Assembly (NCBI GenBank): GCA_025362575.1
Contig: JANYIQ010000248.1
Coordinates: 1-46,744, forward strand
Direction of reading: 5' to 3'
From: Bacteroidia bacterium
GTDB taxonomy: Bacteria > Bacteroidota > Bacteroidia > B-17B0 > Aurantibacillaceae
Length of the DNA: 46,744 nt
Shown here: positions 1 through 46,744 of the stretch, in pieces
Layout of the letters: every line of letters begins with the position of its first letter
Position numbering within the stretch: position 1 is the stretch's first letter
Made by a program: the position numbers and the translations under genes
The notes under the pieces: generated by a model
What the model saw: only the letters and a program-made list of their open reading frames with translations
Databases searched by the model: none
What the model was told of the DNA's origin: nothing

Positions 1-480
1 ATCTTGCTCTTTAAGGCCAATTAATTCGGCCCGCCTGATCCCGGTCTGATAAAACATGTCCAGCATTAAACGGTCGCGAATTCCTGTAAAACCGGCTTCA
101 AACTCAATTTCATCAAAAAGGGTATCCATTTGGCTCTCGTCAATAAAAACCGGCAGGCGTTTAGGTGTTTTTGGTCCCTGAATTTTTTGCAGTGGATTAA
201 TACTTATATGCTTGTTTTTAAGAAGGTATTTGTAATAGGATTTAAGGCTGGATAATTTGCGGTTCACACTTCGGGCCGCAATGCCGGTATCCATCAATTG
301 GGCCACCCAGCTGCGTACCTGAAGATAATTAACCTCTAATAAGCTAATGCCGCTTACTTCTTTGCTTAAATAGGCCTGAAACTGGTTGAGATCGTTTGTG
401 TAGGAGAGAATAGTATGTTTGGAGAACTTTTTTTCGTGCTGCAGATAATTCAAAAAGTCTTGAAAGCTTGGTACAGGCAT
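1..480 (-). CDS. xerC: Tyrosine recombinase (XerC/XerD type), N-terminal 160 residues, runs off the window
   Basis: My translation of the minus strand from the ATG at 480 stays open to the window edge, so the C-terminal part lies outside. The protein starts MPVPSFQDFLNYLQ. Residues about 1-85 form the SAM-like core-binding domain, with YTNDLNQFQAYL and a conserved SVNRKLSSLKSYYKYL helix. The catalytic domain begins near residue 105, and TGIRRAELIGL carries the first catalytic arginine. Xer recombinases resolve chromosome dimers at dif. An rpsU-xerC order is common in Bacteroidota, which favours a housekeeping Xer over a phage or transposon integrase. XerC and XerD cannot be separated from this fragment. 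The remaining catalytic residues (K, HxxR, H, Y) are not visible. Confidence 0.9.
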   Translation of the reverse strand, partial: MPVPSFQDFLNYLQHEKKFSKHTILSYTNDLNQFQAYLSKEVSGISLLEVNYLQVRSWVAQLMDTGIAARSVNRKLSSLKSYYKYLLKNKHISINPLQKIQGPKTPKRLPVFIDESQMDTLFDEIEFEAGFTGIRDRLMLDMFYQTGIRRAELIGLKEQD

Positions 481-526
481 AAAATAAAAATTCCTGAATC
501 GAAGTTAGATAATTCAATTCAGGAAT
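481..526 (-). terminator. Hairpin with U-tract between rpsU and xerC
   Basis: A perfect 10-bp inverted repeat, ATTCCTGAAT/ATTCAGGAAT (490-499 and 517-526) with a 17-base loop, is followed on the minus strand by TTTTTATTTT (490-481), right against the xerC ATG. It has the form of an intrinsic terminator or attenuator that would lower xerC expression relative to rpsU. The stem is A+T-rich, so its strength is doubtful. Confidence 0.45.
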
Positions 527-570
527 TCAATCCCGAAAAAACGGAATATTATGATTATAAACAGTTTTAT

Positions 571-768
571 CTATTTATCAAATTCTCCAAGCTGAAGCTT
601 TTGCTTGTAAACAGCTTTGATCACTTGCTCGCGACGTTTGATAGACGGCTTAGTGAATTTTTGACGCTCACGTAACTGTTTTACAACACCTGTTTTTTCA
701 AATTTCTTCTTGAACTTTTTTAAGGCTTTTTCAATTGTATCGCCTTCTTTTACTTGTACTATTAACAT
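571..768 (-). CDS. rpsU: 30S ribosomal protein bS21
   Basis: This 65-residue basic protein starts MLIVQVKEGDTIEKALKKFK and carries the bS21 signature (EGDTIEKALKKFKKKFEKTGVV, then RERQKFTKPSIKRRE; read as two short blocks). Length and charge are typical of the family. bS21 sits on the 30S platform beside the 3' end of 16S rRNA, where it affects Shine-Dalgarno/anti-Shine-Dalgarno pairing in Bacteroidota. The start is preceded by AACAAGAAAAAG, with no clear GGAGG-like site. A good promoter lies at 800-830 and a possible attenuator hairpin follows before xerC. The gene is clearly intact. Confidence 0.97.
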   Translation of the reverse strand: MLIVQVKEGDTIEKALKKFKKKFEKTGVVKQLRERQKFTKPSIKRREQVIKAVYKQKLQLGEFDK

Positions 769-799
769 CTTTTTCTTGTTTAGTTTTTAATTGAGGGGG

Positions 800-830
800 C
801 AAATATATAAAAAATTCAAAAAACAAGCAA
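800..830 (-). promoter_or_regulatory. rpsU promoter of the Bacteroidota type
   Basis: On the minus strand a perfect TATATTTG (-7 element TAnnTTTG, 807-800) lies 20 bases downstream of TTG (830-828). A leader of roughly 25-30 bases, starting CCCCCTCAATT, would precede the rpsU ATG at 768. This matches the known Bacteroidota sigma consensus. Confidence 0.65.
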
Positions 831-894
831 GTTTTTTGGGAATAATGTGGGGTTTGGGAGGTATTTTCCGCTTTTTCAGAATTTTCCTAATTGC

Positions 895-3375
895 TTAATC
901 TTCAGTTTTTTGAGATTTAGTCCTTCTAAAGAAAAAGAGAAGTCCGCCACAAAAGGCTAAGCCTCCTAAACTCATCATTAAGCCTTTCTTAACGTAACGT
1001 AAATTGTACTCCATTTCAACCTTGTGGGTTCCTTTGGTTAAATATATTCCGGTAAGACCATTGCTTACATAAAGTTTTTCGGTTGGTTGCCCATCTACTT
1101 TTAATTTCCAACCATCATCAAAGGCCATTGATAAATTCGAAATTTTGTTTTCGCTGACTGTAATGGATCCTTCAATTTTTGTTTGACTGAATTCACTTAG
1201 GTTCAAAGAATCTTTTTTAAGAGCGTTTACATCCGCCGAATATTTATCTAAAGTAAATTGTGTAAGGGGAACCGTATCTTTTAATTGATATTCTTTTAAT
1301 CCAACGATCTTTGAAATGTCTTCATCTTTTACTGAGCAAGCTACCAGGCTCACAAAATCTCTTTGGGTCATCGATAATTTATCGAAATCGCTTTGCTTGA
1401 TAAAGGTGTTATATGTGAAGCCAAATGGTAATTGAAATCTGCTTCTTAAAACAACAACATCACCAAATTTATTTATCGAATCGTGACTGAAAGCCCAGTT
1501 TTTTGCTAGTCCGGGTTTGGTTAAAATGTATTTTACGTGATTAAGAGTTTGTAGAATAGGTTTGCTTATTGTACCCGGCACCCATCTTGCTTCAAACTCA
1601 TTTTCTTTATGACTCACGCCATATGCTCTGAAATAGTTAATGTAACTTGGATGCGCAAAAGAATTATAGGTAGAGGTTCCGTAATAGCCCTGGATCTTAT
1701 GATCGATCAAGCTGCCATGCATGGCGCCACCTGAAAAATAACCGCCTTTATCAATTCTGTAAAACGATTTGTCAATGCTTTTTAAATAGGCAACCGCTTC
1801 TTTTGTGTAATCATTGTATCCTACTTTTTCCTTTAATTCACGGGCCATCACAATATCCCTTCTGCCAACTGTTAATCCTGAAAGGTAAATAGATTCAACG
1901 CTTACCAAAGCAATGATAAGGTATTTTAAATTGGCAGTATTCTTTGCTTTACTGATCACAAATAATATGGCCGCATATGCAACAAGAAACGCTTTTACAA
2001 ACAAGGAAACTGCATCGTCAACTACTTTATCCGGCGCGCCATCGCGGTTAAAATCAAGGCCTTTGAAATAAGGATAACTCAATAAAATGAAAAGAAGAAC
2101 CATTGTAACTCCAAGTGTAATGGTACTGATCTTTTTGTGTTTTAAGATCATGTCCATTGCCATGGCCGAATAGATAAGGAACACCAACGAAATGAAAAAA
2201 GAGTAGGCTCTGTAATAATCTCCGGAGAACAACCAGAAGGCGTAGCGGAAATAAGGGAATATAGTTGGTATTAACCAGATCACTAGTAAAATAATATACC
2301 AGCGGCGAACCGATTTATTAAGGAAAGAAAATATTTGCGGCATTAACACAAGTGAAAGCAATCCGCAATACGATGCAGGTGCTTCCAAAAAATTCTGATT
2401 CCACCCTTTGAAATTACTGCCGCTTCCTAAAATATCACTCGAAAACATCCGCATCATTGCTGAACCAAATTGCCAGCTGTCAGGAAAATCGAACATTGGT
2501 TTTGATGCCAAAATATTAAAGTAAGAACTTCCACCGCTTCCGCGTGGACTTTCCAATAACTGAACAATATTTTCCAATAGGAAAGGACCGCTCAGTAACA
2601 TTCCTGCAACGCCGAGTAAGATCATTTTCCCGTAAAGAAGACCTAATTTCTTAGGAGAGAATTCAGGGAATTGTATAAGGCGGAATGCAGCGTAAACAGC
2701 AAGAAAAAGACCATAAATATACAAGTTGAACGGCATGGAGATACATACCAGAAAAATGGAAATAATGAACAAGGGCCATTTGTTCTTTTGAATAAGTAAT
2801 TCAAAGGATAATAAGAGCATAGCAATGCAAAATGCTTCGTATGTAAAAATGTACCAGCAGGCACCAATGATCATGAAGCCTGAGAAGGAGAACATCAACG
2901 CCGCCACCGTAGCAGAAAAATTCGAGATCTTTAATTGTTTTAAGTAGAGGTAAAAAACCGAACCACCAAGTACTATTTTTAAAACTTCAATGTAAATAAA
3001 AATATAAGGTATTGCTTTTGTGCCGGCCGCATAAGATATTAACTGAAACGGATCACGAATAAAGCCTGCGAATATGCCCTGACCAAACCCTTCGGCCCAG
3101 CTCCAGCTTGGCATGCCCGTGGTATGGATATAATCAGCCATGCCATAAAAATAAGGGAGCACACCATTCAATGTGTCGCTGCCAATATCTTTGAACAGGA
3201 ACATTTTCTTTTGCAACATGAAATCTTTGAAAACAAAGAATGCAACTACAAAAATTAATGCAGCACAAACAAAAACGCCATTTTTACCTGATCTTTCAAA
3301 AAAATCGGGAACCAAAGGTTTAGGAGCTTCAGTAATAACTTCTGGAGTTGTTTTAACTGTTTTTTTTGAGGCCAT
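895..3375 (-). CDS. YfhO-family multipass membrane protein
   Basis: This 826-residue protein starts MASKKTVKTTPE at the only good ATG. A short cytoplasmic N-terminus is followed by a first membrane segment (about 31-50). Then comes the conserved motif DIGSDTLNGVLPYFYGMADY, typical of YfhO proteins, with a dozen or so hydrophobic segments to about residue 480. A large, probably extracytoplasmic domain (about 490-790) follows, and a last membrane segment (about 797-815) ends at a basic tail. YfhO proteins resemble GT-C glycosyltransferases; the Gram-positive member is linked to lipoteichoic-acid glycosylation, and the substrate in Bacteroidota is unknown. The gene lies 13 bases after the methyltransferase gene and is probably cotranscribed with it from the promoter at 4131-4163. 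Family assignment is secure; the reaction is not. Confidence 0.85.
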   Translation of the reverse strand: MASKKTVKTTPEVITEAPKPLVPDFFERSGKNGVFVCAALIFVVAFFVFKDFMLQKKMFLFKDIGSDTLNGVLPYFYGMADYIHTTGMPSWSWAEGFGQGIFAGFIRDPFQLISYAAGTKAIPYIFIYIEVLKIVLGGSVFYLYLKQLKISNFSATVAALMFSFSGFMIIGACWYIFTYEAFCIAMLLLSFELLIQKNKWPLFIISIFLVCISMPFNLYIYGLFLAVYAAFRLIQFPEFSPKKLGLLYGKMILLGVAGMLLSGPFLLENIVQLLESPRGSGGSSYFNILASKPMFDFPDSWQFGSAMMRMFSSDILGSGSNFKGWNQNFLEAPASYCGLLSLVLMPQIFSFLNKSVRRWYIILLVIWLIPTIFPYFRYAFWLFSGDYYRAYSFFISLVFLIYSAMAMDMILKHKKISTITLGVTMVLLFILLSYPYFKGLDFNRDGAPDKVVDDAVSLFVKAFLVAYAAILFVISKAKNTANLKYLIIALVSVESIYLSGLTVGRRDIVMARELKEKVGYNDYTKEAVAYLKSIDKSFYRIDKGGYFSGGAMHGSLIDHKIQGYYGTSTYNSFAHPSYINYFRAYGVSHKENEFEARWVPGTISKPILQTLNHVKYILTKPGLAKNWAFSHDSINKFGDVVVLRSRFQLPFGFTYNTFIKQSDFDKLSMTQRDFVSLVACSVKDEDISKIVGLKEYQLKDTVPLTQFTLDKYSADVNALKKDSLNLSEFSQTKIEGSITVSENKISNLSMAFDDGWKLKVDGQPTEKLYVSNGLTGIYLTKGTHKVEMEYNLRYVKKGLMMSLGGLAFCGGLLFFFRRTKSQKTED

Positions 3376-3388
3376 TCAATTTAAAGAA

Positions 3389-4105
3389 TTATTTTTTTTG
3401 AGCTGATACTAACCACAGCGCTGCCATGCGTTTCCATACCGGAATTTTTGGAGAAATAATATCAACAAGATGAAAAAGCGGCACCATAAATTTTGGACCG
3501 GCTGGTGTGTAAGATGGGGCAGGACTAACCTTAACAGTTTCCCAGCCGGCATCAGTTGGCCACAAGGTTAAGTTTTTATCGGTATTTAAAAAAGCACGCA
3601 CTTCGTGCTCAATGCCAATGTTCCTTAAAATAATAGGATTGTAAACATTGGTTTCTAAAAAAACCATTTTACCGCCCGGTCTAACCAAACGTTTCCATTC
3701 TGCCATAGCCGCACGCGGGTCATCCAGATGATGAATAATATCTACACCAATTACGGCATCAAACGAACCATCTGCAAAATCAGGCTTAGTACCATCGCCA
3801 ACTACAAAAGAAAATTTTGGATTGGTAATTCTTGATTTGGCAAGCTCCAGCATTTCTTTTGAAAGATCTAAGGCAACAAATTCTTCTTTATAAAGAGTGG
3901 AAAAAAAGTAAGTCATTAATCCGCTTCCGGCACCAATTTCCAATATCCGTTTTGGTTGAACATCTGCCAGTTCTTTCAAAATAATTTTAGCCTTACGCTC
4001 ATAAGCTCTGGTCAAACCTCTTTTTAAAAGTCCGTTCTCTTTTTCGTAATCTGCAACCTGATTATCGTAGTATGTTAATTGATCCTTTTTCTGGGAATTC
4101 TCCAT
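3389..4105 (-). CDS. Class I SAM-dependent methyltransferase
   Basis: This 238-residue protein starts MENSQKKDQLTYYDNQV. Motif I is LEIGAGSGLMTYFF (about 56-69), an acidic residue ends the second strand (VALDLS), GDGTKPDF forms motif II/III, and DVIGVDIIHHLDD plus LVRPGGKMVFLETN are the post-core motifs of methyltransferase 11/25 domains. It is soluble. The partner gene downstream encodes a YfhO-like membrane protein, so a role in lipid or polysaccharide modification is possible, but the substrate cannot be read from sequence. UbiE-like and sugar methyltransferases share the same motifs. Confidence 0.85.
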   Translation of the reverse strand: MENSQKKDQLTYYDNQVADYEKENGLLKRGLTRAYERKAKIILKELADVQPKRILEIGAGSGLMTYFFSTLYKEEFVALDLSKEMLELAKSRITNPKFSFVVGDGTKPDFADGSFDAVIGVDIIHHLDDPRAAMAEWKRLVRPGGKMVFLETNVYNPIILRNIGIEHEVRAFLNTDKNLTLWPTDAGWETVKVSPAPSYTPAGPKFMVPLFHLVDIISPKIPVWKRMAALWLVSAQKK

Positions 4106-4130
4106 CCGGTTAAATTGTTTTTTGCAATCT

Positions 4131-4163
4131 CAAATATAACAAACATTCATCTAAAAACGCAAA
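4131..4163 (-). promoter_or_regulatory. Promoter of the methyltransferase-yfhO operon
   Basis: On the minus strand TTTG (4163-4160), 21 bases, then a perfect TATATTTG (4138-4131) match the Bacteroidota consensus. Transcription would start near 4124, about 20 bases before the ATG at 4105. The -33 element overlaps the T-tract of the upstream gene's terminator. Confidence 0.7.
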
Positions 4164-4190
4164 AAAACCTGCCAAATAGCAGGTTTTTTT
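4161..4190 (-). terminator. Intrinsic terminator after the ruvX-LOG operon
   Basis: The 7-bp stem AACCTGC/GCAGGTT (4166-4172 and 4179-4185) has a 6-base loop and A and T runs on either side, so it could work on both strands. It lies 26 bases after the LOG-protein stop at 4216 and ends transcription from that operon. Confidence 0.85.
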
Positions 4191-4215
4191 AGAGGGAATC
4201 CATTCAAGATAAAAA

Positions 4216-4929
4216 TTAAAAATTCGGTTTTAACATATACTTACTGTAAAAATCAACAATGTGTTTTACCGCTTCATCGGTTGTATCAACGATCTTAAAT
4301 AACTCAAGGTCTTCTTGTTTAATGTTGTGTTCTTTACTAAGCATTGTTTCTTTCATCCATTCAACCAATCCGTGCCAATACTCTTTACCAACCAGTACTA
4401 CCGGAAAGTGTGCGATCTTATTAGTTTGTACCAAGGTCAATGCTTCAAACAATTCGTCAATGGTGCCAAAGCCGCCGGGCATGCCAATGAAACCCTGTGA
4501 GTATTTTAAGAAAATGGTTTTACGCACATAGAAATAATTAAAATCAATGCTTTTATCCCTGTCAATGAAATCATTTGGTTTTTGTTCAAAAGGCAGATCA
4601 ATGTTCAAACCAACCGATTTACCTTTGCCGCGTTGTGCGCCTTTGTTGGCAGCTTCCATAATACCAGGACCGCCACCGGTAATTACGCCATAACCTTCTT
4701 GCGTTAATTTAAAAGCAATTTCTTCTGCCATGATGTAATATTTATTGTCGGGCTGCGTACGCGCTGAACCAAAAATGGAAACACAAGGACCAATACGACT
4801 CATGCGTTCAAAGCCTTCAACAAACTCACTCATTATTTTAAAGATCTGCCAGCTGTCAGATGCTTTAACATCGCTTCCGCCTTTACTTGCAAAAGCTTTT
4901 CTTATTTTGTCTTCAGATTCGTTGGTCAT
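4216..4929 (-). CDS. LOG-family protein (putative nucleotide 5'-monophosphate phosphoribohydrolase)
   Basis: This 237-residue protein has the Rossmann-like LOG fold. The motif PGGFGTIDELFEALTLVQ (about 151-168) is the family signature PGGxGTxxE with its catalytic glutamate, and SIFGSARTQPDNKYY and GVITGGGPGIMEAANKGA are the earlier nucleotide-binding blocks. LOG enzymes release a free base from a nucleoside monophosphate; bacterial members are often mislabelled lysine decarboxylases. The start ATG is 2 bases after the ruvX stop, so translation is probably coupled. The biological substrate here is unknown. Confidence 0.88.
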   Translation of the reverse strand: MTNESEDKIRKAFASKGGSDVKASDSWQIFKIMSEFVEGFERMSRIGPCVSIFGSARTQPDNKYYIMAEEIAFKLTQEGYGVITGGGPGIMEAANKGAQRGKGKSVGLNIDLPFEQKPNDFIDRDKSIDFNYFYVRKTIFLKYSQGFIGMPGGFGTIDELFEALTLVQTNKIAHFPVVLVGKEYWHGLVEWMKETMLSKEHNIKQEDLELFKIVDTTDEAVKHIVDFYSKYMLKPNF

Positions 4930-4931
4930 AA

Positions 4932-5348
4932 TTAATGTTTTATGTGTTCTAAATAATTTTGCAAAATTAAAGTGGCACTTACCATGTCAACTGTTTCTTT
5001 GTTCTGTCTGTCTTTCTTTTTCAAACCTCCTAAAAGCATGGTTTGATGGGCAATTGTTGAGGTAAAGCGCTCGTCGTACCGGTCAATTTTTATGGTAGGA
5101 AATTTTCGTTTTAAATGCGTAACAAAAGGATCGATGAAACGGGCGCTGTCGGAAGCTTCATTCATAAGGGTTTTGGGCTCACCAACAACAATACACTCCA
5201 CGCTTTCTTTTTTTAAATAATCTTCTAAAAATGCGATCACATCTTTACTATGAACTGTTGTTAATCCGGATGCGATGATCTGCAATGGGTCGGTAACAGC
5301 CAGTCCTACACGTTTTGAACCGTAATCTATAGCTAAAATGCGAGGCAT
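4932..5348 (-). CDS. ruvX: Putative pre-16S rRNA nuclease / Holliday junction resolvase-like protein (YqgF/RuvX)
   Basis: The reading frame is open upstream to 5435, but homology starts at MPRILAIDYGSKRVGLAVTD, so I choose the ATG at 5348, giving 138 residues, the usual size. The RNase H-like fold shows D7 in AIDYGSKRVG, the acidic CIVVGEPKTLMNE block and YDERFTSTIA near residue 95. YqgF homologues complete 16S rRNA 5' maturation in E. coli. The upstream 29 codons would be encoded in a dispersed repeat and are unlikely to be translated. The sequence TACTTTTA (5360-5353) ends 4 bases before the ATG and resembles a -7 box with one mismatch. Confidence 0.93.
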   Translation of the reverse strand: MPRILAIDYGSKRVGLAVTDPLQIIASGLTTVHSKDVIAFLEDYLKKESVECIVVGEPKTLMNEASDSARFIDPFVTHLKRKFPTIKIDRYDERFTSTIAHQTMLLGGLKKKDRQNKETVDMVSATLILQNYLEHIKH

Positions 5349-5422
5349 TATGTAAAAGTAGGATTTTTTTGTGGGAATTGAAAGTATGGTACAAGGATTA
5401 AACTTCGCTGTGCTTGGTAGTT

Positions 5423-5622
5423 TTTTAGAGGCCATGGAACACAGATTTAATAGGATAAAAAGGATTTAATAGGATTTTTTTGTTGGATTGGATGGACTTA
5501 GCTACACTCAGTATTTTAGAGGCCATGGTCACGCTGCGTCGTGACGGATATAGAAGGATAAAAAAGGATTAAGTACCCTTAAAAATCCTTTTGATCCTCC
5601 TGATCTTTTTAAATCTGTGTTC
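5423..5622. repeat. Dispersed repeat cluster with inverted arms
   Basis: TTTTAGAGGCCATGG occurs twice (5423-5437 and 5514-5528). GAACACAGATTT (5437-5448) is matched by its reverse complement AAATCTGTGTTC (5611-5622), and both arms continue into similar AGGAT/ATCCT-rich tracts. Between them is the small hairpin TCACG...CGTGA. No gene is visible from 5349 to 5727. The region is a noncoding spacer between the divergent ruvX and pfkA genes. Confidence 0.7.
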
Positions 5623-5715
5623 TATTGTTTTAACCACCAACTGCCAAAGGCAGGTTCACAATGCAATAATCTTAATTAATCATAAGCAATCGGCGTTATC
5701 TGCGTTCCATTTCAC

Positions 5716-5723
5716 TATATTTG
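5716..5723 (+). promoter_or_regulatory. -7 element directly at the pfkA start
   Basis: A perfect TATATTTG lies only 4 bases before the pfkA ATG (5728). With the usual spacing, transcription would begin at or within a base or two of the start codon, giving a leaderless or nearly leaderless mRNA. I do not see a convincing TTTG about 20 bases upstream. Confidence 0.45.
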
Positions 5724-5727
5724 ATAT

Positions 5728-6696
5728 ATGAAAAAGATCGGGGTTTTAACATCTGGAGGCGATTCGCCTGGAATGAACGCCTGTTTACGCGCTGTGGTAA
5801 GAACAGCGGTCCATCATAATATTGAGGTTCTTGGTTTTTTACGCGGATACGAAGGTGTAATTGATAATAAATACAACATCTTAACTACAACATCTGTTTC
5901 AGGGATCATTCAGCGAGGCGGTACTATATTAAAAACAGCCCGCAGCGAACGTTTCAGAACGGATGAAGGAGTAAAGACTGCTGCAAAAAATTTAAAGGAA
6001 TTAAAATTAGACGGTCTTGTAATTATTGGTGGCGACGGCAGTTTCAGAGGTGCCATTGAATTATCGAAACATTATAACATTCCAATTGTGGGTTGTGCGG
6101 GTACAATAGATAACGACTTGGTAGGAACCGATTTTACCATTGGTTATGATACCGCAATAAATACCGTTGTTGAAGCCTTAGATAAAATTAGAGATACTGC
6201 TGAGAGTCATGATCGTGTTTTTGTTATTGAAGTGATGGGCCGCGATGCCGGATTGATCGCTTTAAGAAGTGCCATTGCCTCAGGTGCCGAAGGTTTACTG
6301 GTACCGGAGTTAAAACGCGATGTGAATAGTCTGTTAGATAAAATTAAAAATTGGCGGACTTCTAAATCCAGTAAAATTGTTGTGGTTGCCGAAGGCGATG
6401 AATCGGGTGGAGCATACAAAGTAGCCGACTTGATAAAAGCGAATTGCCCCGAGTTTGATATTCGTGTTACAGTTTTGGGTCACATTCAACGCGGTGGAAA
6501 TCCAACTTGCATGGAAAGAGTAAATGCCAGTTTGTTAGGCTATAATGCAGTTACAGCCTTATTAGGCGGACATAAAAATGAAATGATAGGTATAATAGAT
6601 AAAAAAATAATTTACACACCTTTTGAAAAAGCGGTGAAGCATATTGAAGAATTAAATCCTGATCTGGTTAAGATGATGGAGGTGCTTTCGAGTTAG
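5728..6696 (+). CDS. pfkA: ATP-dependent 6-phosphofructokinase
   Basis: This 322-residue protein phosphorylates fructose 6-phosphate to the 1,6-bisphosphate in glycolysis. It shows LTSGGDSPGMNACLRA at the N-terminus, GGDGSFRGA (101-109), the catalytic TIDND (D128), MGRDAG for substrate binding and GHIQRGGNP late in the protein. Gly at position 104, and Gly rather than Lys just before TIDND, are the residues of ATP-using rather than pyrophosphate-using enzymes (established knowledge of the family). Length matches bacterial PfkA. A secreted NHL-repeat gene follows 22 bases after the stop. Confidence 0.97.
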   Translation: MKKIGVLTSGGDSPGMNACLRAVVRTAVHHNIEVLGFLRGYEGVIDNKYNILTTTSVSGIIQRGGTILKTARSERFRTDEGVKTAAKNLKELKLDGLVIIGGDGSFRGAIELSKHYNIPIVGCAGTIDNDLVGTDFTIGYDTAINTVVEALDKIRDTAESHDRVFVIEVMGRDAGLIALRSAIASGAEGLLVPELKRDVNSLLDKIKNWRTSKSSKIVVVAEGDESGGAYKVADLIKANCPEFDIRVTVLGHIQRGGNPTCMERVNASLLGYNAVTALLGGHKNEMIGIIDKKIIYTPFEKAVKHIEELNPDLVKMMEVLSS

Positions 6697-6718
6697 GGGA
6701 TTGAAAACGTATTTTATT

Positions 6719-8050
6719 ATGAGGAACATATTTCTAATAACATTACTCTTAAGAGTTAGTTTTTGTGGCGCACAAAATATTTATACTTATGCAGGTACTG
6801 GAGTATCAGGTTATTCAGGCGATGGTGGTTTGGCCCTTAATTCAAAAATGGATCCCTTCAAGATTTGTGTAGATGGCTCTGGGAACGTTTATATTGTTGA
6901 TGCTGCTCACCATTGTGTAAGAAAAGTAAATGCATCAGGAATTATTTCTACATTTGCAGGAACGGGAGTTAGTGGTTTCAGTGGCGATGGAGCCTTAGCA
7001 ACTGGTGCTCAACTTGACGGTCCGTCTGCTGTTGTGAGTGATTTGTCAGGTAATATTTATATTTCAGATCAAAATAATAATCGTGTTCGCAAAGTAGATG
7101 CTTCAGGAGTTATTTCGACATATGTTGGAAACGGTTCTTACGGATTCGGTGGCGATGGTGGAATGGCAAATTTAGCTTTATTAAAAGCACCTAATGGTAT
7201 GGCGATTGATTTATCTGGGAATTTGTACATAGCAGATCAAGTTAATAACAGAATAAGAAAAGTAAATTCTGCGGGTATTATTTCCACTTTTGCTGGAAAT
7301 GGTGGTTCAGGGTTCAGTGGTGATGGCGGGCTTGCAACAAATGCACCAATAGTAACCCCAAGTGGGGTGGCGACTGATGCAACTGGGAATGTTTATATTA
7401 CTGACCAAGGTAACAATCGTATTAGATTAGTTAATACTTCTGGAATTATCTCAACATTTGCTGGCACTTCGTCTTCGGGATTTAGTGGTGATGGCGGGCC
7501 TGCAACAAGTGCACAACTTTTTCTTCCTGTTGAAGTGGCCGTTGATATATCAGGTAACGTTTATGTTGCTGACTTTTTCAATAATAGAATTAGAAAAATA
7601 AACACATTAGGAATAATCTCAACTATGGCAGGAGCCAGTACTGCCGGATATAGTGGAGATGGGGGTGCGGCCAGTTTGGCAAAATTAAATGCCCCTCAAG
7701 GAATAGCCATTGATCCTTCTAGTAATATTTATATTGTTGACAGAAATAATTATAGGATTCGTGAGATTTGTACCAGTAATTGTTCTGCTGGCATTTTACA
7801 ATTAAAAGGAATGGATCAAATTTTTGTTAGTCCAAATCCGAACCATGGTTTATTCAAATTAAAAATTGATAACGAAATTGAAAATGGAGAAATGATCTTA
7901 GTAAATTCTCTCGGACAAAAAGTGTTTGAACAAAAAATCGCTCAGGGAGAAAATGATGTAAATGTTAAACACGTTGGGCAAGGTTTATATAATTGCATTT
8001 TGCTAAAAGATAAAGTGCAGATTTCTCAAAGAAAAATAGTAATAGAATAA
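6719..8050 (+). CDS. Secreted NHL-repeat protein with T9SS type A sorting domain
   Basis: I start at the ATG at 6719, not the in-frame TTG at 6701, because it gives a clean signal peptide, MRNIFLITLLLRVSFCGAQ. The 443-residue product has about six tandem repeats of roughly 55 residues, each with a version of AGTGVSGFSGDG, then GNIYISDQNNNRVRKV and a short ISTF strand. These are NHL-type beta-propeller blades. From about residue 365 comes a typical type A T9SS domain (VSPNPNHGLFKLKI, VNSLGQKVFE, a GLYNCILL strand). It should be exported and anchored or released at the cell surface. Function is unknown; NHL propellers usually bind ligands or proteins. Its link to pfkA is only proximity. Confidence 0.88.
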   Translation: MRNIFLITLLLRVSFCGAQNIYTYAGTGVSGYSGDGGLALNSKMDPFKICVDGSGNVYIVDAAHHCVRKVNASGIISTFAGTGVSGFSGDGALATGAQLDGPSAVVSDLSGNIYISDQNNNRVRKVDASGVISTYVGNGSYGFGGDGGMANLALLKAPNGMAIDLSGNLYIADQVNNRIRKVNSAGIISTFAGNGGSGFSGDGGLATNAPIVTPSGVATDATGNVYITDQGNNRIRLVNTSGIISTFAGTSSSGFSGDGGPATSAQLFLPVEVAVDISGNVYVADFFNNRIRKINTLGIISTMAGASTAGYSGDGGAASLAKLNAPQGIAIDPSSNIYIVDRNNYRIREICTSNCSAGILQLKGMDQIFVSPNPNHGLFKLKIDNEIENGEMILVNSLGQKVFEQKIAQGENDVNVKHVGQGLYNCILLKDKVQISQRKIVIE

Positions 8051-8252
8051 AGTACCGAAAAAAATATTTCATCGTTACTTAAAATAGCCACCAAAGCACA
8101 AAGACCGCCAAATCCCATTAAAAAATCATTAAAATATTTTGTGAAATTTTGTGCCTTTAGAGTTTTTGTGGCAAAAAAAAACATCTGCGATCACGACTCG
8201 TCGTGACTGCGCATTCATCTGCGAACATCTGCGCGAAACCTTAAGAAACTCT

Positions 8253-8272
8253 CTGCCTCGCCGGTAGGCAGG
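8253..8272. repeat. Short G+C-rich palindrome (CCTGCC...GGCAGG family), copy 1
   Basis: CTGCCTCGCCGGTAGGCAGG is an imperfect palindrome related to the elements at 15191-15210 and 29767-29786. It is absent from the equivalent position of the duplicate at 9016, and AGAAACT/AGAAATT flank it like a short target duplication. Confidence 0.6.
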
Positions 8273-8282
8273 TACGAGAAAT

Positions 8283-8330
8283 TACCCTTCTTAGCCTTAA
8301 AATAAGAAACAATTATCGGCAATACCGATA
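8283..8330 (-). pseudogene. Remnant of a second dedA gene (last codons only)
   Basis: Read on the minus strand this gives SVLPIIVSYFKAKKG, against SVLPIILAYFKGKKG at the end of the intact dedA at 9011. Several of the differences are synonymous or conservative, which suggests the copy diverged while still functional and lost its 5' part later. The stop codon position is occupied by the insertion at 8251-8282. Nothing dedA-like continues to the right of 8330. Confidence 0.65.
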
Positions 8331-8424
8331 TGCGAAGCTCTTTTTTTTGCCCCGGAGCGGGCAAAATATTAATAATAAACCAAAACCCGGGAAAGATATG
8401 GCTACAGAGTAGCCAAACATTTTA

Positions 8425-8707
8425 TGACTTGTCCTGAAATAGGTTTACACAAAAACCAGGACAAATGAGAAAATTTAGTGAAAGTTTCAAACGGCAAGTC
8501 ATCCAAGAGGTAATGACTGGTCAAATGAGCAAAGAAGAAGCGCGCCGGCGATATAATATCAAAGGCAAGACCGCAATTTTAAATTGGATTCGTAAATTTG
8601 ATATACCCAATCCGATAATAATGTCCGATCATCCATTAAGTGAAAAAGAACTTCTTGCTAAGATTAAGCGATTGGAGCAATTAAAATGTTGGTTTAGATC
8701 TTATTAA
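8425..8707 (+). mobile_element. IS3-family remnant: left end and truncated orfA
   Basis: An 80-codon frame (8465-8707) starts MRKFSESFKRQVIQEVMTGQ and continues with SKEEARRRYNIKGKTAILNW, the helix-turn-helix of IS3-type OrfA transposase subunits. It ends abruptly after KIKRLEQ with unrelated residues, where family members continue for about 30-40 residues as a leucine zipper. No orfB is present. Just before the ATG, TTGTCCTG and CAGGACAA form an inverted repeat within TGACTTGTCCTGAAATAGG, a typical left end of such elements. No right end is found. The element is dead, and it sits between the two copies of the dedA-tail duplication. Confidence 0.75.
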
Positions 8708-8861
8708 TAAGGTTTGGTTCCTAACGGAACCGCTATCAAAAAATAAATACAGTTTGCTATAGCCCAGAAATAAATTAGGGATTAAAAACAGAAAATAAAT
8801 CTAACACAAATTACTTCGCCATCTTCGATCTAAAATAAAAAGACCTCTGCGCTTCCCTGCA

Positions 8862-9060
8862 GAAAATAGCCACCAAATCCCAAAAAAACGATCAAAATAT
8901 TTTGTGAAATTTTGTGCCTTTAGAGTTTTTGTGGCAAAAAAAACATCTGCGATCACGACTCGTCGTGACTGCGAATTCATCTGCGAAACTCCGCGAGAAA
9001 CTTTAAGAAACTATCCCTTCTTCCCTTTGAAATAAGCCAAAATGATCGGCAATACCGACA
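8862..9060. repeat. Direct repeat copy B, overlapping the dedA 3' end
   Basis: This is the partner of 8081-8330. It includes the spacer downstream of dedA and the last 16-17 dedA codons. It lacks the palindrome insertion of copy A. Between 8708 and 8861 I see only A+T-rich spacer with a small GGTTCC/GGAACC hairpin (8716-8731). Confidence 0.8.
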
Positions 9061-9640
9061 TCCCAACAACTCCCAAACAAACAAGGTCAATGTGTTTACG
9101 AATGAATTCAACCTCGCCTAATAAATAACCGGCGGTGGTTAAACTACCTATCCATAAAGCACCGCCTAAAAGATCGAAGCTTAAATATTTCTTATAATTC
9201 ATTTCGGCAATGCCGGCAGCAAAAGGTGCAAAGGTTCTTACAAAAGGTACAAAGCGCGCCATGATGATGGCTTTGGTGCCATACTTTTCGAAAAACACAT
9301 GGGTTTTATCTAAGTACTCCTGTTTTACAATTGGTTTTCCTTTTAATTTAATGTGAAATACTTTTAAGCCAATGGTTCTTCCGATCCAGTAATTACAATT
9401 ATCGCCGAGCACAGCAGCAATGAACAATAAAATAAAAACGTAAGAGATGTTTAATTGTCCGCTGCGGGCAAACAAGCCTGCCATGAACAATAAAGAGTCG
9501 CCGGGTAAAAAGGGCATGGCCACTAATCCGGTCTCAACAAAAATTACCAGAAAAAGAATAACGTAAATAGAGGTTCCGTAAGTAGCAAAGATCCAATCGA
9601 GGTCGAGGTGAGGGAAGATGTGGTTAAAAAGTTCAATCAT
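9011..9640 (-). CDS. DedA-family membrane protein
   Basis: This 209-residue protein has the DedA/VTT hallmarks: ETGLVAMPFLPGDSLLFMAG near residue 37, NYWIGRTIG, and the re-entrant signature MARFVPFVRTFAPFAAGIAE near residue 125, followed by two C-terminal membrane segments. DedA proteins are inner-membrane proteins, some of which flip lipid carriers or phospholipids and affect proton-motive-force homeostasis. It is the last gene of a minus-strand run after the rhodanese, with a 111-base low-complexity spacer. A second, mostly lost copy lies at 8283-8330. Confidence 0.92.
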   Translation of the reverse strand: MIELFNHIFPHLDLDWIFATYGTSIYVILFLVIFVETGLVAMPFLPGDSLLFMAGLFARSGQLNISYVFILLFIAAVLGDNCNYWIGRTIGLKVFHIKLKGKPIVKQEYLDKTHVFFEKYGTKAIIMARFVPFVRTFAPFAAGIAEMNYKKYLSFDLLGGALWIGSLTTAGYLLGEVEFIRKHIDLVCLGVVGMSVLPIILAYFKGKKG

Positions 9641-9751
9641 GTTTAATTGTTTTGTTGTTTGATGTTTAATTGTTTGAGTGGATATTTATTTGTTTGATGT
9701 TTTGTTGTTTAGGAGTGCTTAACAAACATTTAAACATTAAACAGTCAAACA
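9641..9751. repeat. Low-complexity TGTTTAAT/TGTTTGAT spacer
   Basis: The spacer is made of degenerate repeats of TGTTTGATGTTTAAT on the plus strand, followed (9720-9752) by the same words on the minus strand (AAACATTAAAC). Transcripts could fold into a long A+U hairpin between the rhodanese and dedA genes. No coding potential is seen. Confidence 0.6.
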
Positions 9752-10054
9752 TTAAAGTCCGATCTCTTCAATATAGGCAAGAATTCCGCCTTTAAGGTTA
9801 TAAAGATTTGTATATCCTAATTGAGTTTCTAAGGCTGCAATAACAGCTGCGCTTCGTTTACCGCTGCGGCAATGAATAACCACTTGTTTATCTTTTGATA
9901 TTTGAGCAGCATTTTCCATAACATCTCCCATGGGGATGAACACGCCGTTGAGGTTCACGTCGTCAAACTCATGTTGTTCGCGAACATCGATCAATTGAAA
10001 ATCAGCTTTACTGTCAATTAATGCTTTTAGTTCTTGTACTGTTACTTCTTTCAT
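9752..10054 (-). CDS. Single-domain rhodanese-like sulfurtransferase
   Basis: This 100-residue protein starts MKEVTVQELKALIDSKADF. It is a single rhodanese domain with LIDVREQHEFDDVNL (about 21-35) and the active-site loop VVIHCRSGKRSAAV, whose cysteine carries persulfide sulfur in family members. The six-residue loop after Cys is the usual rhodanese length, not the longer Cdc25 type. It is cytoplasmic, with no signal peptide. The adjacent upstream gene is a phosphosulfolactate-synthase homologue, so a sulfur-related context is possible but not proven. It has its own promoter at 10075-10105. Confidence 0.92.
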   Translation of the reverse strand: MKEVTVQELKALIDSKADFQLIDVREQHEFDDVNLNGVFIPMGDVMENAAQISKDKQVVIHCRSGKRSAAVIAALETQLGYTNLYNLKGGILAYIEEIGL

Positions 10055-10074
10055 TTTTTAATCTTTAATTACGA

Positions 10075-10105
10075 CGAATTTAAGGCATAAACCTCAAAAT
10101 TCAAA
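10075..10105 (-). promoter_or_regulatory. Promoter of the rhodanese gene
   Basis: On the minus strand TTTG (10105-10102), 19 bases, then TAAATTCG (10082-10075; one mismatch to TAnnTTTG) precedes the ATG at 10054 by 20 bases. Confidence 0.5.
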
Positions 10106-10114
10106 CTTTCCGGT

Positions 10115-10897
10115 CTAAACCTGTTTTAGGTTCTCTGGTAAAAATGTAAAAAAGGTATCGCCGCGTAAGCCTAAACGAAGGGTTTCTAAAGGAATGACAT
10201 CGTCAACGGCAATGTTTCCAACATTAACGTTAGAGCCAAATAGCTTTAAGAAGTATACCTGTTGCGCTTTTTGAGGGGTTTCCCAAATAATATTCTCGCC
10301 TTTGATCTTAGCAACAATACGATTGATCAATAAGGTGTGCGCTGCACCGTTCTTATGAAATATACCTACATTACCGCTTTCACGAGCTTCGGCAATCACT
10401 TTAACAGAGCCTGCATCCAGTTCGGCCTGCATCATTTTTATCCAGCGGGCAGGGTGAATGATCACACCTTCTTCTTTAGATCCTACTTCCGAAAGAACAT
10501 TAAAGTTCTTGGAAAGCTTGTTGATGTATTCGCACTTTTTATCATGTTCAATGTTTATGCTGCCATCCGATACTTCGGCGCTATCTACACCCAAACTCGA
10601 AATGAACTTAATGTAGTCTTCAAACTTGTTGCGAATAACAAAGGCTTCGAATAAAGTACCGCCTAGGTAAACTTTAATGTTGGCTTTTTGATACAATTTA
10701 ATTTTGGCCTGAAGGTCTTTTGATACCACCGATGTTCCAAACCCAAGTTTCACATAATCTACCAAGTCGGCATTCATGCTCACAAAATCTTCAGCCTGGC
10801 GTAAAGGAATTCCTTTATCCATCACCATGGTCAATCCTTCTTTTCTTGGTTTTTTAGTCCTTTCGGGCAAAAACGGTAGGTCTACGTTGTAAGTCAT
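10115..10897 (-). CDS. Phosphosulfolactate synthase family protein (ComA-like)
   Basis: This 260-residue TIM-barrel protein matches the family that adds sulfite to phosphoenolpyruvate to make (2R)-phospho-3-sulfolactate. Visible family blocks are KPRKEGLTMVMDKG, VKLGFGTSVV, KVYLGGTLFEAF, AEVSDGSI, VLSEVGSKE, VIAEARESG and a late LRGDTFFTF. In methanogens the product feeds coenzyme M; in other bacteria it can feed sulfolactate or cysteate. No ComB, ComC, sulfopyruvate decarboxylase or sulfonolipid gene is visible nearby. The gene follows the TPR gene by one base, so the two are cotranscribed. Substrate in this organism is inferred from family only. Confidence 0.85.
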   Translation of the reverse strand: MTYNVDLPFLPERTKKPRKEGLTMVMDKGIPLRQAEDFVSMNADLVDYVKLGFGTSVVSKDLQAKIKLYQKANIKVYLGGTLFEAFVIRNKFEDYIKFISSLGVDSAEVSDGSINIEHDKKCEYINKLSKNFNVLSEVGSKEEGVIIHPARWIKMMQAELDAGSVKVIAEARESGNVGIFHKNGAAHTLLINRIVAKIKGENIIWETPQKAQQVYFLKLFGSNVNVGNIAVDDVIPLETLRLGLRGDTFFTFLPENLKQV

Positions 10898-10898
10898 A

Positions 10899-12305
10899 TT
10901 AGCTTTTGTACGAATTAATTAATTCTAAAACATCCTTATCTTCCTTAAGAGCAGGGGCATATTCAAATATATCTGAATGTTTACTGTAATCTAATTCAAG
11001 GGCTTTTGCAAAATGTTCCATGCCTTGCAAACGTTTACCGGTTTCCAGTAAAATAATGCCATAGCGGTATTGCAGTTCTGCCACATCCGGAAAAACTTCA
11101 CAGGCTTTTGCCAAAGCTTCGGCACAATCTTTATAATAACCGGCTTCGTCCAGCAGCTTAGCGTAATCCAACCAAACATCATGTTCAGTATATCCCAATT
11201 CGATCACCCGCTGATAAGCCATGGCAGCTTCTTCCAAAAAACCAAGTTTTTGCTGGATCTCTGCAAACACATACCAATACTCTGCATCGTTCGGGTTGAT
11301 CTCAATGGCTTTCTTAATGTAATGAATCCCTTCTATCAAGCGGTTCATGGCATCCAGACAAACACCTATCGCTAACCAGGCATCGCCGTGGGCAGGATCT
11401 AACTTCACGCATTTATTGTAATTGGTCAATGCATCTTCAAACTGATTCAGATTCTCATAACACTCGCCAATGTAATAGTAAGTGTTGGCATCGTGATTTT
11501 CGTGCTTAAAGGTTTCTTTGTAAGTTTCAATAGCCTCTGCGTATCTTTCTAACTGCGCTAATGAATTGGCTTTATTGAAATAAGCAGAACTGAATTTATC
11601 GTTAATGGCCAGAGCATAATCGTAAGCATCAATGGCTTTTTCGTACAAACCAAAACGGTTGTAAGCTAATCCTAAATTGAACCAGGCATAATAACTGTAT
11701 GGAAATTCTTCAATGTAATCTTCAAAAAAAGAAATAGCTTCTTCCGACTTTGCAGTAAGGTCGAAGCATAACGATAATTCGTTTAACGCCACTTCGTTAC
11801 GCGGGTTTATCTTAATGGCTTTCTTTAAGTAATAAAGTGCATCATCGGGTTTGTCTTCATTTAAAAATTCAACACCTAATGCTAAGTAAACTTCGTCTTT
11901 ATATTCGGCAAGGGGCAATGCATTCTTAAAATTCTCTATGGCCTGTTCGCCTAATCCCATCTGACTGTATATGTAACCGCGGGTCATGAACAGGTCGAAA
12001 TTCTGACTTTCGGTTTGTTCAATTTCGTTCAAAAGCGAAAGCGCTTCTTTAGTGAAATGTTGTGATGATAAATATTGTGCCTGTTTAATTTTAATGATGG
12101 AAGAGTAAGGGTAATGTTTGATGCCAAAATCGATGGCTTTTTTAACCATATCATAGTTGAGCCATTGAAAATAATATTCAATAACCTCCTCGATCTCATC
12201 GGCATCAAAGAAAGCACTGTTTCCACTGGAAATCATGTCTTCGAAACGCTTCAGTATTTTTTCAAAATCTTGATCGTCAAATCCTTCTCCGTCAAATTCA
12301 CTCAT
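10899..12305 (-). CDS. Tetratricopeptide-repeat protein
   Basis: This 468-residue acidic, soluble protein starts MSEFDGEGFDDQDFEKIL and consists almost wholly of TPR units from about residue 60 to 450. Examples are AYYNRG-type helices such as YYAWFNLGLAYNRFGLYEKAI, DAWLAIGVCLDAMNRLIEGI and AEYWYVFAEIQQKLGFLEEA. There is no signal peptide or lipobox, so it is probably a cytoplasmic scaffold. It is the first gene of the operon with the ComA-like synthase. No enzyme domain is present and its partner is unknown. Similar TPR proteins are common in Bacteroidota next to unrelated genes. Confidence 0.88.
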   Translation of the reverse strand: MSEFDGEGFDDQDFEKILKRFEDMISSGNSAFFDADEIEEVIEYYFQWLNYDMVKKAIDFGIKHYPYSSIIKIKQAQYLSSQHFTKEALSLLNEIEQTESQNFDLFMTRGYIYSQMGLGEQAIENFKNALPLAEYKDEVYLALGVEFLNEDKPDDALYYLKKAIKINPRNEVALNELSLCFDLTAKSEEAISFFEDYIEEFPYSYYAWFNLGLAYNRFGLYEKAIDAYDYALAINDKFSSAYFNKANSLAQLERYAEAIETYKETFKHENHDANTYYYIGECYENLNQFEDALTNYNKCVKLDPAHGDAWLAIGVCLDAMNRLIEGIHYIKKAIEINPNDAEYWYVFAEIQQKLGFLEEAAMAYQRVIELGYTEHDVWLDYAKLLDEAGYYKDCAEALAKACEVFPDVAELQYRYGIILLETGKRLQGMEHFAKALELDYSKHSDIFEYAPALKEDKDVLELINSYKS

Positions 12306-12325
12306 AAGGTACCCTTCTTATGGTG

Positions 12326-12333
12326 CAAAGTTA
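12326..12333 (-). promoter_or_regulatory. -7 element for the TPR-comA operon
   Basis: On the minus strand TAACTTTG, a perfect TAnnTTTG, lies 20 bases before the ATG at 12305. The -33 region has only a weak CTTTA match. Confidence 0.45.
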
Positions 12334-12447
12334 AGATTAAAATCGGGATAAAGCTATCATATTTTGAACATCAAAGGGCAAATAATGTCGATAAAAATAA
12401 ATAGCAAAACATTAGCTAAAAGTTATATTTACACAAAATTTTTTACG

Positions 12448-13842
12448 GTGACTTTAATCAAAAGTATTTCAGGAATAAGAGGAACCATTGGCGGTAAACC
12501 CGGCGATGGATTAACTCCATTAGATGTGGTAAAGTTTGCTTCGGCTTACGGAACCTGGATCTTAAAGAACAATCCAAAAGGAAAATCGAAAATTGTGGTG
12601 GGAAGAGATGCCCGACTATCCGGACAAATGGTGAACTCCATTGTTTGCGGTACGCTGAATGGTTTGGGCATTGATGTGATCGATCTTGGATTGAGCACAA
12701 CACCAACTGTTGAGGTAGCGGTAACAGAGTTAAAAGCTCAGGGCGGTATTATTTTAACGGCGTCTCACAATCCAAAACAATGGAATGCTTTAAAACTGCT
12801 GAACGATAAAGGCGAATTTATTTCAGATGCCGAAGGAAAATTAATATTACAATTGGCTGACAAAGAAGACTTTGATTATAGTGACGTAAACCAATTGGGT
12901 AAGTATGTGAAGCATTACGATTTCTTACAGATCCATATCAATAAAATTTTAAAATTACCTTATGTAGATGTAGAAGCAATTAAAGCAGCTAACTTCTCGG
13001 TTGCCCTGGATGCAGTGAATTCAAGCGGAGGAATTGTAATTCCGGCATTATTGGAAGCACTCGGTGTTACAACCATTAACAAAATACATTGTGAGCCCGA
13101 TGGACAATTTGCTCACAATCCTGAACCATTACCCGAGCATTTAAAAGATCTGTCGAGTTTAGTAGTAAAAACAAAATCGCATGTTGGTATAAGTGTTGAT
13201 CCGGATGTTGATCGCTTGGCTTTGGTTTGCGAAGACGGTGAAATGTTTGGGGAAGAGTACACTTTGGTGGCTGTTGCTGATTATGTTTTGAAGTTTCATA
13301 AAGGTGGAAATACCGTTTCTAATTTGTCATCAACCCGTGCTTTAAGAGATATTACTGAGAAGAACGGAGGCATTTATTCAGCTTCAGCAGTTGGAGAAGT
13401 AAATGTAGTTAACTTAATGAAAGACAGCAAGGCAGTGATCGGTGGCGAAGGTAATGGTGGAGTTATTTTACCGGAATTACATTACGGTCGTGATGCTTTA
13501 GTTGGCGTTGCCATTTTCTTAACGCATTTGGCTAAGTATGGTAAAACAACTTCCATGCTTCGCAAGTCTTACCCGAATTATTTCATCTCAAAAAATAAGA
13601 TCGAACTTACTCCCGAAATAAATGTGGATAAAGTTTTAGAAAGCGTTAAAGCTAAATATGCCAAACAACCTGTTAATACTGTTGATGGGGTAAAAATTGA
13701 ATTCGATAAAGAGTGGGTGCATTTACGTAAATCGAACACCGAACCAATTATCAGGATCTATTCAGAAAGTCAGAGTGAAGCTACAGCCGACAATTTGGCA
13801 AAGAAGATCATTAACGATATTAAGGAGATCATTAAAAACTAG
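12448..13842 (+). CDS. glmM: Phosphoglucosamine mutase / phosphohexomutase
   Basis: The frame is open from 12364, but homology starts at TLIKSISGIRGTIGGKPGDG, so I choose the GTG at 12448, giving 464 residues, the normal length in Bacteroidota. The phosphoserine loop is TASHNPKQW with S106, the metal loop is DPDVDRLAL, the sugar-binding loop is GGEGNGGV, and the phosphate-binding loop near the C-terminus is RKSNTEPIIRIYSE. The enzyme converts glucosamine 6-phosphate to glucosamine 1-phosphate for UDP-GlcNAc, or acts as phosphomannomutase or phosphoglucomutase; sequence alone does not separate these well. TATATTTA (12424-12431) is a likely -7 element. Confidence 0.92.
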   Translation: MTLIKSISGIRGTIGGKPGDGLTPLDVVKFASAYGTWILKNNPKGKSKIVVGRDARLSGQMVNSIVCGTLNGLGIDVIDLGLSTTPTVEVAVTELKAQGGIILTASHNPKQWNALKLLNDKGEFISDAEGKLILQLADKEDFDYSDVNQLGKYVKHYDFLQIHINKILKLPYVDVEAIKAANFSVALDAVNSSGGIVIPALLEALGVTTINKIHCEPDGQFAHNPEPLPEHLKDLSSLVVKTKSHVGISVDPDVDRLALVCEDGEMFGEEYTLVAVADYVLKFHKGGNTVSNLSSTRALRDITEKNGGIYSASAVGEVNVVNLMKDSKAVIGGEGNGGVILPELHYGRDALVGVAIFLTHLAKYGKTTSMLRKSYPNYFISKNKIELTPEINVDKVLESVKAKYAKQPVNTVDGVKIEFDKEWVHLRKSNTEPIIRIYSESQSEATADNLAKKIINDIKEIIKN

Positions 13843-13850
13843 TTCGGTTT

Positions 13851-13894
13851 GTAGTAGGCAGGAGCAGTAGGCAGTTGCCCGCCAACTGCCAACT
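13851..13894. repeat. GCAGTTGGCAG-family repeat with hairpin
   Basis: GTAGTAGGCAGGAGCAGTAG leads into a perfect 8-bp stem GGCAGTTG/CAACTGCC (13870-13877 and 13883-13890). The same words flank the four-helix-bundle gene at 33144-33200 and 33597-33620. It lies 9 bases after glmM and may cap its transcript, but there is no T-tract. Confidence 0.65.
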
Positions 13895-13979
13895 GATAAA
13901 GAATCCTATAATTAGGCGATTTCAGTTCGTTTGAACGTAAAAAAGTCGGATATTTGCATCATCAATTCCATTGTCAACC

Positions 13980-15122
13980 ATGAGTAAAATATACCTCGAT
14001 AACGCCGCTACTACTAAGTTAGATGAAGAAGTTCTTAACGCCATGCTTCCATTTATGCGTGAAGAATATGGGAATCCTTCATCCATTCACAGTTTTGGCC
14101 GTAAAACCAGAACTGCCATTGAAACGGCGCGTAAATCAGTTTCTAAGTTATTGAACGTTTCACCGGCCGAAATATTTTTCACTTCAGGAGGTACTGAGGC
14201 CGATAATATGGCAATTTGCCAAGCGCTAGAAACTCATGGAATAAAACATGCCATTAGCAGCAAAATTGAACATCATGCTGTTGAACATACTTTGCAGGTT
14301 TTAGAGCAAAGCGGAAAAATAAAATTGAGCTGGGTGAATTTTGATGAGAAAGGGAACGTCGATCTTAACCATTTAGAAGAACTTTTAGCTAATAACGAAC
14401 GCAGTTTGGTTTCGTTAATGCATGCTAATAACGAGATCGGAACCTTGCTTCCCATTAAAAAAGTGAGCGAACTCTGCGAAAAATACAACGCCTTATTTCA
14501 CAGCGATACCGTACAAACCATGGGGCATTATAAAATTGATCTTGCCAGTTTAAAAGTGCATTTTGTAACCTGCGCGGCACACAAGTTCCACGGACCAAAA
14601 GGCGTTGGTTTTTTATATATTAACCATGCCGTAAAAATAAAACCTTTCATTAACGGTGGTGCCCAGGAGCGTAATATGCGCGGCGGTACTGAGAACGTTT
14701 ACGGTATTGTTGGATTAGCCAAAGCTTTTGAAATGGCTAACGAACACATGGACGAACATCAAACCCACATTAAAGGTTTGAAAAGCTACATGATGGAACA
14801 TTTAAAAGCCAACATTGAAGGCATGGAGTTTAACGGCGAAACCGGCGAAACCGGATTGTACACTGTTTTAAATTGTCGTTTCCCTCATCACCCGGATGCC
14901 GAAATGTTATTGTTCAATCTCGATATTTCGGGCATCGCAGCCAGCGGCGGAAGCGCCTGCAGCAGCGGAAGCAATCAGGGCTCTCATGTGTTAAGAGGTT
15001 TGGGTATTGACATGGCCAAACCATCTGTACGCTTCTCCTTCTGTAAATACAATACCAAAGACGAAATTGATATTGTTGTGAAAAAGATGAAAGAAATGTA
15101 CGCCGTTGTGGCGAAGGCTTAA
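13980..15122 (+). CDS. iscS: Cysteine desulfurase (NifS/IscS family)
   Basis: This is a PLP enzyme that takes sulfur from cysteine for Fe-S clusters and thio-modified tRNA. Starting at the ATG at 13980 (not the in-frame TTG at 13971) gives 380 residues beginning MSKIYLDNAATTKLDEEV. The PLP lysine is K202 in CAAHKFHGPKGVGFLY, the substrate histidine is in KIEHHAVEHT, and the catalytic cysteine is C327 in the loop SGGSACSSGSNQGSHVL. The extended mobile loop marks group I (IscS/NifS) rather than SufS. No iscU or scaffold gene is adjacent. A TTTG (13930) and GATATTTG (13949) upstream form a weak promoter with short spacing. Confidence 0.95.
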   Translation: MSKIYLDNAATTKLDEEVLNAMLPFMREEYGNPSSIHSFGRKTRTAIETARKSVSKLLNVSPAEIFFTSGGTEADNMAICQALETHGIKHAISSKIEHHAVEHTLQVLEQSGKIKLSWVNFDEKGNVDLNHLEELLANNERSLVSLMHANNEIGTLLPIKKVSELCEKYNALFHSDTVQTMGHYKIDLASLKVHFVTCAAHKFHGPKGVGFLYINHAVKIKPFINGGAQERNMRGGTENVYGIVGLAKAFEMANEHMDEHQTHIKGLKSYMMEHLKANIEGMEFNGETGETGLYTVLNCRFPHHPDAEMLLFNLDISGIAASGGSACSSGSNQGSHVLRGLGIDMAKPSVRFSFCKYNTKDEIDIVVKKMKEMYAVVAKA

Positions 15123-15146
15123 GAATCCATTAACCAGCCTTTTGTC

Positions 15147-15164
15147 TCCCGATAGCTATCGGGA
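15147..15164. repeat. 18-bp perfect palindrome, copy 1
   Basis: TCCCGATAGCTATCGGGA is its own reverse complement and recurs identically at 23543-23560. The spacer 15123-15445 holds this, the palindrome at 15191-15210, and otherwise plain A+T-rich DNA with no gene. Confidence 0.85.
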
Positions 15165-15190
15165 CTAAGCGGCCTGCCTCTTGCGTGAAG

Positions 15191-15210
15191 CCTGCCTGCC
15201 GGTAGGCAGG
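15191..15210. repeat. CCTGCC...GGCAGG palindrome, copy 2
   Basis: CCTGCCTGCCGGTAGGCAGG has a 7-bp stem and a GCCGGT centre. One base separates it from the element at 29767-29786. It lies 27 bases after the 18-bp palindrome. Confidence 0.75.
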
Positions 15211-15445
15211 GATCTGTTCTTACAAAAGGATTTAAAGGCATTCAATCTTTAATAATAGAGGCACATTCTTCGGTCCGAAATTCAAATTAATTTATTGAAA
15301 GTATAAAGCGGTATCATTATAAGAAAATTCATTAACGGCCTCAGAATGACAAAGTCCATTTGATTTGTTTTCAACCATCCAATTGTGAAAAATTAAGACT
15401 TTCACTTACCATTCAAAGCATCCATTTCCTTAATATTATTGTTTT

Positions 15446-16975
15446 ATGCTTCACACGCCAAGGCATACACTTGTTTTTTTGACCATAGTGTTCTCATTCA
15501 TGGGGCTGATCGCCTATGTTTTTCCGGTAGGTGGAATAAAGCTGGCCGAAAAGTTTGCTATCGAGTTCCCAACGCTTAGCAGCATTTTTAAAACCGAACA
15601 AAAAGAAAAGAAAGTTGACATTTCAAAAATTCTTGCTTTAGCCAATGCCGAAGAAAAAATTCTGGATGTAGAAGAAAAAGCAGAAACAGATACAGCTTCA
15701 CAAACCGCTGAGGTAAAAGCTGAGGTGAAGGCCGAGATCAAAAAAGCTTCAACTGAAATAGAAAGTCTTGAGAGCATTGATACAAATTTAAGATTGGTCA
15801 CCACCATTCAATACAAAAATGGTTCAAGGCAATCGCTTAACGGTTTTTTCTCCTCACTTAAAAATATTGGTGCTGAACCAAAAAGCATTCGTGTTTTACA
15901 TTATGGCGATTCACAGATCGAAGGCGATCGCATCAGTGATTACCTCCGTTTAAAATTGCAGAATCAGTTTGGCGGCGAAGGTCCGGGTTTAATCTCCTTA
16001 ATGCCGGTAGCGCCAAGTGTCATCAATCGCATTAACTGGAGCGATGGCTGGGACCGTTACGGAATATTTGCTTTTAAAGATAAGCGTGTGCCACATAACA
16101 ATTATGGAGGTCTTGCACATTTCAGCAGATTCAATAAATACAAAACCATTAGCGATTCTTCTTCGAGTTTAAGTGCCTGGGTAAAAATTCAAACTACAAA
16201 AAGCGGCGGAGCAAAAGCAACCGCTTATTCTAAACTAAAATTATTTTATGGCGGATCAAAAGCTAAGTTGGCAATTGATTTTTATGATGGCGGTGTATTT
16301 AAAGAAAGCGATAGTTTGGTAAAAGGTGGAACCTTTAATATTAAAGAATATAATGTAACACCAAACTCTCTAAATCACGAATTCAAATTTAAAGGAAAAG
16401 ATAGTCCGGATTTTTACGGGGCATCGCTTGAAGGAAACCGCGGCGTAATGGTGGATAACATTGGCTTACGCGGAAGCTCAGGAACTTTCTTCAATCAGTC
16501 TAACTATGCTCAGCTAAAACAATTTTATGATTATTTGAATGTGAAACTTATCATTCTTCAATTCGGAGGAAATACTTTACCGTACATAAAAGATAAATCA
16601 CAAGCCATTCAGTATGCCGGCTATTTAAAGTCGCAGATCTACACCATTAAAAAATTAGCACCTAATGCTTCAATTCTGGTAATTGGTCCGGCCGACATGA
16701 GTGTGAAAAAAGGAACAGAGTATGTAACGCATCCTATATTGGAAGACCTAAGAAACGCGATCCGACAAATTGCTTTTGATACAGACTGTGCATTTTTTGA
16801 CATGTACGATTGCATGGGTGGCCGTAACAGCATGGTAGCATGGGTTGATCAGGGCATTGCCGCAAAAGATTATGTGCATTTTAGTCCACAAGGGGCTCGT
16901 AAAATTGCAACACTTTTATATTCATCATTAATTAACGATTATAATGCTTTTCTTAAAACGCAAAGTTCAAAGTAA
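15446..16975 (+). CDS. Membrane-anchored SGNH-type hydrolase/acyltransferase, first paralogue
   Basis: This 509-residue protein has an N-terminal membrane anchor (about 8-28), a charged, probably coiled linker rich in Glu/Lys/Ala (about 48-108), and then an SGNH domain. Block I is HYGDSQIEGDRIS with S156, block III is QFGGNTLPY, and block V is AKDYVHFSPQG with D475 and H478. The domain should lie in the periplasm. Clustered with an MBOAT gene, it fits the pattern of AlgJ/AlgX or PatB-like proteins that pass acyl groups from the MBOAT to a glycan. The next gene, a paralogue, overlaps its end by 32 bases. The glycan acceptor is unknown. Confidence 0.82.
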   Translation: MLHTPRHTLVFLTIVFSFMGLIAYVFPVGGIKLAEKFAIEFPTLSSIFKTEQKEKKVDISKILALANAEEKILDVEEKAETDTASQTAEVKAEVKAEIKKASTEIESLESIDTNLRLVTTIQYKNGSRQSLNGFFSSLKNIGAEPKSIRVLHYGDSQIEGDRISDYLRLKLQNQFGGEGPGLISLMPVAPSVINRINWSDGWDRYGIFAFKDKRVPHNNYGGLAHFSRFNKYKTISDSSSSLSAWVKIQTTKSGGAKATAYSKLKLFYGGSKAKLAIDFYDGGVFKESDSLVKGGTFNIKEYNVTPNSLNHEFKFKGKDSPDFYGASLEGNRGVMVDNIGLRGSSGTFFNQSNYAQLKQFYDYLNVKLIILQFGGNTLPYIKDKSQAIQYAGYLKSQIYTIKKLAPNASILVIGPADMSVKKGTEYVTHPILEDLRNAIRQIAFDTDCAFFDMYDCMGGRNSMVAWVDQGIAAKDYVHFSPQGARKIATLLYSSLINDYNAFLKTQSSK

Positions 16976-18203
16976 CATACAAAGATTAGCATTGTGTCTA
17001 ATGCTTACCGTTTCTTTAAATGGAGGAGCTCAAACCAGTCCTTATGGTTTGCCTTTTGTTGATTACACTAAAAATAAAATTTCATATTCGAAAGACAGTT
17101 CTGAGATGATGGACTTTTTTAGAAAGGTAGATGAATTGAAACAAGGCAAACGCGCAAAAGTTACCATTGTGCATTATGGCGGTTCGCATATTCAGGCTGG
17201 TTTTTGGGGCGATAAGCTTATTTCGAATTTTCAGGCCATCAATAATTTTGAGGGAGGTGGATTGTTTATATTCCCATTTAAATTGGCTAGTACTAATAGT
17301 CCCGGATATTATAAATCCTTTAGTAGTGGTAAATGGAAGCGTTTTCGTTGCGCCACGGTAAAAGAAATGTGTGAAAATTTAGGTATGGCCGGAATTGCGG
17401 TGGTGAACAATGATAGTTCAACCAACTTCGGAATAAAATTAACCAACGTTCATCACAAAAAATTCAACATCATAAAAGTATATCACAATTTTAATGCAAG
17501 TTTCGAGATCAGTATTCCTGAAAGTATTGGCATGCAAGTGGCAAGAAAAGATGTGAAAGAAAAAGGCTTTACCGCTTTTGCATTTGAGACCTATATAGAT
17601 TCGGTGAATTTTAAATTAGTAAAATTGGATACCAACCGCAAAGATTTTATGTTGTATGGCTTTAGTGTTGAGAATACCAATCCCGGATTTTATTATGCAG
17701 GCTTTGGTGTGAATGGCGCTTCCAGTAATTCGTATTTAAAATGTAATTTATTCAAAGAACAATTAGAAACCTTACAACCCGACCTTGTTGTTTTTTCTTT
17801 AGGTGTGAATGATACTCAGGGAAAAGATTTTAATAAAGAAGATTATATCAATCATTACGACAGCATGATTGCTGAGGTAAGAAAAGCTTCACCAAGTTGC
17901 GCAATACTTTTAACAACAACTACAGATAATTATATTAAATTGAAAGGTAAAAAAAGAAGAGTTTCAAATAGTCGTACCGCAACCGCGGGTGAAGCCATGT
18001 TCGAAATGATGGAAACGCATAAAGCTGCGGTTTGGGACTTGTATGGCATAATGGGCGGTTACAAATCTATGGCGAATTGGCTCAAAGCAGGTTTAGCGGC
18101 AAAAGATAAAGTACATTTTAATGCTAGAGGCTACGGCATAGTAGGACAACTGATGTTTGATGCTATTGATAAAAGTTATAAATATAATAGTAAGGTTAAG
18201 TAG
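16944..18203 (+). CDS. SGNH-type protein, second paralogue with altered block I
   Basis: This 419-residue protein has a signal-peptide-like N-terminus (MLFLKRKVQSN, then a hydrophobic stretch ending near GGAQT). It is paralogous to the preceding gene across the SGNH domain: block I reads HYGGSHIQAGFWGD with S81 but Gly in place of the usual Asp of GDS, block III is FSLGVNDTQG, and block V is AKDKVHFNARG with D388 and H391. The catalytic Ser-Asp-His set is therefore present despite the GDS change. It overlaps the first paralogue by 32 bases and precedes the MBOAT gene by 46 bases. It probably acts in the same periplasmic acylation step or on a different acceptor. An alternative ATG at 16998 would shorten the signal sequence. 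Confidence 0.8.
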   Translation: MLFLKRKVQSNIQRLALCLMLTVSLNGGAQTSPYGLPFVDYTKNKISYSKDSSEMMDFFRKVDELKQGKRAKVTIVHYGGSHIQAGFWGDKLISNFQAINNFEGGGLFIFPFKLASTNSPGYYKSFSSGKWKRFRCATVKEMCENLGMAGIAVVNNDSSTNFGIKLTNVHHKKFNIIKVYHNFNASFEISIPESIGMQVARKDVKEKGFTAFAFETYIDSVNFKLVKLDTNRKDFMLYGFSVENTNPGFYYAGFGVNGASSNSYLKCNLFKEQLETLQPDLVVFSLGVNDTQGKDFNKEDYINHYDSMIAEVRKASPSCAILLTTTTDNYIKLKGKKRRVSNSRTATAGEAMFEMMETHKAAVWDLYGIMGGYKSMANWLKAGLAAKDKVHFNARGYGIVGQLMFDAIDKSYKYNSKVK

Positions 18204-18249
18204 CGACTAAAGAGATAAAAGGGATGGAAGGGACGGTTGATCCTAAAAA

Positions 18250-19914
18250 ATGGAAGAAGTATTAAACTACATAAAAGAAGTATTTAATTTTACCGAAGGT
18301 AAACCCATTATATTTACCCAACTTTTCTTTTGGGGATTTTTTGCGGTTGTACTCTTCTTTTATTCTTTTGTTTACAAGAAAATAGCCCTTCGGAATATTT
18401 ATCTTTTGCTGGTTAGTTTTTTCTTTTATTACAAAACAAGTGGCGTATTTTTAATTTTGTTGCTTTTTACCATTTGCAGTGACTACAATTGGGGACGACT
18501 TATACACAATGCCAGCGATCCGAGAAAAAAGAAGCTTTATGTAACGATAAGTGTTACCTTGAACGTTTTGCTCTTAAGCTATTTTAAGTACGCTTATTTT
18601 TTTACGGATAGTTTTAATCAGTTGTTTCATACTGATGTTGCTTTTTTTAATCATTTCTCTCAATTCACAAATACGTTTTTAGGAACGCATTTCAGTATAG
18701 ATAAACTGATCTTGCCGGTTGGGGTTTCGTTTTTTACGTTTCAATCTATTTCGTACACGGTGGATATGTATCGCGGAAAAGTAACGCCTGTTAAAAACAT
18801 TTTTGATTACGGATTTTTTGTGTGTTTCTTCCCGCATTTAGTAGCAGGACCAATTGTAAAGGCTCACGATTTTTTATATCAAATCTATCAGCCTTATACA
18901 TTAACGCGAAAGGAATTTGGTTTTTCTTTATTCTGGATAATGAACGGATTGATGAAAAAGATCTTTGCCGATTACATTGCCGTAAATTTTATTGACCGCA
19001 TTTTTGATAATCCCAATTATTATTCGGGAGTAGAAACTGTTTTTGGGATCTTTGGTTACTCTATTCAGATATATGCTGATTTTTCAGGTTATACAGATAT
19101 TGCCATTGGTATAGCATTGCTACTTGGCTTTAGATTAAAAACCAATTTCAATTCGCCTTACAAAGCACAGAACGTAAGTGAATTCTGGCAGCGCTGGCAT
19201 ATTTCGCTTTCCACCTGGTTAAAAGAATATCTGTACATTCCTCTAGGTGGTAACAAAACCGGAACCGTTGGTTCTTATATAGCTATTACTTTTATATCTG
19301 TTATCATGGTAATGCTTACCGGAAAACTGTGGCTGCTTCTCATATTATTCGGCATTGCAATACCATTTACTTTATTGGCCTATTTCAGTAAAGCAGTTCG
19401 TCAAACTATTAATACCAATATCAATTTAATGGTTACCATGTTGCTCGGAGGCCTTTGGCATGGCAGCAGCTGGCTGTTCATTATCTGGGGTGGATTAAAC
19501 GGATTGGGATTGGTATTTCATAAATTCTGGCTTAAAATTTCTCCGATAAAAAATTCGAACTCGTTTTTAACTAAGGCAATTTCGGTTTTGGTAACACTCA
19601 CGTTTATCAGTTTCACTCGAATATTTTTCAGAAGCAGTAGTCTGGATACTGTGAATTTGATTTTTGACCGCATAACGAATCATTTTGGTTTGAATTTATT
19701 TTTCGATATCATAAAAGGATATTCAGGAGTACTCGGGTTAATTCTATTAGGTTATCTTATACACTGGATCCCTCTTAACATTAAAGAAAAGTACAGAACT
19801 TATTTTGCCGAATTGCCTTTGTATGCAATGGCCATAGTAACAGTTGTGATCGTTTTCGCAATGTATCAGTTAATGAGTGATGAAATGCAGCCATTTATTT
19901 ACTTTCAATTTTAA
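18250..19914 (+). CDS. MBOAT-family O-acyltransferase (AlgI/DltB-like)
   Basis: This 554-residue polytopic protein has the MBOAT core: VGVSFFTFQSISYTVDMYRG, FFPHLVAGPIVKAHDFL, the re-entrant block FWQRWHISLSTWLKEYLYIP with H317, and GGLWHGSSWLFIIWGGLNG with the catalytic-type H404. Such proteins move acyl groups from a cytoplasmic thioester donor across the membrane for transfer to glycans or teichoic acids. The two SGNH genes upstream are the likely periplasmic transferases, as in alginate acetylation. It is intact and somewhat longer than AlgI (about 500). Donor and acceptor are not readable. Confidence 0.93.
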   Translation: MEEVLNYIKEVFNFTEGKPIIFTQLFFWGFFAVVLFFYSFVYKKIALRNIYLLLVSFFFYYKTSGVFLILLLFTICSDYNWGRLIHNASDPRKKKLYVTISVTLNVLLLSYFKYAYFFTDSFNQLFHTDVAFFNHFSQFTNTFLGTHFSIDKLILPVGVSFFTFQSISYTVDMYRGKVTPVKNIFDYGFFVCFFPHLVAGPIVKAHDFLYQIYQPYTLTRKEFGFSLFWIMNGLMKKIFADYIAVNFIDRIFDNPNYYSGVETVFGIFGYSIQIYADFSGYTDIAIGIALLLGFRLKTNFNSPYKAQNVSEFWQRWHISLSTWLKEYLYIPLGGNKTGTVGSYIAITFISVIMVMLTGKLWLLLILFGIAIPFTLLAYFSKAVRQTINTNINLMVTMLLGGLWHGSSWLFIIWGGLNGLGLVFHKFWLKISPIKNSNSFLTKAISVLVTLTFISFTRIFFRSSSLDTVNLIFDRITNHFGLNLFFDIIKGYSGVLGLILLGYLIHWIPLNIKEKYRTYFAELPLYAMAIVTVVIVFAMYQLMSDEMQPFIYFQF

Positions 19915-19923
19915 TACCTTTGA

Positions 19924-21072
19924 ATGCTGAAAGCAAGTGATCATATTTATTTCAAAGGATTGAACGGTTTGCGGTTCTTTGCGGCATTAGCGGTTATTAT
20001 AACACACATAGAGCTGATCAAAGAACAAATGGGTTGTCCCGACCTTTGGGAAACCGGCCCAATGATAAAAGAGCTGGGAAGTTTAGGAGTAATTTTCTTT
20101 TTTGTATTAAGCGGTTTTTTGATCACCTATTTATTGCTGCAGGAAAAATCCGTTACGGGTACCATTGTAGTGAAAAAGTTTTACATCCGTCGTTTATTGC
20201 GCATCTGGCCTTTGTATTTTTTAATTGTGTTCTTGGGCTTTCTGGTGCTCACACATTTTGAATTCATGGATATTCCTTATTTAAAGAATAAACTTTCTCA
20301 TAATTTCGGGACCAATTTCTTATTGTATGTGGTAATGCTTCCAAACTTAGCCTTCGCCATGTTTGCAGCGGTTCCGCACATTGGCCAAACCTGGTCGATC
20401 GGAGTAGAAGAACAGTTCTACATTATCTGGCCATTAATTGTGAAGCATTCTAAGAATATTTTAAAAGCACTGATCTTTATCATAATTTTTCTGGTGGGAT
20501 TAAAAGTATTAGTGCTATTCTCTTATAAAGCTGATCCTACAAATTCGTTTTTAAACGTTTTGAAGCCCTTTTTAGTGATGACTAAAATGGAATGTATGGC
20601 CATTGGAGGTTTGGGAGCCTATTTTTTATTTAGCGGAGAAAAGATCAAAGTACTGTTTAATAACGGACTTTTGGTTCTTTCATTTGCTCTTATTGTTATA
20701 TCGGTTTATTTCACTCCTGATGTTATTCAGGACGGAATTTATTTAATGAATTCGGTTTTATTTCTGATCATTATTCTCAATGTATCTTCTAATCCCAATT
20801 GCTTTTTAAAGCTCGAGAATAACGCTTTTAAAATGCTTGGTAATATTTCTTACGGCATTTACATGTATCACATGATAGTGATAGCAATGGTTGTAGGCTT
20901 TCTTAAAAAAATGGATTTTACAGTGGATAATGGAGTTCTGTCACAATCAATTGTATATTCGCTAACTATTTTGATCAGCATTTTTGTTTCATGGTTATCG
21001 TACACTTATTTCGAAAAATGGTTCCTGAAGCTCAAAAGTAAATTTACTATTATCAAAAGCGGGATCTCTTAG
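19924..21072 (+). CDS. Acyltransferase family 3 (OafA/YrhL-type) membrane protein
   Basis: This 382-residue protein starts MLKASDHIYFKGLNGLRFFA and shows the family's R-x10-H motif in the first membrane segment (R17, H28). It also has VLSGFLITYLL, RRLLRIWPLYFL, QTWSIGVEEQFYIIWP and about ten membrane segments, ending in a basic tail. It has no fused SGNH domain, unlike long OafA proteins, though separate SGNH genes lie upstream. Members acetylate O-antigen, exopolysaccharide or peptidoglycan. It begins 9 bases after the MBOAT stop and is likely the last gene of the cluster. Confidence 0.93.
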   Translation: MLKASDHIYFKGLNGLRFFAALAVIITHIELIKEQMGCPDLWETGPMIKELGSLGVIFFFVLSGFLITYLLLQEKSVTGTIVVKKFYIRRLLRIWPLYFLIVFLGFLVLTHFEFMDIPYLKNKLSHNFGTNFLLYVVMLPNLAFAMFAAVPHIGQTWSIGVEEQFYIIWPLIVKHSKNILKALIFIIIFLVGLKVLVLFSYKADPTNSFLNVLKPFLVMTKMECMAIGGLGAYFLFSGEKIKVLFNNGLLVLSFALIVISVYFTPDVIQDGIYLMNSVLFLIIILNVSSNPNCFLKLENNAFKMLGNISYGIYMYHMIVIAMVVGFLKKMDFTVDNGVLSQSIVYSLTILISIFVSWLSYTYFEKWFLKLKSKFTIIKSGIS

Positions 21073-21150
21073 GCCGGCTTTCTATACAATTTATGTATTA
21101 AAAGAAAAGTACAAAACCAAATATTTTGGCATATTTCTTTTTTAAATTGA

Positions 21151-21182
21151 TTTGCTTCGGTTGAAATAATAATATAAATTTG
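21151..21182 (+). promoter_or_regulatory. Strong Bacteroidota promoter of the DUF349 gene
   Basis: TTTG (21151-21154), exactly 20 bases, then TAAATTTG (21175-21182) match the consensus perfectly. Transcription would start near 21189, giving a leader of about 45 bases before the ATG at 21234. Confidence 0.75.
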
Positions 21183-21233
21183 GTATTATAAAAAAACGTA
21201 TGATGTTTTAGAAACGTCATTAAACCGAAAAAA

Positions 21234-22970
21234 ATGAAGACCGAGATCATTACAAAACTGGAAGAACTGCTAAAACAAAATGCAGGTGAAGTTGCCAACG
21301 ATGTTCGTATTCTACAAAAAGAATACCAAAGATTATGGACAACCGAATTTGAAACCGCTAAACAAAGTTTTATCGACGATGGCGGTAAAGCAAAAGAATT
21401 TGTTTACGAAAAAAAGGCCGAGGATAATAAAGTGGCCGAGTTGTTCGAAGCATTCAATAAACTTAAAAAAGAAGACGACAATAGAATTGCTCAGGAGCAG
21501 AATAAGAACCTGCTCATCCGCCAGGAAATTGTTGCCAAGATAAAAGACCTTACTCAGGTGAGCACTACGGTTGGTGCAGCAGTAAAAAAATTACAGGAAC
21601 TTCAAACGCAATGGAAAGAGACCGGAGCGGTTTCTTCACATAAGTACAAGGAAATTCAGGGCGAATACAGTAAAGCCATTGAGGATTTTTATTATAACCT
21701 TAAAATATTCAAGGAACTTCAGGATCATGATCTGAAAAAGAACTTTGAATTGAAAACCGAATTGCTTGGTAAATTGCAAGGTTTAACTTCATTAGAGAAT
21801 ATTAAGGAAGTTGAACGCCTCATCAAAATTTACCGTAACGACTGGGAAGATATTGGTCCGGTGCCAAACGATAAGTGGGAAATAATGAAGCAGGACTTCA
21901 GAAAGGCATTAGAAGACGTTTATGCCAGACTGAAAACCCATTATCATGGCATTGAAGAGAAAAAAGAAAATAATTTAGCGGCCAAAAAAGAATTGGTTGA
22001 GCTTGCAAAAGCTGTATTGGCACAAACCGATGGAATTGATGTTCCGAAATGGAATGAATTCACCAATCAATTGATCGAATTGCAAAATAAGTGGAAAACA
22101 ATTGGAAGAACCTCTCAAAAAGATAATGAAGCCATCTGGACTGAATTCAGAACTATTTGCGATACCTTTTTTGAAAAGAAGAAATCTCATTTTGCTTTAG
22201 TACACGAGAAACAAGGCGATCTTAAGAAAATTAAAATGGGCTTTATTGAAAAGGCCGAAGCTCTTGGTGCAAGCACCGACTGGCAAAAAACTTCTCAGGA
22301 TCTCATGCGTTTGCAAGACGATTGGAAGAAACACATTTTAGTTAATGATAAAGAAGAAGGGAAATTGTTTTTCCGTTTCCGTAAAGCTTGTAATGCATTT
22401 TTTGATGCCAAGAAAGCACATTTTGAAGGGATCAATGCTTCTTTAGAAGCTAACATTGCCGGAAAAGAAGAGATCTTAAATAAACTCAATGCTTTTGAAT
22501 TAAATGGCGATGCCAGTGAAAGTATTGAACAATTGAAACAAATTGCAGCAGAGTGGAATGCAGCAGGGCAGATTCCTGCTAAAGATAAAAAACGTCTTAA
22601 CGATGCTTTCTTCGCTAAACTGGACGAGTTCTATGATAAACTGAACATGAATAAGAACGATAAGGCTTTATTCCAGTTCAAATCAAAAATTGAGCGCATG
22701 GTCAATTCGGATAATGCATTTGATTCATTAATGCGTGAAGCAGAGTATCTTAAAAAGCAAATGGACGAGATCACGAACAGTATCCGTACCTATGAAAATA
22801 ATTTAGGTTTCTTTAAACATGCTAAAGGCGATAATCCGCTTTTAAAAGAAGTTACCGAAAAAATTGCTGTTGAAAGAGAGAAAATTGATGGTTTCTCAGC
22901 TAAACGTAAATTAGTAACCGACGAGTTAACAAAGATCCGTATGGCTTCTAAGAAAGAGGTTGAAGCTTAG
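21234..22970 (+). CDS. DUF349 coiled-coil repeat protein
   Basis: This 578-residue, highly charged, all-helical protein starts MKTEIITKLEELLKQNAGEV. It contains about six DUF349 units of roughly 70 residues, recognisable by LQTQWKETG, WEDIGPVPNDKWEIMKQDFR, LQNKWKTIGR and AAEWNAAGQIPAKDKKRLND, each followed by a helix ending in F-x-D/A-K. Similar proteins are nearly universal in Bacteroidota; their function is not established. It has no signal peptide or membrane segment. It stands alone, with its own strong promoter. Confidence 0.92.
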   Translation: MKTEIITKLEELLKQNAGEVANDVRILQKEYQRLWTTEFETAKQSFIDDGGKAKEFVYEKKAEDNKVAELFEAFNKLKKEDDNRIAQEQNKNLLIRQEIVAKIKDLTQVSTTVGAAVKKLQELQTQWKETGAVSSHKYKEIQGEYSKAIEDFYYNLKIFKELQDHDLKKNFELKTELLGKLQGLTSLENIKEVERLIKIYRNDWEDIGPVPNDKWEIMKQDFRKALEDVYARLKTHYHGIEEKKENNLAAKKELVELAKAVLAQTDGIDVPKWNEFTNQLIELQNKWKTIGRTSQKDNEAIWTEFRTICDTFFEKKKSHFALVHEKQGDLKKIKMGFIEKAEALGASTDWQKTSQDLMRLQDDWKKHILVNDKEEGKLFFRFRKACNAFFDAKKAHFEGINASLEANIAGKEEILNKLNAFELNGDASESIEQLKQIAAEWNAAGQIPAKDKKRLNDAFFAKLDEFYDKLNMNKNDKALFQFKSKIERMVNSDNAFDSLMREAEYLKKQMDEITNSIRTYENNLGFFKHAKGDNPLLKEVTEKIAVEREKIDGFSAKRKLVTDELTKIRMASKKEVEA

Positions 22971-23088
22971 AGGCAATGGTACGCTGATAACGCTGAAAAA
23001 CCGGATCAACACGGATTTAAAAAGGAGTACTGTTCTAATCAGCTTTAATACGAAACGATCCGTGTGTTCCACGTTCCATCAAAACTCA

Positions 23089-23505
23089 TTATTTACTTTT
23101 CTCCGTTTTCTCAATTGCCTCCAATAAGGCTGGCGGGATCTGAATCTTCTCGTTTTTTGTGAAATTAAATGCCACGATCACATCTTCTGCTTGTGCGGCT
23201 ATCTCACCATTATCATTTAAAACAATGTGCTGCAGCGAAAAACTGGTGGTCTTTATAAAATTAACTCTTGTTTTAATTGTAATGTTGCCCGGATAAAATA
23301 ATGGTTTTTTAAACTGACAACTTGTTGCGGCAAGAATTGGTCCTATGTTGCTGTTGTTCGGGCTTTGAGCCAATCCAATCTTTTCCCATTAATTTACCCG
23401 AGCCGCCTGAATGTATTTGAAAAAAGATACGTTGTTAAAATGACCAAAGAGGTCCATTTCACTCCAGTCGATTCGTAATTGTAATTCGGTGTTATACGAT
23501 TCCAT
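23089..23505 (-). pseudogene. Acyl-CoA thioesterase (4HBT/YbgC type) with one in-frame stop
   Basis: The minus strand from the ATG at 23505 reads MESYNTELQLRIDWSEMDLF, then GHFNNVSFFKYIQAARVN, then TAA at 23391-23389, then continues in the same frame as WEKIGLAQSPNNSNIGP to the stop at 23089. The joined product is 138 residues, the normal hotdog-fold thioesterase size, with the catalytic-type Asp of the SEMDLFGH block and the ARxxYxE-like region. The TAA replaces what is usually Tyr, one base from TAT or TAC. So this is a recent nonsense mutation or a sequencing error. A shorter product from the TTG at 23373 would lack the active-site half. Thioesterases of this type hydrolyse short or medium acyl-CoA. 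Confidence 0.85.
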
Positions 23506-23542
23506 TACTGCTAATATACGTATTTTGTTTTTTCGCCACTAA

Positions 23543-23560
23543 TCCCGATAGCTATCGGGA
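23543..23560. repeat. 18-bp perfect palindrome, copy 2
   Basis: TCCCGATAGCTATCGGGA is identical to 15147-15164. Here it interrupts a CGCCACTAA...AAATCCC repeat of the kind seen at 8862-8935 (GCCACCAAATCCC...TTTTTGTGGC). Confidence 0.85.
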
Positions 23561-23695
23561 CGAAAAAAACTAAATCCCACAAAATCTTTAGTGCGGATTT
23601 AGTGTCTTTAGTGTTTTTGTGGCTCCAAAAGCACCAATAACCTTTACAATTTTTAACTTTTAACTCTTAACTTTTATGTAAATTAGCACACGATT

Positions 23696-24649
23696 ATGGA
23701 ACCGATCTTAGAAGTAAAAAACGTAGTTAAGCAATTTGCAACACATCGTGCTTTGAATGATGTGAGCATTGTTGTTCCTAAACAATCAGTGTTTGGTTTA
23801 TTAGGCCCTAATGGCGCCGGAAAAACTACTTTAATTCGTATCATTAATCAAATTACAGCGCCAGATAGCGGCGAAGTTTTTTTTAACGGACACAGATTAA
23901 AAGAAGACGATGTTAATTTGATCGGTTATTTGCCTGAAGAGCGCGGCTTGTATAAAAAAATGCCGGTGGGCGAGCAGGTAATGTATTTAGCCCAATTAAA
24001 AGGCTTAAGTAAGAACGATGCGAAGACCCGTTTAAAATACTGGTTCGAGAAATTTGAAATGCAAAGTTGGTGGAATAAGAAGATAGAAGAGTTGAGTAAA
24101 GGAATGCAACAAAAAGTACAGTTCATTGTTACTGTTATTCATGAACCGCCTTTGTTAATATTAGATGAACCCTTTAGCGGTTTCGACCCCATCAATGCGC
24201 AATTGATTCGTAACGAGATCTTGGAGTTGCGGGAAAAAGGTTCTACGATCATTTTTTCTACTCATAACATGGGTAGCGTTGAGGAATTGTGCGACCATAT
24301 TGCATTAATTAATAAATCACAGAAGATATTAGATGGTTCGGTAAGAGACATTCGTAAAACGTATAAATCAAATACCTATCGCGTTTCCTTCAAGGGAAAT
24401 ATGATGGGCTTCACCAACGCCTTGTGGACAGGGGCAGAGTTACTTGATAAAGGTCAGGAAGATGATCTGACCTGGGCAGTGGTTAAATTGCTTGGTAATA
24501 CAACGCCAAATAAGTTGCTGGAAGCCATTTTGCCGGTTTGCGAACTACATGGATTTCATGAGGTGATACCAAGTATGAATGATATTTTTATTTCGAAAGT
24601 AAATAGTGAAAATAATATAACCGGTTCAAAAAGCAATTTTACAGAATAA
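23696..24649 (+). CDS. ABC transporter ATP-binding protein (ABC-2/NatA type)
   Basis: This 317-residue ATPase shows Walker A GPNGAGKTT (about 42-50), a Q-loop, signature LSKGMQQKVQF, Walker B LLILDEPFSGFDP and the switch histidine in IIFSTHNMGS. A C-terminal domain of about 100 residues follows (DUF4162-like), as in NatA/EcfA-type exporters. The permease starts 2 bases after its stop, so the two form one exporter. Sodium, drug or lipid export are all possible. There is no clear promoter; TAAATTAG at about 23680 is a weak match. Confidence 0.94.
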   Translation: MEPILEVKNVVKQFATHRALNDVSIVVPKQSVFGLLGPNGAGKTTLIRIINQITAPDSGEVFFNGHRLKEDDVNLIGYLPEERGLYKKMPVGEQVMYLAQLKGLSKNDAKTRLKYWFEKFEMQSWWNKKIEELSKGMQQKVQFIVTVIHEPPLLILDEPFSGFDPINAQLIRNEILELREKGSTIIFSTHNMGSVEELCDHIALINKSQKILDGSVRDIRKTYKSNTYRVSFKGNMMGFTNALWTGAELLDKGQEDDLTWAVVKLLGNTTPNKLLEAILPVCELHGFHEVIPSMNDIFISKVNSENNITGSKSNFTE

Positions 24650-24651
24650 GC

Positions 24652-25992
24652 ATGGGAAAGATCGGATTAATCATAAAGCGCGAAATATTTTCTAAGCTAC
24701 GCAACAAAACGTTCATCATCATGACCTTTTTAGCGCCGGTTCTGGTTGCTGCTTTCTTTGCCATTGTGATCTGGATGAGCATGTCGGATAAGGCAGAACA
24801 GAACATTGTGGTAATTGATGAAACCGAATTCTTTAAAGATAAATTGGCAGGAAACGATTACATCAGTTTTACTTATTCTCACGATAGTTTGGATAAAGCC
24901 CTTGATAAATTTTACGCTTCCGATAAAACCTGCATACTTTACATTCCTTCCAATCTGATCAGCGGTGCAGATGGAGCCATAAAAATATTTTACAAAAAAG
25001 CACCGGGTTTTGCGCCTCAAACCTATATAAAAAGTCAGGTTGAGAAAATTTTGTACGAATATAAATTAAAGGCTAACAACATTGATCCAACCATAATTCA
25101 TAATGCCAAGCAAGCCATAAAATTAATTACCGAAAAAGTAAATGAAAAAGGTGAGCATGCCGAGCAAATGACGGCTTTTGCAAGTATACTGGGTTTTTTC
25201 TGTGGTTTGTTAATGTTCATGTTCATTATGATCTATGGAATGATGGTGTTTAGAAGTGTGATGGAAGAAAAAACAAATCGTATTGTTGAGATCATTATTT
25301 CTTCGGTTAAACCATTTCAGTTAATGCTTGGAAAGATCTTAGGCATTGCTATTTTGGGGATCATGCAATTCATTGTGATGGGATTGATCTCATTTGCTTT
25401 GACAACAGTTCTGTCTTCAGCCTTATTAAAAGATGTGCAAAAAGACATGGTGAAGTTCAATGAGCAGAAAGCCCAGGTGATGAAGAACGGAACCACTGCT
25501 AACTTGGATAAACTTGATCCAATGCAAGATAAGCTGGAAGTTTTTGAAGTGCTCGGACAAATTAAACAGCTTAATTTTGTAGAGATCTTCATTTGTTTCG
25601 TTATTTATTTTTTGGCAGGATATTTATTTTACAGCTCCATTCTTGCGGCAATTGGTTCTGCTGTTGATTCTGAATCCGACTCACAACAATTTATGATGCC
25701 GGTAATGCTGCCACTCATTTCAGGATATGTTATTGCCGCGCAAATGATGTCGAACCCCGAAAGCAACTTGGCCACCTGGGGTTCAATGATACCGTTCACC
25801 TCGCCAATCGTTATGATGGCGCGTATACCGCATGGTGTACCAATTTGGGAGATCTTAATTTCCATGACCTTATTGATACTTTCTTTCTTAGGAACCGCCT
25901 GGTTAGCCGGTAAAATTTATCGCGTTGGTATTTTAATGTACGGCAAAAAAACCAGCTGGAAAGAGTTGTCGAAGTGGATCTTTTATAAATAA
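24652..25992 (+). CDS. ABC-2 type permease (NatB-like)
   Basis: This 446-residue protein starts MGKIGLIIKREIFSKLRNKT, has one N-terminal membrane segment (about 22-42), a large extracytoplasmic domain (about 45-175), and then five or six segments from about residue 180. The conserved EEKTNRIVEIIISSVKPFQL motif after the second segment marks the ABC2_membrane_3/NatB group. It pairs with the ATPase just upstream. No signal-peptide-bearing partner or regulator is adjacent. The substrate is unknown. Confidence 0.92.
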   Translation: MGKIGLIIKREIFSKLRNKTFIIMTFLAPVLVAAFFAIVIWMSMSDKAEQNIVVIDETEFFKDKLAGNDYISFTYSHDSLDKALDKFYASDKTCILYIPSNLISGADGAIKIFYKKAPGFAPQTYIKSQVEKILYEYKLKANNIDPTIIHNAKQAIKLITEKVNEKGEHAEQMTAFASILGFFCGLLMFMFIMIYGMMVFRSVMEEKTNRIVEIIISSVKPFQLMLGKILGIAILGIMQFIVMGLISFALTTVLSSALLKDVQKDMVKFNEQKAQVMKNGTTANLDKLDPMQDKLEVFEVLGQIKQLNFVEIFICFVIYFLAGYLFYSSILAAIGSAVDSESDSQQFMMPVMLPLISGYVIAAQMMSNPESNLATWGSMIPFTSPIVMMARIPHGVPIWEILISMTLLILSFLGTAWLAGKIYRVGILMYGKKTSWKELSKWIFYK

Positions 25993-26018
25993 TTCAATTT
26001 TTGATAGACCCTTACTTA

Positions 26019-27122
26019 TTACTGTTTCACAACAAATTTCCGTCTCGCATAAGTGTTTTCCGAATGGATACTGAGAATGTAAAGTCCATTGGAAAAGTCT
26101 GCCGTAGGAATTTTAAATCCATTAATGCTCTGCTGAAAAGTAAAATATTCTTCATGAATGATCCGGCCTATCGGATCATAAATAGTAACCAGAAAATCAG
26201 CATTTGTAAATGAATTGTAAAACACATTCAGAGAGCCGTTTTCAATCGGATTTGGTATTATGGCCATGTTAGAAATGAAGGTCAGATTGGCTGGCAATGG
26301 CAGCGAAATTATTCTAATACTGTCTGAATGAGATGCAGGCCCGCAGGAATTAACTACCGTTAAACTTATGTTGTATGCCGCTGTCGAATCTTTATAAACA
26401 TGCATCGTATCTTTTCCGGTGGCATAATTGGTAATAGGGTTGAACGGATCGTTAAAACTCCAGTAGTAATTGGTGGAGGCCCCTCCATAATTCGCGTGTA
26501 CAAAAACTGTATCATACGAGATTGTATATGTAAACAAAGGATTTACATAACTCTTGGTGTCAACATAAATAGTTTTAGTTATCGTATCCGATTTAAAGCC
26601 ATTGTATGAAATTAACTTAACCTGATAATGCCCGGTATCTGCATACTGATGAGCAGGTGTAAAAAGAGTTGATGTATTTCCGTCTCCAAAATCCCACATA
26701 AAAGACATAGCACATAAAGAATTATTCGGAAAAATATTTGAACATCGTATAAAATCAAAGTCGGCTTTTGTAACCGTATCAATGGTTATGGGTTTTGTTA
26801 GAATTATGTCATGGTTATTGTAGGCATGCAGACTTACGTAATAAGTTCCCGGACCGGGAAATAGAAAACAAATGTTCGTATCATTTGAAGTATAGAGTGT
26901 AGTTGGATGCGAGACACCTTGTACAACTGTCCAAGTGTAAGTATTGCCCATCATGGTCTGGTTAATAAAACACGTTGTATCACCCACGCATGCGTTTTTC
27001 CATGAAAAATGCACATCGGGAGGGAGATTTTCGATCGATCCCGCAGCACCGATCTTATTTTGTGCAAAGTAGGTCAATGGTAAAAACAACATCAACAAAA
27101 AGTATGTGATATTTTTTTTCAT
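26019..27122 (-). CDS. Secreted PKD-domain protein with T9SS type A sorting domain
   Basis: This 367-residue protein has signal peptide MKKNITYFLLMLFLPLTYFA, followed by two or three PKD-like domains: HFSWKNACVGDTTCFIN, FMWDFGDGNTSTLFTPAHQY and YYWSFNDPFN. The C-terminal 80 residues are a type A T9SS domain (IIPNPIENGSLNVFY, IYDPIGRIIHEEYF, FSNGLYILSIHSEN, RRKFVVKQ). It is the last gene of a three-gene minus operon with a barrel protein and a lipoprotein (gaps of 3 and 0 bases). Likely role: surface-exposed binding or structural protein working with the barrel. Convergent with the ABC permease, 26 bases apart. Confidence 0.85.
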   Translation of the reverse strand: MKKNITYFLLMLFLPLTYFAQNKIGAAGSIENLPPDVHFSWKNACVGDTTCFINQTMMGNTYTWTVVQGVSHPTTLYTSNDTNICFLFPGPGTYYVSLHAYNNHDIILTKPITIDTVTKADFDFIRCSNIFPNNSLCAMSFMWDFGDGNTSTLFTPAHQYADTGHYQVKLISYNGFKSDTITKTIYVDTKSYVNPLFTYTISYDTVFVHANYGGASTNYYWSFNDPFNPITNYATGKDTMHVYKDSTAAYNISLTVVNSCGPASHSDSIRIISLPLPANLTFISNMAIIPNPIENGSLNVFYNSFTNADFLVTIYDPIGRIIHEEYFTFQQSINGFKIPTADFSNGLYILSIHSENTYARRKFVVKQ

Positions 27123-27125
27123 TTA

Positions 27126-28073
27126 CTACTTAGGTTCTGTTTTTTTATGCAACTCAAAAACTTTGCTAACCGAAAAACTGAAGGCATATTTTGAGGCCAA
27201 TTGAGTTCCACTATAATACTGGTAAATGGGCAAGTCACCGTATAAAGAAAAGCTTAGTTCGTTTTTTAAGTTCAGAGAAATACCGGGGCTGGCAAAAAAA
27301 CGATAGGAGCTGCTCGAGAACATGCTTGTATTGTGTATCCTGTCGCAATCTTTATTTTCATTACGCAGCATTACAATAATTGATAATTCTTTATACACTT
27401 TAAATACAGTACCTATACTGTTAATGTTGGAGGTTCCGTATTGAAATCCTTGTGGGTTGGCACCATTGAAGTCCGTTCTTGAATTGATCAAGAACGAATT
27501 TTGTTTATTATTAAACGGTTTTATCTGTGCATATAAAACAAAAATGCCTCCACACGCACCAGTGCCTGGTTGAACATCACGTGGCAACTGAACATTGCTG
27601 TTACTTAACTGATAGGCCCCCGTTGGAACTTTAACGCCAAGTGATGTTGTAAGACTAAACTTATTGTTTTTTGAATTGAAAAAATTATATTTTAAAAACG
27701 CTTCCATATCAGCAAATCCTTGCGCATAGAATTGCTGTTGTCCAATAACAGGCACATCAAAATTCTCGACTTTCGCAGTATAGTAACCAAGACTGACTTG
27801 TGTCGTAATTTTATTGGTCAATCCGTAAGAAAAATTGGTTCCGGCATAATCAGCGTAATCATTAATTAAATAAGAAAAATTTGAGGGTTGTGAACCGTTA
27901 TAATATTTATCGGAGTAATTTCTTTTAAAGAATGAGAATACCAGTAAATCACCCTTTTCTAGAACACCAAAATTAGCAGTGCCTGGTGCACAACATCCGG
28001 AACTACAACATTGTGAAAAGGAACTGTAGTTTAATGAAATAAAGAAGGCAAATATGAAACAACGCCAATTCAT
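27126..28073 (-). CDS. Outer-membrane beta-barrel protein with Cys-rich mature N-terminus
   Basis: The 315-residue product has a signal peptide ending near NYSSFSQ, at once followed by CCSSGCCAPGTANFG, which puts four cysteines at the start of the mature protein. The rest consists of alternating amphipathic strands rich in aromatic residues (for example FSLTTSLGVKVPTG, ELSFSLYGDLPIYQYY), as in transporter-like barrels, and ends in FSVSKVFELH. I know of no assigned function. The Cys cluster suggests metal or redox binding, but this is inference. It lies between the lipoprotein (adjacent, no gap) and the PKD protein. Confidence 0.7.
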   Translation of the reverse strand: MNWRCFIFAFFISLNYSSFSQCCSSGCCAPGTANFGVLEKGDLLVFSFFKRNYSDKYYNGSQPSNFSYLINDYADYAGTNFSYGLTNKITTQVSLGYYTAKVENFDVPVIGQQQFYAQGFADMEAFLKYNFFNSKNNKFSLTTSLGVKVPTGAYQLSNSNVQLPRDVQPGTGACGGIFVLYAQIKPFNNKQNSFLINSRTDFNGANPQGFQYGTSNINSIGTVFKVYKELSIIVMLRNENKDCDRIHNTSMFSSSSYRFFASPGISLNLKNELSFSLYGDLPIYQYYSGTQLASKYAFSFSVSKVFELHKKTEPK

Positions 28074-28451
28074 TTAATCGGTTACTGTAATTGGAACAGT
28101 AATTGTTAAAGAATTTGTTCCGTCGGAAACTGTACAGGTAATTTGATAAGTGCCTAAACAAGAATCACTATAATAAACCGAGTAACCGGTTCCGAAAATA
28201 TCTCCGTGTGGCGTAGCCCATTTGTAAGTCAGGTTCTTCCCGGTAGCAATGGCTATCACTTTAGCTACAGTTCCTTTTTTTACAGGATTGGGATCGATTT
28301 GAATATCTGTAAATGAAAAGGGGCCATTAGTTGAACTTACTGAGGCATTTTGAGAATAATGGGTACTTGTACCATGTGGTATATTAACGGCATCTTTTTT
28401 ACACCCAATGAGGAACGCCAATAAGAAAAGAAAAGCAAATGTTTTAAGCAT
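28074..28451 (-). CDS. Lipoprotein with a single Ig/PKD-like domain
   Basis: This 125-residue protein starts MLKTFAFLFLLAFLIGCKKD, with a lipobox whose cysteine is residue 17. After a short Ser/Asn-rich linker, residues about 48-125 form one PKD-like fold (IQIDPNPVKKGTVAKV, LTYKWATPHGDI, TYQITCTVSDGTNSL). First gene of the operon. It probably sits on the periplasmic or outer face of the outer membrane beside the barrel. Function unknown. Confidence 0.8.
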   Translation of the reverse strand: MLKTFAFLFLLAFLIGCKKDAVNIPHGTSTHYSQNASVSSTNGPFSFTDIQIDPNPVKKGTVAKVIAIATGKNLTYKWATPHGDIFGTGYSVYYSDSCLGTYQITCTVSDGTNSLTITVPITVTD

Positions 28452-28633
28452 CTTTTTACTAAAATTAGCCGGTGAAAGACCAAAGATCCATTTTAGAGGG
28501 TCTTATTATTCATAATTTACGGAATTCTATCCTTTTCTTGGGCCAATCTTATCTTTTATTTTAGTATTTATAAACCTAAGTTTTTTAATACCCAATTAAA
28601 CCTTTCTGCATTTCTATAGTCTAAAGTTGAGAT

Positions 28634-29761
28634 ATGACTATACGCCTTTTATTATTAGCAGATATAAATTCCGTTCACACCCAAAAATGGGCTGTAGGAT
28701 TAGCCAATAAGGGCTTTGAGATCGGTATTTTTAGTTTGAACCGTACTGAGAGCAATTGGTTCAATGAGCACGAAAACATTAGCTGTGTTTATATGCCTGA
28801 TGAAAAACTAAACACGAATAGTTTTTTTACAAAAATTAACTACCTCAGTTTTTTGCCAAGATTGTTATCGAAAATAAAGAGCTTTAAGCCAGATGTTGTA
28901 CACGCACATTATGCCAGCAGTTATGGTTTGTTAGGTGCACTCAGTAATTTTCATCCTTTTGTTATTTCGGCCTGGGGAACAGACATCATGCGTTTTCCGC
29001 AGAAAAACTTTTTGTGTAAAGAAATTATAAAGTACAGTTTAAATAGAGCTGATGTTGTTTGTGCCACCTCCGAAACCTTAAAAAGTTACATTTCCGAACT
29101 AAGTGATAAAAGAGTAGAAGTTATCCCGTTTGGTGTTGACTTTAATAAATTCTACAAACAAGCAAGATCAAAAAACCAGAACACTTTTACCATTGGTTGT
29201 GTTAAGGCTCTTGAAAAAATTTACAACATCAATTCACTGCTCATTGCTTTTTCATATCTCAAAGAAAAATATCGCGATAAGAATTTGAAGCTTGAGATCA
29301 TTGGCAGCGGAAGTGAAGAAGTGAATTTAAAGGCCAAAGTATACGAGTTGAATTTGTCGCAGAGCGTAGTTTTTAAAGGTAAAGTAGAACATTCGCAAAT
29401 GGCCGATTGCATAAACAAATTTGATGTGCTGGTTAATTTATCGGAATACGAAAGTTTTGGTGTTTGTGTTGTTGAAGCCATGGCCTGTGAAGTGCCTGTG
29501 ATAGTGAGTAATGCCGAGGGTTTGGTAGAAGTAGTAAATAATAAGTCTTGCGGTAACATGGTAGAAGCACATAACATAGGACAAATAGTTTTTGCTCTTG
29601 AAAAATACCTGTGTTGCGAAAGTTTAGGAAGGGCTATTGCGGGAAACGCACTCGACAGGGTTAAAAATTTGTACAACTGGGAAAATAATCTGCAACAAAT
29701 GGTGCATGTTTATCAGGATGTGTTAGGCTCTGAGCATGTTTTAGAACCTATTTTGGTTTAG
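28634..29761 (+). CDS. Glycosyltransferase, family 4
   Basis: This 375-residue GT-B enzyme starts MTIRLLLLADINSVHTQKWA. The N-terminal half contains DVVHAHYASSYGLLGAL and ISAWGTDIMRFP; the C-terminal half has VIPFGVDFNKF, LEIIGSGSEE, VFKGKVEHSQM and the donor-site E-x7-E motif ESFGVCVVEAM. GT4 enzymes transfer sugars retaining configuration, often in capsule or lipopolysaccharide synthesis. The gene is isolated, with no polysaccharide cluster beside it, so the acceptor is unknown. The spacer 28452-28633 between this gene and the divergent lipoprotein holds no other gene and no convincing promoter. Confidence 0.92.
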   Translation: MTIRLLLLADINSVHTQKWAVGLANKGFEIGIFSLNRTESNWFNEHENISCVYMPDEKLNTNSFFTKINYLSFLPRLLSKIKSFKPDVVHAHYASSYGLLGALSNFHPFVISAWGTDIMRFPQKNFLCKEIIKYSLNRADVVCATSETLKSYISELSDKRVEVIPFGVDFNKFYKQARSKNQNTFTIGCVKALEKIYNINSLLIAFSYLKEKYRDKNLKLEIIGSGSEEVNLKAKVYELNLSQSVVFKGKVEHSQMADCINKFDVLVNLSEYESFGVCVVEAMACEVPVIVSNAEGLVEVVNNKSCGNMVEAHNIGQIVFALEKYLCCESLGRAIAGNALDRVKNLYNWENNLQQMVHVYQDVLGSEHVLEPILV

Positions 29762-29766
29762 AGGGG

Positions 29767-29786
29767 CCTGCCTGCGGGTAGGCAGG
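29767..29786. repeat. CCTGCC...GGCAGG palindrome, copy 3
   Basis: CCTGCCTGCGGGTAGGCAGG starts 6 bases after the glycosyltransferase stop and differs by one base from 15191-15210. Confidence 0.75.
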
Positions 29787-29851
29787 GAACGCTGATGATT
29801 AAGATTTGGTTATGTTTTTTTTTTTTATGTTTGGTTGATAAAATTTTAAAC

Positions 29852-30073
29852 ATGAAAAAAATTATTACTTTAAGTCTAGTCATAATAAGTGTATTTAGTT
29901 CTTGCACAAAATGCCGTAATTGTACTTGCTCATTAAATGGTGTTAGTACAAAAGAAAGCCAGTGTTTTAGTGGAATTGACAATACTAAAAAAGAAGAGTT
30001 GGATAAATGGCAAAGTAAACTTATTAAAGATAAAGGTTACGATTATTGTGCCTGTATAGATTCAAACCACTAG
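29852..30073 (+). CDS. Small Cys-rich lipoprotein
   Basis: The frame is open from 29795, but the ATG at 29852 gives a proper lipoprotein signal, MKKIITLSLVIISVFSSC, so I use it; 73 residues. The mature part opens with C-x2-C-x2-C-x-C (CTKCRNCTC) and has three further cysteines (QCFSG, YCACID), suggesting disulfides or metal binding. No known family is recognised. It stands alone after the glycosyltransferase and before a repeat element. Confidence 0.6.
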   Translation: MKKIITLSLVIISVFSSCTKCRNCTCSLNGVSTKESQCFSGIDNTKKEELDKWQSKLIKDKGYDYCACIDSNH

Positions 30074-30107
30074 TAAATTATTTTTCGACTAACAGTCTTA
30101 ATCTAAG

Positions 30108-30193
30108 AAGAAGCGCGAGGGATTGTAGCGGAAAGCCCACAGCCCGGAGGGCGAGGACTTGAAGCGAAAAGCCCGGCCGGAAGGCGCGCCCTA
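30108..30193. repeat. G+C-rich repeat beginning at the trmH-family stop codon
   Basis: On the minus strand the element starts TAGGGCGCGCCTTCCGG, where TAG is the methyltransferase stop. It contains two related units with GGGCTTTTCGCTTCAAGTCC and GGGCTTTCCGCTACAATCCC. The base composition is much richer in G+C than its surroundings. A related unit lies at 46010-46051. Confidence 0.7.
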
Positions 30194-30721
30194 ACCTAAA
30201 TAACCCTTCGCCACTTCCCAAACAGCTATACCAATACTCACTGAAACATTTAAGGAATGCTTAGTTCCCAATTGTGGAATTTCAATGCTACCATCGCATA
30301 AATTCACAACATCTTGTTCAACACCGTATACTTCGTTGCCAAAAACCAAGGCAATTGCTTCGTTTTTTGTGGGTTTAAAATTCTCAAGCGAAATGCTTTT
30401 CTCAACCTGCTCGATAGCGTAAACTTTATGTTTAGTTTCTTTTAAATCTTCAATGGCTTCTTTGGTGGTTTTAAAGTAGGTCCAGCTTACTGTTTCAGTT
30501 GCTCCTAAAGCTGTTTTTTCAATTTCGGGTTTAGGGGGCTGACCGGTTAGTCCGCATAAATAAATATGATCCACCAGAAAAGCATCGGCCGTTCTAAAGG
30601 CAGAACCCACGTTATTCAGACTCCTGATATTATCTAAAACTATGATTATAGGCAGTTTTTGGCTTTGTTTAAATTCTGTAATGCTTTTACGGCCTAAATC
30701 CTCGTTTTTTATTTTTTGCAT
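30191..30721 (-). CDS. RNA 2'-O-methyltransferase, SpoU/TrmH family
   Basis: I start at the ATG at 30721 (an in-frame TTG lies at 30727), giving 176 residues. SPOUT motif 1 is LDNIRSLNNVGSAFRTADAF, motif 2 is LVFGNEVYGV, and motif 3 is IPQLGTKHSLNVSVSIGIAV, together forming the knotted SAM site. It lacks the N-terminal substrate-binding domain of RlmB and is close to TrmH/TrmL in size. The target may be tRNA or rRNA. The stop TAG is part of the repeat at 30108-30193. The -7 element lies 3 bases upstream of the ATG. Confidence 0.92.
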   Translation of the reverse strand: MQKIKNEDLGRKSITEFKQSQKLPIIIVLDNIRSLNNVGSAFRTADAFLVDHIYLCGLTGQPPKPEIEKTALGATETVSWTYFKTTKEAIEDLKETKHKVYAIEQVEKSISLENFKPTKNEAIALVFGNEVYGVEQDVVNLCDGSIEIPQLGTKHSLNVSVSIGIAVWEVAKGYLG

Positions 30722-30724
30722 AGG

Positions 30725-30732
30725 CAAAAATA
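30725..30732 (-). promoter_or_regulatory. -7 element directly at the SpoU-methyltransferase start
   Basis: On the minus strand TATTTTTG, a perfect TAnnTTTG, ends 3 bases before the ATG at 30721. The transcript would begin at or just inside the start codon. No good -33 TTTG is seen. Confidence 0.4.
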
Positions 30733-30824
30733 GCTATCTTTAACCATTGATTTTTAATTAAATTATGGGTTCAATTAAAGCCCCTAAATTTCGTAAGAAC
30801 GATTAAAAATCAAACTGTAAACCT

Positions 30825-31811
30825 ATGAAAATCAGTAAGGAGTTTAAGATAGGGGTAGTTGTTTTGGCTGCCATTGCCGCTTTTATTTGGGGCATAAATT
30901 TCTTGAAAGGCACTAACATTTTCTCTAAACAAAACTGCATTTACGCTGTTTACCCAAAGATCGATGGTTTGTTAGAGGCTAATCCTATTCAAATTAATGG
31001 TTACAAGGTTGGGCAGGTTAGTGAAATAAGCCTTATTCACCGTAATGGTATGAATCCGATTCTGGTGAAATTCTTATTAACGGAAGATATTAAGATTCCA
31101 AAAAATTCTATTGCTAAAGTGGTAAGTTCCGACTTATTAGGAGCTAAAGTGGTTGAGATCTTATTTAGTGGTGAAACCGAATACATCAAATCGGGAGATA
31201 CTTTGATCGCTGAATCGGAAGAAGGCTTAAAGTCACAAGTAAGTAAACAATTAACACCATTACAGAAAAAAGCAGAAGGTTTGCTTTCTTCCATCGATTC
31301 GGTTATGACCATTGTGCAATTTGTGTTGAACGATAAGACCCGTGACAATTTAAGTAAATCGTTCGAGAGTATAAAAAAAGCAATTCAAAGTTTAGAGCAA
31401 ACCGCTTATAAACTGGATGATCTGATCGCAAGTGAAAAAGCAAAGATCTCCTCTATACTCACAAAACTAAACGCTGTAGCAGGGATGCTTGAAAATAATA
31501 CAGGAAAGATCGAGAACATTATTAATAATTTAAGTAACCTCTCGGATAGCTTATCGAAATCGCAATTAAAAGATGCGATCGCCGAAGCCGATAAAACCCT
31601 TAAGGAGTTAAATGTTTTGGTAACGCAAATAAATGCGGGACAAGGTTCTTTGGGTAAATTAGCCAAGAACGATTCTTTGTATAATAACCTGAACAAAGCC
31701 AGTGAAGATCTGGATAAGTTAATGAAAGACCTTCGTATAAATCCTGAACGTTACATTCACTTCTCTGTATTTGGAAGAAAAGAAAAGCAAAAGGATAAAC
31801 CTAAATTGTAA
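30825..31811 (+). CDS. MCE-domain (MlaD-like) protein
   Basis: This 328-residue protein starts MKISKEFKIGVVVLAAIAAF with a single membrane anchor (about 9-27). The MCE domain covers about 33-130 (IDGLLEANPIQINGYKVGQV, LLGAKVVEILFSG), followed by a long helical region with weak heptads to about 310. MCE proteins form hexameric rings that carry lipids between the membranes. No MlaE permease or MlaF ATPase gene is adjacent, so those must be encoded elsewhere. It starts an operon with Fe-S oxidoreductase genes 8 bases downstream. Confidence 0.9.
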   Translation: MKISKEFKIGVVVLAAIAAFIWGINFLKGTNIFSKQNCIYAVYPKIDGLLEANPIQINGYKVGQVSEISLIHRNGMNPILVKFLLTEDIKIPKNSIAKVVSSDLLGAKVVEILFSGETEYIKSGDTLIAESEEGLKSQVSKQLTPLQKKAEGLLSSIDSVMTIVQFVLNDKTRDNLSKSFESIKKAIQSLEQTAYKLDDLIASEKAKISSILTKLNAVAGMLENNTGKIENIINNLSNLSDSLSKSQLKDAIAEADKTLKELNVLVTQINAGQGSLGKLAKNDSLYNNLNKASEDLDKLMKDLRINPERYIHFSVFGRKEKQKDKPKL

Positions 31812-31819
31812 ATTGAAAC

Positions 31820-33145
31820 ATGATTTCTTCGATCATTTTTATAGTTCTGTTCCTTGTATCAGCAGCTTTTTTTACCATTAACATTAAAAAAATTCGCCGT
31901 AACGTTTTATTGGGAAGAGATATTTCCATAAAAGATAATGTTGGCGAGCGCATCAAAACAATGACACTGATCGCTTTTGGTCAGAAGAAAATGTTCACGC
32001 GGCCCATTCCGGCCATTCTGCATTTCTTTTTGTATGCGGCATTCATTATTACACAAATAGAATTAATTGAGATTATCTGGGATGGTGTTGCCGGAAGTCA
32101 CAGGGTATTCAGAGGTTCTTTAGGAGGGTTCTACACTTTTCTGGTGAGCTTCATTGAAATATTATCGGTATTAGCTTTTATTGGAACCATTGCATTTTTA
32201 TCGCGACGCAATTTATTAAAAGTTCCACGTTTGGTGAAAAGCGAATTAAATGGCTGGCCAAAACTCGATGCTAATCTTATTTTATTAAGTGAACTTACCC
32301 TCATTTGTTTTATTTTTATGATGAATGGTGCAGATGAAGTTTTATACAGCCGCGGATTATCTCACGCCGAAAATATAGGAGACGGTTCTTTAGGTTTAGC
32401 GATCAGTTCTCATTTAGGCCCGATGTTATTTGGCAATATGAGCGAAGGTGGATTGCATGCCGTCGAGCGCATTGGTTGGTGGGGACATATCTTCATGGTA
32501 TTCGGATTCCTGAATTATTTACCGATCTCTAAACACCTTCACATTTTGTTGGCTTTTCCAACAACTTATTTTTCGAACTTAAATGCAAAAGGAAGTTTCA
32601 GGAATTTATTTGAAGTAACGGATGTAGTGAAACCAAATTTCGATCCAAGCTATCAATCTGTGTTAGATCCAAACGCTCCTGTAAAATTCGGAGCTAAAGA
32701 TGTAATGGATCTTACCTGGAAACAACTATTGGATGCATACAGCTGCACTGAATGTGGAAGATGTACATCGGCTTGTCCGCAAAACACAACCGGCAAAAAA
32801 TTATCGCCGCGCAAGATCATGATGGATACCCGCGATCGTTTAACGGAAGTAGGGAAGAACATTGATAAGAACAATGGAACTTTTGTTGACGATGGAAAAG
32901 CATTATTAGGAGATTACATTACGGCCGAAGAAGTTTGGGCTTGTAATACCTGCAACGCATGTGTTCAAGAGTGTCCGATCAATATTGATCCGCTGGCGAT
33001 CATCATAGAATTACGCCAGCAATTGGTGTTAGAACAAAGCGCGGCGCCTGCAGCATTGAATAACATGTTTGGAAACGTTGAGAATAACGGCGCTCCATGG
33101 CAATTTTCTCCTGCAGACAGAGCAAATTGGATTAATGAACAGTAG
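31820..33145 (+). CDS. Membrane-bound 4Fe-4S oxidoreductase subunit (HdrE/HdrC fusion-like)
   Basis: This 441-residue protein has about five N-terminal membrane segments (to about 255) with several histidines (AILHFFLYA, HIFMVFGFL, KHLHILLAF) that could bind b-type heme, as in nitrate-reductase gamma-like domains. A soluble part carries two 4Fe-4S motifs, CTECGRCTSACP (about 310) and CNTCNACVQECPINIDP (about 376). Such proteins pass electrons between quinones and a CCG-domain partner. That partner is encoded at 33633, separated here by an intruding gene. The natural donor is unknown. Confidence 0.88.
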   Translation: MISSIIFIVLFLVSAAFFTINIKKIRRNVLLGRDISIKDNVGERIKTMTLIAFGQKKMFTRPIPAILHFFLYAAFIITQIELIEIIWDGVAGSHRVFRGSLGGFYTFLVSFIEILSVLAFIGTIAFLSRRNLLKVPRLVKSELNGWPKLDANLILLSELTLICFIFMMNGADEVLYSRGLSHAENIGDGSLGLAISSHLGPMLFGNMSEGGLHAVERIGWWGHIFMVFGFLNYLPISKHLHILLAFPTTYFSNLNAKGSFRNLFEVTDVVKPNFDPSYQSVLDPNAPVKFGAKDVMDLTWKQLLDAYSCTECGRCTSACPQNTTGKKLSPRKIMMDTRDRLTEVGKNIDKNNGTFVDDGKALLGDYITAEEVWACNTCNACVQECPINIDPLAIIIELRQQLVLEQSAAPAALNNMFGNVENNGAPWQFSPADRANWINEQ

Positions 33146-33200
33146 GCAGTTGGCAGGGCAGTCGAGAGTGAGTTGGCAGTGGCAGTTTGTAGTAAATTAG
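33144..33200. repeat. GCAGTTGGCAG-family repeat left of the four-helix-bundle gene
   Basis: Directly after the Fe-S gene stop are AGGCAGTTGGCAGGGCAG and AGTTGGCAGTGGCAGTTTGT. Inverted versions, CTGCCAACTGCTGCCGCAAA, lie at 33597-33616 at the end of the four-helix-bundle gene. Related sequence occurs at 13851-13894. Confidence 0.65.
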
Positions 33201-33220
33201 GTGAAGAAATAATAAGTGTA

Positions 33221-33620
33221 ATGAGTTCAAAAGAACATAAGGATTTAATAGTTTATCAAAAGGCTTAATAAAGCTGCTATGAAGATTTACGTGGAAACTA
33301 AAAAGTTCCCTAAAGAAGAGATGTACTCTTTAACCGATCAGATGCGGCGTTCGTCTCGTTCAGTTTGTGCCAATATTGCGGAAGGGTACAGAAAAAGAAT
33401 TTATCCTAAGCATTTTGTTTCTAAACTTACTGATTCTGATGGAGAATGTGCCGAAACAACAACTCATTTAGATTTTGCAAAAGATTGTGGTTATATGAAT
33501 GAAAAAATTCATACTGAATTAACTGATGAATATACACAAATTGGAAAAATGCTTGGTAGTATGATGTCGAACCCGGAAAAATTCGCTCCCAAAAAACTGC
33601 CAACTGCTGCCGCAAACTAA
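33221..33620 (+). pseudogene. Four-helix-bundle protein (23S rRNA intervening-sequence protein family), frameshifted near its start
   Basis: The ATG at 33221 gives MSSKEHKDLIVYQKA and then TAA TAA (33266-33271). Skipping one T at 33265-33266 continues as NKAAMKIYVETKKFPKEE in the frame that runs from 33279 to 33620. The N-terminal words KEHKDLIVYQKA and the later SLTDQMRRSSRSVCANIAEG and HLDFAKDCGYM are hallmarks of this family, so both halves belong to one gene of about 132 codons. A start at ATG 33279 would yield 113 residues lacking most of helix 1. Family members occur in 23S rRNA inserts and scattered through Bacteroidota chromosomes; their function is unclear. Its tail, KKLPTAAAN, is encoded by the flanking repeat. 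Confidence 0.8.
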
Positions 33621-33632
33621 AGACTGATACGA

Positions 33633-34427
33633 ATGACTGAAAAGACTATAAAAGTTAACACCATGGCTGAGATGCTTGCTAATGGCGAGACTCCCGAAAT
33701 ATTGTTTTGGGTAGGATGCTCCGGCAGTTTTGATGATCGCGCCAAGAAGATCACCAAAGCCATTGTTAGAATATTGGATCATGTAAAAATTAAATTCGCC
33801 ATTTTAGGAATGGAAGAGAGTTGTACCGGTGACCCTGCAAAACGTGCCGGAAATGAATTTCTTTTTCAAATGCAAGCCATGCAGAATATTACAACCATGA
33901 ATGGTTACAATATTAAAAAAATTGTAACGGGGTGTCCGCACTGTTTTAACACTATTAAAAATGAATACCCTGAATTGGGTGGTAAATACGAAGTAATTCA
34001 TCACACACAATTAGTTCAGCAATTAATTGATCAAGGAAAATTGAAAGTTAGCGGCGGTGAATTTAAAGGAAAGAAAATTGTTTATCACGATCCTTGTTAT
34101 TTAGGAAGAGCTAATGATGTTTACGAAGCACCGCGTGAAGTGATAAAAAAATTGGATGTTGAATTAGCGGAAATGAAACGCAGCAGGGCCAAAGGTTTAT
34201 GTTGTGGTGCCGGTGGAGCACAAATGTTCAAGGAAGCAGAAGCAGGAACAAAGGAAGTAAATACCGAAAGAGCAGAGGAGGCCTTGGCCTTGAATCCTGA
34301 TGTGATCGCAGTGGGTTGCCCGTTTTGCAACACAATGATGACGGACGGTGTAAAGCATTTCAATAAAGAAGATAAGACAAAAGTTCTGGATATAGCAGAA
34401 ATGATCGTTACTGCAAACGATCTCTAA
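33633..34427 (+). CDS. CCG-domain (Fe-S)-binding protein (HdrB/LutA-like)
   Basis: This 264-residue protein has two CCG-type cysteine sets: first FWVGCSGSFDDRAKK with ESCTGDPAKRAG and VTGCPHCFNT; then YHDPCYLGRANDVY with GLCCGAGGAQMF and VGCPFCNTMM. In HdrB such sets bind the active-site clusters. It is the expected catalytic partner of the membrane 4Fe-4S subunit at 31820 and begins 12 bases after the broken four-helix-bundle gene. The substrate is unknown. The MCE-FeS-FeS order suggests one operon. Confidence 0.9.
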   Translation: MTEKTIKVNTMAEMLANGETPEILFWVGCSGSFDDRAKKITKAIVRILDHVKIKFAILGMEESCTGDPAKRAGNEFLFQMQAMQNITTMNGYNIKKIVTGCPHCFNTIKNEYPELGGKYEVIHHTQLVQQLIDQGKLKVSGGEFKGKKIVYHDPCYLGRANDVYEAPREVIKKLDVELAEMKRSRAKGLCCGAGGAQMFKEAEAGTKEVNTERAEEALALNPDVIAVGCPFCNTMMTDGVKHFNKEDKTKVLDIAEMIVTANDL

Positions 34428-34442
34428 TTTGTTTAAGAAAAT

Positions 34443-35483
34443 ATGAGGATCACAAAATATATATTCGTTTTAATGACTGTTTTATTTTTTTCGTGTAAAC
34501 CAGAAGAAGTAAAAACAGAAGAAACGGTCAAAGCGGATAAAAAAGATTCTTTGTTAGAAAAGATCAATTCACCCGAATTAAAAGAAGTTAACGTAAAGCT
34601 TCATGAAGATCCCAATAATGCCGAGTTATATAATAAACGTGCCAGAATTTACATCTCTTATAAATTATTTGAAGAAGCTGCCGGCGATGCGCTTAGAGCC
34701 ATGAAGCTGGATAGTACAAAAGCAGAATATTATGTGACCTGTGCCGACGTTTATTTTGCAACCAACAGAACACGTTATTCAAAAGACATGCTTGAATCGG
34801 CTGTTAAAAAATTTCCGGATAACACAGAAGCTTTATTGAAACTCGCCGAATTGCTTTATCTGGTTAAACAATATGAAAGATCTATTGAGTATATTAATAA
34901 AGCGCTGAAGATCGATGAGAACATGGCAAAAGCTTATTTCCTTAAAGGTTCAGTTTACAAAGAGTCGGGAGATACAGCTAAAGCAATTTCAAGTATTTCA
35001 ACGGCCATTGAACAAGACAATAAATATTTTGATGCTTTTTATGACATGGGAGTGATCTATGCCGCAAGAAGAAATCCGATAGCTTTCGAATATTACGATA
35101 ATGCTCTACGCTTAAAACCAAACAGCGAAATGGTGTTATATGCAAAGGCAAAATTACTGCAGGATCTTAACAAAACAGACGAAAGTATTGCCTTGTACGA
35201 AGCCATTATTAAAGTGAATAAGAGTAACGAAAATGTTCTGTACAATTTAGGGGCCATTAGTCTTTATAAGAAAAAAGATACGCATAAAGCGATCGATTAT
35301 TTTTCGAAAGCACTAAATGCAAACCCTAAGAACACCGAAGCCTTTTATGCGAGAGGTGTTTGTTACATGGCCTTAAAGGATTTCAATAATGCCACTGCTG
35401 ATTTCAGAATGTGCTTGCAGATAAGCAAGAACTACGAGCCTGCCATTGAGGCCTTGAATGATATCGAAAAAAAGAAGAGATGA
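34443..35483 (+). CDS. TPR lipoprotein
   Basis: This 346-residue protein has signal MRITKYIFVLMTVLFFSC, so Cys18 is the lipidation site. A charged linker (about 19-55) precedes about eight TPR units, for example AELYNKRARIYISYKLFEEA, AKAYFLKGSVYKESGDTAKA and TEAFYARGVCYMALKDFNNA. It lies 15 bases after the Fe-S gene and probably closes that operon. It is convergent with the 7TM gene, only 9 bases away. Likely role: scaffold in the periplasm or at the outer membrane. No partner can be named. Confidence 0.88.
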   Translation: MRITKYIFVLMTVLFFSCKPEEVKTEETVKADKKDSLLEKINSPELKEVNVKLHEDPNNAELYNKRARIYISYKLFEEAAGDALRAMKLDSTKAEYYVTCADVYFATNRTRYSKDMLESAVKKFPDNTEALLKLAELLYLVKQYERSIEYINKALKIDENMAKAYFLKGSVYKESGDTAKAISSISTAIEQDNKYFDAFYDMGVIYAARRNPIAFEYYDNALRLKPNSEMVLYAKAKLLQDLNKTDESIALYEAIIKVNKSNENVLYNLGAISLYKKKDTHKAIDYFSKALNANPKNTEAFYARGVCYMALKDFNNATADFRMCLQISKNYEPAIEALNDIEKKKR

Positions 35484-35492
35484 TCTTTTTAT

Positions 35493-37013
35493 CTATGACT
35501 TTTGATCTTTATTGTTAAGCTCGTTCAATTTTCTTTTAATGTATTGTTCCGATGTAATGAGTGCTCTTTGAATGCGGCTGGCATACTTTAATGAATCCAA
35601 CATCTCTTTTTGTTTTGTTTCTATTACATATTTTTGCTGCACCACTTCGGCGGTTCTTATCTTTACCTGAATCTCCAATTCTTCTTTTTGCCGTTCGATC
35701 ATGTTTTTCTTTTCAATTTCCTGTTCCAGAGTTTTTGCAGATAAAGTTTCAACTTGTTTGAGTTTTAATTTTAGTTGTTTGGTAGTGCGTGCAAAACTTA
35801 ATGCAAGATAGGTTGACATGGTAACCGGAATACTGAGAATGCTGACCGCAAGAAAACAGAATACAAAAAAGCCTTTCCAGGAGTCGGGGTTGAAACTTAA
35901 TATCGATGAAATACTTAAAATAAAAAGCAGGCCTGCCGAGTAAAGAAAAAACTGAAAACCTCTCCCAACAATTTTAATACCCTCGTGTTTGTTTTTCTGG
36001 GCTTTACTGATCAGGATTCCGCATATACTGCAGGAAGAGGTGGTACATACTGCGATCAGGATATATATTAGCCTGTCGTTGATAAAGGGCATCAAGAATA
36101 GAATGACAAGAATAATCGAACTAATTATATTAGTATACTGTTTAAGTTTTTTCGGAATCTCATCGTAAACAATGGAGTAAACTAGTTTTAATAGGAAAAT
36201 GAAGGCAAGAACAAAAACCCTCCATCTGTAAAAGCTGGAAATAAGTATTACCAAAGGATTCGAACTATGAGCTTGTAATTCAAAAAGAATGATAAAACCT
36301 GCAAGTCCAAGCGTAAACAAACTGTAATTCAAATTGGATCTTTGTTCTTTATAAAATAAATAGATCAAAAAATGAAGAAGACTTAATGCAAGAATAAATC
36401 CGAAGATGACAAGAAACCCATTGGAAAAAATGCCGTTCTTGCCAAAATTTTCAGAGTAGGGAGTGTTGAGAAGCCCAATGTCTAAAGCAAATCCACCATT
36501 AGAATACTTAAAGAGTTTTTTGAAAATTCCTGTATTATGATTTGAATAACGGATTGCTAAAATGTGTTTACCTTTCTCTTTAAAAGCAATTGATACCGGT
36601 GAGTTTAGGGGATTTATGACAGACTCTTCTGAACTATTTTTGGCCGGATTACCATAAGCCCGGATCAATTTTCCGTCGATGAAGATCTGAGAAGCTCCAT
36701 TATGGTTCATATGTAGAAATAATGGAACACTTACTAAAGAGCTATCAATATTTACAACGCCGCGGAACCAGATAATATCATCAAAAATAGTTTCAATATT
36801 CCTGTTAGATTCCATTAATGAACTTGTAGTTTCCCAGTCAAAGTCGTTTAACGAAACAGAACTATACCCTAAATCATCACCTGATTTATATTTCCAGGAA
36901 GATAATTCTAAAGAATTATTTTTTAATAAACGGCTAAGTGTAATGAGAGAATCTGCATTCTGGGAAAATGCCTGAATAGAAATAAATAAGGTAAGAATTA
37001 TTTTTTTCATCAT
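35493..37013 (-). CDS. 7TM sensor-like protein lacking an output domain
   Basis: This 506-residue protein has a signal peptide (MMKKIILTLFISIQAFSQ), a periplasmic beta-sandwich of about 170 residues (for example FLHMNHNGASQIFIDGKLIR), seven or so membrane segments (about 200-410), and a coiled coil ending DSLKYASRIQRALITSEQYI and a short basic tail. The layout is that of 7TMR-DISM sensors. The SxxYAxRIQxA linker normally leads into a SpoIIE-type phosphatase in Bacteroidota, but here the protein stops about 20 residues later. It could signal through a separate partner. It is the last gene of a minus operon after yigZ and the M42-like peptidase. Confidence 0.78.
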   Translation of the reverse strand: MMKKIILTLFISIQAFSQNADSLITLSRLLKNNSLELSSWKYKSGDDLGYSSVSLNDFDWETTSSLMESNRNIETIFDDIIWFRGVVNIDSSLVSVPLFLHMNHNGASQIFIDGKLIRAYGNPAKNSSEESVINPLNSPVSIAFKEKGKHILAIRYSNHNTGIFKKLFKYSNGGFALDIGLLNTPYSENFGKNGIFSNGFLVIFGFILALSLLHFLIYLFYKEQRSNLNYSLFTLGLAGFIILFELQAHSSNPLVILISSFYRWRVFVLAFIFLLKLVYSIVYDEIPKKLKQYTNIISSIILVILFLMPFINDRLIYILIAVCTTSSCSICGILISKAQKNKHEGIKIVGRGFQFFLYSAGLLFILSISSILSFNPDSWKGFFVFCFLAVSILSIPVTMSTYLALSFARTTKQLKLKLKQVETLSAKTLEQEIEKKNMIERQKEELEIQVKIRTAEVVQQKYVIETKQKEMLDSLKYASRIQRALITSEQYIKRKLNELNNKDQKS

Positions 37014-37026
37014 TCAAAACTGAATT

Positions 37027-37956
37027 TTACAATTCCTTCATCAGCATCTTATAAAGAGCGATCATGCTCTCGATGTCTTTTTTGTGAACTTTTTCATCCG
37101 GACTGTGTACATGCTCTTCGCCGGCACCAATAAAACACCAGTCCCACGGGTATTCAGCCATTTGAAGATCTTTTGCATCGCTGCCGCCGCTTCCTTCAAC
37201 TTCTAATTGGTGAACGATCTTGTGTTTTTTGGCAAGCTTCACAATTTTATCAATATAACTTCTTCTAGGCACCAAACTATCTCTTAAAGAAATAACAGCG
37301 CCTTTGCCCGAATGCACACCGTCCGAGATCCAGGATATATCGGAAATTAAAGCCTGATCAACTTTATATTTTTCAGCAATGAACTTCTGTAAATATTTAA
37401 CGGCGCCACCACCATGTTCTTCATAACAACTAAAGGCAATGATGCCATCTTTTAGTGAAGCGGCAACCTGCAGGGCGTTATAGATGCCAAGTCGGTTATC
37501 CATGTAACAGCACTGAACGTGAGTTTTTGTTTCGCGCCAGTTGGGCTTGAAGGTAAGTTCGGTACCACGCTCGAGTTCGCGCTTGCAAATGTATTCCAGT
37601 TTGGCATAACCATGAGCATCTTTGGTAATTTTTAATTTTGCTTCGGCTTTTCCGTGACTGTCGGAGCCAATAAGTTCAATGCCGTTGGTTGTAACCGGAC
37701 CGCCTATCTTAACTAACTGTTTGCCGTAACGGACAGTAAAACCAATACTATCCATATGAGCAAAAATTGCAGTACGGGGTTTTCCGAAAACAAGAATGAT
37801 GCAATCCTGAAAACCTTTTCCATGAAATATTTTGGGTTTGTGTTTCCAGTTCTTCTGTTCTTTTTTGATGTAGGACAAAAGAAATTCTTTTATAGGTGCT
37901 TCGTTCCCGCTCGGAGCGTGAATGGCACACATTGTTTTTAATAGAGAAAAGTTCAT
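37027..37956 (-). CDS. M42-type metallopeptidase
   Basis: This 309-residue cytoplasmic enzyme has the residues of the M42/M28-like two-metal site: HMDSIGF (first His-Asp), YMDNRLG (bridging Asp), CYEEHGG (catalytic Glu pair), LISDISW (Asp) and GAGEEHVHSPDE (last His). M42 enzymes are aminopeptidases such as glutamyl aminopeptidase or deblocking enzymes. It is slightly shorter than usual (about 340-360), consistent with a shortened inserted dimerisation domain. The start ATG at 37956 lies 6 bases after the yigZ stop. Confidence 0.88.
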   Translation of the reverse strand: MNFSLLKTMCAIHAPSGNEAPIKEFLLSYIKKEQKNWKHKPKIFHGKGFQDCIILVFGKPRTAIFAHMDSIGFTVRYGKQLVKIGGPVTTNGIELIGSDSHGKAEAKLKITKDAHGYAKLEYICKRELERGTELTFKPNWRETKTHVQCCYMDNRLGIYNALQVAASLKDGIIAFSCYEEHGGGAVKYLQKFIAEKYKVDQALISDISWISDGVHSGKGAVISLRDSLVPRRSYIDKIVKLAKKHKIVHQLEVEGSGGSDAKDLQMAEYPWDWCFIGAGEEHVHSPDEKVHKKDIESMIALYKMLMKEL

Positions 37957-37962
37957 GGAGCG

Positions 37963-38568
37963 TTATATGTATTTTAAGTTCAGTGTTGAGATGGTTTTTA
38001 ATTTGGCTTCACAATTTTCGCTTAACGATTTTCGTATCGAGAATTGAATACTGCAAGCCGAATCAAATTCTTGTTTAGTTATTTTGCAATCAAATTGTTT
38101 CATCTGCTTCATCACTTCATTAAGATGTTCGAATGAAAAGTCGACCTGATAATGTAAATGTATGTGTTTTTCTATTATCACTGCATTTTTTAATGCATCG
38201 GCGGCAGCCTCACGATAAGCCTGTATTAAACCACCAACTCCTAACAGGGTTCCGCCAAAATATCTTACTACAACAATTAAAATATCAGTTAGATCTTTGG
38301 ATTGGATCTGGCCTAAAATAGGTTTACCTGCCGTATTCGAAGGTTCGCCATCATCGTTGGCGCGGTAAGCTTGTTTGTCGGCACCCAATCGCCAGGCATA
38401 ACAATGATGCCTGGCCGCATGATGTTCCTTTTTTAATTGCTGAATGATATCTTTTATTTCGGTTTCATTTGTCACAGCGTAAGCATAAGAAATAAATTTA
38501 CTTCCCTTGTCTTTAAAAAGACCTTCGCTGTTTTTTTGAATGGTAAAATATGTGTCGTTAAAAAGCAA
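37963..38568 (-). CDS. YigZ/IMPACT family protein
   Basis: This 201-residue protein has the UPF0029 N-terminal domain (GSKFISYAYAVTNE, HHAARHHCYAWRLG, NDDGEPSNTAGKPIL, VVRYFGGTLLGVGGLIQAYR) and a short DUF1949-like C-terminal domain. IMPACT proteins are linked to translation control in eukaryotes; bacterial function is not settled. Homology begins right at the first codon, which is TTG (38568), and no ATG lies nearby upstream, so I accept the TTG start. TACATTTG ends 4 bases upstream. It is the first gene of the three-gene minus operon. Confidence 0.9.
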   Translation of the reverse strand: MLFNDTYFTIQKNSEGLFKDKGSKFISYAYAVTNETEIKDIIQQLKKEHHAARHHCYAWRLGADKQAYRANDDGEPSNTAGKPILGQIQSKDLTDILIVVVRYFGGTLLGVGGLIQAYREAAADALKNAVIIEKHIHLHYQVDFSFEHLNEVMKQMKQFDCKITKQEFDSACSIQFSIRKSLSENCEAKLKTISTLNLKYI

Positions 38569-38572
38569 GGGT

Positions 38573-38580
38573 CAAATGTA
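38573..38580 (-). promoter_or_regulatory. -7 element at the yigZ start
   Basis: On the minus strand TACATTTG, a perfect TAnnTTTG, ends 4 bases before the TTG start. A TTG lies 16 bases upstream (38599-38597), a little closer than usual. A leaderless transcript is suggested. Confidence 0.45.
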
Positions 38581-38798
38581 ATGCAAAATCAAAACTCAAT
38601 TTTGATCTAAAATCTGAAACAATTTAAATTATATGTTACCACATTTAAAGTTTTGACCGACTCTCTTCTTTGTAAATACCTGTTTATAACCTGTTTATAA
38701 CCTCAAATCAATTTAGTTAATGAGTGAATGAGTATAATAAACGAGCGAAACCATTGATTTGATTAGGCAATAAATGGGGGGACTAGCCTTCTATTTAA

Positions 38799-38806
38799 TA
38801 TATTTG
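38799..38806 (+). promoter_or_regulatory. -7 element upstream of the giant surface-protein gene
   Basis: A perfect TATATTTG lies 49 bases before the ATG at 38856. No TTTG at about 20 bases upstream is seen. The rest of the spacer 38581-38855 shows no gene or repeat. Confidence 0.4.
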
Positions 38807-38855
38807 ATTATCTGCAACTTAGGTTCGGATTTACTAGCTTTTAAAACCCACATTT

Positions 38856-41800
38856 ATGAAATATATCCCCAAATTAAGTTTTTGTTTTTTAGTTCTTTTT
38901 TTTACCACCACTCTAAGAGCTCAGGTTGGAAAAAACTCAGGACATATTCTAGGCACTCCATGCACCGATTGTCCGGCACCAAGTATTAGTCTGCAAAAAG
39001 GCGGTGATAACAGTGTGCAAAATGGTAACCAATCATTAGCTACAAGCTATACAACTACTGCTTGCGGTTTAAATTATGTTACCGGAAGTGTTGTTCTTGG
39101 GAAGCGTGGTAGTATTGGAGGTGTTACACAACCTGCAAACGTTGTTATATCAGGTTTACCGGCTTGTTTTACAATTGTAAAAGCTTTTTTATATTCTGAT
39201 GCATCCGGAAATGGAATTGCTACAACAGCTACGGTAAAAAATCCTTTGGCTGCCAGCGGAGCTTATCCTATGACAATTATAGGAACGGGACCTGACAAAT
39301 GTTGGAGCTCTGCAGGATATAGCGCTACTTATAGTTATCGCGCAGATATTACGCCTCAAATTTCAGGAAACGGTACTTATCAGATCTCAGGACTTCCGGT
39401 TGGTGCTAATAATGATACAGACGGCGCCACAATGGTTATCATCTATACCGATCCAACTCAATTATATACCGGAAGCATTGTTATTGCTGATGGGGCGCAT
39501 GAAGTGAGCGGAGGATCTTTTACAGATATCATTGGTGGTTTTAAAGCCTGCGCTGCTTCAACATTTTGTAATTCATTTATGTTGATCGGTGATCTTCAGA
39601 AGATATCTAATACTACAATGAATTTTAATAGCGCTACCAGTAATTATACTCAGTTAGCTGCTAACGATCTTTGGTGGAATTGTATTACTACAACTGCTCC
39701 AAACGTTACTTTGGGTCAAACAACAGCTCAGTTCGGTGCTGTTAACTCAAGCGATTGTTATAACGCAGTTGCTGTTGGATTATACTACAGAACAAATTGT
39801 AACGTTTGTACCAATACCAATTTAACCATTACTCCTGTAACATCCGGCTCATGTGCTGCCGGCTCTGCTACTGCCAACGTAACCGGCGGTACTGGACCAT
39901 ACTCTTATACCTGGTCACCGATTGGGGGTAATGCACAAACAGTTAGTGGAGTTCCTACAGGTGTTTATACGGTTACTGTAAAAGATGCAACAGGTTGCAA
40001 AACTGGAACAGCTACTATAAATATTACAGCTGCAGCAGCGCCAACCATAACTGCAAATAGCGGTACGGTGTGTGCCGGAAGTTCAGCAACATTAACTTCC
40101 ACAGGGGCACTTACCTATACGTGGAGCCCGGGCGCAACACTTAATACAACTTCCGGAAACGTCGTCGTAGCAACACCACCGGGTACTACAACCTATTCGG
40201 TCAGTGGTACAAATGCCGCAGGTTGTGTTTCTACTATTACGGTTCAGGTTGTTGTTAACCCAATTCCGGTTCCTACTATCGGAAGTAACTCTCCGGTTTG
40301 TTTAGGAAGCCCTATCAATTTAACATCGGGTGGAGGAACAACATATTCCTGGAGCGGACCGAACGCATTCTCATCTGCAGTTCAAAATCCTATCATACCC
40401 GGTTCTACAGCTGCAATGGCAGGTGTGTACACTGTTACTGCTACTTCTTTAGGATGTTCTGCAACGAAAACAATTAGCGTTGTAATTTCTACACCAACAA
40501 CAAGTGCAACTAACACAGGTCCGTATTGTGCCGGCGCAACCATTCAACTGAATGCACCTGCAGCTACAAGTTATACATGGAGTGGCCCTGCAGCTTTTGC
40601 CTCTAACTTGCAAAACCCTGTTCGTCCTGCTTCAACGGTAGGTATGTCTGGAACCTATACTGTTATTGTTTCAATTGGAACTTGTACAGCAGCCGCAACA
40701 ACCATCGTAACGGTTAACGCTTTACCTATACCAACAGCTTCTAATACCGGACCATATTGTGCCGGCGCAACTATTCAATTAAATGCTTCAGCATCTACAA
40801 CGTATTCATGGAGTGGACCTAGTGCATTTACTTCTAACGTTCAAAATCCTACACAGGCGGCTTCAACAGCTGCAATGGGTGGGGTTTATACAGTTACCGT
40901 ATCTAACGCTTCAGGTTGTGTGAGCACTGCAAGTACAACTGTGGTTATCAATCCAATTCCTACACCAATTGTTGGAAGCAACTCTCCGGTGTGTTTAAAT
41001 AATACGATCAATTTAACTTCAGCAGGTGGTACAACGTATTCTTGGAGCGGACCGAACGCATTTGCAAGTGCTGCCCAAAATCCAAATATACCAGCTGCAA
41101 CAGCTGTTAATTCTGGAGTGTATACTGTTACAGTTACATCAGCGGGTTGTTCAAATACAGGAACAGTTAACGTTGTGGTTACTACACCAACTACTTCTGC
41201 ATCTAACACAGGTCCTTATTGCGCAGGTTCTACAATTCAATTAAATACAAATGCTTCAACAACTTATACTTGGACAGGCCCTGCAGCCTTTGCATCTAAT
41301 ATTCAAAACCCTACACGCCCTGCTTCAATAGTAGCAATGTCGGGTGTGTATACAGTAATTGTTTCGATAGGAACCTGTACGGCGACAGCAACAACAAGCG
41401 TAACGGTTAACCCATTGCCGCTTCCAACTGCTTCTAATACCGGACCATATTGCCCGGGTAACACCATTCAGTTAACAGGTTCGGCAGCAACTTCATTTAC
41501 TTGGTCAGGACCATCAGCTTACAATTCTAATATTCAAAGTCCAACTATTGCTGCTGCTTCAGTTGCAAATGGCGGAACATATACTATTAATGTTACTGAT
41601 GCAAATGGTTGTAAAAATACAGCCACTACAAATGTTGTTGTTAATCCAAGTCCTGTGCCGGTTGTTGGAAGTAACTCTCCGGTGTGTTTAAATAACACCA
41701 TCAACTTAACTTCAGCTGGCGGAACAACGTATTCATGGAGCGGACCAAATGCTTTTGCAAGTGCAATACAAAATCCAAATATTCCCGCAGCTGCCATTGT

Positions 41801-44282
41801 TAACTCAGGAGTTTACACCGTTACAGTTACAGCATTAGGTTGTTCAAGTACAGGTACAGTAAACGTTACTGTTACTACACCAACTACTTCAATTAGTAAT
41901 ACGGGTCCTTATTGCGCAGGTACAACTATTCAATTAAATGCTCCTGCAGCTTCAAGTTATACTTGGACAGGGCCTTCTGCATTTGCTTCTAACTTGCAGA
42001 ATCCTACGCGTCCTGCATCAACACCATTAATGTCTGGTACATACACAGTTATTGTTTCTATAGGAACTTGTACAGCAACAGCAACTACTTCAGTAACGGT
42101 TAACGCCTTGCCTACACCTCTTGCAAATAGCAATAGTCCGGTTTGTGTTGGTAATCCAATTACATTTACAGGCACGGGCGGTGTTACTTATTTCTGGGGA
42201 GGCCCTGCAGGTTATACTGTAGCTGCTCAAAACCCCACCATTGCTGCAGCTACTGCTGCCAGTGCCGGTACTTACACTTTATTGGTTGTAGATGCAAATA
42301 CTTGTACTAACGTTGCAACAACTAACGTTGTCATTAATCCTTTACCGGTTATTGTAGTAAATAGCCCAACAGTTTGTTTAAATCAAGCAATCAATTTAAC
42401 AGCAACAGGTGGTGTTGGATATTCTTGGAGCGGTCCTGGTGGATTTACTAGCGCACTTCAAAATCCAAATATTCCGAGTGCGGCAATGACAAACTCCGGA
42501 CAATATACCGTAACGGTTACAAGTGTCGCAGGTTGTACGAATACCGGAGTTGGTTCTGTCAATGTATTTGCTTTACCAGTTCCTGCAATAGTGAGTAATA
42601 CACCTTGTGTGGGATCTTCTTTAAACTTAACCGGTAATGGTGGCGCAACATATGCATGGAGTGGTCCTGGTGGATTTACAAGCATATTGCAAAATCCGAA
42701 CATTACCAACGTAACACTTCCTGCAGGCGGAACTTATACTTTAATTGCATCTGCCGGAACTTGCTCTGCAAGCACAACCGCAGTAATTACAATTAATCCT
42801 TTACCAACTCCTGTTATTACAAATAGTGGCCCGGTTTGTATTGGCACGCCAATTAACTTTACAGGTGCCGGCGGTACAACTTATGTTTGGTCAGGCCCTG
42901 CAGGTTTCAACAGCAATACTCAAAACCCTAACATTCCTGCCTCAGCAATGAGCAATAATGGTAGTTATACTTTAACAGTTACCGATGCCAATGGTTGTGT
43001 AAAATCAACTTCACAAAACGTTGTGGTAAATGCTCAGCCGATCATTACTTCGGCCGGTGCTTCTGTTTGTCAAAATGCAAATGCCAATTTATCGGCAAGC
43101 GGTGGTGTAACGTATAACTGGTCTGGTCCTGGTGGATATACTTCAACCAGTCAGAATCCTGTGATCGCAAATACATCAATGGCTGCTGCAGGACAATACA
43201 CCGTATTAGTAACTAACGCAAACTCTTGTACTAATACAGCTGTAGTAAATTTAGCAGTAACACCTGCTCCGGTGCCAAGCATTACAACTAACGGTCCTGT
43301 TTGTATCAATAACGTTTTAGTGTTATCAGGTACCGGTGGCGTATCGTATTCATGGAGTGGACCTAACGGTTTCTCATCAACGGCACAAACGCCAACCTTA
43401 ATGGCAAATACAACAGCTTATAGCGGAACTTATATGTTAACAGTTACCGACGCTAATGGCTGCAGTGCAACTACAAATGCTCAAGGAGTAATTAGTCCTA
43501 TACCAAACATAAGTATCATTACAAATAATGTTGCAGCTTGTGCTCCGGCTTGTATGACCTTTAGCTGCGTAAGCACGTCATCAGTTGCTTCATTAACATG
43601 GAGTTTAGGAAACGGACAAAATGGAAGTGGTACAAGTGCTGAAGTTTGTTATGAAACCGTAGGTATTTATACTATTAATGCTACTGTTATTGATGTAAGC
43701 GGTTGTACAAATTCAACAACTTATACTACTCAGGTGTATCCAAAACCAACAGCAGACTTTAACTACGATCCAATTAAACCGATCGAAAGTTTAGATATGG
43801 TTAGCTTTACAGATGCTTCATTTGGAGCTACTATCACAAGCTGGAACTGGTACTTTATGAGTAATGCTCAGTATACTTCTAATCAGCAAAATCCTCAGTT
43901 CTTATATACAGATGCGGGCCCTTACCCGATCACATTAGTTGTTACAAGCGATAAAGGCTGTAAGGATACCATTGTAATTTCGATATTAGTTGGTGAAGAC
44001 TTTGGAATCTATGTTCCAAATGCATTTACACCGAATGGAGATGGTTTGAATGATATCTTTTACGCAAAAGGATTTGGGGTAACTAAATTTGAAATGAACG
44101 TTATGGATCGTTGGGGAGAAAAAGTATTTACGTCAACTAACATGAACGATGCATGGGATGGTTCTTACGAGAAGCGTGGTAATAAAATGATCGAAGAAGG
44201 TGTTTATACCTGGATCATTAACGTAACCAATGTGTTTGGTAAATCGAAGGAGTTTACGGGTCACGTTACACTCATTAAGTAA
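38856..44282 (+). CDS. Giant secreted Ig-like repeat protein with T9SS type B (CHU_C) domain
   Basis: This protein has 1808 residues. Signal peptide about 1-22 (ends TTTLRAQ). Residues about 50-325 form a domain shared with the next gene (TSYTTTACGLNYVTGSVVLG, VKAFLYSDASGNGIA, GTGPDKCW, DGATMVIIYTDPTQ, VSGG). About 329-392 is a SprB-like repeat (GGTGPYSYTWSP). About 393-1548 holds 15 Ig-like modules of 75-77 residues, each with a YC/VC strand, TYSWSGPxAF, QNPxIP and SGxYTVTV. About 1550-1710 are PKD-like. The C-terminal 95 residues are the type B sorting domain (VPNAFTPNGDGLNDIF, VMDRWGEKVF, GVYTWIINV). It is probably a surface adhesin or filament exported by the type IX system; SprB of gliding bacteria is the closest known style of protein. 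Ligand unknown. Confidence 0.9.
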   Translation: MKYIPKLSFCFLVLFFTTTLRAQVGKNSGHILGTPCTDCPAPSISLQKGGDNSVQNGNQSLATSYTTTACGLNYVTGSVVLGKRGSIGGVTQPANVVISGLPACFTIVKAFLYSDASGNGIATTATVKNPLAASGAYPMTIIGTGPDKCWSSAGYSATYSYRADITPQISGNGTYQISGLPVGANNDTDGATMVIIYTDPTQLYTGSIVIADGAHEVSGGSFTDIIGGFKACAASTFCNSFMLIGDLQKISNTTMNFNSATSNYTQLAANDLWWNCITTTAPNVTLGQTTAQFGAVNSSDCYNAVAVGLYYRTNCNVCTNTNLTITPVTSGSCAAGSATANVTGGTGPYSYTWSPIGGNAQTVSGVPTGVYTVTVKDATGCKTGTATINITAAAAPTITANSGTVCAGSSATLTSTGALTYTWSPGATLNTTSGNVVVATPPGTTTYSVSGTNAAGCVSTITVQVVVNPIPVPTIGSNSPVCLGSPINLTSGGGTTYSWSGPNAFSSAVQNPIIPGSTAAMAGVYTVTATSLGCSATKTISVVISTPTTSATNTGPYCAGATIQLNAPAATSYTWSGPAAFASNLQNPVRPASTVGMSGTYTVIVSIGTCTAAATTIVTVNALPIPTASNTGPYCAGATIQLNASASTTYSWSGPSAFTSNVQNPTQAASTAAMGGVYTVTVSNASGCVSTASTTVVINPIPTPIVGSNSPVCLNNTINLTSAGGTTYSWSGPNAFASAAQNPNIPAATAVNSGVYTVTVTSAGCSNTGTVNVVVTTPTTSASNTGPYCAGSTIQLNTNASTTYTWTGPAAFASNIQNPTRPASIVAMSGVYTVIVSIGTCTATATTSVTVNPLPLPTASNTGPYCPGNTIQLTGSAATSFTWSGPSAYNSNIQSPTIAAASVANGGTYTINVTDANGCKNTATTNVVVNPSPVPVVGSNSPVCLNNTINLTSAGGTTYSWSGPNAFASAIQNPNIPAAAIVNSGVYTVTVTALGCSSTGTVNVTVTTPTTSISNTGPYCAGTTIQLNAPAASSYTWTGPSAFASNLQNPTRPASTPLMSGTYTVIVSIGTCTATATTSVTVNALPTPLANSNSPVCVGNPITFTGTGGVTYFWGGPAGYTVAAQNPTIAAATAASAGTYTLLVVDANTCTNVATTNVVINPLPVIVVNSPTVCLNQAINLTATGGVGYSWSGPGGFTSALQNPNIPSAAMTNSGQYTVTVTSVAGCTNTGVGSVNVFALPVPAIVSNTPCVGSSLNLTGNGGATYAWSGPGGFTSILQNPNITNVTLPAGGTYTLIASAGTCSASTTAVITINPLPTPVITNSGPVCIGTPINFTGAGGTTYVWSGPAGFNSNTQNPNIPASAMSNNGSYTLTVTDANGCVKSTSQNVVVNAQPIITSAGASVCQNANANLSASGGVTYNWSGPGGYTSTSQNPVIANTSMAAAGQYTVLVTNANSCTNTAVVNLAVTPAPVPSITTNGPVCINNVLVLSGTGGVSYSWSGPNGFSSTAQTPTLMANTTAYSGTYMLTVTDANGCSATTNAQGVISPIPNISIITNNVAACAPACMTFSCVSTSSVASLTWSLGNGQNGSGTSAEVCYETVGIYTINATVIDVSGCTNSTTYTTQVYPKPTADFNYDPIKPIESLDMVSFTDASFGATITSWNWYFMSNAQYTSNQQNPQFLYTDAGPYPITLVVTSDKGCKDTIVISILVGEDFGIYVPNAFTPNGDGLNDIFYAKGFGVTKFEMNVMDRWGEKVFTSTNMNDAWDGSYEKRGNKMIEEGVYTWIINVTNVFGKSKEFTGHVTLIK
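40281..42356 (+). repeat. Three-copy higher-order tandem repeat inside the giant gene
   Basis: The unit starting GGAAG(T/C)AACTCTCCGGT recurs at 40281, 40974 and 41667, exactly 693 bp (231 codons) apart; the next equivalent point is near 42357. Each unit is three Ig-like modules, the first opening GSNSPVCL and the other two usually NTGPYC. Copies 2 and 3 are nearly identical in their first module. Modules outside this block are more diverged. Confidence 0.85.
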
Positions 44283-44301
44283 ATTGAAACGAATAAAAAT
44301 T

Positions 44302-44331
44302 AAAAAAGCCTCTGTAACAAGAGGCTTTTTT
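44302..44331 (+). terminator. Intrinsic terminator between the two surface-protein genes
   Basis: Stem AGCCTCT/AGAGGCT (44307-44313 and 44320-44326) with loop GTAACA, preceded by an A-run and followed by TTTTTT (to 44331). It lies 20 bases after the giant gene's stop and 16 bases before the next ATG, so the second gene needs read-through or its own promoter; I see none in the gap. Confidence 0.85.
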
Positions 44332-44347
44332 GTGTAAAAAAAATAAT

Positions 44348-45964
44348 ATGAAAAAACATTTGTTAAGTTGTTTGACTCTCTTTTTAGGAGTAACGCTGTT
44401 TGCTCAAAACACAAAAACAGAACCGGGTACACCATCTGCGGCAAACAACACTAATAGATCTGAACCCGTAAGTGTTCAAAATGGAAATCAGGTTTTGCAA
44501 ACCAGTTATACAACTACAGCTTGCGGTTTAAATTATGCGCAAGGAAGTGTAAAATTAGGACAAAGAGGTACTATTGGCGGAGCTGCGCAGCCTGCAACAA
44601 TTTCTATTTCAGGGATTCCGGCCGGCGCATCAATTGTAAAAGCATTTTTATATGCAGATGCATCAGGAAATGGAATTGCCATTAACGCAACACTTGTAAA
44701 TCCCTTATTAGCTTCCAATATTTTTTCGATGACTATAATTGGTATTGGCCCCGATAAGTGTTGGTCTTATGGAGCTTCTTATTCTTACAGAGCCGATGTT
44801 TCTTCAGCAATTTCAGGAAACGGAACTTACACACTTTCAGGTTTGCCTGTTGGTTCGCCAAACGATGTAGATGGAGCTACCATTCTTGTTATTTATTCTG
44901 ATCCAACGCAAAATTATACCGGCCATATTGTAATTGGCGATGGCATGCACGAGGTATCGGGTGGTGGTATCAATGAGAACTTAACCGGTTTTTCAGCTTG
45001 CGCTACATCTACATTTGCAAATGCATTTATGATCGTTGCCGATCTTCAGGGAATAGCGATCGCAAATTTTAACATGAATAGCAGTATCACGTATCAGCTT
45101 CTCTCACCACAGCAAGCTTATTGGAACTTTGTGCAGATATCTTGCCCGAATGTAAATTTCAGTCAAAGCAATGCACAATTCATCATAAATGATCCCAGCG
45201 ATTGTTTTGCCGCTGTAGCTGCAGGATTATATTATCGCACCAATTGCAGTTCTTGCTGCGCGGCATTAAGTGTTTCGGTTGCATCAACATCATCTTGTAC
45301 TGTTGGTTCGGCAACAGCTGTAGCCTCAGGCGGTACAGGACCCTATTCATATACCTGGAGCCCAAGCGGAGGAAATACATCAACCATAAATTCTGTTCCT
45401 CCCGGAATTTATACAGTAAGTGTAAGCGATGGTTCATGTTCAGTTGGAATGGCAACGGTTTCGATAAGCGGAGCTTCATCAGGAAGTGTTACGGCAACAA
45501 GCAGTAATAGTTTTGTTTGTCTGGGTCAAAGCACAACATTAACCGCTACTGGCGCTACATCTTATACATGGAGCACCGGCGCAACCGGACCTGTTGCCAT
45601 TGTTACGCCAAGTGCATCGGGTTTTTATCAGGTTGTTGGAACAGTTGGCGGCTGTAAAGATACAGCCTATGTATTTCAAATGGTTTCGCTTTGTTTGGGC
45701 ATTGAGCAAAATGAAACAAATGGTAATGGTTATGCTGTATTCCCAAACCCTAACAATGGTAATTTTGTTTTAATGGGAAGGCAAACTCCTGAAAATTCAA
45801 CGCTTGAAATCTACAACAGCATTGGACAGATGGTGCAGAGAAAAGAATTGAAAACCATTCACACGGAAATTGACCTGAGCAAAGAAGCCAATGGAATATA
45901 TTACCTGAAAGTGTTGAAGAATGGCATGCCTCAGTATTATATCAAGGTGTGTAAGAATCAATAG
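44348..45964 (+). CDS. Secreted paralogue of the giant protein's N-terminal half, with T9SS type A domain
   Basis: I start at the ATG at 44348, giving signal MKKHLLSCLTLFLGVTLFAQ; 538 residues. Residues about 35-310 are clearly paralogous to the preceding protein (TSYTTTACGLNYAQGSVKLG, VKAFLYADASGNGIA, IGPDKCWS, DGATILVIYSDPTQNY, GLYYRTNC). A SprB-like repeat follows (about 313-375, GGTGPYSYTWSP), then one Ig-like module (about 378-445), then a type A sorting domain (about 458-538: YAVFPNPNNGNFVL, IYNSIGQMVQRKEL, ANGIYYLKVLKNG). It thus keeps the ends of the giant protein without the module array and uses the other sorting signal. The shared domain resembles DUF3344 in style (inference). Confidence 0.88.
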   Translation: MKKHLLSCLTLFLGVTLFAQNTKTEPGTPSAANNTNRSEPVSVQNGNQVLQTSYTTTACGLNYAQGSVKLGQRGTIGGAAQPATISISGIPAGASIVKAFLYADASGNGIAINATLVNPLLASNIFSMTIIGIGPDKCWSYGASYSYRADVSSAISGNGTYTLSGLPVGSPNDVDGATILVIYSDPTQNYTGHIVIGDGMHEVSGGGINENLTGFSACATSTFANAFMIVADLQGIAIANFNMNSSITYQLLSPQQAYWNFVQISCPNVNFSQSNAQFIINDPSDCFAAVAAGLYYRTNCSSCCAALSVSVASTSSCTVGSATAVASGGTGPYSYTWSPSGGNTSTINSVPPGIYTVSVSDGSCSVGMATVSISGASSGSVTATSSNSFVCLGQSTTLTATGATSYTWSTGATGPVAIVTPSASGFYQVVGTVGGCKDTAYVFQMVSLCLGIEQNETNGNGYAVFPNPNNGNFVLMGRQTPENSTLEIYNSIGQMVQRKELKTIHTEIDLSKEANGIYYLKVLKNGMPQYYIKVCKNQ

Positions 45965-45993
45965 TTTTTGCTGAATGAATATGGTGAGAACTT

Positions 45994-46051
45994 GAAGCCC
46001 TTCGGCTTCGCTCAGGATAAACTGCAAGCGCGGCCCGCAGGGCACGCCCTA
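45994..46051. repeat. Hairpin and G+C-rich repeat ending at the ribD stop codon
   Basis: GAAGCC-CTTC-GGCTTC (45994-46009) is a tight stem-loop. Further right, on the minus strand, TAGGGCGTGCCCTGCGGG starts at the ribD stop TAG, matching the start of the repeat at 30193. It fills the whole gap between the two convergent genes. Confidence 0.65.
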
Positions 46052-46744
46052 ATAATTCCTCAATACAAACAGTTTATCACTGCCTGATCTTTCCGGGTTT
46101 ACATCCAATTTTAAAACAGGTGCTTTAATACCGCTTCCAAAGAATTTTACGGTACTTACTAAGACTCTGGCTTCATCCCAAAAGTTTGAGCTAATAAATA
46201 AATTGTGCGTTTTTGTTCCACCTTCAATGATCACACTCAAAATTTTTCGCTTGTGCAAATGTTTCATGAGCTCAGCAATAAGATCGTCAAAATTTATTTT
46301 AATGAAAATAACATTTCCTTTCTCTTCGTTCTTAAGCGAATTAAAAACCAAGGTAGTAGAAGAGGTGTTGAATATTTTTAGTTTTGCATCGAGTTCTAAA
46401 TTATTATCCAACACAATTCGTATGGGGTTATTGCCTTGCACCAAACGTGTTGTCAATTCTGGGTCGTCGGCCAAAGCAGTATTGTAGCCAATTAAAATGG
46501 CCTGTTCCTGCGAGCGCCATAAATGCGAGAGTTCTTTACTTTCTTCTGAACTTACCCAATTCTCGATCTTATTTACAGGTAATGGTTTTCTCGAAATAAA
46601 TCCATCGGCCGTTTGTGCCCATTTTAAAATAATGTATGGGCGTTTGGTTTCGTAATACGTAAAAAAACGTTTATTAAGATCTCTGCATACATTATCTAAA
46701 ATCCCATATTCTACGTCGATCCCGGCGGCTTTTAGTTTTTCAAT
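46049..46744 (-). CDS. ribD: Riboflavin biosynthesis protein RibD, C-terminal 231 residues (5' part outside the window)
   Basis: The minus frame is open from the window edge to the TAG at 46051-46049. The visible part covers the end of the deaminase domain (IEKLKAAGIDVEYGILD, NKRFFTYYETKRPYI) and the reductase domain (LKWAQTADGFISR, GYNTALADDPELTTRLV, PIRIVLD, LSVIIEGGTKTHNLFI, DEARVLVSTVKFFGSGI). RibD deaminates and reduces the pyrimidine intermediate made from GTP. The zinc-binding deaminase motifs (HAE, PCxxxGxxPPC) lie beyond the edge. An internal TTG at 46474 would begin a shorter frame but has no support. Confidence 0.93.
   Translation of the reverse strand: MEKLKAAGIDVEYGILDNVCRDLNKRFFTYYETKRPYIILKWAQTADGFISRKPLPVNKIENWVSSEESKELSHLWRSQEQAILIGYNTALADDPELTTRLVQGNNPIRIVLDNNLELDAKLKIFNTSSTTLVFNSLKNEEKGNVIFIKINFDDLIAELMKHLHKRKILSVIIEGGTKTHNLFISSNFWDEARVLVSTVKFFGSGIKAPVLKLDVNPERSGSDKLFVLRNY

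Follow-up and report, generated by a model that had tools for sequence, protein, structure and literature searches.

The first three genes of a four-gene stretch in the window, the 46,744-nucleotide piece of Bacteroidia bacterium DNA that was analysed, form a conserved unit, SGNH1-SGNH2-MBOAT, that recurs across Bacteroidota. This core is probably the Bacteroidota form, ape1b-ape1c-pat, of an O-acetyl-peptidoglycan (OAP) cluster, in which SGNH1 would transfer acetyl groups and SGNH2 would remove them. The fourth gene, AT3, is an optional neighbour and does not belong to the conserved unit. The genes, folds, motifs, conservation and gene context described below were computed, and from them we infer the substrate, the division of transferase and hydrolase activities between the SGNH proteins and the role of AT3.

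Table 1. Genes and motifs of the cluster, with positions in the window.
Feature	Position	Strand	Length	Pfam match or basis	Assignment
SGNH1	15446..16975	+	509 aa	PF13472, E 6.3e-11	Ape1-fold, N-terminal membrane helix; position of ape1b; proposed transferase
N-terminal transmembrane helix of SGNH1	15458..15520	+	residues 5-25	predicted	
SGNH1 block I GDSQ	15905..15916	+		motif, conservation	nucleophile Ser156
SGNH2	16944..18203	+	419 aa	PF13472, E 9.5e-17	periplasmic Ape1-fold, signal peptide; position of ape1c; proposed O-acetylesterase
SGNH2 block I GGSH	17178..17189	+		motif, conservation	Gly80 replacing Asp; nucleophile Ser81
SGNH2 block V D388-K-V-H391	18105..18116	+		motif	DxVH of Ape1
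MBOAT	18250..19914	+	554 aa	PF03062, 7.5e-22	predicted PatA-like acyl exporter; catalytic His404
C-terminal FIYFQF of MBOAT	19894..19911	+		motif	FxYxxF acyl-shuttle motif, Tyr551
AT3	19924..21072	+	382 aa	Acyl_transf_3 PF01757, 1.3e-26	R17-x10-H28, R90xxR93; accessory, outside the conserved unit

The open reading frames lie where the first-pass annotation had placed them, and Pfam backs their identities as SGNH, MBOAT and AT3 proteins (Table 1). The 32 bp overlap that it reported between the SGNH genes is present provided that SGNH2 begins at its first ATG, a start that yields a plausible signal peptide. The two genes overlap in 18 of 25, 55 of 70 and 28 of 31 adjacent SGNH1-SGNH2 pairs in three sets of loci. 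The two proteins are indeed paralogues, with 28% identity across 180 aa in BLASTP (E 2e-14), and, as had also been noted, no polysaccharide synthesis genes adjoin the cluster, the immediate neighbours being GlmM, a cysteine desulfurase and a DUF349 protein. A scan for promoters and terminators gave counts that match those from shuffled sequences (20 versus 22.3 and 5 versus 4.4), and no operon limits were drawn from it.

Gene order was compared in 80 named loci, which are the best-scoring ones and not a random sample, in 60 loci sampled from the phylum and in 33 relatives. SGNH1 precedes SGNH2 in 70 of the 80 named loci. The first-pass annotation had treated the four genes as one cluster and had itself named a separately located AT3 gene as evidence to the contrary; this is what the gene-order test revealed. 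Of 173 other loci, only 6, which all come from close relatives, have AT3 directly 3' of the MBOAT gene, as detected with a profile built from four sequences that distant AT3 genes could escape. When 40 next-downstream genes from these 173 loci, chosen for a shared strand, a product of 250-600 aa and a gap of less than 500, were checked with Pfam, 5 proved to be AT3; the sixth case, L084, is broken by a contig end and fell outside that scan. Within the window's genus AT3 adjoins the trio in 4 of 7 assessable genomes, and in G005, G007 and G012 the trio is intact and the best AT3 homologue (54-56% identity) is encoded elsewhere. As a general rule, a four-gene unit is thus ruled out on gene order across loci.

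The trio is counted as a known kind because it matches the clusters described by Weadge et al. 2005 (PMC1199599), who reported the order ape1b-ape1c-pat and named these genes in Bacteroides and Porphyromonas. As in the window, two Ape1-family SGNH genes lie directly upstream of an MBOAT gene, with order, strand and phylum alike. The window trio is therefore a further member of the OAP cluster type first described in Bacteroides in 2005. The same paper names no ape2 (patB) for B. thetaiotaomicron, B. fragilis or Porphyromonas gingivalis. The resemblance extends to motif VII, Dx(V/T)H, which reads DYVH in SGNH1 and DKVH in SGNH2. Motif I of the published proteins is GDS(H/F), whereas the window has GDSQ in SGNH1 and GGSH in SGNH2; since 44 of 143 SGNH2-type proteins do carry the Asp, we regard this mismatch as variation inside the family. 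Further, Ape1c is described in that paper as lacking a segment of about 100 residues after motif I, whereas the window SGNH2 keeps its beta domain. The AT3 gene is the window's addition relative to these clusters.

The patA-patB-ape1 cluster of Neisseria and Campylobacter likewise combines an MBOAT that ends in an FxYxxF tail with an Ape1-fold esterase, but where it has PatB, a one-domain SGNH transferase, the window has a second Ape1-fold protein, and the MBOAT gene comes first in that cluster and last in the window trio. Structural models of SGNH1 (pLDDT 92.9) and SGNH2 (pLDDT 93.8) align with Neisseria and Campylobacter Ape1 along some 345 residues, with Z scores of 37.8 and 38.4, and the next other matches score 17.1 and 19.6. 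In profile searches of PDB sequences Ape1 likewise ranks first for each protein. Both are predicted to share with the Ape1 peptidoglycan O-acetylesterase (PDB 4k3u, 8gkd, 8gld) the whole two-domain fold and the motifs of blocks II, III and V: an inserted beta-sandwich, a catalytic Ser-Asp-His and an oxyanion Gly and Asn. In SGNH2 the beta strands lie between residues 105 and 255, that is, between blocks I and II, and the Ape1 signature that surrounds blocks II, III and V reads GVNGA, GVND and MGG..SM..W....AAKDxVHF. Identity to Ape1 in the structural alignments is 17 to 21%, the block I motifs differ, and SGNH1 has in addition a membrane helix and a helical N-terminal extension. PatB appears for SGNH1 at Z 14.4-14.6, amid generic SGNH proteins, and the SGNH1 model contains the inserted domain, unlike single-domain PatB. 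Among the structure matches listed for SGNH2 PatB is absent, to which no weight is attached.

The Gly that replaces the block I Asp of SGNH2, which the first-pass annotation had pointed out together with the retention of Ser, Asn, Asp and His, was confirmed in the sequence, as were the retained Ser81, Asn289, Asp388 and His391. The residue is Gly in 94 of the 143 SGNH2 sequences, with three label changes over the whole tree, and the replacement is apparently a single, clade-wide change and not a peculiarity of this genome. We rejected the idea that it marks a decaying or pseudo-enzyme: the change arose long ago and is shared across the clade, and relatives show little or no variation at the remaining catalytic residues, as at Ser156, Asn376, Asp475 and His478 of SGNH1.

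The MBOAT has both the catalytic His and the C-terminal motif of a PatA-type protein. Among MBOATs of at least 400 aa the FxYxxF tail was found in 25 of 27, 56 of 61 and 40 of 49 proteins in the three sets, with the Tyr still present in most of the exceptions, and in PatA this motif has been shown to carry acetyl (PMC12148441). As proposed here, His404 would take acetyl from acetyl-CoA and pass it to Tyr551, from which it would move to Ser156 of membrane-anchored SGNH1 and then to the C6 hydroxyl of MurNAc. MurNAc so modified would block lytic transglycosylases and lysozyme, and periplasmic SGNH2 would strip the acetyl at places where the wall must open. AT3 may be an optional extra loader in the window's lineage, or an unrelated neighbour.

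AT3 might load acetyl onto the same SGNH transferase as a second, redundant supplier, which seems to us unlikely, although there are reasons to entertain it. The gene lies on the MBOAT's strand, 9 bp behind it, and its product has the R-x10-H and RxxR motifs described for this family (PMC9558356). The same source reports that the stand-alone AT3 WecH could take PatA's place alongside PatB, and that in B. anthracis an SGNH-less AT3 coexists with a PatA-like MBOAT. Against it, AT3 rarely follows the MBOAT gene in other loci, and some relatives whose trio is intact have their AT3 homologues in another place. The window AT3 shares its motifs with OatA and with the stand-alone proteins WecH and Oac; it consists of PF01757 only, with no fused SGNH domain as in OatA, and its association with the trio is only sporadic.

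Because the cluster has no PatB gene, a choice of transferase arises between the two Ape1-fold proteins. SGNH1 is favoured as the predicted transferase, since it has a predicted membrane helix that may be retained, as in PatB, and since SGNH1 and MBOAT occur without SGNH2 in 11 of the 60 sampled loci and the converse in 1 of 60. Retention of the anchor is suggested by the conserved residues right behind the helix, where Pro27 is nearly invariant. In PatB the block II Gly is changed to Ser or Asn, a change that neither window protein shows, the Gly being kept in all or nearly all relatives (Gly343 of SGNH1 in 58/58 and 60/60 aligned sequences, Gly258 of SGNH2 in 53/54 and 42/44), and for this reason it is only proposed that an Ape1 fold acts as a transferase. 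Rather improbably, the roles might be swapped, SGNH2 with its GGSH being the transferase and SGNH1 the esterase of a peptidoglycan cluster. SGNH2 adjoins the MBOAT in the commonest order, and the block I Asp that it has lost is kept by Ape1. In one genome (L063) it is even fused to the MBOAT in a protein of 948 aa; we do not take this as proof of partnership, as it is a single ORF in 173 loci and may stem from the loss of a stop codon in a draft sequence. Against a swap, the SGNH2 signal peptide looks cleavable and leaves no anchor, SGNH2 and MBOAT occur without SGNH1 in just 1 of the 60 sampled loci, GDS persists in part of the SGNH2 proteins, and the LysM domain on SGNH2 relatives suits action on the mature wall.

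With SGNH1 as the transferase, a broader scheme may be tentatively put forward, which we hold to be possible but somewhat doubtful. Peptidoglycan acetylation in Bacteroidota would do without PatB: an Ape1-type esterase would have been duplicated and the anchored copy, SGNH1, would have become a transferase fed by the MBOAT tail; the second copy, which frequently bears LysM or the once-fixed Asp-to-Gly change, would tune removal alongside a lytic transglycosylase co-transcribed with it, and AT3 would be a second loader in the window's lineage. The trio is the obvious candidate machinery in a phylum in which Bacteroides peptidoglycan is heavily O-acetylated (PMC1199599; PMC11382707), 69.4% in B. 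fragilis and 27.0% in B. thetaiotaomicron (PMC1199599). For Gram-negative bacteria the machinery on record is PatA/PatB/Ape, and a 2018 review has no Bacteroidota in its table. The two Ape1-fold proteins also offer a clear test case for the conversion of an esterase fold to a transferase.

Evidence concerning the substrate came from relatives. A LysM transglycosylase gene lies directly upstream of the trio on the same strand in 36 of the 80 named loci, and in 29 of these it overlaps the trio or ends no more than 20 bp before it; MltD occupies this position in only 2 of the 60 sampled loci; these counts cover the named and sampled sets. LysM was found in 15 of 43-44 sampled SGNH2-type proteins and in 1 of 60 of the SGNH1 type; it is absent from the 58 SGNH1 and 54 SGNH2 sequences of the named alignments. 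Next to the window's own trio there is no transglycosylase gene, and its SGNH proteins carry no LysM domain. The first-pass annotation is supported as to acylation of the envelope through an MBOAT and its SGNH partners, but its target, a surface glycan, is less likely than peptidoglycan because of the Ape1 folds, the LysM fusions and the lytic transglycosylase tandems in relatives. It is thus quite unlikely that the trio's substrate is a surface glycan, whether lipid-linked or secreted, to which AT3 adds a second acyl group: AT3 proteins do often modify O-antigens and capsules (PMC9558356, PMC9833829), but AT3 is mostly missing from trio loci, and the polysaccharide synthesis locus expected of an AlgI/AlgJ-AlgX or WssH type system is absent among the trio's immediate neighbours. 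Some SGNH1-type proteins outside the window's class do adjoin a GT2 glycosyltransferase or an AMP-binding enzyme, and the type may therefore be able to serve other polymers, which is a point in favour of a glycan target. A search of open-access full text found no paper that ties lytic transglycosylase, O-acetylesterase and LysM together in Bacteroidota. The transglycosylase gene that neighbours the trio in many relatives suggests joint control of acetylation and cutting of the wall, of the kind described for Neisseria LtgA and Ape1 (PMC7083599).

The four genes that the first-pass annotation had read as an envelope acylation cluster are present on one strand, and Pfam confirms their families; the two SGNH proteins are paralogues. 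SGNH1 and SGNH2 overlap by 32 bp, with 46 bp ahead of the MBOAT gene and 9 bp ahead of the acyltransferase-3 gene (AT3), and gene-free stretches of 323 and 161 bp flank the run. The genome holds five MBOAT genes; SGNH1 and SGNH2 are its only Ape1-type proteins, a third match (E 0.05) being too weak to count.

Coordinates of the features discussed (positions in the window unless a locus is named)
Feature	Position	Strand
SGNH1	15446-16975	+
SGNH2	16944-18203	+
MBOAT	18250-19914	+
AT3	19924-21072	+
GC-rich palindrome	15148-15163	
GC-rich palindrome	15191-15210	
Further copy of CCCGATAGCTATCGGG	23544-23559	
SGNH2-MBOAT open reading frame, 948 aa	L063:4654-7500	-
SLT/LysM transglycosylase	L113:4088-5743	

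SGNH2-type matches occur in 31 of 41 genomes, a set made up of the window's genome plus 40 relatives, and in 127 of the 392 genomes of a phylum sample. Gene order was read in 173 loci. Relatives supplied 33 of them (L038-L070, leaving out the genome's four other MBOAT loci); a further 80 are named loci, the best 80 of 578 and hence a biased set; and 60 are sampled loci, picked from the phylum sample with roughly 40 strong matches and 20 weaker ones. SGNH1 is directly followed by SGNH2 in 25, 70 and 31 of these loci, respectively, and SGNH2 by MBOAT in 25, 62 and 30, the missing cases including cut contigs. The sampled loci divide into SGNH1-SGNH2-MBOAT (29), SGNH1-MBOAT followed by SGNH2 (9), SGNH1-MBOAT without SGNH2 (11), SGNH1 by itself (8), SGNH1-SGNH2 without MBOAT (2) and SGNH2-MBOAT without SGNH1 (1). 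AT3 lies directly 3' of MBOAT in 3 relatives', 3 named and no sampled loci. In the window's genus it adjoins the trio in four genomes (G000, G001, G002, G006) and is not adjacent in three (G004, G005, G007); G003, whose trio sits at a contig end, was left out of this count. Because AT3 so rarely follows MBOAT, its position is a local feature and the conserved core consists of three genes. The original observation is sound, with the fourth gene outside the core. At two loci (L169, L171) an extra SGNH2-like protein of about 360 aa is encoded on the opposite strand just ahead of the trio.

Weadge 2005 (PMC1199599) lists ape1b, ape1c and pat proteins for B. thetaiotaomicron, B. fragilis and P. gingivalis and gives the gene order ape1b-ape1c-pat; the trio is therefore a cluster of an already known kind. 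The same source gives O-acetylation of 69.4% for B. fragilis and 27.0% for B. thetaiotaomicron, and 56-66% is cited for Bacteroides in PMC11382707. Motif I of the 2005 definition, GDS(H/F), is not literally matched by the window's SGNH proteins, nor is the short form of Ape1c by SGNH2. The review PMC6174289 lists only PatA/PatB and Ape clusters, and Bacteroidota are absent from it.

SGNH1 and SGNH2 were modelled with AlphaFold2 on alignments containing 58 and 54 sequences, and the mean pLDDT is 92.9 and 93.8, respectively. For both, the structural match (Foldseek, VIA-align 2) is Ape1, a peptidoglycan O-acetylesterase. SGNH1 aligns with 4k3u (Ape1) at Z 37.8 (rmsd 2.8, 342 residues) and with 8gkd at Z 33.6, the best non-Ape1 row reaching 17.1; SGNH2 aligns with Ape1 at Z 38.4 (rmsd 2.7, 345 residues) and with 8gld at Z 36.0, the best non-Ape1 row reaching 19.6. 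Both matches cover the inserted beta-sandwich, and sequence profiles agree, with Ape1 on top at 9e-33 and 3e-38. PatB structures, in contrast, match SGNH1 at only Z 14.4-14.6, and the Ser or Asn that replaces the block II Gly in PatB (PMC12148441) is found, by residue counts, in neither protein.

Three lines point to peptidoglycan as the substrate of the trio: the Ape1 fold, LysM domains in relatives and transglycosylase neighbours. Pfam finds LysM, inside the beta insert or C-terminally, in 15 of 44 SGNH2 rows (43 sampled and the window's) and in 1 of 60 SGNH1 rows; the named alignments (58 and 54 rows) have no LysM, and neither does the window. In 36 of the 80 named loci, from Flavobacteriales, Bacteroidales, Marinilabiliales and Cytophagales, the preceding same-strand gene encodes an SLT and LysM transglycosylase (domains confirmed in three examples from two sets). 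In 29 of these 36 it overlaps the trio or is no more than 20 bp away; ParA or ParB is nearby in 9. This arrangement suggests that wall cutting and wall acetylation are jointly controlled. Neisserial LtgA both binds Ape1 and stimulates it (PMC7083599). Such a neighbour occurs in 2 of 60 sampled loci and is absent at the window's trio, the genome's three SLT genes being on other contigs. L113 provides an example immediately upstream of a trio; ParA and ParB genes sometimes precede such genes. Counting against an exclusively peptidoglycan role, SGNH1-type genes outside the window's class adjoin GT2 or AMP-binding genes, and these settings are possibly further acylation systems with other substrates. 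Specifically, the protein occurs with an AMP-binding enzyme and an MBOAT at L195, L206 and L208, and with a GT2 glycosyltransferase gene at L196 and L201.

Block I of SGNH2, which holds the nucleophile, reads GGSH, and Ser81, Asn289, Asp388 and His391 are all retained, as had been claimed. At the position of the GDS aspartate, 94 of 143 SGNH2 sequences have Gly, 44 have Asp and 4 have Ala; one is unread. Since a FastTree tree needs 3 label changes against about 42 with shuffled labels, Asp-to-Gly is best read, from these sequences, as one old event, with Ala later. For Asp79 of Ape1, a role in placing the catalytic residues or in substrate binding has been proposed (PMC6174289) and, by analogy with that role, SGNH2 activity is likely altered rather than lost.

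We favour SGNH1 as the transferase and SGNH2 as the esterase, because SGNH1 has a predicted N-terminal helix with conserved residues right after it, likened to the membrane anchor of PatB, and because it accompanies MBOAT without its partner far more often than SGNH2 does (in 11 of the 60 sampled loci, some of them in an other-polymer setting, against 1). The single SGNH2-MBOAT frame, at L063, argues the opposite way; it could be a genuine fusion or, the genome being a draft, the product of a missing stop codon. MBOAT itself ends in FIYFQF. Among MBOATs of at least 400 aa, FxYxxF closes 25 of 27 in the relatives' set, 56 of 61 in the named set and 40 of 49 in the sampled set; most of the others end in PIYLQF or a similar string, while four have unrelated end letters or a cut frame. 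The tail Tyr of PatA is acetylated from acetyl-CoA, and the acetylated tail peptide can feed PatB (PMC12148441). The genome's four other MBOATs end similarly, so the tail informs on mechanism and not on substrate. AT3 carries R-x10-H and RxxR motifs and lacks an SGNH domain. WecH is reported to replace PatA in working with PatB (PMC9558356), and by this analogy AT3 may be a second acetyl loader.

The gap ahead of SGNH1 contains two GC-rich palindromes. CCCGATAGCTATCGGG has 16 sites across the genome draft and CCTGCCGGTAGGCAGG has 9, reversed control patterns of both find no match in the draft, and the two look like dispersed palindromic repeats.
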